DNA from: an uncultured Salinisphaerales bacterium
Lineage (GTDB): Bacteria > Pseudomonadota > Gammaproteobacteria > Nevskiales > CAJXLF01
Direction of reading: 5' to 3'
Length of the DNA stretch: 51,749 nt
Assembly (NCBI GenBank): GCA_913055805.1
Contig: CAJXLF010000016.1
Span: 1-51,749 of the forward strand
Part shown: piece by piece, positions 1-51,749 of the stretch
How the letters are laid out: each line of letters begins with the position of its first letter
How positions within the stretch are numbered: the first letter of the stretch is position 1
Notes under the pieces: model-generated
What the model was told of the DNA's origin: nothing
Seen by the model: the letters and a program-made list of their open reading frames with translations, nothing else
Databases searched by the model: none
Program-made: the position numbers and the translations under genes

Positions 1-76
1 AGGAAGGGTTGCACGTGGGTCAAAATTCGATGCAAATATATGTCTCTAGTGGGTCAGTTTTCGGTGCAATTCAACA
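1..76. mobile_element. End of an IS21-family insertion sequence (partial)
   Basis: Two imperfect 23-bp repeats lie 34 bp apart at 15-37 and 49-71 (core GTGGGTCA, then TTCGRTGCAAT). The block ends at 76 in CAATTCAACA, a terminal CA. Read outward-in from the right this gives TGTTGAATTGCACC, which matches what I know of IS21-group ends; these carry several such internal repeats as transposase-binding sites. Only the element's tip is in the window, so neither istA nor istB is visible. The family call rests on the repeat pattern and remembered ends, not on a search. Confidence 0.6.
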
Positions 77-147
77 AAAGCTTGCTTTCGCTATTGGGTC
101 TCACCCTGCCGGGCCCACCATTTCGTTTTCTCTACTGGTCAGTAAAA

Positions 148-1191
148 CTATCCCGGCTCCGCTGCAGTACGCCAGGCCTGGGGTGAGCGGCCGGTCCATG
201 CCTTGAAGGCATGGGAAAAGGCCACGGCATCACTGAATCCCAGGGTGGCGGAAATCTGTTCCATGCTGAGGCTGCTTTCCGAAAGAAGCTGAGTAGCGCG
301 TTGCTGGCGGGCGTCTCGCAGTAGCTCGGAGAATGAAACACCCTCACTACTCAGCCGCCGTTGCAGGGTTCTGGGTGTGAGAAGCATGCTTTGCGCCAGT
401 TCGCCGAGATTCGGTACGACGCTGCTTCTGAGCAGGCGCTGGCGTACTGCCTCGCTGTAACGAAAAGGCTGGTCCATGCCTCTGGACATGCGTTCGCATT
501 GCGCCGAGTAGAAGGCGCAGATACTGGCATCGGCATGGGGCAGGGCCTGTTCGGCGGCCTGGCGGCTGACGCGCAGTTCAGTTCGCGCCGCCTCGAAGCT
601 GACCTTGCAGCCAAAGAAGGCTTCGTAGATTTCAGGTTTGGCGGCGCAGGCATGGCGAAAGCTGAGTGACTGAATCGGAAAACGGGATTCAGTGGCTTCT
701 TCGAACATGACCAGGGCGCAGGCCAGGTCGCGTTCCGCCAGGAAGCCTTCGATGGCTCCCAGTCGGGGTTGCGGCAGAAAACGGATGCTTATGCTGTCTG
801 CGCCCAGGTTCAGTTCGCCTTCAAACATGCCCCAGGCCAGTCTCGGGTAGCGAATGATGGTCTGCAGCATCTGTAGCGGGGATTCGCTGGCTTGCATGGC
901 CAGACCCAGAACCGAAAAGCCACGCAGACGGTATTCGCGGGCCATCTCCAGGCTCAGGGCCGGATCGGGGATGGCGCGCAGGACGGCGTTGAGAAAAACC
1001 AGCTCCTGATCAATGGAGATGGTGTAGGCGGGGTCCATGAGGCCGAAGCGGTCAATGCCGGCCTGTTCAAGCAGGCGGCTGGCGTCTATGCCGTGGCGCT
1101 CCAGGATGCTGATGACCGGCAGCTGGCCATAAGCCAGGCGGATGGGGGACCACAGGGAAATTCGCATTCCGTGTCGGTTATTCTCATCCAT
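148..1191 (-). CDS. AraC-family transcriptional regulator (arabinose-binding-like N-domain)
   Basis: This is a 347-residue DNA-binding regulator of the two-domain AraC type. The first ~220 residues fit the Arabinose_bd domain found in regulators of lipid, alkane and ketone catabolism. The last ~100 residues form the two helix-turn-helix motifs, with ELAQSMLLTPRTLQRRL as the first recognition region and IAATLGFSDAVAFSHAFKAW-like sequence (here ISATLGF...) as the second, and the usual G-SP-WR ending. It is divergent from the Baeyer-Villiger monooxygenase at 1333, separated by an AT-rich intergenic region of about 140 bp, so that gene is its likely target. The inducer is not visible from the sequence. 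Confidence 0.9.
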   Translation of the reverse strand: MDENNRHGMRISLWSPIRLAYGQLPVISILERHGIDASRLLEQAGIDRFGLMDPAYTISIDQELVFLNAVLRAIPDPALSLEMAREYRLRGFSVLGLAMQASESPLQMLQTIIRYPRLAWGMFEGELNLGADSISIRFLPQPRLGAIEGFLAERDLACALVMFEEATESRFPIQSLSFRHACAAKPEIYEAFFGCKVSFEAARTELRVSRQAAEQALPHADASICAFYSAQCERMSRGMDQPFRYSEAVRQRLLRSSVVPNLGELAQSMLLTPRTLQRRLSSEGVSFSELLRDARQQRATQLLSESSLSMEQISATLGFSDAVAFSHAFKAWTGRSPQAWRTAAEPG

Positions 1192-1332
1192 TTATCGTTT
1201 CTCTCAAGGAGAAATATAGATTTAATTATCATTATGTGTCGTAAAATATCAAGTATATGACTTCAAGCATCATTCTTCTGACGGCTCTGAGGCGAAATAA
1301 TGGCAACGTCGAGAAATGTCGAGGAGCAGACC

Positions 1333-2898
1333 ATGACAACGATCAGTAAAGAGCAAAGCCAGCCCTGGGCCCAGAGTGGCCGCCAGCCCCGCATAGCCAT
1401 CGTGGGCGCCGGCATGTCCGGCATCGCTGCGGTGGTGAAGCTGCGCAAGGCCGGTTATATGGACCTTACCGTGTTCGAGAAGGAAGGTCGTGTCGGTGGC
1501 ACCTGGCGTGAGAACCGTTATCCGGGCCTGTCCTGTGATATCCCCTCGTATTTCTACCAGTTTTCATTCGAGCCCAATCCGGACTGGACGCACCGCTTTT
1601 CCTATGGCCCGGAAATCCAGGCCTATATGCAGCGTACGGCGGACAAATATGGCGTGACACCGCTGGTGCGTTTCAACACGCCGGTAGATGAGCTGCGCTA
1701 TGAAGCGCCTGTGTGGCATCTGACCGCCGGCGGCAAGACCGAAGTTTTTGATGTGGTGGTGGCCGCTACCGGCGTACTGCACCATCCTTCGGTGCCGGAG
1801 ATTCCAGGGCTGGAAGATTTTGCCGGAGAGAAATTCCACACGGCCCGCTGGCAGGATGACCTGGATCTGAGTGGCAAGAAAGTCGGCATTATCGGCACCG
1901 GCTCCACCTCGGCGCAGATTGTTGGCGCCATCACCGAACAGGTGGAAAAACTCAGTCTGTTCCAGCGCACGGCCCAGTGGATGCACCCGCTGTGGCAGAA
2001 GGAATACGGCCCGGTCTGGAAGTTCCTGCTGCGTCATATTCCCGGCCTGAGCAAGCTGGCCTACTGGGGTGTGCTGCAGAGCATCGAGCAGAGTTTTGTA
2101 CGGGCAACACTGGGCAATAAGCTGGTGCTGGCCTATGTGGCCTGGGCCTGCCGTCGCAATCTGGAAAAGAACGTGGCCGATCCCGAACTGCGGGCCAAGC
2201 TCACCCCGGATTACAAGGCCGCCTGCAAACGCCTGATCTTCTGCTCCAGCTTCTATCCTGCGATTTCGCGGGACAACGCAGACCTGGTGACCGAAGGCAT
2301 TGAGCGTGTTGAGGCCAAGGGTATTCGCACCCGTGACGGCCAGCTGCATGAACTGGATGTGTTGGTGCTGGCCACGGGGTTCAAGGTGAGTAACTTCATT
2401 CTGCCGACCCGTGTTATCGGCGAGGGCGGTCAGGAGCTGGGTGGCCGTTGGGACGGGACGCCACGTGCGCACCGCGCCATGAGCATTCCCGGCTTTCCCA
2501 ATTTCTGGATGCTGGAAGGGCCTACCGGGCCTGTGGGCAATATCTCCCTGATCATGGTCAGTGAATATCAGGTGGATTACCTGATCAGCAGCCTGAACAA
2601 GATGAAACGTGACGGCCTGGCCGCCATGGCGCCCAAACAGTCGGCTTTCGAAACTTACAATCAGGCGATGGCGGAAGCCGTGCGGCACACCATCTGGTTC
2701 ACCGGCGGTTGCCAGAGCTGGTATCTGGACAAGGAAGGCGTGCCCAACATCTATCCCTGGACGCCTGCGCGTTATCGCCGGGAAATGCGTAACCCCGACT
2801 TCAATGAATATCGCCTGATGAAAGATGTGGCGGAGTTCGCCAGTGAGCCGGACGCCATCGCTGAGTCAATGGGTGCCGAACAGGCCGTGGCTGCCTGA
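1333..2898 (+). CDS. Flavin-containing (Baeyer-Villiger type) monooxygenase, copy 1
   Basis: FAD- and NADPH-dependent monooxygenase of the CzcO/type I Baeyer-Villiger group, expected to insert oxygen next to a ketone. Visible motifs from this start are the FAD Rossmann GAGMSG at residues 25-30, the Baeyer-Villiger fingerprint FAGEKFHTARW at 163-173, and the second Rossmann motif GIIGTGSTSA at 185-194. The length of 521 residues is normal. I chose ATG 1333 because GAGGAG at 1321-1326 sits 6 bp upstream and the paralogue at 18486-20045 starts at the same alignment point; an in-frame ATG at 1300 (532 residues) is the alternative. An AraC gene diverges upstream and a strong terminator follows. 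The substrate is unknown; cyclic or steroid-like ketones are inferred from the neighbours. Confidence 0.9.
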   Translation: MTTISKEQSQPWAQSGRQPRIAIVGAGMSGIAAVVKLRKAGYMDLTVFEKEGRVGGTWRENRYPGLSCDIPSYFYQFSFEPNPDWTHRFSYGPEIQAYMQRTADKYGVTPLVRFNTPVDELRYEAPVWHLTAGGKTEVFDVVVAATGVLHHPSVPEIPGLEDFAGEKFHTARWQDDLDLSGKKVGIIGTGSTSAQIVGAITEQVEKLSLFQRTAQWMHPLWQKEYGPVWKFLLRHIPGLSKLAYWGVLQSIEQSFVRATLGNKLVLAYVAWACRRNLEKNVADPELRAKLTPDYKAACKRLIFCSSFYPAISRDNADLVTEGIERVEAKGIRTRDGQLHELDVLVLATGFKVSNFILPTRVIGEGGQELGGRWDGTPRAHRAMSIPGFPNFWMLEGPTGPVGNISLIMVSEYQVDYLISSLNKMKRDGLAAMAPKQSAFETYNQAMAEAVRHTIWFTGGCQSWYLDKEGVPNIYPWTPARYRREMRNPDFNEYRLMKDVAEFASEPDAIAESMGAEQAVAA

Positions 2899-2919
2899 TT
2901 CACTTCGCCAAATTTAATG

Positions 2920-2949
2920 GGGGCGCCTGACTGCAGGCGCCCCTTTTTT
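2920..2949 (+). terminator. Intrinsic terminator after the first monooxygenase
   Basis: A perfect 10-bp GC-rich stem (GGGGCGCCTG / CAGGCGCCCC) with a 4-nt loop is followed by six T. It sits 21 bp after the monooxygenase stop and just before the convergent SDR stop at 2969. It should end plus-strand transcription; the T-tract on the other side is too weak to be sure that it also works for the minus strand. Confidence 0.9.
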
Positions 2950-2968
2950 GTGCCGGGAAGCAGCAGTC

Positions 2969-3706
2969 CTACCAGTTTTCCTTGCAGGGCCGCAGATCCA
3001 TTTCATGGGTCCATGTGGTGCGGTGTTGCTGGTGCAGCTGCCAGTAATTGTCGGCAATCGCTTCCGGTGACAGGCTGCCGTCCTCGCCGAGCTGATCAAG
3101 CAGGCCGGGAATGAACCGGCGAATACGGTCGCCATTGACCACGCCGTCCACAATCACATGCGCCACATGGATGCCCTTGGGACCAAACTCGCGGGCCAGC
3201 GCCTGGGCATAGATGCGCAGGCCGGCTTTGCCGGCAGCAAAGGCAGCGAAACCGTTGCCGCCACGCATGGAGGCCGTGGCGCCGGTAAAAAACAGGCTGC
3301 CGCCCTGCGGCAACATATGCGGTATGGCCTGTTTGGCCACATGGAAGCCGGACAGACAGTTGGTGCGCCAGGCGGCTTCCATCAGGTCCGGGGTGAGGTC
3401 CATGAAACCGGCTCGGACATTGGTGCCGACATTGTGCAGTACGAATCGGGCCGTTCGTCCATCACTGCTGACTTTCGCGAATACAGCGGCCACTTCCTGT
3501 TGCTGTGTGCAGTCTGCCGCGACGGCGGTCGCTTGGCCGCCATCAGCCTGTATCTGATCAGTCACCGCTTGAAGCTTGTCGGCATGGCACCCCACCACAT
3601 AGGCATGCATGCCTTCTGCGGATAGCTTCCGGGCCACGGCTGCGCCAATACCTTCGGGGGCGCCCACGCCGAAAATGACGGCAGCAGTAGTTGGATGAGT
3701 CGTCAT
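2969..3706 (-). CDS. Short-chain dehydrogenase/reductase family protein, Tyr-less (copy A)
   Basis: A 245-residue Rossmann-fold SDR. The nucleotide-binding loop is GVGAPEGIG near the N-terminus, a variant of TGxxxGxG. In the active-site region FTGATAS is followed by FAAGK, where the classical catalytic YxxxK tyrosine is Phe. ATG 3706 was chosen because AAGGAG at 3713-3718 precedes it; the longer open frame upstream runs into the neighbouring gene. It is the last gene of a minus-strand set, 10 bp after its paralogue at 3717-4472. Redox activity on an alcohol or ketone is the family default, but the missing Tyr makes this uncertain. Confidence 0.85.
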   Translation of the reverse strand: MTTHPTTAAVIFGVGAPEGIGAAVARKLSAEGMHAYVVGCHADKLQAVTDQIQADGGQATAVAADCTQQQEVAAVFAKVSSDGRTARFVLHNVGTNVRAGFMDLTPDLMEAAWRTNCLSGFHVAKQAIPHMLPQGGSLFFTGATASMRGGNGFAAFAAGKAGLRIYAQALAREFGPKGIHVAHVIVDGVVNGDRIRRFIPGLLDQLGEDGSLSPEAIADNYWQLHQQHRTTWTHEMDLRPCKENW

Positions 3707-3716
3707 GTCAGGCTCC

Positions 3717-4472
3717 TTAAAAGACTTCCTTGAACGGCCGCAGGTCGAGTTCCTGGGTCCAGGCGCTTCTGGGCTGTGCATGGATGGCCCAGTAATTACG
3801 GGCGATCTGGTCGGGCAGTAGTCCGCCGTCCTTGCCCTTCTTGCGCAGGACCAGCCAGCCCAGACCACGCATGAATTTGCGCACCACCTCGCCTTCAATG
3901 GTGCCGTCAATAATGACGTGGGCAACATGAATGCCCTGTGGCCCGAATTCCCTGGCCATGGACTGCGCCATGGCGCGCAGGCCGGCCTTGGCGGAGGCAA
4001 AGGCGCCAAACAGGGGGCGACCACGCACCGAGGCGGTGGCGCCGGTATAGATGATGCTGCCGCGGCCCTGCGGCAGCATGATTTTCAGGGCTGCCTGCCC
4101 GGTGAGAAAGCCACCCAGCACGCAGCGTCGCCAGTGCCCTTCCACAAACACCTCGCTGGTATTCAGAAAGCGCGAAGGGTAGTTGCCGCCGGTGTTATAG
4201 ACCACCAGTTCCAGAGGCAGGCCCGAGGCTGCCACTTTTTCGAAGAGCGCCTTGACCGCCTGTTCATCGGTGCTGTCGGTTGCTATTGCAGTTGCCTCGC
4301 CACCGTTCTGATGGATTTCCTCGACTATGCGGTTGATCCTGGCCGCTGTGCGTCCGGCTACAAAGACATGCAGCCCCTTGCTGGCGGCCAGCACCGACAT
4401 GGCGCCGCCGATACCCTCGCGTGCACCGACGCCGACGATCACGGCGCAGCTCTTTGCGGTATCTCCCGTCAT
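3717..4472 (-). CDS. Short-chain dehydrogenase/reductase family protein, Tyr-less (copy B)
   Basis: A 251-residue SDR, paralogous to the next gene downstream: both share the GVGAxEGIG loop, TGATAS and the AREFGPxGIHVAHVI stretch. The position of the catalytic Tyr is again Phe (FASAK). A strong AGGAGGAG just upstream of ATG 4472 fixes the start; an upstream in-frame ATG at 4490 is less likely. Its stop overlaps the ribosome-binding site of copy A, so the two are translationally linked. The old yellow enzyme gene lies 26 bp upstream, making a three-gene operon transcribed from about 5770 leftward. Confidence 0.87.
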   Translation of the reverse strand: MTGDTAKSCAVIVGVGAREGIGGAMSVLAASKGLHVFVAGRTAARINRIVEEIHQNGGEATAIATDSTDEQAVKALFEKVAASGLPLELVVYNTGGNYPSRFLNTSEVFVEGHWRRCVLGGFLTGQAALKIMLPQGRGSIIYTGATASVRGRPLFGAFASAKAGLRAMAQSMAREFGPQGIHVAHVIIDGTIEGEVVRKFMRGLGWLVLRKKGKDGGLLPDQIARNYWAIHAQPRSAWTQELDLRPFKEVF

Positions 4473-4498
4473 GTCTCCTCCTCCTTGCATTGCAGATT

Positions 4499-5761
4499 TC
4501 AGGCCGCGTCTGTCGCTGCCGTATTGCCGGTGCCTGCGTTTATCTGCCGCGAGAGCCAGCGACGGTAGCGCCAGGCGTGGTATTGACCTATGACGATGTC
4601 ATGCAACAGGTTGCTGACTGTGCCGATATTCAGGTCAGGTTGCATGTTGCCGGCCATGCGGTGAATCTGGCGGCGCGCCCAGCCCAGTTGCGACATCGAA
4701 TCCATGGCCGGATTCTTTAGTTTCTTCACCGGCCAGGCAACACGCAAATCTTCGCCGGCAACCATGCGATTGGCCAGATCCGGCATGACCGTGAAGGGTT
4801 TGGCCATACCCGCGATGTCCAGCGCGCCGGAGGCGAGTGCGGCCTCGATACCTTTTGAAGTGTGGAAGCCGCCGGTCACCATGATGGGCATTTTCGCGAC
4901 CATGCGAGCCTTGTCGGCAAAATCCAGGAAATAGGCCTCGCGGGCAGATGGCTTGCCATCCTTGCCGTTTACCATGGCGGGAGCTTCATAGGTGCCACCG
5001 GAAAGTTCCAGCAGGTCCAGTCCCATCTCATTGAGCTGCTCAATGACCCACAGGGCATCGTCTTCACCGAAGCCGCCTTTCATGAAGTCGGCGCTGTTCA
5101 GTTTGATGGCCAGAATCCTGTCGGCAGGCAACACTTCACGTACACCACGCATGATTTCAAACAGGAACTGCGCCCGCTTTTCCAGGCTGCCGCCCCATTG
5201 GTCTTCTCGTCGGTTGGTCAGCGGCGAGAGGAACTGGCTGATCAGGTAGCCATGCGCGCCATGCAGTTGCACGCCGTCAAAACCGGCTTTTACTGCCAGC
5301 CGGGCGGTCTCGATATAACGTCCGATCTGTTCCTCGACTTCTGCGCCGGTTAATGCGCGAGGGGTGTTAAACAGGCCGCGGCCACCGGGCACTTCCATGC
5401 CGACCGCCGAAGGGGCGATCGGCTGCCTGGAAATGAACTTGGGGATCTGCCGCCCGGGGTTGCTGATCTGCATGATCAACTTGCTGCCGCCTGATTTGCC
5501 GGCGGCCGCCCAGTCACGGAAACGGTCCAGATAGCTGTCATCTTCGAGAATGACGGCGCGGGAATCGGTCAGGGAGCGCTTGTCGATCATCACGTTGCCG
5601 GTGATCAACAGTCCGGCTCCGCCCTGTGACCAGGTGCGGTAGAGGTTGTCCAGCCCCCGGCCGGGTACGCCCAGATTGCCGAGGTCCTCTTCCATGGCCG
5701 ATTTTGCCAGGCGGTTCTTGAGAACAACGCCATTGGGCAGGGTGAGCGGTTGCGCGAGCAT
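4499..5761 (-). CDS. NADH:flavin oxidoreductase, old yellow enzyme family
   Basis: An FMN-dependent ene-reductase of about 420 residues with the TIM-barrel signature of the family: VQLHGAHGYLISQFLSP (the H-x-x-H pair that binds the activated carbonyl), followed by TNRREDQWGGS. The family reduces activated C=C bonds, for example enones. Either ATG 5767 or ATG 5761 could start it; CTGGAG at 5770-5775 gives better spacing for 5761. It is first in an operon with two SDRs and diverges from the TetR gene at 5905, across a promoter region carrying two TetR-like operators, so repression by that protein is likely. Confidence 0.9.
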   Translation of the reverse strand: MLAQPLTLPNGVVLKNRLAKSAMEEDLGNLGVPGRGLDNLYRTWSQGGAGLLITGNVMIDKRSLTDSRAVILEDDSYLDRFRDWAAAGKSGGSKLIMQISNPGRQIPKFISRQPIAPSAVGMEVPGGRGLFNTPRALTGAEVEEQIGRYIETARLAVKAGFDGVQLHGAHGYLISQFLSPLTNRREDQWGGSLEKRAQFLFEIMRGVREVLPADRILAIKLNSADFMKGGFGEDDALWVIEQLNEMGLDLLELSGGTYEAPAMVNGKDGKPSAREAYFLDFADKARMVAKMPIMVTGGFHTSKGIEAALASGALDIAGMAKPFTVMPDLANRMVAGEDLRVAWPVKKLKNPAMDSMSQLGWARRQIHRMAGNMQPDLNIGTVSNLLHDIVIGQYHAWRYRRWLSRQINAGTGNTAATDAA

Positions 5762-5785
5762 GAGCATGACTCCAGATAAGTTAAA

Positions 5786-5848
5786 TACCGACTGGTCGGA
5801 ATTATATGCAGTATATTGCCGTTGTCAATAGATTCCGACCGGATGGTA
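5786..5848. promoter_or_regulatory. Paired TetR-type operators in the OYE/tetR divergent promoter
   Basis: Site 1 at 5786-5802 reads TACCGACTGGTCGGAAT. Site 2 at 5832-5848, read on the other strand, is TACCATCCGGTCGGAAT. The two match in 13 of 17 positions as an inverted pair, and site 1 is itself a near-palindrome (CCGAC-TG-GTCGG). Spacing and placement fit a TetR dimer bound at both promoters. A related palindrome lies upstream of the second monooxygenase at 20132-20148. Confidence 0.65.
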
Positions 5849-5904
5849 TTTATTTATCTTTGCAGTAGAATAGGCGTCGTTGAATAAGCAGGAGTGTTCC
5901 GATC

Positions 5905-6528
5905 ATGTCAGAGGCCCAAGCACGCAAACCCCGGCGCGGCGGCTGGACCAAGCAGCCGGAAGAAGTGCGTCGTGCGGCGATTCTGGATGCCGCGCGACGC
6001 TGTTTCTGCCAGAAGGGCTATGCCAATACTTCGATGCAGGACATCGCTTCAGCAGCTGAACTGACCAAGGGCGGTGTTTACTTCCACTTTGAGTCCAAGG
6101 AAGTGATTCTGGAAACGCTGCTCAAGGACTTCACCGATGTGGCGCGCTTCGGTCTGAATGATCCGGATGTGCTGGTGCTTGATCCTCCCGCCAGACTGCG
6201 CGAACAGATCGGACGGCTGATTGCCGGCATGCAGTCGGAAGGCGTGGCGACGATAGGCTCGCTGACCGAAGCGGTGACGCGTTACGGGGTCGGCATCGAG
6301 GAATTGAAAAAGTTTTTCGTGGATGTGGTTACGGCCCTGACCACAACCCTGGTCGAAGGACAGAAGCAGGGTGTATTCCGCCAGGCGGAACCGCAGTTGC
6401 TGGCCGAAGTGGTGCTGGCCGCCGTCGATGGACTGGCGCTGCATCAGGAACTGGACCATGCGGGTATCAATATGTGCTCGGGCAACCAGCGTGTACTTGA
6501 TCTGATCGCTGCCTGTGTTGCCACTTGA
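5905..6528 (+). CDS. TetR/AcrR-family transcriptional regulator
   Basis: A 207-residue one-component repressor. The N-terminal helix-turn-helix spans roughly residues 23-70: AILDAARRCF, then TSMQDIASAAELTKGGVYFHF, a textbook TetR pattern. The C-terminal ~130 residues are the variable ligand-binding and dimer domain and give no clue to the ligand. AGGAG at 5889-5893 lies 11 bp before the ATG. It is divergent from the old yellow enzyme operon and the intervening DNA contains matching palindromes, so autoregulation and repression of that operon are likely. A modA gene follows 12 bp downstream. Confidence 0.93.
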   Translation: MSEAQARKPRRGGWTKQPEEVRRAAILDAARRCFCQKGYANTSMQDIASAAELTKGGVYFHFESKEVILETLLKDFTDVARFGLNDPDVLVLDPPARLREQIGRLIAGMQSEGVATIGSLTEAVTRYGVGIEELKKFFVDVVTALTTTLVEGQKQGVFRQAEPQLLAEVVLAAVDGLALHQELDHAGINMCSGNQRVLDLIAACVAT

Positions 6529-6540
6529 GGTAGGCAGCCA

Positions 6541-7320
6541 GTGTTTGACATGCGCGCACTGACCGGCAGCCTGTGCCTGATGCTTGGCCTGGCATGTCCG
6601 TCTTTACATGCCGCTGAGACACTGGTGGCGGTGGCTTCGAATTTCACCGGCGCCATGCAGGAGATAGCGGCTGCATTCACCGGCGCCACCGGGCACCGTG
6701 CGCGCCTGTCCTTTGGTTCGTCGGGCAAGTTCTACGCACAAATCAGGAACGGCGCGCCATTCGAAATCTTTTTTTCCGCCGATCAGGTAAAACCCGCCGC
6801 TCTCGAAAGAGAAGGCCTGACCGTGACAGGCAGCCGCTTTACTTATGCAGTAGGTTCGCTGGTGTTGTGGTCGGCCGATCCGCACACGGTGGACGCAGAC
6901 GGGGAGGTGCTCAGGAATAATGCCTTTCAGCGCTTATCCATTGCGAATCCCAGGCTGGCGCCTTATGGCGCGGCTGCCATGCAGGTTCTGCAGTATCTGG
7001 GCCAGGAGCAGGCCACCCGCCACAAACGGGTGCAGGGTGAAAACATTGCCCAGGCCTATCAATTTGTACTGAGTGGCAATGCCGAGTTGGGGTTTGTGGC
7101 GCAGTCGCAAATCATGCGTGATGGAGAAATAATCAGAGGTTCCGCATGGCGGGTGCCACAGGAACTCCACACAGCCATCCGGCAGGACGTGGTTCTGCTC
7201 AAGCAGGGAAAAGACAGTGAGGCAGCCCTTGCGTTGCTGCAATTCATGCGGACCCCGGCGGTGCATGCCATCCTTCAGCGCTTTGGTTATCGGTCGCCAG
7301 AATCAGCGCAATCGTCATGA
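6541..7320 (+). CDS. modA: Molybdate ABC transporter substrate-binding protein (ModA-like), orphan
   Basis: A 259-residue periplasmic binding protein. A signal peptide of about 24 residues ends near SLHA/AE. The mature part has the ModA hallmarks: VAVASNFTGAMQEIAAAF, SFGSSGKFYAQIRNGAPFEIFFSAD and a late NAELGFVAQSQI segment. The start is a GTG at 6541, with GAGG at 6527-6530 ten bases upstream; ATG 6550 is the alternative. It follows tetR by 12 bp, so it may be co-transcribed with it. No modB or modC permease or ATPase is in the window, so either they are elsewhere or this protein serves another role. Confidence 0.85.
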   Translation: MFDMRALTGSLCLMLGLACPSLHAAETLVAVASNFTGAMQEIAAAFTGATGHRARLSFGSSGKFYAQIRNGAPFEIFFSADQVKPAALEREGLTVTGSRFTYAVGSLVLWSADPHTVDADGEVLRNNAFQRLSIANPRLAPYGAAAMQVLQYLGQEQATRHKRVQGENIAQAYQFVLSGNAELGFVAQSQIMRDGEIIRGSAWRVPQELHTAIRQDVVLLKQGKDSEAALALLQFMRTPAVHAILQRFGYRSPESAQSS

Positions 7321-7380
7321 AAATGCAGCAAAAATGTCGATAATTCAGTTTTAGGTTCATAGACAACCGCTTGTCAGGCA

Positions 7381-7409
7381 TTGACGACCGGCTGTCCTTT
7401 TCCTAGTAA
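7381..7409 (+). promoter_or_regulatory. Possible sigma-70 promoter
   Basis: TTGACG at 7381-7386, a 17-bp spacer and TAGTAA at 7404-7409 lie about 58 bp before the ATG at 7467. The -35 is near consensus and the -10 moderate. It would drive the Xre/ParS-like gene. Confidence 0.4.
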
Positions 7410-7466
7410 TATGTACTGACTTCCATGGCATAAAGGGTCTGAATCGACCCCTCAGCAGGAGGATAT

Positions 7467-7889
7467 ATGGGAGAGCCGTCGCGCGACTACTCTCATGATG
7501 ACCGTCTGGCACTCGGCCAGGCGACCCTGAGTCTGCTTGCGGACTGGGGACTTAACAGCCAGCAGCAGGCCGCCATGCTGGGTCTGGACGACAAAAGCGT
7601 TTCCATCGACATGATCAGCGGCGGTGAAGCATTGCCGCAGGATGACGATGTGCTGGACCGCGCCAGCCGCTTTCTCAATCTCAGTATCGCGCTCAATGCA
7701 CTCTACAATTACGAAACCAGCATGCTGCAGCACTGGATGGTGCAACGTAACGAGGATCTGGGTGGCCAGACACCCTTTGAATTCATACGCGAATATGGTG
7801 TGACCGGCCTGGCCTGGCTGGAAGACTTCATCAGCCAGCAGCTGGCGAGCAGGAACCGCCATGAAGTTACGCTGGACATGCCTGCCTAG
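7467..7889 (+). CDS. Xre/MbcA/ParS toxin-binding-domain-like protein (no toxin partner)
   Basis: A 140-residue acidic soluble protein. The C-terminal half resembles the DUF2384/MbcA/ParS antitoxin domain, in which a conserved Trp and Asn precede LGG-x-TP: here W90, N95 and LGGQTPFEF at residues 98-106. The N-terminal half would be the degenerate helix-turn-helix. AGGAGG at 7457-7462 is 4 bp from the ATG. Such antitoxins normally pair with a RES-domain toxin, and none is next to it: the preceding gene is modA and the following gene is on the opposite strand. It may therefore be a regulator rather than an antitoxin. The family call is moderately sure. Confidence 0.6.
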   Translation: MGEPSRDYSHDDRLALGQATLSLLADWGLNSQQQAAMLGLDDKSVSIDMISGGEALPQDDDVLDRASRFLNLSIALNALYNYETSMLQHWMVQRNEDLGGQTPFEFIREYGVTGLAWLEDFISQQLASRNRHEVTLDMPA

Positions 7890-7897
7890 GGCTGCCC

Positions 7898-8005
7898 GTG
7901 GGATTTCGTGACGGCCGACTCTCCCGCCGCCAGGCGGTGATTTTCTATCTGGCTTTGGGTGCTGCGGTCATTCTCGTGGGCCTGTTGCTCATTCCCAATC
8001 TCTAA
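7898..8005 (+). CDS. Possible 35-residue single-pass membrane peptide
   Basis: A GTG-initiated reading frame directly after the ParS-like gene encodes 35 residues: a basic N-terminus (RDGRLSRRQ) followed by one hydrophobic segment (about residues 13-32) and a short PNL tail. That layout is typical of small bacterial membrane proteins. The ribosome-binding site is poor (TAGGG), and the last 4 bp overlap the end of the convergent phosphorylase gene. It could be chance; the clean positive-inside plus transmembrane pattern is the only evidence. Confidence 0.3.
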
Positions 8006-9786
8006 TCCTGCTTCGCAGGTTCCGATATCAGGTTACTTAACCAGACGGACTGATACGGCGCCAGCCTCAGTTCCCCTAAACGGTCATTGATCACATCGCC
8101 GCTGATCAGGTCGTACCAGTGGTCGGTACTGATCAGGTTGATTTCAGCCAGCGGCACGATCTGGGTTTCATCGCTGACGTTGTTCAGGGCAAAGATGCTC
8201 TGCCGTCGATCCATGCTTTGCCGCCAGAAGGCGAATACTGCGTCGCCCAGGTGCATCGTGAATTGTGTCGCATTGGGGTGGAAAGCCGGCTGCCGCTTGC
8301 GAACCGTGATCAGATGACGCAGCCGCGCCAGAGCCATGGCCGACAGGCTGTTTTCATCGGCCAGTAGTTGCTCAATGTCATGCAGTTGCCACTGATGTCG
8401 GTTAATGGCCCGGTAATGACCCTTGGCTTCAACGCGTTGATGGTCGTTTTCAGTGGCCAACAGACTGTGAATATAAAAGGCCGGTATCCCCTCCAGGGCG
8501 AGCATGATGGTATGGGCGCAGACAAATCGTGCGAGCTGATATTCATCTACGCCACGCAGGGTGCCTTTGAGCGCATCAATCAGGGAAATATTGATTTCAT
8601 ACGGCCGGCGTTCCACGGAGTTCAGGGCGCGCCAGGAAATATGGCCGCCAAAGCTTTCCATGCTGCGGATCAGCGCCGTGAGTTCATCTTCGTCCAGCAA
8701 GCCCTCTGCAGGCCGCAGGCCGATGCCGTCGTGCGAGGCGATGAAGTTCAGGAAAGTTGTGCCGTGCTGGGCCGGCGGCATGCTCATCATCCAGGTTTTC
8801 AGATGCCGGCAGCTGCCACTGACCAGAGCGTTCACCAGCAGCGGCGGCAGCGAAAAGTTGTAGATGATGTGCGCTTCGTTGGCATTGCCGAAGTAAGAGA
8901 GGTTTTCCTGATTGGGGATGTTGGTCTCGGTAATGATCACCGCCCGGGGGTTGCGGTGTTCAATCAGTGTGCGCAACAAGCGCACTACTTCATGGGTTTG
9001 CGGCAGGTTGAGGCAATCGGTGCCGGGCACTTTCCACAGAAAGGCGATGGCATCCAGGCGGAAGATGCTGATGCCGGCGTCCAGGTAGCGGCGCACAATG
9101 CGAACGAACTCGGTGAGGACAGCAGGGTTACTGAAGTCGAGATCCACCTGGTCATGACTGAAGGTGCACCAGACCAGTTTTTCGCCCTCCGGCGTTGGGG
9201 TCGGCCGTAATAACGGACTGGTGCGGGGGCGCACGACGGCCGACAGGTCCCATGCCGGGTCGGCTTCTACAAAATAGCCGCTGCCCGGCTGGGCGCCCAG
9301 CTGGTAGTTAAGGAACCAGGGGTGTTGCGATGAGCAGTGATTGATCACCAGATCGCCCATGATTCTGAAATCTCCGGACAGCTTGCGGATGTCCTCCCAG
9401 TCGCCCAGTTCCGGGTCAACTGTGTCGTAGTTTTTTACAGCAAAGCCGTCATCCGAACTGTGCGGAAAAAAAGGCAGCAAGTGCACTCCGGAAAGCAGGC
9501 CGGAGAAATGTCGTTTGAGAAAGCCGTGCAGGCTGTGCAGAGGCGCTTCATCAGCATTCAGCACGCTGTTGCCGTAAGTGATGGCCAGGACATCGCTCTC
9601 GTTCCAGAGATTGGTAAAGGGCTGCGGCTGTATGTCCGGCAGTGGCAGACCCATGACGGCAAGCAGTTCCTCTGCGAGAGTACTGTTCTGCCCGCCCGGG
9701 TAGATAACCTCAAGATGTTGCTCGACCCGGCTTTTCAGCAAGCCGTTGCCAGCGCTCGCCTGCGGGTTTTCAGCCGGCGAACTCAT
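8002..9786 (-). CDS. GH13 subfamily 18 phosphorylase, probably glucosylglycerate phosphorylase
   Basis: A 594-residue alpha-amylase-fold glycoside phosphorylase of the sucrose-phosphorylase group. The catalytic residues are visible: nucleophile D245 in FRLDAIAF, acid/base E287 in IITETNI, and transition-state Asp D353 in ASHDGIG. Sucrose phosphorylase is the usual database label. Here the gene overlaps gpgS by 17 bp and is in an operon with gpgP, the known setting of glucosylglycerate phosphorylases, which split glucosylglycerate with phosphate to glucose 1-phosphate and glycerate. That role is inferred from context; sucrose or glucosylglycerol specificity cannot be excluded. Confidence 0.85.
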
Positions 9787-10993
9787 CGTGATCCGCCGCC
9801 ACGGCCGCGCGCAGCTTGTCGAAGATGTCCGGAATGGCCGAGGTCACCCGGTTCCAACTGGGGATGAAGGGCGTTTCCATGGGATTGTCGAGGAAGGTCT
9901 TGCCGGCGCGCACGATGTTCTGCGCGAACAGCTCCACCGCCAGTTCTTCCTTGTGCACATCCAGTGTCAGGCCGTTAATGGCGGCGTCACTGGCGTAGGT
10001 TTCGATGAAGTCCAGCGCTACCCGGTAATAAGTCGCCTTGATCGAGCGGAAGCTTTCACTGGTAAACACCACGCCCTGGGTGGCCAGCTTGCGGTAAAAA
10101 GCCTTGGTGATGTCGATGGACATTTTCGACAGGCCGGCTTCCGGATCGTCGGCGGAAAGATTCTGGTGCTTGTGGTCGTAAACACTGGCAATGTCTACCT
10201 GACAGATGCGGTTGGTGGAGTAGTTCCGGTACAGCTCGGAGAGCACACCGATTTCCAGACCCCAGTCGCTGGGAATGCGCAGGTCATTGATGACATCAGT
10301 GCGCATGGAGAATTCTCCGGCCAGGGCGTAACGGAAACTGTCCATGTAATCCAGATAATCCATGGGGCCGCAGATTTTCATCAGCGTACGTACCAGTGGT
10401 GTCAGCAAAAGCCGGCAAACGCGTCCGCGCAATGCGTCGCCATCCACTCTTGCGTAATAGCCCTTGCAGAACTGGTAGTTGAAATGCGGATGCGCTACCG
10501 GGTAGATCAGGCGCGCCAGCAGACTGCGGTCGTAGGTGAGGATGTCGCAGTCGTGCAGGGCCACCGCGCCGGGTTTGCCGGCGGCCAGCAGATAGCCGAA
10601 GCCGAACCAGACGTTGCGGCCCTTGCCGGGTTCGTTGGGCGCCAGGCCGGCGGTCTGCAGCTCGGCGTCGATGGCCTGCATGCGTGGTCCGTCGTTCCAC
10701 AGCAGGCTCACCTGTTGCGGCAGGCGGGAGAAAAAGCGATGTGCTTCGCGATACTGATCGGCATCGGCCTGGTCCAGGCCGATGATGATGCGGTCCAGGT
10801 AGGGTACCTGGGCCAGCTCTTCCACAATGTGCTGCAACGCAGGCCCTTGCAGTTCGGAATACAGCGAGGGCAGTACCAGGCTCAGCGGCCTTGTCCTGGA
10901 GAAACCCAGCAGTTCCTGTTCCAGGTCCTCCACCGGTCGATCCGTCAGGTTGTGCAGCGTCGTGACGACACCGTTCTGGAAAAAATCAGCCAT
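9770..10993 (-). CDS. gpgS: Glucosyl-3-phosphoglycerate synthase-like glycosyltransferase (GT81)
   Basis: A 407-residue GT-A fold glycosyltransferase expected to join glucose from an NDP-glucose to 3-phosphoglycerate, the first step of glucosylglycerate synthesis. A GKGRN loop near residue 123 and the metal-binding DCD at 148-150 ([10 protein letters not shown]) fit GT81. ATG 10993 was chosen: it overlaps the end of the upstream phosphatase gene by 8 bp, and the frame upstream has low-complexity Arg-rich sequence unlike a protein start. Its end overlaps the phosphorylase gene. All three genes in the operon overlap, implying coupled translation. Confidence 0.82.
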
Positions 10994-11822
10994 GCTTGAG
11001 TTGTTCCTGTTCTGCTTCCCAGTCATCAAGTATCTGATGCATGGCTTCGGCCCAACCCGCCGGGCCAGGCGAGCGTGTGCGCAGGGTTTGCTTGCGGCCC
11101 TGCGCCTGCGGGAAGTCATGCTGTTCCGAACGCACCAACACCGCGATATCCACAGCGTTCAACATGTCGATGTCATTGCCCGAGTCTCCCAGCGCGACAG
11201 TGCAGGCCGGAGTCTGCAAATATCGCCCGCACAGCCATTCCACTGCCCGGCCTTTGCCCGCCGCCGCATCCATGATGTGCAGAAAGCGGCCGCCAGGCAC
11301 CGCCTGCAGGCCATGTGCCTGCAGTGTGGCGATAAAGGCACTCAGTTGTGTCTCGTCGTCCAGCCATACCACCGGTTCGCAAAATTCGCGCCTGGACGCA
11401 TTTTGCGCAGCGCTGGCATCGAGTCCCGTGCGCTGCATGATTTCGTCGAGTGGCATATCCGAGAAGCCTCGCCAGTGATACTCGCCGCCGGCTGAAATTT
11501 CCCTGAGCTGTATCAGAACGTCCTTGTGTTCCCGGCCAAAGCGCTGCAGCAGAAAATCACTGCCAGGCGGGTGGACAAGGCCGGCGTTGTCAAAGCCCGC
11601 CAGGTTTTCCGGAATAAAGACAGCGCTGCCATTCTCCACAACGAAGGGGCTGTTCAGGTTCAGTTCGCTGCGTATCGATAACAGTTCCTCGCGCGTTTTG
11701 CTTGTCACCGGGATGCAGGGGATGCCCAGCACGGCCAGCCTTTGCAGGGCGGATTCGGCAGCATCGTGCCGGTAGCTGTCGTGGTCCAGCAGGCTGCCAT
11801 CAAGATCGGTAAAAACGATCAT
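10986..11822 (-). CDS. gpgP: HAD phosphatase, glucosyl/mannosyl-3-phosphoglycerate phosphatase family
   Basis: A HAD-superfamily Cof/MpgP-type phosphatase of about 278 residues that should dephosphorylate glucosyl-3-phosphoglycerate to glucosylglycerate. HAD motif I is VFTDLDGSLLD at the very N-terminus (nucleophile D6, D8), the Thr of motif II is in VTSKTREEL, and motif IV is ALGDSGNDIDML near the C-terminus. Family members usually start right before the DLDG motif, so ATG 11822 was chosen; 11867 and 11882 are possible upstream starts and no site has a clear ribosome-binding sequence. First gene of the gpgP-gpgS-phosphorylase operon. Confidence 0.8.
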   Translation of the reverse strand: MIVFTDLDGSLLDHDSYRHDAAESALQRLAVLGIPCIPVTSKTREELLSIRSELNLNSPFVVENGSAVFIPENLAGFDNAGLVHPPGSDFLLQRFGREHKDVLIQLREISAGGEYHWRGFSDMPLDEIMQRTGLDASAAQNASRREFCEPVVWLDDETQLSAFIATLQAHGLQAVPGGRFLHIMDAAAGKGRAVEWLCGRYLQTPACTVALGDSGNDIDMLNAVDIAVLVRSEQHDFPQAQGRKQTLRTRSPGPAGWAEAMHQILDDWEAEQEQLKHG

Positions 11823-11942
11823 CGAACGATCATCGAGGGAGCTGGTTTGTTCAGGTCCATACCTCATACTAGCAATAAACATTTACGACAGGCCCTTCGG
11901 GACAGCCTACCGGCGGAATGCTATCGTTGGGCCTCGAAGTGA

Positions 11943-11963
11943 ATGCCCGCTACCAGCGGGCAT
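11943..11963. promoter_or_regulatory. Perfect stem-loop in the leader of the symporter genes
   Basis: ATGCCCGCT-ACC-AGCGGGCAT is a perfect 9-bp inverted repeat with a 3-nt loop, 26 bp before the chosen start of the DUF4212 gene and without a T-tract. It lies in the divergent gpgP/symporter region, and its right arm contains the alternative ATG at 11962. It could be a protein-binding dyad or a leader-RNA hairpin. Confidence 0.5.
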
Positions 11964-11988
11964 GGGGAACGAGCACGGGGGAGTGGCA

Positions 11989-12252
11989 GTGACGCAGGGT
12001 AATAACGGAGCCCAGGCCTACTGGAAGGCAAATCTCAGGCTGGTAGGCGGCCTGTTGGCAGTGTGGTTTGTCGTTTCCTACGGATTCGGCATCCTGTTGG
12101 TGGATGTGCTCAACCGGATACCGCTGGGTGGTTTCAAGCTGGGCTTTTTCTTTGCCCAGCAGGGTTCGATTTATGTATTCGTGGCACTGATTTTTTATTA
12201 CGTGCAACGCATGAACCGGCTCGACCGTCAGTTCGACGTGAACGAGGATTGA
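11989..12252 (+). CDS. DUF4212 small subunit of a sodium:solute symporter
   Basis: A small membrane protein of 87 residues with two transmembrane helices (about LVGGLLAVWFVVSYGFGILL and GSIYVFVALIFYYVQRM) and a conserved LGFFFAQQGS motif between them. DUF4212 proteins always accompany SSS-family symporters of the VC_2705 type and are thought to be a partner subunit. GTG 11989 is preferred because GGGGAG at 11978-11983 is 5 bp upstream; ATG 11962 (96 residues) lies inside a hairpin. The large subunit begins 9 bp downstream, so the two form an operon. Confidence 0.88.
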   Translation: MTQGNNGAQAYWKANLRLVGGLLAVWFVVSYGFGILLVDVLNRIPLGGFKLGFFFAQQGSIYVFVALIFYYVQRMNRLDRQFDVNED

Positions 12253-12261
12253 GGTTGCGTC

Positions 12262-14040
12262 ATGGATACACAAACCTGGATTTACCTCGTCGTCGGCAGC
12301 ACCTTCGCCCTGTATATCGGTATCGCCATCTGGTCGCGAGCGGCCAGCACCCGTGATTTCTATGTGGCCGGCGGCCACGTGAACCCGGTCGCCAACGGCA
12401 TGGCCACCGCCGCGGACTGGATGAGCGCCGCTTCCTTCATTTCCATGGCCGGACTGATCGCCTTTCTTGGGTATAACGCTTCGCCTTATCTCATGGGCTG
12501 GACCGGCGGTTATGTCCTGCTTGCCCTGTTGCTGGCGCCGTATCTGCGCAAGTTCGGCAAGTTCACGGTGCCCGAGTTCATAGGTGAGCGTTTTTATTCG
12601 CGTACGGCGCGACTGGTGGCGGTGTTCTGTCTGATTGTGGCTTCCATTACCTATGTCATTGGCCAGATGAAGGGTGTGGGCGTGGCCTTTGGCAGGTTCC
12701 TTGAAGTGGAATTCGAGACCGGTGTGCTGGTGGGGATGGCCATCGTCTTTTTCTACGCCGTGCTCGGGGGCATGAAGGGCATTACCTATACCCAGATAGC
12801 CCAGTACTGCGTGCTGATTTTCGCCTATACCGTGCCCGCCATTTTCATTTCCTTCCAGATGACCGGTAATCCCGTGCCGCAGCTGGGGTTGGGTAGCCAC
12901 ATGGTCGGCAGCGACGTGGCGTTTCTGGACAAGCTCGACCAGGTGGTGACCGAACTGGGCTTTGCCAGGTACACCGAACCGACCGGCGCACGCATCAATA
13001 CCTTCATGCTGACTCTGTCACTGATGATTGGCACCGCCGGTTTGCCGCATGTCATCATCCGCTTTTTCACCGTGCCCAACGTGGCCGATGCGCGCCGCTC
13101 GGCCGGCTGGGCGTTGGTGTTCATCGCCATTCTCTACACCACGGCGCCGGCAGTCGGCGCCATGGCGCGCATGAATCTCATGGACACTATTCAGCCAGGC
13201 CCGGTGGGTGCTGTCGAGGGCAATCTGGTCTACGAGGATCGGCCCGAATGGTTCCGTAACTGGGAGAAGACCGGTCTTCTCGCTTTCGAGGACAAGAATG
13301 GCGACGGTCGCATCCAGTATTACAACGACCAGAACGCTGCCTTCGCCGCAAAGGCGCAAGCTTACGGCTGGCAGGGCAACGAAATGGTCACCGTGGACCG
13401 CGACATCATGGTGCTGGCCAACCCCGAGATTGCGAACCTGCCCGGCTGGGTGATCGCCCTGGTGGCCGCCGGCGGGCTGGCCGCGGCATTGTCGACGGCA
13501 GCCGGACTATTGCTGGCGATTTCTTCGGCGATTTCCCATGATCTGCTGAAGGGTACGTTCATGCCGCAAATCAGCGAGCGGCAGGAACTCATGGCTGGCC
13601 GCATCGCCATGGCCGCCGCCATTGTAGTGGCGGGCTATCTGGGCATGAATCCACCGGGTTTCGCCGCCCAGGTAGTGGCGCTGGCTTTCGGCTTGGCGGC
13701 TTCGTCCATTTTCCCGGCGCTCATGATGGGAATTTTCAGCCTGCGCGTGAACCGCGCCGGCGCCGTCTGCGGCATGCTCGCCGGCCTGACCAGTACCCTG
13801 CTTTACATCGTGGCCTACAAGGGCTGGTTCTTTATTCCGGGTACCGAGTGGTTCCCCAACACCGCCGAGTACTGGCTGCTGGGCATCCAGCCCGAGGCCT
13901 TCGGCGCGGTCGGCGCGGGGATCAACTTCGCAGTGGCGATGGTGGTATCGCGCCTCACCGCCGCACCGCCGGCGCATATCCAGGCGCTGGTCGAGGATAT
14001 CCGCGTACCGCGTGGTGCCGGAGCGGCAACGGGGCATTAG
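12262..14040 (+). CDS. Sodium:solute symporter, VC_2705 type (SSS family)
   Basis: A 592-residue inner-membrane symporter with about 13 hydrophobic helices. DFYVAGG and TAADWMSAASFISMAG near the N-terminus are SSS signatures, and GGLAAALSTAAGLLLAISSAISHD at about residue 400 is the conserved sodium-site helix region (residues read from the translation; not written out further). A hydrophilic insert at about 320-380, rich in Asp and Gly and with DKNGDGRIQ, looks like a calcium-binding EF-hand-type loop. Relatives carry short carboxylates such as acetate; the substrate here is not determined. It pairs with the DUF4212 gene and is convergent with the AraC gene at 14089. Confidence 0.9.
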   Translation: MDTQTWIYLVVGSTFALYIGIAIWSRAASTRDFYVAGGHVNPVANGMATAADWMSAASFISMAGLIAFLGYNASPYLMGWTGGYVLLALLLAPYLRKFGKFTVPEFIGERFYSRTARLVAVFCLIVASITYVIGQMKGVGVAFGRFLEVEFETGVLVGMAIVFFYAVLGGMKGITYTQIAQYCVLIFAYTVPAIFISFQMTGNPVPQLGLGSHMVGSDVAFLDKLDQVVTELGFARYTEPTGARINTFMLTLSLMIGTAGLPHVIIRFFTVPNVADARRSAGWALVFIAILYTTAPAVGAMARMNLMDTIQPGPVGAVEGNLVYEDRPEWFRNWEKTGLLAFEDKNGDGRIQYYNDQNAAFAAKAQAYGWQGNEMVTVDRDIMVLANPEIANLPGWVIALVAAGGLAAALSTAAGLLLAISSAISHDLLKGTFMPQISERQELMAGRIAMAAAIVVAGYLGMNPPGFAAQVVALAFGLAASSIFPALMMGIFSLRVNRAGAVCGMLAGLTSTLLYIVAYKGWFFIPGTEWFPNTAEYWLLGIQPEAFGAVGAGINFAVAMVVSRLTAAPPAHIQALVEDIRVPRGAGAATGH

Positions 14041-14088
14041 CAGGGTTCAGGGTTTCAAACTTTAAGCCCGTATAAATATTGCCCGGTG

Positions 14089-15120
14089 TCACTCACGGTA
14101 TTCACTCGGTGTCTTGCCGGTGTGGTTTTTGAACCAGCGTAAGAAAGCCTGACGTGTGCTGAAGCCGAGCTGTTCGGCTATTTCCGCAATGGACTCTGTT
14201 CCCGCCTGTAATTTCCGGCTAGTCATTTCCAGTCGCACCTGGTCGAGAAGCTCGCGGTAGGATGTGCCTTCTTCCTGTAGCCTGCGGTGCAGGCTGCGCC
14301 CACTTATACAGAGCTGGGCGGCTACGGTTTCCTTGGTCGGATTCGAATTGATCATTAGTGCCCGGATCAGGTGACAAACTTCGTCGCTGAGGCTTGAAGT
14401 GGTCATGCGTTTCTTGAGTAATTCCTCGGCATGGTTCTCGAGAATCTCTCGCATGAAGGCATCCCCATGCCGAAGACGGGTTTGCAACACCTGCGTGGGG
14501 AGCAAGGCGCAGGCATATGATCGGTCGAAATAGACCGGACATTTGAAGAAAGCTATATATTCGCGGATATACCGGGGATCGTCCGGTCTTGAATGGGGGA
14601 AGCTGATCGACAAGGGCAGTTCCTGGCGCTCGGGCATAAGCAGCCGGGCTAACAGGACCAGGCTGCCTAGAAGATATTCCACCGCATGCTGCCTGAAGAG
14701 ACGACCGCCGGCCAGAATTTCCCAGCGCAGCTCCGCGCCGCCCGGTACCGGGACGACGGATGCGCGGCCGATGTTACTCAGAAGGCCCCGGTAACGGACG
14801 GCAGCATCAAGCGCATCGGCCAGGGTGGTACATGTCTGCGCAAGATATCCAAGGGGACCCAATTCAGCCGGCTGAATATTGTGTGCCATTCGCAGGCCAA
14901 TCAGGGTCTGGTCGGGTTGTCGGGTAATGCTGGCCAGCATCAACTCAATAACGGGGAGCGGCACCTGATAGTCAGGATCATCCAGGCGTGCACGGACAAG
15001 GCCTGCTTCGTCCAGCAATTCATCCATGCTAATGCCTGATGCTTCGGCCTGGGCAATGAAGTGCTGTAAATGACGTGCTGAGACCCACTTCATCGGGCCT
15101 GAACCCTGGCTGACGGACAT
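14089..15120 (-). CDS. AraC-family transcriptional regulator (arabinose-binding-like N-domain)
   Basis: A 343-residue regulator of the same two-domain build as the gene at 148-1191. The C-terminus shows both helix-turn-helices: VAAQLCISGRSLHRRLQEEG and IAEQLGFSTRQAFLRWFK, ending HTGKTPSEYR. The N-terminal ~200 residues fit the Arabinose_bd domain. It is divergent from the CocE-type hydrolase at 15281 across about 160 bp and is likely to control that hydrolase cluster. ATG 15093 is an alternative start. Confidence 0.9.
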   Translation of the reverse strand: MSVSQGSGPMKWVSARHLQHFIAQAEASGISMDELLDEAGLVRARLDDPDYQVPLPVIELMLASITRQPDQTLIGLRMAHNIQPAELGPLGYLAQTCTTLADALDAAVRYRGLLSNIGRASVVPVPGGAELRWEILAGGRLFRQHAVEYLLGSLVLLARLLMPERQELPLSISFPHSRPDDPRYIREYIAFFKCPVYFDRSYACALLPTQVLQTRLRHGDAFMREILENHAEELLKKRMTTSSLSDEVCHLIRALMINSNPTKETVAAQLCISGRSLHRRLQEEGTSYRELLDQVRLEMTSRKLQAGTESIAEIAEQLGFSTRQAFLRWFKNHTGKTPSEYRE

Positions 15121-15280
15121 GGCAATCTCTGTTAGCGCTTTACAGCTATCTTGTTACAAAACGGGACGCAGCGTAAGTCGTGGCCGAAAGTGATACCCGA
15201 CCTGGCCGATATGGATACCGGCCCTGACAGTTTCGACGCATAGCATATTGGCAATAAACGCTGAGAAATGTGGTGTGCTC

Positions 15281-17248
15281 ATGAAAAATCCGGCTTACGG
15301 CTTCGCTTTCCTCGCGGTGCTGCTGGCGGCCGCCTGTGGCGGCAGTGGCGACGATAATCTGCCCATAGATCCATCGGCGGGTGTGACCAGCGCGGGTTCG
15401 CAATGGACCTCTCTTGGCATGCGTCGGCTGGACAGTCATGTCAATCGGGCCACAGCGGCAAAAGCCGCGATGGACTGGCATGACTATAACCCGCCCGTGA
15501 TCTATTCCGGCGCGGTCAGGGAGGCCAATCAGCCCATTGTCATGGACGATGGCGTGCAGTTGGTCGCCGATATTGTGCGTCCTGCCGATGAAACCGGACG
15601 CGTTGTCGAGGCGCCGCTGCCGGTGATTCTGACCCTGACGACCTACAACAAGGATCTGGGTGGATTCATTTCGGATTTCAGCGGCATCTCGGCGCTGGGC
15701 GGCGCCGAACCGGTTTTCCTGCAGCACGGATATGTGCACGTGAACGTGGACGTACGCGGTACCGGCCGCTCGGAGGGCACCTGGGAGGCCTTCGGTGAGC
15801 GCGAGCAGCAGGATTACAATCAGGTGATCGACTGGATCGTGGCCCAGCCCTGGTGTAACGGCAAGGTGGCGCTGCATGGTGTCTCTGCTCTGGGGATTAC
15901 TTCCATGCTGGCCGCTTCAAAACAGCATCCGGCGTTGCGGGCGGTATTTGCCATTTCGTCGATGGCGGATGCCTATCGTGACGCGGCCGCCATCGGCGGG
16001 CAGGGCAGTTACGCCTTCCTGGGTGGCTGGTTCACGCTCGTTGCGGCCAGCAGTCTGCTCAACCCGCGCCTGTACGAATCCCCGGAACTCTATCTCACCA
16101 CGGCCACACAGCATCTTGCCAATGCCCTGACGCAGTTCCAGTACCCGATTCTGTTTAATGGCTTGATGGGCGATCCCGAAGTGGTGCACGACGGGGAGTT
16201 CTGGCGGATCCGCTCGCCGGTGGAGCAAGCACACAGAATCCAGGTGCCGGTGTTCCTGGTCAGCGGTCTGCGTGATGTCTACCAGCGCGGCAAGCCGGTG
16301 CTTTACGAAGCGCTGAAGCACCAGGTTCCAACCAAGCTGTTGATGGGGCCCTGGAACCACTTCGAGGCCGGTGTAGGTCAGGGGTTGCCGCGTGAAGGCA
16401 TACCCACGCTGGATTACGTGGCACTGCAATGGTTCGATCATTATCTGAAAGGTGAGGACAATGGTGCCGCCCGGCTGCCCAACGTGACGCAATGGGTCTG
16501 GGGGGCAGAGCGCTACGTGACGGTCAGTGACTGGCCTAACCCCGCTGCACGCGCACGGCGTATCTATCTGGCCGGTGACGGCCGCCTGACAGAGCAGTCG
16601 CCGCAAGGTGAAGCGGCGCCACGAATAGTTCTGCAGCAGCCGTTTAACGGGCTGTGCTCGCAAAGCGCCAGCCAGGTTTCATTGGGCGTGCTCAGCCTGA
16701 CGCAGCTACCCTGTTTCTCCGACGACCGTCTGGTCAATGCGCTGGAAACCGTCTACGAAACCGAACCGCTGACCGAACCACTCTATCTCGACGGCCCCAT
16801 CCAGGCGGACTTGTGGGTGTCCACAACCAGTCAGGATTCCGGCCTGGTGGTGCGAGTCTCGGATGTGGCGTCTGACGGCAGCGCCTTCAACCTCAGCAAC
16901 GGCATGTTGCAGCTCTCGCACCGGTCTGTAGATCCGGGTCGGTCACGTTACCTGGACGGAGAGATGATCCAGCCCTGGCATCCCTTCACCGGCGAGGCGA
17001 AAGAGGCAGTGGACAGCGGCGAGATACTGTCTGCGGCGGTCGAGGTTTGGCCGGTCAGCGCTGTGATCCAGTCGGGACACCGTCTACGCATTTCCGTGGG
17101 TTCCAGCAATTTTCCCTACGGGTTGTCGCCGCTGCCGGAACTGCCGCTCTCCGCGCTGGGCGTACTCAGTGTGTACGGGGATGCCGACCATCCTTCGAGC
17201 GTGGTGTTGCCGGTGGTGCCCGCAAGTAACCTGGAGCCGGAGGAATAG
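15281..17248 (+). CDS. CocE/NonD-family hydrolase, predicted lipoprotein
   Basis: A 655-residue X-Pro dipeptidyl-peptidase-like serine hydrolase. The N-terminus is a lipoprotein signal with Cys19 in LLAAACGGSGD, so the enzyme is probably anchored in the outer membrane facing the periplasm. The alpha/beta-hydrolase part contains VDVRGTGRSEG, the nucleophile elbow GVSALG with S202, the acid in SGLRDVYQ and the His in GPWNHFE; the C-terminal ~200 residues are the jelly-roll domain. The family cleaves esters and amides. ATG 15281 was chosen because it makes a proper signal peptide; an upstream TTG at 15248 is in frame. Two bp separate it from the next hydrolase. Confidence 0.9.
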   Translation: MKNPAYGFAFLAVLLAAACGGSGDDNLPIDPSAGVTSAGSQWTSLGMRRLDSHVNRATAAKAAMDWHDYNPPVIYSGAVREANQPIVMDDGVQLVADIVRPADETGRVVEAPLPVILTLTTYNKDLGGFISDFSGISALGGAEPVFLQHGYVHVNVDVRGTGRSEGTWEAFGEREQQDYNQVIDWIVAQPWCNGKVALHGVSALGITSMLAASKQHPALRAVFAISSMADAYRDAAAIGGQGSYAFLGGWFTLVAASSLLNPRLYESPELYLTTATQHLANALTQFQYPILFNGLMGDPEVVHDGEFWRIRSPVEQAHRIQVPVFLVSGLRDVYQRGKPVLYEALKHQVPTKLLMGPWNHFEAGVGQGLPREGIPTLDYVALQWFDHYLKGEDNGAARLPNVTQWVWGAERYVTVSDWPNPAARARRIYLAGDGRLTEQSPQGEAAPRIVLQQPFNGLCSQSASQVSLGVLSLTQLPCFSDDRLVNALETVYETEPLTEPLYLDGPIQADLWVSTTSQDSGLVVRVSDVASDGSAFNLSNGMLQLSHRSVDPGRSRYLDGEMIQPWHPFTGEAKEAVDSGEILSAAVEVWPVSAVIQSGHRLRISVGSSNFPYGLSPLPELPLSALGVLSVYGDADHPSSVVLPVVPASNLEPEE

Positions 17249-17250
17249 CG

Positions 17251-18072
17251 ATGCCGGTTTTCGATTTTGATGGCATGGCCATCGCTTATGATCACGCTGG
17301 AACAGGTGATCCCGTTCTCTTTCTGCACAACCTCGGCGGCGACCGTAGCATCTGGGCGGCCCAGTACCAGGCCATGCAGGCGACGCATAGCGTATACGCC
17401 CTGGACTGGTTCGGTTACGGCGATTCGGATATCCCCGACAACGGTTACAGCATCGAAAACTACCAGCGGTTGCTCGGTGATTTTATCCAGGCTCACGGCC
17501 TGCGCAATGTCACCCTGGTAGGGCATTGCTTCGGCAGTGCCATGGCATTGCTCTACGCCAAGCGGCACCCGGAAATGGTACAGGCGCTGGTGTTGAGCAG
17601 TCCTCTGACAGCCGCCACTTTGCGCCCTACCCTGACAGGCTGGACTGCCCGGATCGCCAGGCACATGCGGCTTGACGCCATCGCTGCAGGCCTGCGCTTG
17701 CCCGCCTTGGTTGCCGGGTGGTTGGTGCGTGAACAACTCGGCCCATTCAGTCGTGGGATAGACAGTAACGCTTTCCTGAAACTGAAAAATCGCTGGTCAG
17801 AGCCACGCCGGTTGTTACCTGTTGCGGCCGTGGCGCGTGATCTGCCCGGTCTGGCTGAGCTCGACAGTTTTCGGCCGCCTGAAACTTTTCCTCCGATCAC
17901 AACAATCTGGGGGGAGGAAAACCGTATTCTTTCACCGAATGCGGGTATGCAACTCAATGTTTCTCTCAAACCGCAGCGCATGGTCACTTTGCCCGACTGT
18001 GGTCACTTGCTCATGCTGGAAGCGCCGGATACCGTCACTAACGCCATATATAGTGCTTTACCATCAAGGTAG
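17251..18072 (+). CDS. Alpha/beta-fold hydrolase-like protein with Cys at the nucleophile position
   Basis: A 273-residue alpha/beta-hydrolase fold protein. The oxyanion region is LHNLGGDRSIW and the helix after the elbow is standard, but the elbow itself is GHCFGS, with Cys93 in place of Ser. The usual acidic residue is Asn223 (GEENRIL, where relatives have D), while the His is present at H251 (PDCGHLLMLE). It may use a Cys nucleophile like dienelactone hydrolase, or be non-hydrolytic. GGAGGAA precedes the ATG by 6 bp, inside the end of the CocE gene, so the two are co-translated. Confidence 0.85.
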   Translation: MPVFDFDGMAIAYDHAGTGDPVLFLHNLGGDRSIWAAQYQAMQATHSVYALDWFGYGDSDIPDNGYSIENYQRLLGDFIQAHGLRNVTLVGHCFGSAMALLYAKRHPEMVQALVLSSPLTAATLRPTLTGWTARIARHMRLDAIAAGLRLPALVAGWLVREQLGPFSRGIDSNAFLKLKNRWSEPRRLLPVAAVARDLPGLAELDSFRPPETFPPITTIWGEENRILSPNAGMQLNVSLKPQRMVTLPDCGHLLMLEAPDTVTNAIYSALPSR

Positions 18073-18128
18073 TTGCCCGCCTTCTGCATCTGGCCTGAAA
18101 GTGTGGGATGCACACAACGGAGACAGGT

Positions 18129-18482
18129 ATGCAATGGCAGTTATTGCTCGCGGCGGCTTTCTTTGCCGGCATGGGGCTGGTGGCCTTGGCGAGGCCCCAG
18201 TTCGTGGGAAACTTTTTTGATCAGCAGCTGATTTCTGTGGACAGCCGTAATGAGGTGCGGGCGGTGTATGGCGGTTTTGGCATCACCATCGCCCTGGCTC
18301 TGTATCTGGCTTCGGTCCGGGCCGAATGGCATGACGGCATTATTATCTGTGTGGCGCTGGCGCTGCTGGGTATGGCTGGCGGGCGCCTGATCAGCGTGCT
18401 GTTCGAACGGCCGGGTTTCTGGCCCTGGTTCTATTTCGGTCTGGAAATCGCCGGCGCGGCGATGCTGTATTCGGCGCTTTAG
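18129..18482 (+). CDS. DUF4345-type small membrane protein
   Basis: A 117-residue inner-membrane protein with four hydrophobic helices. The ARPQ motif after the first helix and the NEVRAVYGGFGITIAL segment (the conserved E-R-YGG) match the DUF4345 family, whose function is unknown. GGAG at 18119-18122 is 6 bp before ATG 18129; an upstream ATG at 18108 is not supported. It is third in a run with two hydrolases (57 bp gap) and is convergent with the second monooxygenase, whose stop is 4 bp away. Confidence 0.75.
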   Translation: MQWQLLLAAAFFAGMGLVALARPQFVGNFFDQQLISVDSRNEVRAVYGGFGITIALALYLASVRAEWHDGIIICVALALLGMAGGRLISVLFERPGFWPWFYFGLEIAGAAMLYSAL

Positions 18483-18485
18483 CCT

Positions 18486-20045
18486 TCAGGCGCTGGCTGC
18501 CTGAGCCGCCATTTCGGCTGTTTCGGGGCTGCCGGGGAGTAGATCCTCGCGGCGGTGCATCAGCCGGTATTCGCTGAAGTCCGGGTGCTGCATTTCCTTG
18601 CGGAATCTGCGTGGCGCCCAGGGGTACAGATTGGGGATGCCGTTCTTGTCCAGGTACCAGCTCTGACAGCCGCCCGTGAACCAGACGGTGTTCTTGACCG
18701 CTTCGGCCATCGCGGCATTGTAGTCTTCGAAGGCTTTTTTCTTCGGCGCCATGGCCAGCAGGCCATCGCGCTTCATCTTGTCCAGGCACTGGATGATGTA
18801 GTCGATCTGGTTCTCGGTAATGGAGGTCAGGGAGATGTTGCCAACCGGACCGGTGGGGCCTTCCAGCATCCAGAAATTCGGAAAGCCGGGAATGCTCATG
18901 GCGCGGTGGGCATGTGGAATACCGTTCCATAGCGCATTCAGTTCCACGCCCTTCTCGCCGGTGACCCGGGTAGGCAGGATGAAATTGGAGACCTTGAAAC
19001 CGGTGGCCAGCACCAGCACGTCCAGTGCATGCAGTACGCCGTCTTTGGTGCGAATCCCGGTTGGCTCGATACGCTCAATACCCTCGGTGACGATGTCGGC
19101 ATTGTCGCGGGAAATGGCCGGGTAGAAGTCCGAGCATATGATGAGTCGCTTGCAGGCGGCCTGATAATCAGGCGTGAGCTTGGCGCGCTTGACCGGGTTC
19201 GGTACGTTCTTCTCCAGATTGCGCCGGCACATCCAGCTTACGTACCACTGCAGCAGCTTGTTGCCTACCGTGGCTTCGGCAATGGTCCACTCGATGACCT
19301 TGTAATAGAACCAGTAGGAGGCGCGGCAGAGCACGGGGAAGGCGCGCAGCAGCTTCTTCCAGTACTCGGGATATTCCCGCTGGAACAGCGGATGCATCCA
19401 CTGCGCGGTACGCTGGAACAGGGCTAGATGTTCCACCTTGTCGGCAATGGCGCCGACGATCTGCGCCGAGGTGGAGCCGGTGCCGATAATGCCCACGCGT
19501 TTGCCTTCGATGGACACATTGTGGTCCCAGCGGGCAGTGTGGAATCTGGCGCCCTCGAAACTGTCCAGACCGGGGATATCCGGCACTGATGGGTGATGCA
19601 GGATGCCGGTGGCGGCGATCACCAGATCATAGGTGGCCTGTTCGCCCTGGCTGGTAGTGAGCTGCCATACCGGCGCCTCGTAGCGCAGGTCGGTGACTTC
19701 GGTATTGAAGCGGGTGCATTCGGTGACGCCGTATTTTTGCGCTGTGCGTTCCATATAGGCCTGGATATCCGGGCCATAGGAAAAGCGGTGCGGCCAGTCG
19801 GGATTGGGCTCGAACGTGAAGGAGTACCAGTGTGAGGGAACGTCACAGGAAAGACCCGGGTAGCTGTTTTCGCGCCAGGTGCCGCCGACGCGATCCCCTT
19901 TTTCATACACCGTGATATCGGTGTATCCGGCTCTTCTCAGTTTCACTACCGCGGCAATGCCGGACATGCCGGCGCCAATAATGGCGATGCGCGGTGTGCG
20001 GCCGGTCTGTGCCCAGCCCTGATTTTCGTTGCCGGTTGCCGTCAC
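18486..20045 (-). CDS. Flavin-containing (Baeyer-Villiger type) monooxygenase, copy 2
   Basis: A 519-residue paralogue of the gene at 1333-2898, similar along its whole length, most strongly in the last third (AHRAMSIPGFPNFWMLEGPT and FTGGCQSWYLDK are shared). Motifs: GAGMSG at 24-29, Baeyer-Villiger fingerprint FEGARFHTARW at 163-173 with the canonical Asp next, and the second Rossmann motif around 185-194. It starts at a GTG (20045) with a strong GGAGGAG 6-7 bp upstream. A palindrome at 20132-20148 resembles the operators of the TetR gene at 5905, suggesting shared control. Substrate unknown; a ketone is expected. Confidence 0.92.
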   Translation of the reverse strand: MTATGNENQGWAQTGRTPRIAIIGAGMSGIAAVVKLRRAGYTDITVYEKGDRVGGTWRENSYPGLSCDVPSHWYSFTFEPNPDWPHRFSYGPDIQAYMERTAQKYGVTECTRFNTEVTDLRYEAPVWQLTTSQGEQATYDLVIAATGILHHPSVPDIPGLDSFEGARFHTARWDHNVSIEGKRVGIIGTGSTSAQIVGAIADKVEHLALFQRTAQWMHPLFQREYPEYWKKLLRAFPVLCRASYWFYYKVIEWTIAEATVGNKLLQWYVSWMCRRNLEKNVPNPVKRAKLTPDYQAACKRLIICSDFYPAISRDNADIVTEGIERIEPTGIRTKDGVLHALDVLVLATGFKVSNFILPTRVTGEKGVELNALWNGIPHAHRAMSIPGFPNFWMLEGPTGPVGNISLTSITENQIDYIIQCLDKMKRDGLLAMAPKKKAFEDYNAAMAEAVKNTVWFTGGCQSWYLDKNGIPNLYPWAPRRFRKEMQHPDFSEYRLMHRREDLLPGSPETAEMAAQAASA

Positions 20046-20131
20046 GGGAATCTCCTCCTGCTTTTATATATTGAGGATAACGCAGCAGGTGGATAAAAGG
20101 GCTATTGGGGGGACTGGCGGATAATGGGCCT

Positions 20132-20148
20132 TACCGATCGGTCAGTGT
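20132..20148. promoter_or_regulatory. TetR-type operator candidate upstream of monooxygenase 2
   Basis: TACCGATCGGTCAGTGT contains the perfect 10-bp palindrome ACCGATCGGT (20133-20142). Aligned with the two sites at 5786 and 5832 it shares TACC, GGTC and the following purine-G. It is about 87 bp upstream of the GTG start at 20045. Confidence 0.5.
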
Positions 20149-20303
20149 GGCGCCTGGGTGACAGGTCAGGAGATGCCAGTTTTCTCTCTCGCGCCACCGG
20201 GCAGGGATTACGGAGAGGATGCCTGGTTAATCCTGTGGACCAAGGAAGTGCGAAGTTGTTCTTCCCGCCTGAGTCAGGGGGTCAGGGGTGTGGAAACAAT
20301 AAA

Positions 20304-20329
20304 GGCGGGGCCATTTTCATGGCCCCGCC
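20304..20329 (-). terminator. Strong intrinsic terminator (minus strand)
   Basis: A perfect 11-bp stem (GGCGGGGCCAT / ATGGCCCCGCC) with a 4-nt loop; on the minus strand it is followed by TTTATTGTTT. It lies about 210 bp beyond the LysR stop at 20541, so it ends either the LysR transcript or a separate small RNA. Confidence 0.75.
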
Positions 20330-20540
20330 ATTCCTCGGGGGGAGGGGTCGCGGCCGCCGCCGCTATCGGAAAGAGGTCTGCCAGACACCGCTCAGTAACC
20401 GGCAGACCTCAACATCCGAATCCTGTTTACGGGCAGATGAGGCCCGTAGATAAGATTCATGAATAATTCAGGTAGAGCAAGACTAGACCCGCAACAGAGG
20501 GCTGACAAACGAGAATTTCACTGCTTCAGGTGAATAAAAC
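20330..20540 (-). ncRNA. Structured non-coding stretch, possible small RNA or 3' UTR
   Basis: This gene-free DNA between the LysR stop and the terminator holds two more strong inverted repeats: GAGGTCTGCC at 20373-20382 with GGCAGACCTC at 20401-20410 (18-nt loop), and ACGGGC at 20429-20434 with GCCCGT at 20442-20447, the latter flanked by a further GAATC/GATTC pair. Together with the terminator at 20304 this gives three successive hairpins on one strand. No convincing open frame or known RNA family was recognised. The rest of the gap (20046-20303) holds the monooxygenase promoter and the operator at 20132. Confidence 0.35.
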
Positions 20541-21443
20541 TCAACTGAAAGATTCCAGGCGCTTAAGAATTCGCTGTAACCAGTTGATAAAAGCCTGAAT
20601 CTCGGCGCGATCGCCGTCCTCTGGCCTGTGGATGAGATAGTAACTTTCGGCCACCGGTATATCGATTTCCCAGGGTAGCGCCAGGCGTCCGGCCTTGATC
20701 CAGGGTGAAATCCAGGGAAACAGCCCCAACGCCAGGCCCAGCCCCTGCTCGGCGGCCCGCAGGATCTGCATATAGTCGTCCAGCCACAGTTCCTTGGGCG
20801 GGGCATCCAGGTCGATGTCCGCGAGGTCGCCCCAGCGTTGCCAGGAATCCTGCGCCTGCGAAGACTGAATCAGGGTCAGGCGAGTGATCTCTTCCAGCGG
20901 AATGGTGCTGATACCCTTGGCCAGGCGCGGGGCACAGACCGGGGCGGCATTGGTGTCGAACAGTTTGACCTTGCTGACACCCGGCCAGTCACCCGAGCCA
21001 TAGCGGATAGCCAGGTCCATGTCCGAAACCAGGAATTCCTCGCTGCGCAGGCCGGTATCAATGCGCAGGTCGATTTCGGGATGCTCGCGCTGGAAACTGC
21101 GCAAGGCCGGCACCACGACCTCACTGGCAATGAAGGGACCCATGGTGATTTTCAACTGCGGCCGCCCATAACGACGCAGGGCGTCCGCCGTGCCGGTGCG
21201 CAGCATTTCCATCGCCTGGCTGACAGTGCGCAGATAGGCATGCCCCGCGTCAGTCAGCTCCAGCGCCCGGTTCAGACGGTGGAACAGCATCACGCCCAGA
21301 TGGTCTTCCAGTGCCTTGATCTGATGACTGACGGCAGAAGGCGTAACATGCAGCTCTTCGGCCGCCAGTTTGAAACTCAGGTGACGTCCAGCCGCGTCGA
21401 ATACGCGCAGCAGATTCAGGGGAGGCAGTCGGCGATCGCTCAT
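20541..21443 (-). CDS. LysR-family transcriptional regulator (GcvA-like)
   Basis: A 300-residue LysR regulator. The N-terminal helix-turn-helix is LRVFDAAGRHLSFKLAAEEL followed by HVTPSAVSHQIKALEDHLG, the pattern of the GcvA group (PPLNLLRVFDA). The rest is the periplasmic-binding-like effector domain. It is divergent from the exported LEA-like gene at 21617, its nearest possible target, with about 170 bp between. Its ligand is not predictable. A structured non-coding stretch and a terminator lie downstream. Confidence 0.92.
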   Translation of the reverse strand: MSDRRLPPLNLLRVFDAAGRHLSFKLAAEELHVTPSAVSHQIKALEDHLGVMLFHRLNRALELTDAGHAYLRTVSQAMEMLRTGTADALRRYGRPQLKITMGPFIASEVVVPALRSFQREHPEIDLRIDTGLRSEEFLVSDMDLAIRYGSGDWPGVSKVKLFDTNAAPVCAPRLAKGISTIPLEEITRLTLIQSSQAQDSWQRWGDLADIDLDAPPKELWLDDYMQILRAAEQGLGLALGLFPWISPWIKAGRLALPWEIDIPVAESYYLIHRPEDGDRAEIQAFINWLQRILKRLESFS

Positions 21444-21616
21444 GGGTGAATATCATTCATGAAATAGTCGCCGGGGCCAAGTGCAGGCCACCTGAGCCTG
21501 GCGGGCCCGATCCAGGAAGGGTCGTTAATGTTCAGCAAGCGTTCATTTAGCAAATGCACAATGGGCAACGTTCCATTTCAAAAGACCGAGTTGGGGATAG
21601 AGTCAAAGGAGCACTC

Positions 21617-22096
21617 ATGAACCGTTTTACAGTTATTTTTCTCAGCAGTGTATTTATAGCCTTGCCCGCCTGGGCCGCGGAAGCGGATGTGCAAGCCGAG
21701 GCCGGGGTGCAAGCCGAAACCGAAGAGGGCCTTTTCAGTCGTGGCTGGAACAACTTCAAGGGATTTTTCGGCTTCAATGGTGAGGAGCAGCCAGTGGAAG
21801 AACAGGCCGCTGCCGAGCCGCAAACCAAGCCAGAGACTGTGGCCGAGGATGATTCGCTGATCGACAAGGCAGCTGAATCCACCAAGGCGGGCGTGGACTG
21901 GACCGCCGACAAGGCCAAAAAAGGCGCCGAATGGACCAAGGAAACGGCCGTTAACGTCAAGGATGATGCCGTAGGCGGCGCCAAGGCGGTTGGCGGGGCT
22001 GTGAAGGAAGGCGCCGGCAAGGTCGGCGGAGCCGTCAAGGATGTGTTCACCTCCGACAGCAAGGTAGAAGCCGAAGCTACGGTGGAAGCTGATTAG
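21617..22096 (+). CDS. Exported Ala/Lys/Glu-rich LEA-like protein 1
   Basis: A 159-residue protein with a signal peptide of about 21 residues (ending LPAWA/AEA). The mature chain is rich in Ala, Lys, Glu, Asp and Gly with almost no Cys or aromatic clusters, apart from one hydrophobic patch, GLFSRGWNNFKGFFGFNGEE. The C-terminal half has short repeats such as DKAKKGAEWTKE and GGAVKEGAGKVGGAVKD, resembling group 3 LEA proteins that protect against drying. AAGGAGC precedes ATG 21617. Its paralogue follows at 22193. Location is probably periplasmic; function inferred only from composition. Confidence 0.75.
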   Translation: MNRFTVIFLSSVFIALPAWAAEADVQAEAGVQAETEEGLFSRGWNNFKGFFGFNGEEQPVEEQAAAEPQTKPETVAEDDSLIDKAAESTKAGVDWTADKAKKGAEWTKETAVNVKDDAVGGAKAVGGAVKEGAGKVGGAVKDVFTSDSKVEAEATVEAD

Positions 22097-22103
22097 TCAT
22101 TCC

Positions 22104-22133
22104 AGCCAGCCGCCTCATGCGGCTGGCTTTCTT
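22104..22133 (+). terminator. Intrinsic terminator after LEA-like gene 1
   Basis: A perfect 10-bp stem (AGCCAGCCGC / GCGGCTGGCT) with a 5-nt loop runs into TTTCTT, 8 bp after the stop codon. It separates the two LEA-like genes into independent or partly read-through units. Confidence 0.8.
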
Positions 22134-22192
22134 GTGGGCACTCACGTAGGGTGCGCCACTCATAAACTTTTAGAACTCACAGGAGTATCACA

Positions 22193-22723
22193 ATGAATTT
22201 CAAACACATCGCAATCGCCTTGACCGCAGTGGCCATCAGTGCGCCGGCCCTGGCTGAAAGCGAAGCCTCTGTTGGCGCCGATGCCAAGGTGGAAGCCAAG
22301 AGTGAAGGCGGTTTCTTCAGCCGTGCCGTAGACGGGGTGAAAGGCCTGTTCGGCGGTGAGGAAAAGGCCGCAGACAATCAGGTCAAGGATGATGCAGCCA
22401 AGGAAAATGCCGCTGAAGCCAAGGCTGCAGGTCAGGCCAAGGCCGAATCCGCCAAGGACGCGGGTGAAAGCAATGCCGACGCTGCCAAGGCCAAATCCGA
22501 CGAGATGAAGAGTGAAGCCAGCGCCCAGGCTGAAGCCGGCAATGACAAGGCCGGGGACATGAAGGCCGAAGGTGAAGCCAAGGCCAAGGAAATGGGTGAA
22601 AAGGGCGCCGACAAGATGAGCGAAGGTGCTGACAAGACCAAGGATGCGGCCAAGTCCCTGATGGACAGCAAGCCTGAAGCCAAGGTCAAGGCTGACGTCA
22701 AGGTGGACGCTGAAGCCAAGTAA
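22193..22723 (+). CDS. Exported Ala/Lys/Glu-rich LEA-like protein 2
   Basis: A 176-residue paralogue of the preceding gene with a signal peptide ending ISAPALA/ES. It shares the hydrophobic patch right after an acidic stretch (GGFFSRAVDGVKGLFGGEE). The remaining ~110 residues are almost wholly Ala, Lys, Glu, Asp and Gly in helical 11-residue-like repeats (for example AKAAGQAKAESAKDAGES), with no Cys or Trp. The composition fits a natively unfolded, amphipathic, stress-type protein. CAGGAG lies just before the ATG, and a bidirectional terminator follows. Confidence 0.75.
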   Translation: MNFKHIAIALTAVAISAPALAESEASVGADAKVEAKSEGGFFSRAVDGVKGLFGGEEKAADNQVKDDAAKENAAEAKAAGQAKAESAKDAGESNADAAKAKSDEMKSEASAQAEAGNDKAGDMKAEGEAKAKEMGEKGADKMSEGADKTKDAAKSLMDSKPEAKVKADVKVDAEAK

Positions 22724-22740
22724 GCGTTCAGCCTTTAATA

Positions 22741-22770
22741 AAAAAGCCCCGGTTTTGCCGGGGCTTTTTT
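22741..22770. terminator. Bidirectional intrinsic terminator
   Basis: AAAAAGCCCCGG and CCGGGGCTTTTT form a 12-bp stem with a TTTTG loop, giving T-tracts on both strands. It lies between the plus-strand LEA-like gene (stop 22723) and the minus-strand SDR (stop 22824) and should stop transcription from both sides. Confidence 0.9.
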
Positions 22771-22823
22771 TGTTTCCACGACCCCCTCGATTCCCCTTGA
22801 CTCAAGGGGGAGGGGAGCGTCTT

Positions 22824-23693
22824 TCACGAGTTTTTTATTACGTCCGGCACCGGCGTATTGGCCGGCACGAAGAAGTCCGGCATGAGCTTGTCGAAAGCTG
22901 TGCCGGGCGTGACTGCATATTTGCCAAAATCGGTTTCACCAGCTTCCGCCAGTACCAGATCATCGATGCAGAAATTGCCGCTGAACTCGCGGCTGTTTTT
23001 GGTGAGAATGGCATAGGCGGCATCACCCATGATGTCCGGTGTGCGACTCTGACTCACCATTTGCTCGCCGCCCAGCAGGTTCTTGACTGCGGCCGTGGCA
23101 ATGGTGGTACGGGGCCACAGGCAATTGAAGGCAATGCCGGCTTTCTTGAATTCGGCGGCCATGGCCCAGGCGTAAATGCTCATGGTGAACTTGGCCAGGG
23201 TGTAGGCGGCATGGTTTTCAAACCATTTGATGTCCATGTCCAGTGGCGGCGCCAGATTCAGTACGTGCGGGTTTTCGGCCTTTTTCAGATGCGGGATGCA
23301 TAGCTTGGAGACCAGATAGGTGCCGCGGCCGTTGATCTGGTGCATCAGATCATAGCGCTTCATGTCGGTGGCTTCGGTGCCGGTCAGGTTGATAGCGCTG
23401 GCGTTGTTGACGCAGACATCAATGCCGCCGAAGGTTTCCACGGCTTTTTCCACCGCCGCCAGCACCTCATCATCGTTGCGGATGTCGGTTTTGATGGGCA
23501 GCGCTTTGCCGCCGGCAGCTTCGATTTCTTCGGCCGCCGTGTAAATAGTGCCGGCCAGCTTGGGGTGTGGTTCGGTGGTTTTGGCGGCAATGACGATGTT
23601 GGCGCCGTCGACAGCAGCACGCTTGGCAATGGCCAGGCCGATGCCGCGCGTGGCGCCGGTAATGAACAGGGTTTTGCCCTTCAGATCAGCCAT
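22824..23693 (-). CDS. HSDL2-like short-chain dehydrogenase
   Basis: A 289-residue SDR with the classical cofactor motif TGATRGIG near residue 12, NNAS at about 100 and the catalytic YTLAK. The segment NLAPPLDMDIKWFENHAAY and the IYTAAEEIEAAGGKALP region match the hydroxysteroid dehydrogenase-like 2 (HSDL2) group, where the usual catalytic Ser context is changed to a PPL loop. The natural substrate of this group is uncertain; fatty acid or steroid metabolism is proposed. It is divergent from the PhoX-family gene across about 118 bp. GGAGA lies upstream of the ATG. Confidence 0.9.
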   Translation of the reverse strand: MADLKGKTLFITGATRGIGLAIAKRAAVDGANIVIAAKTTEPHPKLAGTIYTAAEEIEAAGGKALPIKTDIRNDDEVLAAVEKAVETFGGIDVCVNNASAINLTGTEATDMKRYDLMHQINGRGTYLVSKLCIPHLKKAENPHVLNLAPPLDMDIKWFENHAAYTLAKFTMSIYAWAMAAEFKKAGIAFNCLWPRTTIATAAVKNLLGGEQMVSQSRTPDIMGDAAYAILTKNSREFSGNFCIDDLVLAEAGETDFGKYAVTPGTAFDKLMPDFFVPANTPVPDVIKNS

Positions 23694-23811
23694 GGGGGTC
23701 TCCTCTCAGGCGTCCAGGATTTTGAAACCGTTCGAGTGTGCCAGCAGGCCCGAGCAAAATCCACGACTGGGCAAATACAGATTACCGCTGCAGAGATGAC
23801 ATAATGCCGTC

Positions 23812-25260
23812 ATGATGCGCTTGCAGAATGACGCGTTTCATCAAGACAAAGATCGACAGGATATGCAGGAGAAAACGCTGATAGCCGGGCTGTCGAGGCG
23901 TGAGTTTTTGCGCCGCGGCCTGATTTGTGCCGGTGTGGTGAGTTCGCCATCGCTGTTGCTGGGCTGTGGGTCCGAAGGGGACGGCGGCAGCACTGTGATG
24001 GGCGGTGGCACCATAGTTCCCCCATTACAGAGCACTGCAGATGCCAATGGCCTGCTGTTGCCTGAGGGTTATGTCAGCCGGGTGATCGCCCAGGCGGCAC
24101 AGATGGTGCCGAACACCACCCAACTGTTGCCACTACTGACTTTTCCTGACGGTGCTGCCAGCTTCCCTGATCCGGAAGTGGCTGGCGGCTGGATTCACGT
24201 CATCAACAGCGAAGTGCCCAAGGTGCCTTCATTGCTGGGTATGGGGCTGGATCCTCTGACCGATCCCCTGATCAGCGCCCTGCAGGACCTGGGACTGGAG
24301 CTCAGTCTGTCCGGTGGCGTATTCGCCATCCGTTTCTCACCAGAAGGCGACATTACCGGCGCCTACCGTCTGCTTAATGGCAGCAACACCAATTGCGCCG
24401 GTGGTATGACGCCCTGGGGTACCTGGATTTCCTGCGAGGAAGTGGATAACGGCACTTCCTTTGAAGTGCATCCGCTGGGCCAGGGCATGATCAATGGTGT
24501 GGAGTACCCGATCCGTCTGGATAACCTCGGCATCTTCAAGCATGAAGCCGCAGCGGTGGATCCCCTGCGCAAGCATGTCTATCTCACCGAGGATCAGGGT
24601 GACGGTCGTTTCTACCGCCTGGTGTCCAGTGATAGCCAGCCCTGGGACGGCAGCGTGAAGGGTGATCTTTCGCTGGGTACGCTGCAGGTCGCGCAGGTTG
24701 TGGGTGATGATCCCGCCGCGACCCGGGATGTGATCTGGCATGACTTGCCGGACCCGTCAGGAGCAACGCCAACGCGTGAACAGGTGGCGGCTTCCACGAT
24801 CTTCGACGGCGGCGAGGGCTGCTGGTATCACGAAGGTATCGTCTACTTTACGACCAAGGGTGATAACCGCGTCTGGGCCTATGATGTCGTGGCCAGCACC
24901 CTGGATGTGCTGTATGACGACGACCAGTACGAGAGCCCGGTGCTGACCGGTGTTGATAACGTGATTGTCAGCCCGGAAGGCAATGTGATCGTGGCCGAGG
25001 ACGGGGGTGACATGCAGGCGGTGGTGCTGACGCCCGGCGGGCAGGTGGCGCCGATTGTGCAGGTGCAGGGGCAGGATGCCTCCGAAATTACCGGCCTGGC
25101 GCTGAACCCGGACGGCACCCGCCTGTACTTCAATTCTCAGCGTGGCGGCGACATCCGCATTCCGATCCCGGAACTGCCGGGGCTACCCATCTCGGGTGAA
25201 GTCGGTGGCGGGATTATCTACGAGATTCGCCGCGAAGACGGCGGGAAAATATTCGGATAA
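23812..25260 (+). CDS. PhoX-family (DUF839) phosphatase-like protein, Tat-exported
   Basis: A 482-residue protein of the PhoX/DUF839 beta-propeller family, calcium- and iron-dependent alkaline phosphatases of marine bacteria. Family motifs: NGSNTNCAGGMTPWGTWISC, FKHEAAAVDPLRKHVYLTED and NVIVSPEGNVIVAEDGG. The N-terminus has a twin-arginine signal, LSRREFLRRG, followed by LLLGCGS, which could be a lipobox, so the protein would be exported folded and perhaps lipid-anchored. A second ATG at 23863 gives a more typical Tat signal and may be the true start. No clear Pho box was found in its upstream region. Phosphatase activity is a family inference. Confidence 0.85.
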   Translation: MMRLQNDAFHQDKDRQDMQEKTLIAGLSRREFLRRGLICAGVVSSPSLLLGCGSEGDGGSTVMGGGTIVPPLQSTADANGLLLPEGYVSRVIAQAAQMVPNTTQLLPLLTFPDGAASFPDPEVAGGWIHVINSEVPKVPSLLGMGLDPLTDPLISALQDLGLELSLSGGVFAIRFSPEGDITGAYRLLNGSNTNCAGGMTPWGTWISCEEVDNGTSFEVHPLGQGMINGVEYPIRLDNLGIFKHEAAAVDPLRKHVYLTEDQGDGRFYRLVSSDSQPWDGSVKGDLSLGTLQVAQVVGDDPAATRDVIWHDLPDPSGATPTREQVAASTIFDGGEGCWYHEGIVYFTTKGDNRVWAYDVVASTLDVLYDDDQYESPVLTGVDNVIVSPEGNVIVAEDGGDMQAVVLTPGGQVAPIVQVQGQDASEITGLALNPDGTRLYFNSQRGGDIRIPIPELPGLPISGEVGGGIIYEIRREDGGKIFG

Positions 25261-25363
25261 ATATCATCTCGACTGAAGGCTCAACAACGGAATGGAGATA
25301 TCCCGAACCGGGAGATTTCTCCACGCGTCCGTTTTACTCGCTTGGTCAAAATGACGGTTTGAA

Positions 25364-26209
25364 TCAGGCCGCCTTGCGGGCCCGGTCGAGCGACACCACC
25401 TTGCCGTCGCGGCTCAGCCGGGCGCTCTCGTGGTCGAGATTCACCCAGTGGATGATTTCCATGCTGCCGTCCAGGTTTTCGGCCAGCGCAGTGCAGGATT
25501 CCACCCAATCGCCGCAGTTGTAGTAGGTCACGCCATCGATTTCGCGAATCTCGGCATGGTGGATGTGACCACAGATGACGCCGTCCAGCTTGCGCTTGCG
25601 GCATTCATAGGCCAGCGCTTCCTCGAACTCCGATATGAAGTTCACGGCCACCTTGACCTTGTGCTTCACAAACGCTGACAGCGACCAGTAGGGCATGCCC
25701 GCCCGCGCGCGTCCGTAGTTGAGCCAGCGGTTAACGGCCATCAGCCCGTCATAGGCCTTGTCACCGGCAAAGGCCAGCCAGCGGTGGTAGCGGGTGATGA
25801 CGTCGAACTGGTCGCCGTGCGTGATCAGCAGGCGGCGGCCATCGGCTGTCTCATGCACGACTTCGTTCACGATCTTGATATTGCCGATCTGCAACTCGTA
25901 GTCGACGAACTTGCGCAGGAACTCGTCGTGGTTACCCGTCACATAGTAGACGTCGGTGCCGCGCTTGGATTTGGTCAGCACCTTGCGCACCACATTGGTA
26001 TGCGTCTGCGGCCAGTAGAAAGTGGATTTCAGGCTCCAGCCGTCGATGATGTCGCCGACCAGAAAGAGGTTCTCGCATTCGTTCTGCTTGAGAAACTCTT
26101 CCAGATGGGCAGCCTTGCAATTGGGTGTGCCCAGGTGGACATCCGATATCCACAGGCTGCGGTATTTCTTGCGGCCGGTCTTTCCGGTCTTTTTGATTTT
26201 TTCACTCAT
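25364..26209 (-). CDS. plcP: PlcP-like metallophosphoesterase (phospholipid-degrading), LpxH-related
   Basis: A 281-residue calcineurin-type phosphoesterase of COG2908. Metal ligands from this start are D23 and H25 (SDVHLG), D53 (VGDIIDGW), N93-H94-D95 (GNHDEF), H131 (THGDQFD) and the GHIHH at 214-218. It is usually labelled UDP-2,3-diacylglucosamine diphosphatase, but the SDVHLG/GDIIDGW signature and position beside a diacylglycerol-type glycosyltransferase and ugd match PlcP, the phospholipase C that yields diacylglycerol under phosphate starvation. ATG 26209 follows a purine-rich AGAGAGAAG; ATGs at 26236 and 26287 are alternatives. A 272-bp gap with no gene separates it from the glycosyltransferase. 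Confidence 0.75.
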   Translation of the reverse strand: MSEKIKKTGKTGRKKYRSLWISDVHLGTPNCKAAHLEEFLKQNECENLFLVGDIIDGWSLKSTFYWPQTHTNVVRKVLTKSKRGTDVYYVTGNHDEFLRKFVDYELQIGNIKIVNEVVHETADGRRLLITHGDQFDVITRYHRWLAFAGDKAYDGLMAVNRWLNYGRARAGMPYWSLSAFVKHKVKVAVNFISEFEEALAYECRKRKLDGVICGHIHHAEIREIDGVTYYNCGDWVESCTALAENLDGSMEIIHWVNLDHESARLSRDGKVVSLDRARKAA

Positions 26210-26481
26210 AGTCTTCTCTCTCTTCTCTTTTTCCATGCCTCTACTATGCAAGTACGCTGTTGCACAGCTGTTAAGTGTTTGTGACAAATTGATGAAGCCA
26301 GAGCAGCATCAGCGAGAAGAAGGGGGTCTCGGCAACCGGCTGAACCAGGCCGGAAACGACGATGTAGACATGCAGTCCCGAAGACACCGAGCGGTCACGG
26401 CAGCGGACGGCGATATTCTTCGGCTCAGATGGATTTGGGGAGGGTGTCTCTGCCAGGTTGTCTGGACAGGGCATTATTTAC

Positions 26482-27585
26482 TCAGGCCTGCTTGAGCCTC
26501 GGGGCAGAGGGTGCGGCCGACTTGGCGCCGCTTAATTCGGCTATGAAACGGTGCAGGGTTTGCACGGCCTCGCGCCGGCCGTCCCGGCGATGTGTGTCCA
26601 TGTTGGCCCGGTAGCCGTTTTCGTTGAGCAGGAATTCTTCGATCTGATCGCTGCTGATGTCGGCAAAGCTGCTGCGCCGGCCGATGCCCATGCGTTCCAC
26701 CATGAAGGCATTGAGGCGCTGTTCGAAACAGTCTTCCGGCAGCACGAATACCGGCTTGCCGAAATGAATGGCTTCGCCCATGGCCTGGTTGCCGGAGGTG
26801 GACAGCATGGCGCGGCAGCCGGCCATGTCCTGCACGAATGCCTCGTTGGCGCGTGGCCGGTAGTGCAGATTGCCGTCACGGCCGCGGCGCGTGGTGCCGT
26901 AAACCTTGACCGGAATGGAAAGTCCCTTGAGCGCGGCTTCCACATGCGGCAGGTACTGGTGTTCGCCTTTGTTGAAATAAGCCATCAGGTAGTCGCCGTC
27001 ACTGGCGGTCTGCGCCAGTACTTCATCACGCATCAGCGGGCCGATCACTTCGGTGCCCGCCCAGCGGGGTATGGCCGGGTAGAAGCTGGAAACCAGAATG
27101 CGTTCGGGTATGCCCATCAGGCTCAGATATCCGAGTGCGTCGCGGTGACCCAGCAACCAGTCCTCCCGCGGCAGCGGTGGCTTGCAGTAGGCAATGATGC
27201 CGACGTGGTCGAAGCTGATGCGTGGAATGCCCATGCGTCTAGCCGCACGGTGAGTCCAGGCCTCCGAGTCTGAAATCACCAGATCGGTCTGGTGGTCGCG
27301 AATCAGCTGTTCCACGCGCCGCGTAGCGGCGCCACCCAGCAGCAGATCCGTCATGGGCGAAGCGTTGCGGCGAATGGTCAGTGGTGGCGATATGCGCCCA
27401 CTCTGGTCATAGACATAACCAATGGTGGGAATCTTCACCGTCGGGAAACGCTTGTGCAGCATTTCGTAGGCGTCTTCGCCGGCCAGCACCAGCACGTCGT
27501 GTGTTTTCATCAGCGCGGGCAGTACGGCAGCCGTACGCATGGCGTGGCCGCGTCCGTAACCCATGACACCGTAGATGATCTTCAT
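26482..27585 (-). CDS. MJ1255/VC2487-type glycosyltransferase, probably diacylglycerol-specific (Agt-like)
   Basis: A 367-residue GT-B enzyme of the TIGR00661 group, distantly MurG-like. The N-terminus is IIYGVMGYGRGHAMRT, the acceptor-side glycine loop; the C-terminal donor site has LSTSGNQAMGEAIHFGKP followed by PEDCFEQRLNA. In Pseudomonas aeruginosa an enzyme of this kind next to plcP makes glycolipids during phosphate stress (established for agt1/plcP). Here ugd is 25 bp upstream, so glucuronosyl-diacylglycerol is a reasonable product; glucosyl transfer is also possible. GGAGG precedes the ATG. Confidence 0.78.
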   Translation of the reverse strand: MKIIYGVMGYGRGHAMRTAAVLPALMKTHDVLVLAGEDAYEMLHKRFPTVKIPTIGYVYDQSGRISPPLTIRRNASPMTDLLLGGAATRRVEQLIRDHQTDLVISDSEAWTHRAARRMGIPRISFDHVGIIAYCKPPLPREDWLLGHRDALGYLSLMGIPERILVSSFYPAIPRWAGTEVIGPLMRDEVLAQTASDGDYLMAYFNKGEHQYLPHVEAALKGLSIPVKVYGTTRRGRDGNLHYRPRANEAFVQDMAGCRAMLSTSGNQAMGEAIHFGKPVFVLPEDCFEQRLNAFMVERMGIGRRSSFADISSDQIEEFLLNENGYRANMDTHRRDGRREAVQTLHRFIAELSGAKSAAPSAPRLKQA

Positions 27586-27610
27586 GCCGGCCTCCTGCGA
27601 AACATTGGCA

Positions 27611-29008
27611 TCAGTCCACCACTACCAGGCCGCCGTGTGTGCCGGTCGCCGGCAGCGGCAGGGCGGCAGGTATGGACACAGACCGCTGACCGCGGCCGAT
27701 GCCGTAGTAGGTAAAGCCTCTATCGGCCATGTCCTGCGGGTCGTAGAGATTGCGACCGTCGAAAATGACGGGTTCGTTCAGCAACCGCTCCATGATCGTG
27801 AAGCTGGGGTTGCGGAACAGATGCCACTCGGTGATCACCAGCAGTGCGTCGGCATTCTTCAACGCTTCTTCCGGCGTTTCGCACAGCAACAGGTCACTGC
27901 GGTCGCCGTAGATGCGCTGACATTCGCCCATGGCTTCCGGGTCATAAGCCTGCACCCGGGCGCCGGCGTTCCAGAGTGCATCCATCAGTACGCGGCTGGA
28001 GGCCTCGCGCATGTCATCGGTGTTGGGCTTGAAGGCCAGGCCCCACAGCGCGAAGGTCTTGCCGGCGAGATTGCCCTGGAAGTGCTGCAGTATCTTGCGG
28101 AACAGCACTTCTTTCTGGCGCTCGTTCACCTTGAGTACGGAATCGATCAGCGGCGTGTCGTAGTTCACGCTGTCACCGGTGCGCGCCAGCGCCTGCACAT
28201 CCTTGGGAAAGCAGGAGCCGCCAAAGCCGCAACCCGGGTAGATGAAGTGGTAGCCAATGCGCCGGTCTGCGCCAATGCCGCGGCGAATGGCGTCCACATC
28301 GGCGCCAACGCGGTCGGCCAGATTGGCCATCTCGTTCATGAAGCTGATCTTGGTCGCCAGCATGGCGTTGGCCGCGTACTTGGTCATTTCCGAGGAACGG
28401 ATGTCCATTTCCACAATGCGGTCGGAGCTGCGGTTGAAACCGGCATACAGCTGGCGCAGGGTGCGCGCGGCGCGTTTGCCATCCACACCGATCACGACAC
28501 GGTCGGGTTTCATGAAGTCACTGATGGCCGCGCCTTCCTTGAGAAACTCGGGGTTGGAGGCGACGTCGAAGTCCAGCATCAGCCGGCGTTCGCGCAATTG
28601 TTCGCGAATGGCGCCGCGCACCTTCTCTGTGGTGCCAACCGGTACCGTGGACTTGGTCACCACCAGGCAGTAGTCGCGCATGTGTTCGCCAATGCTTGAG
28701 GCCACGGACAGTACGTGGCTGACGTCCGCCGAACCGTCTTCATCAGGCGGTGTGCCTACGGCAATAAACAGCACTTCGCCGTGGCGCACACCGGCCTCGG
28801 TGGAGGTGGTGAAGCGCAGGCGGCCACCTGCCGTGTTGCGTTCCACCAGGTCTTCCAGGCCAGGTTCGTAGATGGGGATTTCCCCGCGTTGCAGGGCGGC
28901 AATCTTGCCGGCATTAATGTCTACGCAGAGTACGTTATTGCCTTCTTCTGCCAGACAGGCTCCGGTCACAAGACCGACATAACCGGTGCCGAAAATAGTG
29001 ATTTGCAT
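27611..29008 (-). CDS. ugd: UDP-glucose 6-dehydrogenase
   Basis: A 465-residue NAD-dependent enzyme oxidising UDP-glucose to UDP-glucuronate in the cytosol. The N-terminal Rossmann motif is [19 protein letters not shown], the substrate loop has [14 protein letters not shown], and the catalytic Cys is in [13 protein letters not shown]; the C-terminal domain has [16 protein letters not shown]. It is the first gene of a probable operon with the glycosyltransferase and plcP, and has a tandem Pho box upstream, so it likely supplies UDP-glucuronate for phosphate-stress glycolipids. AGAGGAA lies just before the ATG. Confidence 0.95.
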
Positions 29009-29051
29009 TACATTTCCTCTCTATTCCTTTCTTTTTTACGCTGGAAATGCT

Positions 29052-29102
29052 GCGGCAGTGCCGTGACAGAGCGGTGAAAAGAAGATGACGATTTTGCGAC
29101 AG
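29052..29102 (-). promoter_or_regulatory. Tandem Pho box array (PhoB site) upstream of ugd
   Basis: Read on the minus strand, five 7-mers follow each other at exactly 11-bp spacing from 29102: CTGTCGC, TCGTCAT, TTTTCAC, CTGTCAC and CTGCCGC. Each matches the PhoB half-site CTGTCAY in at least 5 of 7 bases, and the fourth matches fully. The 11-bp period is that of classical Pho boxes. The array ends 43 bp before the ugd start, with a possible -10 TAAAAA and an AGAGGAA ribosome-binding site between. Confidence 0.65.
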
Positions 29103-29110
29103 GTGTTTTG

Positions 29111-29905
29111 ATGCAGTTATCCGTATATCAGGTAGATGCCTTTACCCAACGGCTGTTCGGCGGCAATTCCGCGGCGATAGTGCCGCTCGATGAATGGCTG
29201 GACGAGGATTTGCTGCAGGCGATTGCGGCGGAAAACAATCTGTCCGAGACGGCCTATTTTGTGCCCGAACCACCCGGAGGCGAGGCCGACTTCGCCCTGC
29301 GCTGGTTCACCCCTGAAGTCGAGGTCGATCTTTGTGGACATGCCACGCTGGCCACGGCCTGGCTGCTGTTTCATGAGCTGGGCTATAGCGCGGATTCCGT
29401 CAGCTTTGTTACCCGCAGCGGCGTATTGTTCGCTGAGCAGCAGGGTGACAGGGTGGTGATTGATCTGCCGGCACGCGCCTCGGTCGAGGTCGATTGTCCG
29501 GCCCCGTTGGCAGAGGGCCTGGGCAGGCAACCGGCGGCCGTGCGCAGTGGCGCCAACCTGATCGCCGTGTTCGAGTCGGAAGCCGACGTGGCGGCCCTGT
29601 CACCTGATTTTCGCCGGCTGGCCGAGCTGCATCCCCAGGGTGTGATCGTGACTGCACCGGGCGATGAGGTGGATGTGGTATCGCGCTTCTTCGGGCCGTC
29701 TTTCGGTATCGACGAGGATCCGGTTACCGGTTCGGCGCATGCGGATCTGGCGCCCTACTGGTGCGAGCGTCTGGGCAGGGCGGCTTTCAGTGCGCGGCAG
29801 ATTTCCAGGCGCGTCGGGGAACTGGCGGTCGATATGCAGGGTGATCGTGTGCGGCTGGCCGGGCACGGCGTGCTGTATCTGCGCGGCAGTATTGAACTGT
29901 CCTGA
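29111..29905 (+). CDS. PhzF-family isomerase-like protein
   Basis: A 264-residue protein of the PhzF/diaminopimelate-epimerase fold. The N-terminus, YQVDAFTQRLFGGNSAAIV, and the loop NNLSETAYFV with the family's catalytic Glu, DLCGHATLATAW, and DPVTGSAHADLAPYW near the C-terminus are diagnostic. Family members isomerise small metabolites; the substrate is unknown. ATG 29111 is preferred to a TTG 3 bp earlier. It diverges from ugd, and the Pho array lies just before its start, so it could also be affected by PhoB. Confidence 0.9.
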   Translation: MQLSVYQVDAFTQRLFGGNSAAIVPLDEWLDEDLLQAIAAENNLSETAYFVPEPPGGEADFALRWFTPEVEVDLCGHATLATAWLLFHELGYSADSVSFVTRSGVLFAEQQGDRVVIDLPARASVEVDCPAPLAEGLGRQPAAVRSGANLIAVFESEADVAALSPDFRRLAELHPQGVIVTAPGDEVDVVSRFFGPSFGIDEDPVTGSAHADLAPYWCERLGRAAFSARQISRRVGELAVDMQGDRVRLAGHGVLYLRGSIELS

Positions 29906-29906
29906 A

Positions 29907-30293
29907 CTAGTGCTTGGCGGGTCTCTGCTTTTCCTGATTGAAATCCACGTGGTCGAACAGCATCGGGTATTTCTTCTTCAGCCGGATCTGGTCGGCCACG
30001 ATGCGGCGCATGCCCACGCCCTGATTGAACTGCACGGAAAAGCCGTGTTCATCGGCACGCAGCACCTTGCCATTAATGTGCACTTCCTCGCCGTCTATGT
30101 AGCGGATCACGCCCTCGAAGGGATAATCATCCGGCGCGTTGGGGTCGTCGTTGAACAACACGCGCATGCCGCCCTCGGAGAGTTCGGCAATTGTGTAGCC
30201 GGCGTCGCCAACATGCAGTAGCGGCCGTTCCGCCATGGGGTAGTGCAGACGATACTGACGGCGACGTTCATATAAGTAGGATTTACCCATCAT
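29907..30293 (-). CDS. PilZ-domain protein (c-di-GMP receptor-like)
   Basis: A 128-residue single-domain PilZ protein. The c-di-GMP-binding pieces are present: an N-terminal Arg cluster, ERRRQYR, at about residues 9-15 (the RxxxR motif), and ELSEGG at about 38-43, corresponding to the [DN]xSxxG motif. Such proteins sense cyclic di-GMP and alter motility or surface polysaccharides. It is convergent with the PhzF gene, with 1 bp between the two stops. Two adjacent ATGs (30293, 30290) could start it. Confidence 0.88.
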   Translation of the reverse strand: MMGKSYLYERRRQYRLHYPMAERPLLHVGDAGYTIAELSEGGMRVLFNDDPNAPDDYPFEGVIRYIDGEEVHINGKVLRADEHGFSVQFNQGVGMRRIVADQIRLKKKYPMLFDHVDFNQEKQRPAKH

Positions 30294-30323
30294 TTAGCGT
30301 ATCCCGATCGAGCAATAAGCCAA

Positions 30324-30344
30324 TGACGGCTTTTCTCGCCGTCA
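30324..30344 (-). terminator. Weak stem-loop after the DUF488 gene
   Basis: TGACGGC and GCCGTCA form a 7-bp stem with a 7-nt loop, 40 bp beyond the stop of the minus-strand DUF488 gene and just upstream of the PilZ start. The following TTGGCTTATTG is only partly T-rich, so termination is uncertain. Confidence 0.3.
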
Positions 30345-30384
30345 CCCTTATATATCGGCGGAAAACGGGAAAACTGAAGGGTTT

Positions 30385-30735
30385 TCAGAGAGGGTTTTGT
30401 TGCAGGTACTGCTTGAGTGCGGTGGCGTTATTCAGTGAGGTTTCGCGGGAAGCGAACAGCAGGGTGACCTTGCCCTGCAGATAGGGGCGCAGGGTTTCAA
30501 GCGCCTGTGGTGCGGCATTCAGCTCGGCAAAATAGCGCTTACGGAATTCTTCCCATTTGTCAGGGTCGTGGTGGTACCACTTGCGTAACTCGGTGGATGG
30601 CGCGCAATCCCTGGCCCAGTAGTCGAGCCGGGCCTTTTCCCTCGACAGCCCGCGCGGCCAGATGCGGTCGATCAGGATGCGTTGGCCATCGCTGTCAGAC
30701 GGTGGGTCATAAATACGCTTGGTGTATATCTGCAT
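30385..30735 (-). CDS. DUF488 (YeaO-like) protein
   Basis: A 116-residue soluble protein of the DUF488 family. The hallmarks are KRIYDPPSDSDGQRILIDRIWPRGLSRE-type sequence (the invariant R-DR-WPRG-S), the acidic and basic central part with WYHHDPDKWEEF, and a late TLLFASRE strand. The biochemical role of the family is not established. It lies 8 bp downstream of the small gene at 30744, so the two are probably one transcript. Confidence 0.9.
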   Translation of the reverse strand: MQIYTKRIYDPPSDSDGQRILIDRIWPRGLSREKARLDYWARDCAPSTELRKWYHHDPDKWEEFRKRYFAELNAAPQALETLRPYLQGKVTLLFASRETSLNNATALKQYLQQNPL

Positions 30736-30743
30736 GCGCCCGG

Positions 30744-31007
30744 TCAGAGGTTTTTGCGTGCAATGCCAAAATGCTTATGCACCAGCGACGCAGGTCCGGC
30801 GAAGGGTATGGCCACCAATTCGAAGGCGGCCCGCCGGTAGTTGCCTGCCTGCCCATGGGCACGGGCCAGCGCCCAGTGCGTCTTGATATGGATGATCGCC
30901 TCTGCATGACTGTCGATATGCAGCTGATTCAGCATGTCGATGGCGGTCTGGCTATGACCGTTGGCGATGGCCTGTTTTGCCTGTTGCAACTGTGCATCCA
31001 GAGGCAT
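30744..31007 (-). CDS. Small helical protein, DUF3703/TPR-like
   Basis: An 87-residue soluble protein with two or three predicted helices in a TPR-like arrangement: LDAQLQQAKQAIANGHSQTA, then HIKTHWALARAHGQAGNYR. The arrangement, with H-x-x-x-HW and a final IPF-P-S segment, resembles DUF3703 proteins, but I am not certain of the family. It is 8 bp upstream of the DUF488 gene in the same direction. No catalytic residues are recognisable. Confidence 0.6.
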   Translation of the reverse strand: MPLDAQLQQAKQAIANGHSQTAIDMLNQLHIDSHAEAIIHIKTHWALARAHGQAGNYRRAAFELVAIPFAGPASLVHKHFGIARKNL

Positions 31008-31082
31008 TGCATTCTCCGAACCCTGTCTCTGTCACCATCTTAGACGGAATGAGCGACAAAGCCAGTCGCATGCCGGGGTGGG

Positions 31083-32273
31083 TTAAACGGCCTGGCCGGC
31101 GGCATGTCCGGAAGCCCAGGCCCACTGGAAGTTGAAACCGCCCAGGTGGCCGGTGACATCGACTACCTCACCAATGAAATAAAGCCCGGGTACTGACTTC
31201 ACTTCCATGGTGGTAGAGGAGAGGGCGTCGGTATCCACGCCTCCCAGAGTCACCTCGGCTGTCTTGTAGCCTTCACTGCCGCCGGGCCGGAATGACCAGC
31301 CGGCCAGTTGTCCGGCAATAGCCTGCAATGCCTGTTCGTCATGCTGCCGCATGGGTTTGCTGCCGAAGCTGAGTTCACAGAGCCGCTGGGCCAGACGTTT
31401 GGGTAACACCTCTGCCAGTACATTGTGCAACTCGGCGTCGGGTCGCGTCTGGCGGCGTTCCTGAAGCCAGACTTCGGCGTCCACACCCGGTAACAGGTCC
31501 ACCCGGATCTCTTCACCCGGTTGCCAGTAGGAGGACACCTGCAGGATGGCCGGCCCGCTGATGCCGCGATGGGTAAACAGCATGCCGGCGGTAAAGGCGG
31601 CGTCATGGCTGCGCGCGGTCACCGGCAGAGCGACGCCGCTGAGATCGGCATAACGGGCCAGCGCCTTGCCCTCGAATGTCAGCGGCACCAGCGCGGCGCG
31701 CGTATCTCGAACGCTCAGCCCGAATTGGCGGGCCAGATCGTAGCCAAAACCACTGGCGCCCATCTTGGGAATGGACAGCCCGCCACAGGCCACCACCAGC
31801 GAGCGGCATTCAAGACTTGTTTGCGGCGTGCTGATGGAAAACCCGTTGTCCGTCTTGCGAACCTCAATAATCCGGCTGCGGGTTTCTATCTGTACATTGG
31901 CCTGCAGGCATTCATTCATCAGCATGTTCACGATCTGCCGGGAAGAGTCGTCGCAGAACAACTGGCCGAGTTCCTTCTCGTGCCAGGCGATGCCATGTTT
32001 ATCCACCATGGCGATGAAGTCCCATTGGGTATAGCGCGCCAGGGCCGACTTGCAGAAATGCGGATTGGCCGACAGGAAATTCTCCGGCGTGGTGTACAGG
32101 TTGGTGAAATTACAGCGCCCGCCGCCGGACATGAGGATTTTCTTGCCGACCCTGTTACTGCCCTCCAGCACGAGCACGCGCCGGCCACGCTGACCGGCCT
32201 GCAGGGCGCACATCAATCCGGCGGCACCGCCACCGATGACGACGACGTCAAATGAATTCAATGAGTTTTCCAT
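31083..32273 (-). CDS. HI0933/YhiN-family flavoprotein
   Basis: A 396-residue FAD-binding protein of the HI0933 family (often named aminoacetone oxidase or BaiN-like). It opens with VVIGGGAAGLMCALQAGQRG, the FAD dinucleotide-binding motif, followed by MSGGGRCNFTN, the family's most conserved motif. The C-terminal part has LYFIGEVVDVTGHLGGFNFQ and WAWASGHAAG. A role as a reductase of unsaturated compounds is known only for some relatives. It stands alone, transcribed leftward, about 50 bp downstream of the aldolase-like gene. Confidence 0.92.
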   Translation of the reverse strand: MENSLNSFDVVVIGGGAAGLMCALQAGQRGRRVLVLEGSNRVGKKILMSGGGRCNFTNLYTTPENFLSANPHFCKSALARYTQWDFIAMVDKHGIAWHEKELGQLFCDDSSRQIVNMLMNECLQANVQIETRSRIIEVRKTDNGFSISTPQTSLECRSLVVACGGLSIPKMGASGFGYDLARQFGLSVRDTRAALVPLTFEGKALARYADLSGVALPVTARSHDAAFTAGMLFTHRGISGPAILQVSSYWQPGEEIRVDLLPGVDAEVWLQERRQTRPDAELHNVLAEVLPKRLAQRLCELSFGSKPMRQHDEQALQAIAGQLAGWSFRPGGSEGYKTAEVTLGGVDTDALSSTTMEVKSVPGLYFIGEVVDVTGHLGGFNFQWAWASGHAAGQAV

Positions 32274-32326
32274 TCAGGGATTGCAGTACGTATGAGTCAA
32301 ACGTTTACAAAGCCGGTAATGATGAG

Positions 32327-33148
32327 CTACATGGCGCTGCGTTCAATAGCTTTGCTTCGTGAGCAATAGGCAGCAAATTCTTCATGCAGTTCTGAGGGTG
32401 GCAGTTTGGCCAGTGAATCCAGCAGGGCGCGGGATGCCGCAATCTCTTGTTTGAGACTAATTTTTGATTCATCCGGGCTCAGATATACCCTCGAAATAAG
32501 AGCCTGGCTGGCGCCCAGACGCGGCAATTGCGCGTAGACAAGACGAGGTGGCATAGGCAAAGATGAATCGTTTACACGACCTATGCCACCAATCCCGAAC
32601 GGCATACCGCATTCCCTTAGAATCTGTGTCGCGTTATCGAGGTGCCCATCCGCCAGCACGTGGAAGTGGCTGGGAAGCTTCATTTGAAGGTGCAGGTCAT
32701 TCAGCCCGAAATGCAGTTCATCTACACCTTCCAACCGCGAGAGTTCCTTGGCCAGTGCGAGCGCTTGCACAGTTTCAACGAGCAGGCAAGTCCTCGCCCG
32801 GCCTCCCACGAGTTCTATAAATCGATGTGCTTCATGCATACTGGAAAAAAACGGTAGCATCAGCACCTGTGCGCCATGCAAGATCAGGCTGTTGATCTCT
32901 TCTTCGGATCCGCTGTGAATCGGGTTGGTCCGGGCAAAGAGTTCGGCATTACGAATTACAGCCGCCACAGACACCAGGTCCTCGGGTAGGTGATTTGAGA
33001 TGCGGTGGACGGACACGTTCTGTCGGTCGGTTTTTCCGATCTGTTCCAGGTCGACGCCGATACGCGTTATGCCTGCTTCATCCGCCCGCTGAGCCAGGGC
33101 CGGTTCGTTAGTGAACAAAATAAATGAAAAGTCTTTGCCGTAGCTCAC
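32327..33148 (-). CDS. HpcH/HpaI aldolase/citrate lyase-like protein
   Basis: A 273-residue TIM-barrel-type protein. LLVETVQALALAKEL carries the Glu of the metal site (LIET in relatives) and GLNDLHL corresponds to the GxNDL motif with the metal-binding Asp. Typical members cleave or form C-C bonds of keto acids with pyruvate or acetyl units. It starts at a GTG with no clear ribosome-binding site and follows the cupin gene by 15 bp, so it is the last gene of a three-gene cassette with the GT2 and cupin genes. A role in sugar or surface-glycan metabolism is inferred from that context. Confidence 0.75.
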   Translation of the reverse strand: MSYGKDFSFILFTNEPALAQRADEAGITRIGVDLEQIGKTDRQNVSVHRISNHLPEDLVSVAAVIRNAELFARTNPIHSGSEEEINSLILHGAQVLMLPFFSSMHEAHRFIELVGGRARTCLLVETVQALALAKELSRLEGVDELHFGLNDLHLQMKLPSHFHVLADGHLDNATQILRECGMPFGIGGIGRVNDSSLPMPPRLVYAQLPRLGASQALISRVYLSPDESKISLKQEIAASRALLDSLAKLPPSELHEEFAAYCSRSKAIERSAM

Positions 33149-33163
33149 TGAAGGTGGCCGAAG

Positions 33164-33640
33164 TTATTTGAATTGATAGGGAATTACGTCTGTGTCTGCC
33201 GGTAGACGCCATTCATCCGGGTCGTCATATTGATACGGATGGTCGGTAATATTGAGAAAACCTGAAGCTGCTGACTGGAGATTCTGCAGGCCATGCCATA
33301 CCCCGGGTGGGACAACGACCAGACAAGGGTCAATATGTCCCAGCCTGAACTCGTTGACGAGCCCACGGGTAGGGGATTGGTTGCGGTCGTCATACATAAC
33401 CAGGCGCACCAATCCCATATTTACAAAGAAACCATCGGTTTGTTTTTTGTGGTGATGCCATGCGCTAATGGCTTCGGGGTGCATGACAACCTGCATGATG
33501 TGCTGCGCCGAGTGCTGTAACTCGGGCCAGTCGGTTCTGAATAACTCGGTAGTAATACTGGAGCCGGTAATAATGTGCCGGGTTTGTTTTATCTGAACGC
33601 CATCTATGAAATTCATTACCCGGCGCCAGTCTGAAGTCAT
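33164..33640 (-). CDS. RmlC-like cupin (dTDP-sugar epimerase-related)
   Basis: A 158-residue cupin resembling dTDP-4-dehydrorhamnose 3,5-epimerase relatives. Visible elements are SAWHHHKKQTDGFFV (His-rich first strand), LVVVPPGVWHGLQNL (second cupin motif) and a final DHPYQYDDPDEWRLP, the usual tail of the group. ATG 33640 overlaps the stop codon of the upstream glycosyltransferase (ATGA), implying coupled translation; a longer start at 33673 would run into that gene. No other dTDP-sugar genes are nearby. It may modify a sugar used by the GT2 partner. Confidence 0.75.
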   Translation of the reverse strand: MTSDWRRVMNFIDGVQIKQTRHIITGSSITTELFRTDWPELQHSAQHIMQVVMHPEAISAWHHHKKQTDGFFVNMGLVRLVMYDDRNQSPTRGLVNEFRLGHIDPCLVVVPPGVWHGLQNLQSAASGFLNITDHPYQYDDPDEWRLPADTDVIPYQFK

Positions 33641-34500
33641 ACTGGGGGAGTCTTTCTTGCCTTCTCCAGCCATTTCCTGATTCCTCGCGTAATTTTACGC
33701 CTTTTTTTCAATGGGTTGGGTCGCCACCAACGTTTGTGAACATTCCTTTTTTCAGGCGGAACTCCAGGGTAAATCACCCGTTCGGCAGAGCTTTTCAGCG
33801 TCATGTATTCATTGAGCGAAGCTTCCTTGTCCGAAAGGTAATGATAGCCCCAATGATTGGCGATATCTCTTGTGCGCAATCCCGTACTGAGCTCATTCCA
33901 TCGTCCCGAAAGATATTCATAACCCAGAAACTTGTAATGTAGCAGGCGTAACTCGTCGAGTTCAGGATAGACGATGAGTCCCTCGGGCATAGCGGAATGA
34001 CGGCCAACCGCAAAATTCGTATGCTGGATGGCGGTGGGGTTGAAGAGAGACAGCTTGTTCATCATGCGGTAAGGCACGCCCTGTTGAACCACATCGCATA
34101 ATTTCTCTTCAGTGTGAGGAAATTCCGCGCTGAACATTTGATAGCCCACGGCCGGAATCAGTGTAATACCTTTCTTCTGGCATTCACTCAGGTACCCGGT
34201 GATGTCAGCGTGATAAAGATGCTCATCGATATTGGTAATAACCACCCAGTCCGCAAATCCCCGGCTTTGTCGCCAGCAGTGATCATAGAGATGACGATGG
34301 GAGTCAACCAGGGAATCTTCATACGGGTGGGGCAGGGGGCGAACTTCAACATTCTGGAACGATCGCAGATATTCGACAGAGCCATCCGTGGAGCCATCGT
34401 CGTAGATGAAGAAACGATCTACCCAGGGCTGATAATGCCGTATGAAATAGGGGAGCATGCGCATTTCATTCCAGCAGACGGCATACAGGTCTATGGCCAT
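33637..34500 (-). CDS. Family 2 glycosyltransferase (Glyco_tranf_2_4 type)
   Basis: A 287-residue GT-A glycosyltransferase. The N-terminus is YAVCWNEMRMLPYFIRHY, then IYDDGSTDGS carries the acidic nucleotide-binding residues and TNIDEHLY is the metal-binding DxD/DxE counterpart. The C-terminus is strongly basic (RRKITRGIRKWLEKARK), suggesting membrane contact. It begins a three-gene set with the cupin and aldolase genes. The DNA here is visibly less GC-rich than its surroundings, which suggests transfer. Acceptor and donor sugars are unknown. Confidence 0.85.
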   Translation of the reverse strand: MAIDLYAVCWNEMRMLPYFIRHYQPWVDRFFIYDDGSTDGSVEYLRSFQNVEVRPLPHPYEDSLVDSHRHLYDHCWRQSRGFADWVVITNIDEHLYHADITGYLSECQKKGITLIPAVGYQMFSAEFPHTEEKLCDVVQQGVPYRMMNKLSLFNPTAIQHTNFAVGRHSAMPEGLIVYPELDELRLLHYKFLGYEYLSGRWNELSTGLRTRDIANHWGYHYLSDKEASLNEYMTLKSSAERVIYPGVPPEKRNVHKRWWRPNPLKKRRKITRGIRKWLEKARKTPPV

Positions 34501-34587
34501 TGAATTTTTACATGCGGTGTTCAGAAGAAAGCTTATTTATATTCGGGATACTACACCAGTGACTGTGGCAACGGAGGGAAAAGTCGC

Positions 34588-34938
34588 TCAGCTGTAATGG
34601 GCAAACGCGGCATGCACCTGGCCCTGCGGGTTGAAATGAAACACCTCGGCAGAGAGTCCGCGCACACCCTGGTAAACCACACAAACGCTGTTGGCCCCGA
34701 CGAGTACGTTCAGCAGTTCGAAATGCAGTTCCGGGTAATGGGCCAGCGCCTTTGACCAGTAAGCAGCGATTGCTTTCTTGCCTTTCAGTGTGCCGGACGG
34801 CTCGTCCATCATTTTGCTGATCACCGGCGAGGACATTTCAAAGTCATCGCTGTAATGCGAGAGGATGCGTCCCAGGTCATGCGCGTTCCAGGCCGCAACC
34901 CAGTCCCTGGCAAATTCTTCCGCAAACGCCTTATCCAT
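34588..34938 (-). CDS. SnoaL/NTF2-like protein
   Basis: A 116-residue alpha-plus-beta-barrel protein of the NTF2-like superfamily: WVAAWNAHDLGRILSHYSDDFEM opens the cone fold, and GKKAIAAYWSKAL is the characteristic second helix. Members act as small isomerases, hydrolases or binding proteins; no specific activity can be assigned. ATG 34938 overlaps the stop of the upstream membrane-protein gene by 8 bp. Confidence 0.8.
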   Translation of the reverse strand: MDKAFAEEFARDWVAAWNAHDLGRILSHYSDDFEMSSPVISKMMDEPSGTLKGKKAIAAYWSKALAHYPELHFELLNVLVGANSVCVVYQGVRGLSAEVFHFNPQGQVHAAFAHYS

Positions 34939-35311
34939 CTGCTTGACTCCGCAAGAGCAGTAACTGAAGGGCGGACAGCATACCGGTTGCCGCCAGCAGG
35001 GCAATAGACACGGGTTGCAGGAACTGGGTATGTCCCGCAACAAAGAAGCCGCTGTGAATGCCCAGGGTCAGAAAGCCGAGAAAGGCCAGCAGTTGATGGG
35101 CGCGGCGCGCCAGCGCGCTGTTGACGGCCACCTGAAAAAAGGCGAGCAGCACCAGGGCGATGATGGGCAGGTTGAGCAGCAGGTTCAGCTGGTTGCCGCC
35201 GGGCAGCAGGAACATGTCCCACTCATGCCAGAACGCGGCATCGATCTGATGCGTAATCAATACCGTGGCATTGAGCAGGAAGACGCCTTGCAGCCGGTCA
35301 GGTTTCGACAT
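34931..35311 (-). CDS. Four-helix membrane protein, DUF6713-like
   Basis: A 126-residue membrane protein with four hydrophobic helices and the N-terminal sequence LITHQIDAAFWHEWDMF, whose His-Asp-HEW pattern resembles DUF6713 proteins (family call tentative). Function unknown. It overlaps the NTF2-like gene by 8 bp and follows the glyoxalase-like gene by 11 bp, forming one transcription unit. Confidence 0.7.
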   Translation of the reverse strand: MSKPDRLQGVFLLNATVLITHQIDAAFWHEWDMFLLPGGNQLNLLLNLPIIALVLLAFFQVAVNSALARRAHQLLAFLGFLTLGIHSGFFVAGHTQFLQPVSIALLAATGMLSALQLLLLRSQADG

Positions 35312-35322
35312 GAGTTTCTCCG

Positions 35323-35742
35323 TCAGTCAGTGCCTGGGTCAGTGTCCAAGTCAGTATAAGTATCAGCGGCGAACTCAATCAGGCAGAAGCCATGGCCAAA
35401 GGGATCGGAGAAAGTGATGCATCTTGAGCCGCGCCAGTCGATGCAGTCGCTTTCCCGGGTCGCACCCGCCGCTTCGGCCTGTCTGGCTGCATCGTCGACA
35501 TTATCCACGACAAAGTCGATATGCACAGGTGTCCAGTGGCGGCTGTAGTCCCGCTGTGTCTGGCTTTTTGCGGATGTTCTGCTGGCAGCGGGGTGTTTGA
35601 GCAGGTAGATGGCGGACGAGAAGCCGGTCATTTCCGCCACGTCATCATCCAGCATGCGCTTAAGCTGCAGGCCAACGGCTTCGGAGTAGAACCTGACCGC
35701 GGGAGCGATCTCGGGCACATCGATATTCACGATCATTCTCAT
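35323..35742 (-). CDS. VOC-superfamily (glyoxalase-like) protein
   Basis: A 139-residue protein with two beta-alpha-beta-beta-beta units typical of the glyoxalase/bleomycin-resistance/dioxygenase (VOC) superfamily: VNIDVPEIAPAVRFYSEAVGL at the start and HIDFVVDNVDDAARQAEAAG in the second half, ending FSDPFGHGFCLIEF with the expected late Glu metal ligand and the first His at VHID. The substrate is unknown. ACAGGAG lies upstream of the ATG. It starts the small set 35742 to 34588. Confidence 0.88.
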   Translation of the reverse strand: MRMIVNIDVPEIAPAVRFYSEAVGLQLKRMLDDDVAEMTGFSSAIYLLKHPAASRTSAKSQTQRDYSRHWTPVHIDFVVDNVDDAARQAEAAGATRESDCIDWRGSRCITFSDPFGHGFCLIEFAADTYTDLDTDPGTD

Positions 35743-35821
35743 CAGCCAACTCCTGTACGCAGCTTCGTCTTTTCAGAAGACCGGACAGTCCCGGACCGGA
35801 TTGCGGAATGAGCGCTTTCGG

Positions 35822-37066
35822 TTAATAGATGCCCGGAATGATATGCCAGCGTACCTGCTTGCGGTAAGTCTTCCAGTCCTCGCCGTATTTCTCGACGCAG
35901 TGTTTGTTGTCGCGCCAGTCACGGTGAAGCAGCAGCACCACGAAGGCCAGAAAGTAGCCGTAGCCGAACACGGTGTTGAAACCCACGGTCAGGCCCATGG
36001 CCAGCGCCATCATCAGGTCGCCCAGATAGTTGGCATGGCTGGCAATGCCCCACCAGCCGCTGGTGAGCAGTTTCGTGCCCTTGGCCGTCTGGATGAAAGT
36101 CGGTTCCTTGCCCCAGATTTTCTTGCCTGCCCCCTGGCGGAAACGGTGTTTCTGGATGTTGGCCTGGCGGAAGATGACATAGCCGCTCACGCCCAGCAGC
36201 AGAATCCCGGCCGCGCCCCAGCCCGGCAGTTCGTAGGGGTGATTGGCGAGCCAGATCGCGGACAGGGGATAGAAGAACGGCACATAGATCAAGCTGCCCC
36301 AGCACAGCATCCAGCCAAAGGGCTCGTGAATGATGTCCCAGGTGGTCAGGATGGCGTCTTCGTTCACATAGTAGTCGACGATGTACAGCGAGATCAGGCC
36401 GCAGATCAGCCACATGGCATTGGTCACCACGCCATGCGTCTCATACTGATGCACAGCACAGGACAAACCGATAATCACCCAGAAGGTCAGGCCCGGCCGC
36501 GACTCGCAGAAGAACTTCCAGTCGAAGCGGCCGTTGCGCGGGTTGCGGGCCGCGCCGACGAAGAAGGCTTCCAGAAAGTTGAACTGGCGTTCTTCGGCTG
36601 TCGCCTGCCGGCGTCCCAGGAAATAGATATAGAAGCACATGGCGAACACCACGATATTCGCCGTGCTCACCAGCGCCTCGATGTTGCGGTAGATATAGTC
36701 ACCCGGCAGCAGGCCGCTGAAATGCAGCGCCGCCCACAGGCCGATACTGATGATGAAAGAGCGCAGTCCGTTGAGCCGGTACTCCAGCCGTGAGCCGTCC
36801 GGCAAGGGTTGGCCCTGTTCCGGCTTGCCCGGCAGCCAGTGATACAACGATGCCTGCAGCAGCAGCCAGCCGAGATAGAAACCCAGCGCTTCAAGGGTAG
36901 GCGTGGCGATATGCGACCAGAAGGCGGCGTCGGGGATCACCAGGCTGCCGTCGTAGTGCAGCACCGAGATCAGGCAGTACCAGACCCAGAAGGGCAGACC
37001 GACCATCATGACGATAAAACACGCCATGTTGAAAAGCCGGACGGATGAAGATTTGCTTGCCGACAT
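35822..37066 (-). CDS. ERG4/ERG24-family membrane protein (sterol C14/C7-reductase-like)
   Basis: A 414-residue integral membrane protein with about nine to ten hydrophobic helices. The last 100 residues carry the sterol reductase signature: LLTSGWWGIASHANYLGD, then LLHRDWRDNKHCVEKYG and the terminal WHIIPGIY, closely following eukaryotic delta-14 sterol reductase (for example LBR/TM7SF2 GWWG-H-NYLGD and HREARDE-C-KYG). Such enzymes reduce sterol double bonds using NADPH. ATG 37066 has GGGAGGAG 8 bp upstream; the 37099 start is less likely. No sterol synthesis genes (squalene monooxygenase, oxidosqualene cyclase) are nearby, so it may act on imported sterols or on other isoprenoids. Confidence 0.88.
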   Translation of the reverse strand: MSASKSSSVRLFNMACFIVMMVGLPFWVWYCLISVLHYDGSLVIPDAAFWSHIATPTLEALGFYLGWLLLQASLYHWLPGKPEQGQPLPDGSRLEYRLNGLRSFIISIGLWAALHFSGLLPGDYIYRNIEALVSTANIVVFAMCFYIYFLGRRQATAEERQFNFLEAFFVGAARNPRNGRFDWKFFCESRPGLTFWVIIGLSCAVHQYETHGVVTNAMWLICGLISLYIVDYYVNEDAILTTWDIIHEPFGWMLCWGSLIYVPFFYPLSAIWLANHPYELPGWGAAGILLLGVSGYVIFRQANIQKHRFRQGAGKKIWGKEPTFIQTAKGTKLLTSGWWGIASHANYLGDLMMALAMGLTVGFNTVFGYGYFLAFVVLLLHRDWRDNKHCVEKYGEDWKTYRKQVRWHIIPGIY

Positions 37067-37154
37067 GACACCGCTCCTCCCAAAGCCTGGGTACAGCATT
37101 ACAGTTGGCAGCCCGTGTCACCTACTCCGTAGAGGTGAGAGTCCGCTCAACCGG

Positions 37155-38072
37155 TCAGTTGTCCTCTGGAAAGGTGAAGGGCTGAGGCAGTTCGTCGAGA
37201 AAGGCCTCAACCAGGCCGGCGGTCAGGCGCGGGTAGGCGTTGTCTTGCCGCGTCATCACCAGTTCGCCCATGTAGTCGCCGTGACCGCCCGGCAAAATGA
37301 GCAGGCGGGCATTGGGTAACAGGCGGGTCAGCTCGATACCATGCTCGGGTTTTACAATGTCCTGATCGCCCAGCATGATCAGTGTCGGCGCCTCGATCTT
37401 GCTCAGCTGCTCGTCGGGCACGTCAGGGAAGTTGCGCATTCTCTCGGCATCCTTGTCGTGCATGGTCCGGAGCTGCTGCTCATCCGGGTTCACCCGCAGG
37501 AACGCATCCTTCAGTGGCTGCGGCATGTTCGAGAAGTCGGCCTGCCTCATGAATTCCCATAGTTCGGGTTTGGCGCCTTCGCGTTTGGTGAAAGACGAGG
37601 CAAATACCAGCTTGCGTACCAGCTGCGGATGACGGATGGCGACCTGCAGGGCCACGCTGGCACCGTTGCTGAAGCCGAAGATATCCGCCTGTTCAACTTT
37701 CAGGTGACGTAGCAGGGCAGCCACGTCATCGGCTGAGGTCTCGAAGGTCACCGGCGCATCGCGGTCAGTCGTACGCCCATGGCCCTGTTCTTCCACGGCA
37801 ATGACGCGGCGGTTTTCCGCGAAGAACGGCAGCACCTTGCTGAACGTCACATCGATGGTGGAGCCGCCGCCATGCAGCAGTACCAGCGGCACACCGGTTT
37901 CGCGGCCATGCAATTCGTAGTACATGCGGATGCCGTTGACCGGCGCATGGCCGCTTTCCTGTGGCTCGGACTGAGCGTTCACATGCCCTCCTGGTTGCGG
38001 ATTATTGTCCGCCGTGCACCCTGCCATCAGCAGGGCACACAGCAATACAGGACAGGTTCGTAACAGTTTCAT
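37155..38072 (-). CDS. Alpha/beta hydrolase, predicted lipoprotein
   Basis: A 305-residue serine hydrolase with a lipoprotein signal: LLCALLMAGC places the lipid-modified Cys at residue 19. The triad is readable: nucleophile in GFSNGAS, acid in MLGDQDIVKP, His in PGGHGDYMG. The oxyanion region is LLHGGGST. It should face the periplasm, anchored by lipid. The substrate is unknown. It overlaps the SRPBCC gene upstream (ATGA), suggesting coupled expression. Confidence 0.88.
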   Translation of the reverse strand: MKLLRTCPVLLCALLMAGCTADNNPQPGGHVNAQSEPQESGHAPVNGIRMYYELHGRETGVPLVLLHGGGSTIDVTFSKVLPFFAENRRVIAVEEQGHGRTTDRDAPVTFETSADDVAALLRHLKVEQADIFGFSNGASVALQVAIRHPQLVRKLVFASSFTKREGAKPELWEFMRQADFSNMPQPLKDAFLRVNPDEQQLRTMHDKDAERMRNFPDVPDEQLSKIEAPTLIMLGDQDIVKPEHGIELTRLLPNARLLILPGGHGDYMGELVMTRQDNAYPRLTAGLVEAFLDELPQPFTFPEDN

Positions 38073-38518
38073 TGATCTGGAATCTCCGGTTCAACCAGTT
38101 GTGTCAGCAGGTTCAATGACTCTTGCCAACCCATGTAGCAGGCTTCGGGCGGTATGACATCCGGCACACCTTCCTGCACGATGTTGAGTTCGGTGCCGCA
38201 GGACACTTCCTTCAGGCTGATGGTCGTTGTCATCTCGCCAGGCATATTCGGATCATCGAATTTATCCGTGTTGCGGATGCGTTCGTTCGGCACCAGCTCA
38301 AGGTATTCGCCGCCGAAGGTATGGCTGCTACCCGTTGTGAAGTTGGTGAACGACATTTTGTAGCGGCCGCCCACACGGGCGTCCAGTTCATGCACCTTGC
38401 AGGTAAAACCGTTGGGCGGATTCCATTTGACGATGGCGTCGGGGTCCAGAAAGGCCCGGTAGACGCGCTCCGGCGCAGCACGCAGTACGCGGTGAAGACG
38501 GATAGTGTTGGTGACCAT
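38069..38518 (-). CDS. SRPBCC/AHSA1-family protein
   Basis: A 149-residue protein of the START/Bet v 1-like superfamily, activator-of-Hsp90 (AHSA1) type: LHRVLRAAPERVYRAFLDPDAIVKWNPP at its start and WQESLNLLTQLVEP at its end are characteristic. These proteins bind hydrophobic ligands in a cavity; the ligand is unknown. Overlap of its stop with the hydrolase start at 38072 makes a two-gene unit. Confidence 0.88.
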   Translation of the reverse strand: MVTNTIRLHRVLRAAPERVYRAFLDPDAIVKWNPPNGFTCKVHELDARVGGRYKMSFTNFTTGSSHTFGGEYLELVPNERIRNTDKFDDPNMPGEMTTTISLKEVSCGTELNIVQEGVPDVIPPEACYMGWQESLNLLTQLVEPEIPDQ

Positions 38519-38593
38519 GATGCATTCTCCTTGCTGATGAGTCAGATACTCAATAGTCGAAGGAGCAGCCTGAAAATCGACAGGTCTGCGAAA

Positions 38594-39319
38594 TCAGGTT
38601 TCCCGGCTGTAAATTACCGGCATCTGACCCTGCCACTGCCGCCAGAGCGTATCGTCGGTCAGCAGGGCCGCCATGAAATGTGCCACGTTGATACGGCTCA
38701 CTTTGCCGGCATCGAAAATCGCACTGCGGGTGGGTGAGGGATGGATGTCGTAATCAGTGACGTCTTCTTCATTGACCAGGCCGTCCGGGCGCACGGCCGC
38801 CCATTCGATCAGTGGATCGCTCTGGCCGATTTTCGTGCGCAGGTAATCCGCGGCCTGCTCGTTATCGGCATGCGGCGGCACCAAAAGGCGCACCAGGCCG
38901 ATCACGCAGGCTTCGGCAAGGGAAATGCGTTCCTGCAGGTCGCGGTTGCGGTTGCCGGTGGTGTTCATCGGCACGAAGCGCGTGGGCGATGCAGATGGCG
39001 CGGTCTGAACGGCTGTACATAACCTGCGGACTGTATCAGTCACCAGCCGTCTGGGCGGGCCGAATATGCCCTTGAATGTCATGTTGTGGCCGAGGCAGCA
39101 GGCAATGCCGTCGCGATCTTCCACCAGCCGGGCGAGTTCGTCATCACCGAGATCCAGAATGCCGGCCTCGGTAAGGCTGAGTTGTGGATGCTGGCGCAGG
39201 TTTTCAGGAAGACTCTGGGCATTACGTACCACGGCACGTACGTCATGCCCCTGTTCCAGAAGTTGCTGCAGAAGCAGCCGACCTGTGGCGCCACTGGCGC
39301 CCGCGACAAATATATTCAT
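38594..39319 (-). CDS. Atypical SDR, NAD(P)H-binding protein (NmrA/YbjT-like)
   Basis: A 241-residue Rossmann protein starting with IFVAGASGATGRLLLQQLLEQGHDVRAVVRN, the GxxGxxG cofactor motif of atypical SDRs. No YxxxK active site is evident, so it may be a redox sensor or ligand binder rather than a dehydrogenase, as in the NAD(P)H-binding group. ATG 39319 is chosen over an upstream ATG because the Rossmann strand begins immediately after it. It stands between the SRPBCC and methyltransferase genes. Confidence 0.82.
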   Translation of the reverse strand: MNIFVAGASGATGRLLLQQLLEQGHDVRAVVRNAQSLPENLRQHPQLSLTEAGILDLGDDELARLVEDRDGIACCLGHNMTFKGIFGPPRRLVTDTVRRLCTAVQTAPSASPTRFVPMNTTGNRNRDLQERISLAEACVIGLVRLLVPPHADNEQAADYLRTKIGQSDPLIEWAAVRPDGLVNEEDVTDYDIHPSPTRSAIFDAGKVSRINVAHFMAALLTDDTLWRQWQGQMPVIYSRET

Positions 39320-39391
39320 TGGATTGCATGCAGTGAGACGACATCCCGGAATTTGCCAAGTGTACAAGACCGTCGCACATGGGCAGAACCG

Positions 39392-40204
39392 CTATTTTTC
39401 TGCTGTTACGACCAACCCCTGTATTTTGCCGTCGATGGGGCCGGGTCCGAAGCGCTTTTCAATGGCAGCCGCTGCTGCGTCGGTTGCTTCGCCAAGACGG
39501 GCAGCGCCCCGTAACTCGATTTCGTTACGTAACGGTGTGCCCTGGCAGTAGGCAATGGCCGGTTCCTGGCCTGAGGGAGCGTGGCTGCGTGCGGTTACCG
39601 TAGTAATCTGCACCGGCTTGCCGAATCCGCCCCCATTCAGTTCGTGCCGGATTATGTCCTGGTCATAGTAGCCATAAGGGGTACGGGCAAGGAACTTCGG
39701 TGGGTCTGCCGGAAACATCGCTTCCAGGGCGGTGGTAATGGTGTCTGCAAAATCGTTTTCGCTGATGCGGTCCCACACGTTGAAGATGAAAACCCCGCCT
39801 GGCTTTAATACCCGGTGTGCTTCGGCATAGGCCCGCACCTTGTCCGGGAAGAACATCACACCGAACTGGCAAACTACCGCGTCAAATGTTGCGTCCTCGT
39901 AAGGCAGGGCCATGGCGTCCGCCTGCTTCCATTCAACTTGATGGTCAGTTTGTAATGTGGCCGCTGTGTCGAGCATGGCCTGATTAAGATCGGTGGCAAT
40001 GATGGAGCCGTTTTTGCCCATGATGCCGGCTAGTGCCCGCGTCACCACGCCGGTGCCAGCGGCAGTCTCCAGAACACGGGTTGGTCGCCTGGATGCCAGA
40101 CGGTTCTTTATGTCGTCGGCATAGGTCTCGAATATGAGCGGCACAAGATAGGTTTCATAAAGACCGGGAATCGAGCCGGAAAAGACTTTATCGGCATCAG
40201 ACAT
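39392..40204 (-). CDS. SAM-dependent methyltransferase (class I)
   Basis: A 270-residue methyltransferase with VLETAAGTGVVTRAL as SAM-binding motif I, DLNQAMLDTAA as the following acidic strand, and AVVCQFGVMFFPDKVRAYAEAHRVLKPGG as motifs III-IV (split here for brevity). The group methylates small molecules; the substrate is unclear. It is followed downstream by the NAD(P)H-binding gene and preceded by the cupin gene, with about 35-70 bp gaps. Confidence 0.9.
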   Translation of the reverse strand: MSDADKVFSGSIPGLYETYLVPLIFETYADDIKNRLASRRPTRVLETAAGTGVVTRALAGIMGKNGSIIATDLNQAMLDTAATLQTDHQVEWKQADAMALPYEDATFDAVVCQFGVMFFPDKVRAYAEAHRVLKPGGVFIFNVWDRISENDFADTITTALEAMFPADPPKFLARTPYGYYDQDIIRHELNGGGFGKPVQITTVTARSHAPSGQEPAIAYCQGTPLRNEIELRGAARLGEATDAAAAAIEKRFGPGPIDGKIQGLVVTAEK

Positions 40205-40237
40205 GAAAGTGTGCCCCTGCCAAAATTGGCGATGGTT

Positions 40238-40693
40238 TTACCTGGCGGGTGGTGAAGCTGGTGTAGCGTCCACCGGCCCCTCGAATGCAATGAACAACAC
40301 ACAGGGATCGCCTTTCTCGCAGTGAGCCTTGTGCGGCATCCTGGCGGGACCGTAGGCGTAGGTGCCTGGGGTCAGAGTGACTGGCACCTGGCCTTCGTAC
40401 ATCACGGTTAATTTGCCGGAGACCAGTACCATCCGCTCGGCGGAAGTGTGCCAATGGTCGGGAATAGTGAAATCTGCCGGCACCTTGAAGAAAACGTCCG
40501 CATTCGGTTTTGCGGGGTCGCCATGCAGCACGGCAATTTCGCAACCATCAGGGATGAAGGCTGGACAAGGTCCCCATTGCAGGCCGGGATCTTCGAACCC
40601 GTAGGCCAGCGAGGATTCCGGGCCGGCTGGTTCGGCAAAGGCAGTGGGAATGAGAAAAAATATGGCGCAAGCCAATGACGCAATCCTGTTCAC
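40238..40693 (-). CDS. Secreted cupin-domain protein
   Basis: A 151-residue cupin with a signal peptide of about 20 residues (LIPTAFA/EPA), so probably periplasmic. The cupin core has DHWHTSAERMVLVSGKLTVMYEG and ARMPHKAHCEKGDPC; His residues for a metal site are visible. Two other cupin genes follow upstream, at 40802 and 41218. The substrate is unknown. CGGAGG-type ribosome-binding sequence lies before the ATG. Confidence 0.85.
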   Translation of the reverse strand: MNRIASLACAIFFLIPTAFAEPAGPESSLAYGFEDPGLQWGPCPAFIPDGCEIAVLHGDPAKPNADVFFKVPADFTIPDHWHTSAERMVLVSGKLTVMYEGQVPVTLTPGTYAYGPARMPHKAHCEKGDPCVLFIAFEGPVDATPASPPAR

Positions 40694-40801
40694 GACATCA
40701 CCTCCTCGGAGACGACCGCGCGAGTTGAAAAACGCCTTATTCAGGGATCATAAGATTGCGCTGGTTTGGTGGTTTTGTAAATACGAGGCAAGAGTATTCG
40801 G

Positions 40802-41197
40802 TTAAGGGTTTTCCCGGTGTTCGGTGCCTTCGCCGGGTGTGATGAACAACATGCGGCTGGGCGTGGAGGTTTTCGCGGTATGCCATATGCCCGCCGGCAC
40901 AATCACATATTCCCCACTTTCCTGCAGTAGCACCGACTCCTCGCCGGCTTCGGTGCGCAGGCGCATCTCCACCTGGCCGGATAACAGCATGACGATTTCA
41001 TCGCCCGCCGGGTGGCGTTCCCAGTTGGGCCAGTCCTGCGTAAAGGTATATTCGGCCACCAGGCTGTGGCCCTTGAACAGGTCGAAATCCCGGTCCAGGT
41101 CTTCATACAGGGAGGGGGAGACCTCGACCGGCGCCACCCGCTGGTCGGGTTTCATAACGGCGAAGCTGTCCGCAAGCTTCCGTGCTTTCAGTGTCAT
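40802..41197 (-). CDS. Cupin-domain protein
   Basis: A 131-residue cytosolic single-domain cupin: the second half has HPAGDEIVMLLSGQVEMRL and GEYVIVPAGIWHTAKT, giving the two conserved cupin motifs. The start ATG 41197 has CGGAGA 9 bp upstream; longer starts at 41221 and 41263 would overlap the upstream cupin. Function unknown; it lies 20 bp after that cupin. Confidence 0.83.
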   Translation of the reverse strand: MTLKARKLADSFAVMKPDQRVAPVEVSPSLYEDLDRDFDLFKGHSLVAEYTFTQDWPNWERHPAGDEIVMLLSGQVEMRLRTEAGEESVLLQESGEYVIVPAGIWHTAKTSTPSRMLFITPGEGTEHRENP

Positions 41198-41217
41198 CGC
41201 TTTATTCTCCGTTGGAT

Positions 41218-41583
41218 TCATTCCAGAGATTCGTAGGCTGCCTGCCTGAAGCGCGGTGTGCAAATAGCCAGAAATACCAGATCGCGGTCACCGGTATTGG
41301 TAATGCGCTGCCGGCACATGGGAGGTATCAGCACAACATCACCCGGGCCGACATCTGCGGGCGAGAGTTCACCGATCTCGACCCGGCCGCGGCCTTCTAG
41401 AACCACATAGCGTTCAGTGGTATCCGCAAGCCGGTGCCAATGGGTGGTGACGCCGGGTTCGACCCGCGCCCGCGCAATCGACACTTCAGGATCGTCCGGC
41501 GAGTTGGAGACCTCGATGATGTGGCATTGCTCCGGCGTAAAGAATTCCCTGTCAGCCTGGAGCGGCCTGATTTCCGGCTTCAT
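41218..41583 (-). CDS. Cupin-domain protein
   Basis: A 121-residue cupin with both motifs: TTHWHRLADTTERYVVLEGRG and GPGDVVLIPPMCRQRITN. HWH provides likely metal ligands. It overlaps the upstream SRPBCC gene by 4 bp (ATGA) and precedes another cupin by 20 bp, so SRPBCC-cupin-cupin form one unit. Function unknown. Confidence 0.87.
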   Translation of the reverse strand: MKPEIRPLQADREFFTPEQCHIIEVSNSPDDPEVSIARARVEPGVTTHWHRLADTTERYVVLEGRGRVEIGELSPADVGPGDVVLIPPMCRQRITNTGDRDLVFLAICTPRFRQAAYESLE

Positions 41584-41993
41584 GCAGTCTTGCTTTCCAC
41601 ATACCTGGCGAAGTTGTCCAGGATTGCCTGCCAGCCCTGGCGTTGGAGTTCTTCCGGGTTTTGCGACTCTGCTTCAAAAGTTTCGGTAACCCGGATGCCA
41701 TCGTCTTCCTGCGCAAACAGAATGCTCACCTTGCGGTCATCTTCAAGGCTGTACTCGATCAACTCCTGGTCGACGACGCGCGTGTAGGTGCCCTCGAAGT
41801 CGAAGCCGAAACTGCCGTCCCTGGCTTCCATGCGGGCCGAGAATTTGCCGCCCTCACGCAGGTCCACGTGGCTACTGGTGGTATGCCAGTCCTCCGAAGC
41901 CGTGTTCCATTGCATGATGTCTTCGGGCGTGTTCCATGCGTTCCAGACGTCAGCGAGGCCAGCTTTCACAACGGTTTCAACAGTAATGTTCAT
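41580..41993 (-). CDS. SRPBCC/AHSA1-family protein
   Basis: A 137-residue START-like protein: ETVVKAGLADVWNAWNTPEDIMQWN at its start and QGWQAILDNFARYVE at its end mark the AHSA1 type. It heads a three-gene overlapping unit with two cupins. The ligand is unknown. Confidence 0.9.
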   Translation of the reverse strand: MNITVETVVKAGLADVWNAWNTPEDIMQWNTASEDWHTTSSHVDLREGGKFSARMEARDGSFGFDFEGTYTRVVDQELIEYSLEDDRKVSILFAQEDDGIRVTETFEAESQNPEELQRQGWQAILDNFARYVESKTA

Positions 41994-42092
41994 GGTAGAT
42001 TTCCTTGCTCATCAGGGATCATACCGACTAGTCGAGCGACGGGCCGCGGAATCGACATGCAGACTATTGATCATGCGCCGAGGTGATGTGCG

Positions 42093-42512
42093 TTAGTGCC
42101 CGAACAGCGTAAGCAGGTTCAGTACGAGCAGGACCATGACCATGAGACAGCCAAAGGTGAAAACCTTGCGGCGCAGGGGTACGTAGTTCGAGCCGGTGTG
42201 AATCCAGGCGTGGATCACGCGGCTGACTGCAAAAAGCCAGGCCACGACAATCGCAGTGATGCTGATGCCGCCGGTCGCCCACAGCATGAGCACCAGCACG
42301 TAGAACAGTACCGGCACCTCGAACTGGTTGCGGATGCAGTTGTTGACCTTGATGACCTCTTCCGGCCAGGCGTCGTCATACAAGCCGCGTCTCTCTTCGT
42401 TCACCTGCCCTGCCCCGGCGGCTTTCTTTTTTCGCACACCGAGCAGGATATAGAGCACGATCACAATAAAAGCCTGCAGCAGGATCGGGTAGAAAATCAG
42501 GTTGGCGTTCAT
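42093..42512 (-). CDS. MAPEG-family membrane protein
   Basis: A 139-residue four-helix membrane protein of the MAPEG family (glutathione- and eicosanoid-related). The conserved segment NNCIRNQFEVPVLFYVLVL, with the F-E-P motif, and the arginine in RVIHAWIHTGSN are typical. It could have glutathione transferase activity in the membrane. ATG 42512 is chosen; the 42551 start would overlap the tpm stop. It is the last gene of the probable merR-GST-lactamase-tpm-MAPEG operon. Confidence 0.85.
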   Translation of the reverse strand: MNANLIFYPILLQAFIVIVLYILLGVRKKKAAGAGQVNEERRGLYDDAWPEEVIKVNNCIRNQFEVPVLFYVLVLMLWATGGISITAIVVAWLFAVSRVIHAWIHTGSNYVPLRRKVFTFGCLMVMVLLVLNLLTLFGH

Positions 42513-42547
42513 TTTCTTTTTTCCTGGTTTGTGGAAGGGCGTTTCAA

Positions 42548-43186
42548 TCAACCGGACTTGAGCAGCCAGACGTTTTCCATGGCGGGGCAGATGCCTTTCA
42601 ATCCGCCCGGGATATCCTGGCTGGCGAGCAGGGTCAGCGCGTAGTGGTCATCATAGTGTTGCCTGACTTCATCGTTGCCCACGGAAAACGGTGGGCCGGA
42701 CATGAGGCTCTGGTCGTATTCGAAGCTGATCAGCAACTGGGGCGCCTTGCCGGCGATCGACATCAAATGTGCCGTGTAGCGCTTGCGCATGTCGTCAGGC
42801 AGGGCCACCAGGGCGGCGCGGTCGTAAATCGCATCCACCGGGCCGAGCGTGGCCCCGGTGAGTTCGAAAATATCGCCAACGTAGATATCGATATTTTCGG
42901 CATGGTAATGCCTGAGGTTGCCCACCCGGGTGATTTCGGGTTCCACGCCGAGTTCTTCAAATAACTGCTGAATGGCAAGTTCACTCAGCTCTGCCCCGGC
43001 CACCCGGAAACCTTTTGCAAGAAACCAGGCGATATCCAGCGTCTTGCCGCATAAAGGTATGAAGACCCGCTTACCGGGCTGCAAACCCAGCGAAACGAAA
43101 TGGGCCACCAGCATCGGATTGGCTTCACTCATGTGAAAGGCAATCTGATTGTCTGCCCAGCGTTGATGCCAGAAACTTGCTTCCAT
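42548..43186 (-). CDS. tpm: Thiopurine S-methyltransferase
   Basis: A 212-residue TPMT-family SAM-dependent methyltransferase: SFWHQRWADNQIAFH at the N-terminus, then RVFIPLCGKTLDIAWFLAKG and VAGAELSELAIQQLFEE (motif I region), and a late DDHY. Bacterial TPMT (Tpm) methylates thiopurines and detoxifies selenite and tellurite; this is family knowledge. ATG 43186 is 1 bp after the end of the metallo-beta-lactamase gene, so the two are surely co-transcribed. The MAPEG gene follows 35 bp on. Confidence 0.93.
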   Translation of the reverse strand: MEASFWHQRWADNQIAFHMSEANPMLVAHFVSLGLQPGKRVFIPLCGKTLDIAWFLAKGFRVAGAELSELAIQQLFEELGVEPEITRVGNLRHYHAENIDIYVGDIFELTGATLGPVDAIYDRAALVALPDDMRKRYTAHLMSIAGKAPQLLISFEYDQSLMSGPPFSVGNDEVRQHYDDHYALTLLASQDIPGGLKGICPAMENVWLLKSG

Positions 43187-43187
43187 G

Positions 43188-43970
43188 TCAGTTCCCCGAT
43201 GTCCTTCTAGCAAATAAATGCAGCATGTGATCCAGTAGCTCGGAGCCGCCCGGAGCACCGTGACCCGGGATGACCATTCTGGCGTCCGGGTAGCGGGCCT
43301 GTAATCGCTTCACTGCCTTTGGCCAGCCGGCCAGGTCGGCATCCGCTGTGTTACCCAGTGAATCGGTGCTCAGCTCGCGAATGGCGCAGCCGCCATAGAG
43401 AATCTTTTCCCCCGGTACCCATACTGTGATGTTGTCGGCGGCATGGCCGGGGCCGGGATAGAAGACTTCGACACTGCCGATGGTTTCAGCGCTACCCGGT
43501 TTGCTTATGCCGTCTAGGGCGGTACTGGGCGCGGGGCCGCCGTCTTTGGCGCTGAGTTCCAGCGTCAGGGGATGGGCCATGACTTCAATGCCGGCTTCGG
43601 CCAGCACATCCACTCCGTCTGTGCGGTCGCCGTGGAAATGGGTGGAAAAAGCACGTTTCACCGGCAAACCGATTTCCTCGTCGATGCGAGTCAATAATGC
43701 GGCAGTGGCTTCCGCACCCCAGGCGGGGTCAAGCATCACCAGATGATCGTCTTCGCGAATGATGAGGCCGTTGGAAGGGTAACGAACTCCCTCAAACGTA
43801 TTGTAGGAGGTGTGCATCCAGATGCCCGGCCGCAGTTGCCGGAACTCCAGCGGTGTATTTGACGTGGCGTCGGTAGCGGCCGGCCTGGAATCATTGTTCC
43901 TGTCACAACCCGCGGCGGCCAGCAGAGCCAGGCAGAGTAACAGGGTCTTGAAACAGTTACGTGCATGCAT
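43188..43970 (-). CDS. Subclass B1 metallo-beta-lactamase, VIM-like, predicted lipoprotein
   Basis: A 260-residue zinc hydrolase. All six B1 ligands are present: H111, H113 and H176 for Zn1; D115, C195 and H237 for Zn2 (STHFHGD, GPGHAADN, YGGCAI, IPGHG). From residue 43 to the end it reads through VIM-type landmarks: YPSNGLI, LDPAWGA, TAALL, IGLPV, YGGCAIRELS, GNTADADLAGWP. The N-terminal signal ends in LAAAGC (Cys22), predicting an outer-membrane lipoprotein like NDM; VIM itself is soluble. A periplasmic carbapenem or cephalosporin hydrolase is likely. No integron attC or IS is adjacent; it sits between GST and tpm in a chromosomal operon. Confidence 0.92.
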   Translation of the reverse strand: MHARNCFKTLLLCLALLAAAGCDRNNDSRPAATDATSNTPLEFRQLRPGIWMHTSYNTFEGVRYPSNGLIIREDDHLVMLDPAWGAEATAALLTRIDEEIGLPVKRAFSTHFHGDRTDGVDVLAEAGIEVMAHPLTLELSAKDGGPAPSTALDGISKPGSAETIGSVEVFYPGPGHAADNITVWVPGEKILYGGCAIRELSTDSLGNTADADLAGWPKAVKRLQARYPDARMVIPGHGAPGGSELLDHMLHLFARRTSGN

Positions 43971-43994
43971 AAATCTTCCCTGATTCGATGATTA

Positions 43995-45119
43995 CTATTT
44001 GCGCCACCAGCTATCGACTTCCTTCGACTTTGCCGGGCTCGTAATCGGCAGGCTGCCGACCAGGTCGGGCGCAGGCTGGGCAGAGGGGGTGGTCAGGCGC
44101 TGCACGGCTTCGTCTGAATTCAGCACTTTTTCGACGGCTGCGCGGGCATCGGGAGCCAGCGCCATGAATTCATGATGGAGGCGGTCGCGGCACCAGACGC
44201 GGTAGGGCTTGGTGGGCTCGGTGAACGCCACGCCCTGTACCTGATAGGTCACGCGCTTGTTGCCCTGTGCATAAGCTTCGGCATTGGCGTCGAGGTAGGG
44301 CAGGTAAATCTCCGTGATCGCCCTGAATATTGCGCCCAGGTCATCCGGCAATCGCTCCGGCATGGGTTGAGAGGAGAGTTTTTCGGGATTCAGGTTCCAC
44401 ATTCTGGCTACCCACTCGTATACGCTGGGCGCCTGTTCGCGCATGATGCGGGCCGGCGCCGGGTCACATGAAAAATGCCGGAACATGGAGGCGAATAAGC
44501 CGAAGTCAGCTTCCGCAGGCCGCTGGCCCAATACGAAAGGACGTTTGGCGAAAATACCCTCAAGAGCGGCAAGCGTGTCCAGGTAACTGGCTTCCACTGC
44601 CGCGCGGGTGTGGCGGGTGACGCCGTCGCCTTTCACAAAGCCACCGAATTGCCGCCGCTTCCACCACAGGCGTTTCATTGCTTGCGGGGCAATCTTGTCG
44701 GCCAGGTGTTCGGCCAGCCAGCTGCTCATGAGCCGCGCGGTTTCCGGGTAGGACCAGCGGTAATGCATGGCCGGACGCCACAGCCATTCGTCGGCATAGT
44801 CCTCGATCAGGCGGCTGACAAAGCGCAGCGCCGGGTCAGCGGGAGAAACCGCCGGCTGCGGCCGTTCAAGTTCGTAATATTCAATAATGAGGGTGGTGTC
44901 GATCAGCCAGCTGCCATCGGCGCGCTCCACCTGCGGAATCTGCATCACGCCGGTATGTTTCGCACAGCGGCGCAGGTTCGGTTCCGAAAAGGGAATCAGC
45001 TCGTAGGTAATGCCCTTGGCCCGCAGGTAGGCTTCCAGTTTGCCGGTGTAGTACGAGGCGGTGCTGCCGTAGACGTTTAGTGTGCTGTTGTCTGCAGTCG
45101 GTTCGGGTGCGTGATTCAT
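43995..45119 (-). CDS. Glutathione S-transferase family protein with C-terminal extension
   Basis: A 374-residue protein, longer than usual GSTs (about 210). The N-terminal thioredoxin-like domain is about residues 13-95 (NVYGSTASYYTGKLEAYL; cis-Pro in MQIPQVERADG; DTTLIIEYY replacing the usual ES-AI-YL). The helical C-domain follows to about 240, and an additional ~130-residue tail to the end is unlike standard GSTs. It conjugates or binds electrophiles using glutathione. Gene order with the metallo-beta-lactamase downstream (24 bp) and merR upstream (25 bp) suggests one operon. Confidence 0.85.
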   Translation of the reverse strand: MNHAPEPTADNSTLNVYGSTASYYTGKLEAYLRAKGITYELIPFSEPNLRRCAKHTGVMQIPQVERADGSWLIDTTLIIEYYELERPQPAVSPADPALRFVSRLIEDYADEWLWRPAMHYRWSYPETARLMSSWLAEHLADKIAPQAMKRLWWKRRQFGGFVKGDGVTRHTRAAVEASYLDTLAALEGIFAKRPFVLGQRPAEADFGLFASMFRHFSCDPAPARIMREQAPSVYEWVARMWNLNPEKLSSQPMPERLPDDLGAIFRAITEIYLPYLDANAEAYAQGNKRVTYQVQGVAFTEPTKPYRVWCRDRLHHEFMALAPDARAAVEKVLNSDEAVQRLTTPSAQPAPDLVGSLPITSPAKSKEVDSWWRK

Positions 45120-45144
45120 GCTGGGGTTCTCGAATGAATGAACA

Positions 45145-45591
45145 TCATTGCCGCTGTTTGCCTGAGCGTTCCTTGCCCGGTGAAAGCGGTCTGTCTGGCG
45201 CCTGGATGACGCCCAGTGCCGCTGCCTTCAGCAGGCGCCGGAATTTGGGACAGTCGAAGTGATCAGGTTCGGGGCAGGCCGCAGCATGTGCCAGTCCATC
45301 ACGCATGGCGGTCAGGTTCTGAATGGTGGCATCGAGTTCTCGGGCCTTGTCAGCCAGCAGCTTGCGGTCAATTGTCGGCCGTCCGTGCGGTGTGAACATG
45401 CGGGCGATTTCATCCAGCGAAAACCCGGCCGAACGGCCCAGGGCGATCAGGGCAAGTCGCTCAACGACATCAGGGTTGAATGTTCGGCGTAGTCCATGCC
45501 TGCCAATGGATGTGATCAACCCTTTCTCTTCGTAAAAGCGCAACGTCGAGGCGGGTAAGCCAGAGCGCCTGACAACTTCGGCGATATCCAT
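45145..45591 (-). CDS. MerR-family transcriptional regulator with CX7C motif
   Basis: A 148-residue MerR regulator. Winged helix: DIAEVVRRSGLPASTLRFYEEKGL; then a dimerisation helix and, near the C-terminus, ACPEPDHFDCPKF with Cys106 and Cys114 spaced CX7C, as in CueR-like metal sensors (there CPxxxxxDCP). The inducer is unknown; a metal, a thiol-reactive agent or an oxidant is possible. ATG 45591 has GAGGTG upstream. The promoter at 45601-45631, between it and DUF2938, has the stretched spacer of MerR-type promoters. It heads a possible operon down to 42093. Confidence 0.9.
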   Translation of the reverse strand: MDIAEVVRRSGLPASTLRFYEEKGLITSIGRHGLRRTFNPDVVERLALIALGRSAGFSLDEIARMFTPHGRPTIDRKLLADKARELDATIQNLTAMRDGLAHAAACPEPDHFDCPKFRRLLKAAALGVIQAPDRPLSPGKERSGKQRQ

Positions 45592-45600
45592 GAGCACCTC

Positions 45601-45631
45601 TTGACTTAAAGTGAACTTGAAGTCGTAGCAT
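45601..45631 (+). promoter_or_regulatory. MerR-type promoter and operator for the DUF2938 gene
   Basis: TTGACT at 45601-45606 and TAGCAT at 45626-45631 are separated by 19 bp. The spacer carries the dyad ACTTAAAGTGAACTTGAAGT (45604-45623). A 19-20 bp spacer containing a dyad is the classic MerR-activated layout. The plus-strand gene at 45671 starts 40 bp beyond, and merR starts on the other strand at 45591. Confidence 0.75.
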
Positions 45632-45670
45632 GCCAGTAGCTGGACTTTGAGACAATCTCGGGAGTGAATC

Positions 45671-46156
45671 ATGGACTATCTGATATCGATTCTGATGACG
45701 GGTATAGGCGCCACAGTGGTTATGGATTTGTGGAGCATGCTGCGTAAACATCTGTTGGGCGTGCCTTTGCCCAATTACGGCATGGTCGGACGCTGGGTAG
45801 GCCATATGCCGCATGGTCGTTTCGTGCATGAGTCCATTGCCAGGGCCGAGGCAGTACCCGGCGAGCGGATCATCGGTTGGATCACACATTATCTGACGGG
45901 TATTGGCTTCGCTGCGTTACTGATAGGGCTCTTCGGTATGGAGTGGGCCGAACGGCCTTCCTTGCTGCCGGCCCTGGCGGTGGGCATCAGTACCGTCCTG
46001 GCGCCCTTCCTGTTGATGCAGCCGGGTATGGGCGCGGGTATCGCTGCCTCACGCACGCCCAACCCGAAAGCTGCCCGCATTCAGAGCCTGATCACGCATG
46101 CCGTGTTCGGACTGGGTTTGTACCTGGCTGGCTGGGCGGCACAGCTGCTTTACTAA
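45671..46156 (+). CDS. DUF2938 membrane protein
   Basis: A 161-residue membrane protein with four hydrophobic helices. GIGATVVMDLWSMLRKHLLGVPLPNYGMVGRWVGHMP and the later PGERIIGWITHYLTGIGFA match the DUF2938 family (written here only in part). Function unknown. It is divergent from merR and has a MerR-type promoter, so it is probably induced by the same signal. GGGAG lies upstream of ATG 45671. The stop overlaps the convergent YdeI-like gene by a few bases. Confidence 0.88.
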   Translation: MDYLISILMTGIGATVVMDLWSMLRKHLLGVPLPNYGMVGRWVGHMPHGRFVHESIARAEAVPGERIIGWITHYLTGIGFAALLIGLFGMEWAERPSLLPALAVGISTVLAPFLLMQPGMGAGIAASRTPNPKAARIQSLITHAVFGLGLYLAGWAAQLLY

Positions 46157-46749
46157 TCGTTCAGGCCCAGGCCATCCAGAATGCGGTCAATGTGCTTTTC
46201 AACGCGGGCGGTGCGGGTGCTGGATTGCTTGGCACTGGAAAAGTGCAGCAGATAGCCGCGCTGCCTGCCCGGCGTCAGGGCTTCAAACGCCTCTTTCAGG
46301 GCAGGCATTTCATCCAGTTTGTTTTGAAACTCTTCCGGGAAATCGAATTCAGACGTTTCCTTGAATTCGACTTTCAGACCCGCCTTCTCGGCCTTGATGG
46401 CTTCTTCAAGATAACGTTTCAGCAGCGGTGCCAGCTTCTTGATCTCGTCCACGCTGGTGAACTTGATGCGGCGCGCCGCCTGTGAATTGGGGCCGGGCAT
46501 TTCCAGGATTTTTTTCGGGTCCTTGAGCAAGGCGCCGTTATTGAACTGCAAGGCGCAGGCATCCTTGAATCCCTGCATCAGCACCAGGTTGGTCTTGCCG
46601 ACGGTGTAGCAGGGATGTCCCCATTTGAATTCTTCGTTCAGTTCGGTCTGTTGGATGATGGCGCGCAGTTGTTCGAACTCGGGCCCCCAGTTTTCAGAGC
46701 GCTTGATGAAACCGTCAACGTGGGGGTTGGGTTGAGTGTTCTTGCTCAT
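46153..46749 (-). CDS. YdeI/OmdA-type protein (DUF1801 plus OmpD-associated)
   Basis: A 198-residue soluble protein. The N-terminal part (EEFKWGHPCYTVGKTNLVLMQGF, split from DUF1801) and the C-terminal Lys-rich helix region, EALTPGRQRGYLLHFSSAKQSSTRTARVEKHID (given in part), match the YdeI/OmdA family. In Bacillus YdeI is uncharacterised; some relatives are linked to drug tolerance. AGGAG lies just before the ATG. It is convergent with DUF2938. Confidence 0.88.
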   Translation of the reverse strand: MSKNTQPNPHVDGFIKRSENWGPEFEQLRAIIQQTELNEEFKWGHPCYTVGKTNLVLMQGFKDACALQFNNGALLKDPKKILEMPGPNSQAARRIKFTSVDEIKKLAPLLKRYLEEAIKAEKAGLKVEFKETSEFDFPEEFQNKLDEMPALKEAFEALTPGRQRGYLLHFSSAKQSSTRTARVEKHIDRILDGLGLND

Positions 46750-46841
46750 GGGAAACTCCTTTTCGCATGAATATGCTGACTCAAGCTAGTCGAGCAGAAG
46801 GCCCCTTGTTCGACAGGCCTGAATGGGCTTCAGTGCCCAGA

Positions 46842-47138
46842 CTATTTTTCGTAGGTGGCGATGATTGTCACATGTTCAACTGAACGTTCGAAGTGTTCTG
46901 CCCTGACGGCAAGATAGTCTTCGTTGCTGAAGAAGGCATCCGAGGCGGCTTCATCCGGAAATGTAATCGTGAAGACCCGGTTGATCGGGTGCCCGGCCGG
47001 ATTCTTCAGTGTTTCCGATACTCTCAGGTCGTAGCCAAAGTCCCCGCCGTGTTGCTGCAGTATCGGGTACATGGCCTCCCGGTAAGCCTGGTAGCCCCCC
47101 TCATTCACCACATGTAACCCCACCAGTCTTTCAAACAT
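46842..47138 (-). CDS. DUF1330-type small protein
   Basis: A 98-residue dimeric alpha-beta-barrel-type protein: YQAYREAMYPILQQHGGDFGYDLRVSE, followed by RVFTITFPDEAASDAFFSNEDYLAVR, is typical of the DUF1330/NIPSNAP-like group (given in part). No catalytic site is known for this family. It stands alone, with about 90 bp on each side. Confidence 0.8.
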   Translation of the reverse strand: MFERLVGLHVVNEGGYQAYREAMYPILQQHGGDFGYDLRVSETLKNPAGHPINRVFTITFPDEAASDAFFSNEDYLAVRAEHFERSVEHVTIIATYEK

Positions 47139-47231
47139 GCATCTGTCCCAAAGATTCGTATTTCAAGGCAGTTGTTATTCGCAGCTCAGTTACTGTCGCA
47201 ACTGTAACACCCGGCGGTTGCGGTTTAATGC

Positions 47232-47630
47232 CTACTCCACTACAGGGTGTCCCTCAAATTGCCGGGCATCATCGCCGATTTCGTACCAGGCTGGTTTTTC
47301 GGCCACAAACTCATGGAAGCTGTTTTTAATGCTTATGTCAGTATCCAGCGTATTCGCCGCAATGGGGAAGCTGTCTTCCGCGGAAAGAATCTCTCCCAGG
47401 GAGGTGCCGCAGGTTTTGCAGAAACAACGGCTGTATTTGTAAGGCGCAGTCGGCGCGAAAACCTGGATGTTATCCCGGCCCTGAATCCATTTCAGGTCCT
47501 CTTTCCTGATGAAGGCAATGGCGCTTGCCCCCACCTTGCGGCACCGGCTGCAGTGGCATGTGCCCAGCATAGAGGGTTCCGCCATTAGTTCGAATCTGAC
47601 GGCGCCGCAACAACAACTTCCAGTGATCAT
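47232..47630 (-). CDS. GFA-family zinc protein (glutathione-dependent formaldehyde-activating-like)
   Basis: A 132-residue protein with the GFA/CENP-V zinc motif: SCCCGAVRF, then TCHCSRCRKVGAS and RCFCKTCGTSLGE, giving seven or more cysteines that bind two zinc ions. The name derives from Paracoccus Gfa, which speeds the joining of formaldehyde to glutathione; most relatives are uncharacterised. No formaldehyde dehydrogenase is nearby. Its promoter would lie in the 47631-47860 region. Confidence 0.92.
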   Translation of the reverse strand: MITGSCCCGAVRFELMAEPSMLGTCHCSRCRKVGASAIAFIRKEDLKWIQGRDNIQVFAPTAPYKYSRCFCKTCGTSLGEILSAEDSFPIAANTLDTDISIKNSFHEFVAEKPAWYEIGDDARQFEGHPVVE

Positions 47631-47860
47631 TTATTAATCCTTGTGACTGAATGGGGCTCGACACTGTTATTCCGGTGCTGAGACTTCATAACGGCAGTGG
47701 AGCGGCAGAGCTACTTGTTTGGGGTTACACCTGCTTCCAGAAGCAGACGGCGTTTTGTCGTTTCCTTCTCCCGCGAAGGAATGGACAAAGGTTGGTTATA
47801 CCAGCATACATTCAGCCTGCTGACAGCGTTATGTCAGTGGAGTGCCAGTGCAAGCAGAAC
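47631..47860. other. Gene-free stretch
   Basis: Together with the repeat at 47861-47925 this makes a gap of about 340 bp between the GFA gene and the SDR gene. Composition is less GC-rich than the neighbours and no conserved frame, RNA or repeat could be recognised here; the only clear structure in the gap is the palindrome that follows. Confidence 0.5.
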
Positions 47861-47925
47861 GTAAAAGGGGTCGGAGTAAACTTCGGTAATTTACTCCGAC
47901 CCCTTTTACTGCGACCCCTTTTACT
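47861..47925. repeat. REP-like palindrome with a partial extra copy
   Basis: GTAAAAGGGGTCGGAGTAAA (47861-47880) and its exact reverse complement (47890-47909) flank a 9-nt loop that includes TTCG. A second copy of CGACCCCTTTTACT (47912-47925) repeats the right arm's end. Sequences of this type (AAAAGGGGTC...GACCCCTTTT) are common as REP elements of RAYT-type transposases in proteobacteria. Related fragments lie at 49525 and 51657. It also sits downstream of the SDR gene (stop 47969) and may act as its terminator. Confidence 0.8.
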
Positions 47926-47968
47926 CGTCAGGATTCGACAGCTGAGCGAATAAGCACGCTGATAGTCA

Positions 47969-48772
47969 TCAGTCGCCGTAGAGCTTGCGCATGGCATCCG
48001 AGCCCAGCCGGATCAGCAGGCGGCGGGGTAGCAGTTTCACCATCAACAGATTGAGCACGCGGTTGAGGCGGCCAATCGGGGCGCTCGGTGTCTTGCCCAG
48101 TTGGTTGAGTGCGTCACGCACGGTTTCTTCCACATCCATTACCGGCACGAATCCGGCCCGCTCGAGATTCGGCTTTGAGTTCATGAAGGCCGGTGTGCGG
48201 GTGGCGCCAACGAGAATGCCCAGCGCATCCACACCGGTGCCGCGCAGTTCATCCCAGAGGCTTTCGGCAAACACATGGTTCCAGGCCTTGGTGGCGGCGT
48301 AATTGGCCACCAGCGCCGTGCCCTGCGCGCCGGACAGGGAAGACAGGAAAATCACCCCGCCTTTGCCCCGTGCCACCATGGCCGGCAACAGGGCGTGCGT
48401 GAGCAGCATGGGCGCGCGGGTATTGAGCAGGAGGACCCGTTCCTGCATCGCCGTATCGCTTTGCAGAAAGGGTCCGATGCCGCCAATGCCGGCGTTATTC
48501 ACCAGCAGGCCGACGTCCAGGCCGGCAATGGCCTGTTGCAGTTCGGCAAGAAAATCATTGGCGGTCAGGTCGAGGACTACCGTGCGGCATTGCTGGCCGG
48601 AGTCCCGGCGAATGCTTTCTGCCGTTTGTTCGAGGGCTTCGCTGTCGACATCAACGAGCACAATGTTGAGTCCCTGCCCGGCTAGTTGCCGTGAAAATTC
48701 TTCCCCCAGTCCTTTTGCTGCACCGGTCACCAGTGCCCAGGGGCCGTAGCGTTCGGCAAAGTTTTTGGTCAT
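47969..48772 (-). CDS. Short-chain dehydrogenase/reductase
   Basis: A 267-residue classical SDR: TGAAKGLG cofactor motif near residue 17, NNAGIGG at about 92, catalytic Ser in LSSLSG and YAATK. The C-terminal ~50 residues are basic and hydrophobic (RVLNLLMVKLLPRRLLIRLG), suggesting membrane attachment, as in lipid- or steroid-handling SDRs. The substrate is unknown. The palindrome at 47861 follows the stop by 44 bp. Confidence 0.92.
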   Translation of the reverse strand: MTKNFAERYGPWALVTGAAKGLGEEFSRQLAGQGLNIVLVDVDSEALEQTAESIRRDSGQQCRTVVLDLTANDFLAELQQAIAGLDVGLLVNNAGIGGIGPFLQSDTAMQERVLLLNTRAPMLLTHALLPAMVARGKGGVIFLSSLSGAQGTALVANYAATKAWNHVFAESLWDELRGTGVDALGILVGATRTPAFMNSKPNLERAGFVPVMDVEETVRDALNQLGKTPSAPIGRLNRVLNLLMVKLLPRRLLIRLGSDAMRKLYGD

Positions 48773-48857
48773 GGGGTTACTTCCAGAAAAGGGGGAGGAG
48801 TGAGCAGATTAGTAAATCGCAGGAAAGTTAACACAGCCCGTTTTCTGCCGGGCATAG

Positions 48858-49469
48858 TTATGCCAGGTGATATTGATGCTGTTCATCAACGTAGAGGCAA
48901 ACGTCACAGGCGGCCTTATACAGATGCACGTATTGATGATAATTATCCATCTCGCTTGTCGCCTGTCTCTCGGCTTCCTCCGGGGAAAGTCTTCTTTTGA
49001 TCATATCCGCTTCTTTCCTGATGCGGCGAAGCAGCTCATCGGAAGTAAACAGGAATATTGAAAAATCCACGAAGGTCGCCAGCGAAGAATGCATGGCATG
49101 CAAGCCTTCGATAATGATCTTGTCGGCAGGGGGTAGAGTGCTCGATTGCTCAGACCTGCGGCCTTCCTCATGTTGATACTCAAAATACTCGATGGGCTGG
49201 CCTGCCAACAGGCGTTCGATGTCGGCCTTGGCCGAACGTAGGTCATGTGACTCGGGAGCATAACCGCTGATTCCACGCGCCGCCCGTTCATTTCGGGAGA
49301 TCAGGTAGGCATCCAGTCCCAGGCAGACTGCCGATTGACCCATTCGATCTAGCTCGGCTGCGAGGTTGCTGGCCAGATATGACTTGCCCAGGTCGGCTGC
49401 TCCGGTGATTGCCACCACTCTGATGCGAGGGGCAATGATTTGTTGGGTAAGCCAGTCACTTACATTCAT
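48858..49469 (-). CDS. Uridine kinase-like P-loop protein
   Basis: A 203-residue kinase-like protein with Walker A ITGAADLGKSYLASNLA and the later IIIEGLHAMHSSL, typical of uridine kinase/phosphoribulokinase-type proteins. GLDAYLISRNERAARGISGYAPESHD corresponds to the substrate loop with DxY and G-x-PE-D (given in part). The phosphate acceptor is unknown. The start is uncertain (49469, 49505 or 49526); 49469 gives the usual spacing to Walker A. It stands in less GC-rich DNA. Confidence 0.75.
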   Translation of the reverse strand: MNVSDWLTQQIIAPRIRVVAITGAADLGKSYLASNLAAELDRMGQSAVCLGLDAYLISRNERAARGISGYAPESHDLRSAKADIERLLAGQPIEYFEYQHEEGRRSEQSSTLPPADKIIIEGLHAMHSSLATFVDFSIFLFTSDELLRRIRKEADMIKRRLSPEEAERQATSEMDNYHQYVHLYKAACDVCLYVDEQHQYHLA

Positions 49470-49524
49470 ATGTCTGGACGCTTGCGGTGTAAAGTGCCTG
49501 GTCATTGAAATCACGTCAGAAAAC

Positions 49525-49543
49525 AAAAGGGTCTGCCCCCTTT
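49525..49543. repeat. Short REP-like palindrome
   Basis: AAAAGGG at 49525-49531 and CCCTTT at 49538-49543 are inverted around TCTGCC, a degenerate relative of the element at 47861. It lies just upstream of the kinase-like gene and downstream of the membrane-protein gene. Confidence 0.45.
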
Positions 49544-49555
49544 AAATTGATTCTA

Positions 49556-50083
49556 TCAGTCGGGGTTTCGCCAAAATGCCGGGTTGAACCGGGCAGGTTG
49601 ATCCCAGGCCTTCGGGTACCAGGCCAGGTAGGCGGCGGCCGTTAAGTCATAGCCCAGGCAGAACATGTCATAGCCAAGCGGAATGTCGCTGGCGACATGG
49701 CCCAGAATAGTTGTGCCATACAGGCTATGCGCAACATCCCAAAGCCCGTGCATCAAATAACCCAGTGCCAGAGAAGGCGCTGAAAATGCGCCTACGGCTG
49801 CTACCGTGACGAATACGGCGATGCCGATCAATTCGGTCGTCCAGGCTTCAGGCGATGCCTGAAACCAGGCTGCAAAGCCCATGTACAGGGCAGCAATCGC
49901 TATCAGCATGCCGGCCCAGTAGATGCGTCCGTACCAGCCGAGAAAGACCCGGCGGGCTATATAGGCAGTGGCCGCGGCCGCGATCAGCCCCACCGACGAA
50001 AACACCAGGATCATCATGATGCCAGCCGCGATCTGGCCGCCGGTGGGATCGTTGAGAAGGGTTTGCAAGAGGGGGTTATTCAT
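49556..50083 (-). CDS. Hypothetical multi-helix membrane protein
   Basis: A 175-residue protein with about five hydrophobic helices and the conserved-looking LALGYLMHGLWDVAHSLYGT and PLGYDMFCLGYDLTAAAYLAWY. The HGLWD-H motif resembles DUF6010-type proteins, but I cannot name the family with confidence. It overlaps the upstream P-loop gene by 8 bp. Function unknown. Confidence 0.7.
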   Translation of the reverse strand: MNNPLLQTLLNDPTGGQIAAGIMMILVFSSVGLIAAAATAYIARRVFLGWYGRIYWAGMLIAIAALYMGFAAWFQASPEAWTTELIGIAVFVTVAAVGAFSAPSLALGYLMHGLWDVAHSLYGTTILGHVASDIPLGYDMFCLGYDLTAAAYLAWYPKAWDQPARFNPAFWRNPD

Positions 50084-50570
50084 TTTCTGAAATCACCGTT
50101 GTATTAAAGCCCTCATCAAAGGTGGGGGCCGCGAAATACCTTGTGACCTGCTCAAACATCTCTACCGTGTCGGATGCCGCCCTCTCAGGCTGTTCGGCGC
50201 GCCTTTTAGCGATCCGCTCTATGCAAAGTTCGTTTGGCAAGTCGATGTAGATCAAGTCATGGGGCGCCTGGATCTCGGAAAAAATGCTTCTGAACCATCT
50301 TCTTTGCTGAATGGTATTGGCGGGATAGTCCATTACTACATCAGTCCCGGTCATCAAGATTGATTGCACGAGCTTCTTGATTGGCGGCCTGAGCAGGGCG
50401 GAGTACTCAATGTAGTCTTCGAGGGAAGTTATTTTTCGGGGATAAACTTCCTCTAACCACTCATCTTCAGAAACCCTTACAGCATTCCTTGCTTCGGCAA
50501 TCTCACGGGATTTGGTGGTTTTCCCGGCGCCCATTTTCCCGCAGAAGAAGATTAGTGCTCCTTTGCTCAT
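50076..50570 (-). CDS. AAA-type P-loop kinase-like protein
   Basis: A 164-residue protein with Walker A FFCGKMGAGKTTKS at about residues 8-21, an acidic SEDEWLEEVYP segment, DVVMDYPANT (Walker B-like with a following base) and IAKRRAEQP (lid Arg residues). This layout fits the small AAA_33/zeta-toxin or chloramphenicol-phosphotransferase-like kinases, which phosphorylate small molecules. The substrate is unknown. GAGC-rich purines precede the ATG. It overlaps the membrane-protein gene by 8 bp. Confidence 0.82.
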   Translation of the reverse strand: MSKGALIFFCGKMGAGKTTKSREIAEARNAVRVSEDEWLEEVYPRKITSLEDYIEYSALLRPPIKKLVQSILMTGTDVVMDYPANTIQQRRWFRSIFSEIQAPHDLIYIDLPNELCIERIAKRRAEQPERAASDTVEMFEQVTRYFAAPTFDEGFNTTVISENE

Positions 50571-50592
50571 TTATTTCCCCTACAGCTACTCG

Positions 50593-51075
50593 CTAGCTTT
50601 CTGGTTTAGCCGTGCCGCCGGAAACACGGTCCAGGGCCGAGGTTGGCATTGCGCTCCCGTGTTTTCCAATCGCGACCTGGCAGTGAGTGACGCCTGGCTC
50701 CGCCTGAGATCGCACCACGACGAATTCCGCACCGATTTCCTCCATCAACTTCCTGTCGTATTCCATCATTCTTTGACAGCCGGCAACGTTTCCGCTTCCG
50801 CGATACGGACACTCGCTGTGAATTTCTGCATACACGACATCGTCGGTGATTTCCGTGATTGGAACCATCTTCCTGGAAGGAAACATCCGCTGCCACTCTT
50901 CGGCGGCCTCCTGCGGTGAAGATTTGCGCTCAGCCTTCTTCACAGTCGTCGTCAGCGAACCCAGCCCACGCACCAAGGGCTTCCCCAGGATATTCCGCCT
51001 CGGCGTTTCCGTCAGCCAATGCGTGACGTGAATGAGCGAATTAAACAGGCGCTTGTTGATCTGGTTAATGTTCAT
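50593..51075 (-). CDS. Hypothetical Cys-containing protein
   Basis: A 160-residue protein whose C-terminal half reads HSECPYRGSGNVAGCQRMMEYDRKLM and then VVRSQAEPGVTHCQVAIG (given in part), with three Cys and the pattern CPxRGSGN-x3-C. This resembles the L-2-amino-thiazoline-4-carboxylate-hydrolase/BchJ-like group of small Cys proteins, which I recall only loosely. It lies 22 bp upstream of the P-loop kinase gene and may be co-transcribed with it. Confidence 0.6.
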   Translation of the reverse strand: MNINQINKRLFNSLIHVTHWLTETPRRNILGKPLVRGLGSLTTTVKKAERKSSPQEAAEEWQRMFPSRKMVPITEITDDVVYAEIHSECPYRGSGNVAGCQRMMEYDRKLMEEIGAEFVVVRSQAEPGVTHCQVAIGKHGSAMPTSALDRVSGGTAKPES

Positions 51076-51122
51076 AGGACTGCTCGGATGAAAGCCAATG
51101 TCGGAATTATGTAGGGCGATTC

Positions 51123-51584
51123 TTAAGCCAATTTACTCCTATCCCTTTCTTCCAAGGGCCCTGCCCGAACACGGATGGCCTCATTCAGTGCATGATGACT
51201 GCTTTCACAGGGGCCTCCCATCGCTAGAGAGAATAGCGGGCCGAGCAATCCATGTATGTCTTCAACATGCGTAACCCGAACCCGGGTGCCGTCAATGCTT
51301 GCAATGGCAAACCGCCGGTAGCCTTCAAAGAACCATGGCGCAACAACATGGCCTCTCCATGTAACTAATTGATTGAACTCGAATTCCTCGATAGTTGCAG
51401 AAACGTCCATGGCCGGTCTTCCCGGCATGCAGAGCCGCAGATTGATTTTTGACCCCACGCGCATCTCGCCGCTGGCCAGTGGTATTTGCGGATTCCACTC
51501 AGGGTAGAGATCCAGGCGTGTGAGAACGTCCCAAACCCGGTCCGCGGATGCCTGAACTTCGAAGGTTGTTTCGTAGACTGGCAT
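51123..51584 (-). CDS. SRPBCC-family protein
   Basis: A 153-residue START/polyketide-cyclase-like protein with the start TTFEVQASADRVWDVLTRLDLYPEWNPQIP and end CESSHHALNEAIRVRAGP (in part). It is the third SRPBCC protein in the window but differs from the AHSA1-type pair at 38069 and 41580. The ligand is unknown. It is the last complete gene; the IS3-type end lies 90 bp beyond. Confidence 0.9.
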   Translation of the reverse strand: MPVYETTFEVQASADRVWDVLTRLDLYPEWNPQIPLASGEMRVGSKINLRLCMPGRPAMDVSATIEEFEFNQLVTWRGHVVAPWFFEGYRRFAIASIDGTRVRVTHVEDIHGLLGPLFSLAMGGPCESSHHALNEAIRVRAGPLEERDRSKLA

Positions 51585-51656
51585 TTTCTGATCCCCAGAC
51601 TGTAGTGCTTCAGTTTAGTACCCAGCGTCTAACAAGGGGATAAAAGAATCAAAAGC

Positions 51657-51668
51657 GTAAAAGGGGTC
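51657..51668. repeat. Fragment of the REP-like repeat
   Basis: GTAAAAGGGGTC is identical to the first 12 bases of the palindrome at 47861 and ends 9 bp before the IS3-type end. The rest of the palindrome is not present here, perhaps because the IS inserted into or beside it. Confidence 0.5.
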
Positions 51669-51677
51669 TGATTGGGC

Positions 51678-51749
51678 TGTACTGACGTTCCCGGACACCG
51701 TAATTAAATCATGGTAGTTGCCTGCTCGACCTGCAGGGGAGTTCGATAC
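51678..51749 (-). mobile_element. End of an IS3-family insertion sequence (partial)
   Basis: TGTACTGACGTTCCCGGACACCG at 51678-51700 has the form of an IS3-family terminal inverted repeat beginning TG (quoted once, 23 positions; key ends TGTACTGACG and CCGGACACC). The last codons of a transposase read leftward from the window edge stop just inside it. The element continues beyond the window. Confidence 0.65.
51704..51749 (-). pseudogene. Partial IS3-family transposase, C-terminal end only
   Basis: The minus strand from the window edge encodes YRTPLQVEQATTMI followed by a TAA stop. YRTP-x-VE near the C-terminus is typical of the IS3-family OrfB (DDE, rve domain) transposases. Only about 14 residues are inside the window, so whether the gene is intact cannot be judged; it is marked as partial, not as broken. 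Confidence 0.6.

Follow-up and report, generated by a model that had tools for sequence, protein, structure and literature searches.

Three co-directional genes on the minus strand, encoding a UDP-glucose 6-dehydrogenase (ugd), a glycosyltransferase (GT) and a metallophosphoesterase, raise the question of which envelope molecule they act on, with which sugar donor and under which signal. They lie in a stretch of 51,749 nucleotides from an uncultured Salinisphaerales bacterium, which was analysed as a whole and is called the window here. The reading that emerged, considered reasonably probable, is a PhoB-driven ugd-GT-plcP unit for lipid remodelling, in which a PF13528 glycosyltransferase takes the place of Agt and glucuronosyl-diacylglycerol is probably a main product. 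The presence of the three genes was confirmed, and the order given in an earlier note, with a 272-bp gap before plcP, is borne out by the coordinates (Table 1). The start of plcP was taken as the ATG at 26209, which is preceded by a purine-rich stretch, in preference to the TTG at 26287 given in the program-made ORF list. The spacer between ugd and GT measures 25 bp, with AGGAGG ahead of the GT start. In the 272-bp gap no stable RNA fold (z 0.49), no terminator-like site and, among the small ORFs inspected, no convincing one was found; a scan for sigma-70-type promoters over 23500-29400 returned 0 against 1.7 expected.

Table 1. Positions of genes and Pho-like sites in the window
Feature	Position	Strand	Remarks
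Main Pho-box CTGTCGCAAAATCGTCAT	29085..29102	(-)	94 nt before ugd; first pair of a CTGTCAC-like array with 11-bp spacing
Further in-register Pho-like repeats TTTTCAC, CTGTCAC, CTGCCGC	29052..29084	(-)	Consensus matches, matrix scores
ugd, UDP-glucose 6-dehydrogenase	27611..29008	(-)	PF03721, PF00984, PF03720 and TIGR03026 over cut-off
PF13528 GT-B glycosyltransferase, GT1/GT28-like; proposed diacylglycerol glycosyltransferase replacing Agt	26482..27585	(-)	PF13528 189 bits
Second, weaker Pho-like site	26270..26287	(-)	78 nt before plcP; 9.0 bits, rank 13 in window, shuffle p 0.02
plcP, phospholipase C-type metallophosphoesterase, lipid remodelling	25364..26209	(-)	Identity, tree, motifs

The identity of the phosphoesterase decides whether the cluster concerns phospholipids or, if the enzyme were LpxH, lipid A. 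Homologues in annotated plasmid records are labelled LpxH-type, as the earlier note had warned, and a remote similarity to LpxH exists (29% over 123 residues). This identity was nevertheless rejected and is given practically no probability, as the protein scores 50.2 and 37.6 bits against LpxH equivalog models with cut-offs of 134 and 190.35, and the genome encodes a separate LpxH (275.5 and 271.4 bits). The latter adjoins a frame read as a peptidyl-prolyl isomerase, the same gene that neighbours lpxH in E. coli. A tree of 65 rows, 61 of them different, separates PlcP from LpxH by a 100/100 branch and places the window protein with PlcP, in line with the earlier assignment. Over 240 aa the protein shares 67% identity with P. 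aeruginosa PlcP, and it carries the calcineurin-type metal-binding motifs (DxH, GDxxD, GNHD, GHxH) as DVH from 23, GDIID from 52, GNHD from 92 and GHIH from 214. Judged by its sequence, the phosphoesterase is PlcP and is predicted to release diacylglycerol from phospholipid.

Phosphate control was examined with the Pho-box consensus CTGTCAT-N4-CTGTCAT, taken as printed in PMC8528852, and with a matrix derived from 30 upstream regions of pstS in relatives. Its seed was the 20 that agreed with the consensus at 11 or more of 14 positions, and it was iterated on sites above 8 bits; the bacterium's own genome gave no match to the pstS model used for finding the training loci. A tandem box resembling the consensus is present in the promoter of the unit. 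With 15.9 bits (shuffle p 0.0014) it ranks first among sites on either strand of the window, and it agrees with the strict consensus at no more than 10 of 14 positions. The repeat array to which it belongs spans 29052-29102 in an 11-bp register, and the repeats at 29052 and 29063 show two mismatches each to the consensus and score 5.1 and 3.2 bits. With up to three mismatches allowed, the strict consensus is found 20 times in the whole window, where 11.5 are expected; hence, the case rests on the array and the matrix score and not on single matches. One such match, with three mismatches, lies at 23796 by a PhoX-family neighbour gene. Pho control of that gene was rejected, with a matrix score of 2.0 bits and a shuffle p of 0.26.

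For plcP there is thus the strong box before ugd and a weak one at -78. The TTGTCAC at 26281-26287, from which a second promoter had been proposed, is the first half of the latter, 18-bp site. The site lies at a distance typical of orthologues, but its low score and rank leave the second promoter a candidate. Among 63 other PlcP loci, 43 have their best Pho site on the sense strand between -130 and -25; the upstreams of the 63 have a median of 8.8 bits, and 34 of them reach p ≤0.05 (29 do not). The same median, 8.8 bits, is found upstream of 59 other GT loci, compared with -0.6 for 356 control ORFs (p 4e-27). This comparison is generous, since the controls were selected on length and many of them are probably preceded by coding sequence. 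Shuffles are the fairer control, and 45 of the 59 GT loci reach p ≤0.05 against shuffles of their own 200 bp, while 14 do not; the enrichment holds even at loci where GT is unlinked. The related loci are not independent and the p-values are therefore descriptive. These sets were taken from the best 30 or fewer loci per genome search and omit loci with a match starting after residue 25, upstreams shorter than 200 bp and identical upstreams; the remaining window-derived row was dropped from each median-score set (60 to 59 for GT, 64 to 63 for plcP). On this promoter evidence, the ugd-GT-plcP unit looks PhoB-controlled.

The glycosyltransferase had been described as Agt-like, and this part of the earlier proposal was not upheld. 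The protein matches PF13528 over residues 1-320 with 189 bits against a gathering cut-off of 25, its sole Pfam match at E 0.001; the GT4 domains PF13439, PF00534 and PF13692 are not reached, whereas P. aeruginosa Agt1 matches GT4 models. The best match between the two enzymes covers 52 residues at E 0.04, and orthology with Agt was rejected. An orthologue in genome G195 matches PF13439 weakly (30.3 vs 28.5 bits) besides PF13528 at 188.9. With the MJ1255/VC2487 family (TIGR00661, PF13528) the enzyme shares the PF13528 match, but it stays below the TIGR00661 cut-off (112 vs 195.9 bits). For VC2487 itself, one paper gives a putative glycosyltransferase function and a ChiS ChIP peak in the upstream region. 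The structure model (pLDDT 91.4) has GT1 enzymes, the sterol glucosyltransferase UGT51 and MurG as best fold matches, and no close solved structure was found. The fold-match lists contain no diacylglycerol enzyme, an absence that is no evidence. A check for viral carriage gave 15 pattern-matching stretches, none of which encodes a relative. Literature searches gave no relevant paper on PF13528 activity and, judged mostly by titles, no link between PF13528 and plcP.

In its own genome, a search with Agt1 found only a partial match (34% over 121 residues) and no close homologue. Among 85 genomes of the order, the glycosyltransferase occurs in 71 of the 73 that have plcP without an adjacent agt, and in 0 of the 8 with plcP-agt; these counts, like the 71- and 72-genome linkage counts below, were compiled by hand from search tables. 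All 8 plcP-agt genomes fall under one family label (f6), so few independent switches are represented, and 7 genomes hold both the glycosyltransferase and a non-adjacent Agt homologue, which shows that the one does not strictly exclude the other. In this pattern across the 85 genomes, the PF13528 enzyme stands in for Agt. It adjoins plcP in five gammaproteobacterial genomes (that of the window, G195, G066, G004 and G051), though in only 4 of the 71 order genomes with both genes, many of these assemblies being fragmented. Homologues of olsB and olsA lie near plcP-GT in G195, G066 and G051. In G331 a PF13528 glycosyltransferase follows plcP and a PAP2 gene, in two Bacteroidota records plcP is followed by a distant PF13528 relative, and 13 of 14 strong PF13528 loci examined outside the window subfamily lie behind a PAP2 phosphatase gene. 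The enzyme is considered likely to act on diacylglycerol. A literature search for polar-lipid descriptions of the order gave no paper containing 4 of the 5 terms.

The ugd product carries the motif GGSCFPKD and is predicted to oxidize UDP-glucose from its three UDPG_MGDP_dh domains and TIGR03026, although no equivalog cut-off was reached. The gene is the second copy in the genome. The other, on a different contig (G000:C5:117266-118588), is 65% identical, and the best matches in other genomes are 65-68% identical; with the tree placement unresolved, a recent local duplication is unsupported. P. aeruginosa PlcP-Agt makes glucosyl- and glucuronosyl-diacylglycerol (PMC8528852), and the presence of ugd in the unit suggests the glucuronosyl lipid as its product. 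UDP-glucuronate is, somewhat better than evenly, the donor to be expected. The same pathway could instead use UDP-glucose to give glucosyl-diacylglycerol, with ugd as a passenger or serving another acceptor. Conservation of ugd in the unit, by which the earlier idea could be judged, is indeed lacking: among 72 order genomes with GT, ugd is beside it in 1, that of the window. Moreover, no Ugd was found at E 1e-60 in 4 of the 72 (G001, G051, G053 and G060), where PF03720 proteins, if present, are distant dehydrogenases; G060, 91% complete, has none. Hence, the GT family cannot always depend on UDP-glucuronate. Yet in the window ugd comes first behind the strongest Pho-box, directly before GT, and is an extra copy, while the upstreams of 10 other ugd genes (nine from as many further genomes, and the other copy of this genome, which has no Pho-box) score at most 8.6 bits, with 1 of 10 at p ≤0.05. 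Known Agt enzymes can accept both donors (PMC4796936). The UDP-glucose reading is regarded as rather unlikely, though not negligible. A literature search on ugd with plcP gave no relevant paper.

GT and ugd might also glucuronidate another envelope molecule under phosphate starvation, for example ceramide, the lipopolysaccharide core or a polymer. Among NCBIfam models, TuaD comes closest to the Ugd, with 491 bits, which falls short of the cut-off of 700. In Bacillus under phosphate starvation teichuronic acid replaces teichoic acid, and TuaD/Ugd, in the phosphate-starvation operons for teichuronic acid, is a UDP-glucose dehydrogenase under phosphate control. The window unit is similar in its dehydrogenase and predicted phosphate control, but its ugd is near a lipid phosphoesterase and it holds no polymer genes. 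Phosphate-starved Caulobacter adds glucuronate to ceramide (PMC6445935). The repeated neighbourhood with plcP and ornithine-lipid gene homologues and the replacement of Agt argue against such an acceptor, which is considered improbable.

The preferred mechanism, lipid remodelling with glucuronate, builds on gene identities, Pho-boxes and a GT-for-Agt pattern that were all obtained by computation. At low phosphate, PhoB would bind the array before ugd and drive transcription of ugd-GT-plcP, perhaps with a second input at plcP. PlcP would strip the phospho-headgroup off phospholipids to leave diacylglycerol, to which the PF13528 enzyme, and not Agt, would add a sugar. The extra ugd would raise UDP-glucuronate. 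A main product would then probably be glucuronosyl-diacylglycerol, an anionic lipid that could take the place of phosphatidylglycerol, perhaps along with glucosyl-diacylglycerol. PlcP-Agt remodelling as in P. aeruginosa (PA3219-PA3218), Pelagibacter and Methylosinus shares with this unit PlcP, a Pho-box promoter, a glycosyltransferase partner and the two expected glycolipids; unlike it, the window unit has a PF13528 partner instead of a GT4 Agt, GT before plcP and ugd at its head.

More tentatively, and with slightly less than even confidence, PF13528 may include a second family of enzymes that glycosylate diacylglycerol, so far overlooked, which does the work of Agt in more than one phylum under phosphate starvation. 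Its diacylglycerol would come from PlcP in Nevskiales-like bacteria and in some Bacteroidota, and in other gammaproteobacteria perhaps from a PAP2 phosphatase; here, ugd would have been captured between the Pho promoter of GT and GT itself, fixing the anionic glucuronosyl product. Surveys of phosphorus-saving membrane lipids, as far as consulted, search for plcP together with agt or btaBA. Should a PF13528 enzyme prove to be the partner in most of the order and in some Bacteroidota, many genomes now counted as lacking glycolipid synthesis would call for a new reading, and a family of glycosyltransferases with no known substrate would acquire a function open to testing. The capture of ugd would be a natural case of the supply of one sugar donor being wired into the same stress operon.

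The phosphoesterase of the ugd-glycosyltransferase-plcP unit is, on sequence grounds, a PlcP; it shares 67% identity over 240 residues with PlcP of Pseudomonas aeruginosa, and its DxH, GDxxD, GNHD and GHxH motifs are all intact. The reference was recognised by the genes that follow it, one for a GT4 glycosyltransferase and one annotated CyaB; in PAO1, cyaB adjoins PA3219-PA3218. The earlier note's reading of the enzyme as PlcP and not LpxH was borne out by a 100/100 branch between the two in a phosphoesterase tree with 65 entries, 61 of them distinct (rows labelled PlcP or LpxH by best tblastn query), by scores below the cut-offs of two LpxH models (50.2 bits where 134 is required, and 37.6 where 190.35 is), and by a second gene in the same genome that exceeds both models (275.5 and 271.4 bits). 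This separate LpxH gene adjoins a frame read as a peptidyl-prolyl isomerase, and the neighbour of E. coli lpxH is likewise a peptidyl-prolyl isomerase gene. The default label is misleading, as had been foreseen: annotated plasmid homologues read UDP-2,3-diacylglucosamine diphosphatase. Six genomes that share a genus label (G010, G022, G032, G034, G036 and G046) carry PlcP genes as tandem pairs, with matches about 130-170 bp apart.

Features of the unit and its surroundings (window positions)
Feature	Position	Strand	Remark
ugd	27611-29008	minus	first in transcriptional order
glycosyltransferase (PF13528)	26482-27585	minus	second in transcriptional order
plcP (metallophosphoesterase)	25364-26209	minus	third in transcriptional order
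best Pho matrix site	29085-29102		before ugd; 15.9 bits
PhzF-family gene	29108-29905	plus	divergent from ugd
PhoX-family (PF05787) gene	23812-25260	plus	Tat-like start; convergent with plcP
Ala/Lys/Glu-rich secreted-looking protein	22193-22723	plus	without Pfam match
similar-looking protein	21554-22096		
two Pho-like consensus matches	47820-47848	minus	11-bp register; 2 mismatches each

The glycosyltransferase is, by its domain matches, not an Agt, and its description as "Agt-like" had to be abandoned: PF13528 covers residues 1-320, whereas Agt1, the P. aeruginosa partner of PlcP, matches GT4 models, and the best mutual match spans 52 residues (E 0.04). A search of the window's own genome with Agt1 gave nothing beyond a 34% partial match. 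A remote common fold is undisputed, since both enzymes are of the GT-B class and the orthologue in genome G195 scores 30.3 bits against the GT4 cut-off of 28.5, besides 188.9 bits for PF13528. The structure model, built from 24 sequences (mean pLDDT 91.4), came closest to GT1 enzymes such as YojK (Z 27.4, rmsd 3.3 over 328 residues), to UGT51, a sterol glucosyltransferase (Z 26.9, rmsd 3.6 over 335 residues), and to MurG of P. aeruginosa (Z 25.6, rmsd 2.8 over 294 residues). Membrane lipids are the acceptors of UGT51 and MurG, and a lipid acceptor for the modelled enzyme would be compatible with this likeness.

Across the order, the PF13528 glycosyltransferase stands where Agt would stand. PlcP is present in 81 of the 85 genomes compared; in eight of these plcP has an Agt1 homologue at a distance of 21-63 bp, and all eight lack the PF13528 enzyme. 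This enzyme was found in 71 of the remaining 73, the two genomes with neither it nor an adjacent agt being incomplete (87% and 76%), and in one of the four genomes without PlcP. It occurs together with a non-adjacent Agt homologue in seven order genomes. Few independent switches were counted, because all eight plcP-agt genomes bear one family label; the label of the window's genome is common to none of the order genomes listed. An agt homologue flanks plcP at 23 of the 29 best-scoring class-wide loci (L133-L161) and at none of the 29 loci fetched from the order (L039-L067). Named members of the order with the same enzyme include Nevskia, Solimonas, Hydrocarboniphaga and Algiphilus, which suggests that the order is Nevskiales.

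Remodelling by PlcP and Agt is well known (PMC8528852, which describes the PA3219-PA3218 operon; PMC4796936; PMC9239053), and Desulfovibrio alaskensis is served by an Agt homologue (PMC5193443). It was further reported that in types 3 and 5 plcP adjoins other putative glycosyltransferases (PMC4796936) and that some methanotrophs have another putative diacylglycerol glycosyltransferase (PMC9239053); therefore, non-Agt partners of PlcP are no new idea. Neither a PF13528 partner nor ugd inside the unit was found in the portions of the literature searched, which covered few subscription journals.

The glycosyltransferase gene adjoins plcP in the same order in the window and G195; in G066, G004 and G051 the two genes are also neighbours, in divergent orientation. 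These five genomes cluster in the glycosyltransferase tree (none of 500 shuffles gave so low a value), with support of only 29/79 for a single group and of 94/91 for the window with G195. Adjacency was seen in 4 of the 71 order genomes with both genes, which otherwise lie apart or on separate contigs. Farther away, plcP precedes a PF13528 gene with a 4-bp overlap in a Parabacteroides distasonis record, and a PlcP frame cut by the record end lies just before one in an Aureibacter tunicatorum record (plasmid records L289 4234-6155 and L290 1-1556); two more Bacteroidota records with the enzyme are absent among those with a PlcP match. Homologues of the ornithine-lipid genes olsB and olsA lie near plcP and the glycosyltransferase gene in G195, G066 and G051 (L172, L174, L176); the best NCBIfam models for olsB of G195 and G066 and olsA of G195 are ornithine-lipid enzymes, below cut-offs.

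A PAP2 phosphatase gene directly precedes the PF13528 enzyme in 13 of 14 strong loci outside the window's subfamily (L109-L113 and L258-L265, not L103; 24 further matching genomes lie outside this count). A Pho-like site reached p 0.05 in 5 of 12 such upstreams (combined p 5.5e-7, rows related). In G331, a distant PF13528 enzyme comes after plcP and a PAP2 gene. Outside the window's subfamily, the PAP2-PF13528 pair may carry out the same chemistry without PlcP.

With a Pho matrix trained on the pstS upstreams of 30 relatives, the runner-up to the site before ugd reached 12.2 bits anywhere in the window, and the site before plcP 9.0 bits. Upstreams of the relatives' glycosyltransferase genes had a median of 8.8 bits (59 loci) against -0.6 for 356 control ORFs, were the best window of their locus in 41 of 59 (1.8 expected) and in 45 reached p 0.05 when compared with shuffled versions of themselves; the enzyme itself thus seems to belong to the Pho regulon. 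For plcP (63 loci) the median was also 8.8 bits, with 34 best of their locus (2.9 expected) and 34 at p 0.05. Other ugd upstreams (from nine further genomes, plus the second ugd of the window's genome) gave at most 8.6 bits, with 1 of 10 at p 0.05, so that the ugd of the unit was presumably inserted downstream of the Pho promoter of the glycosyltransferase gene; a 25-bp spacer separates the two genes. Neither a gene nor a stable RNA fold was found in the 272-bp gap before plcP. For the olsB homologue of the window's genome, the matrix gave 12.8 bits at a site some 79 nt ahead of the likely start. The PhzF-family gene and ugd share the intergenic region with the Pho-box array; upstream of the PhoX-family gene the matrix gave no site, and the strict consensus occurs at 23796 with 3 mismatches.

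The ugd of the unit is a second genome copy, 65% identical to the other, and its position behind the Pho-box points to UDP-glucuronate as the donor. Conservation of ugd in the unit, which the earlier note had named as a check, was not found: it adjoins the glycosyltransferase gene in 1 of 72 order genomes with the enzyme, and among 95 sequences bearing that gene it occurs in six, all copies of the window locus. No Ugd was detected at E 1e-60 in G001, G051, G053 and G060, which all have the glycosyltransferase; PF03720 proteins of G001 and G051 show 24-30% identity to the window Ugd, that of G053 gave no match to it at 1e-20, and in G060 nothing matched PF03720. As in Agrobacterium or Pelagibacter, whose Agt takes both sugars (PMC4796936), the family of the window glycosyltransferase may accept both.
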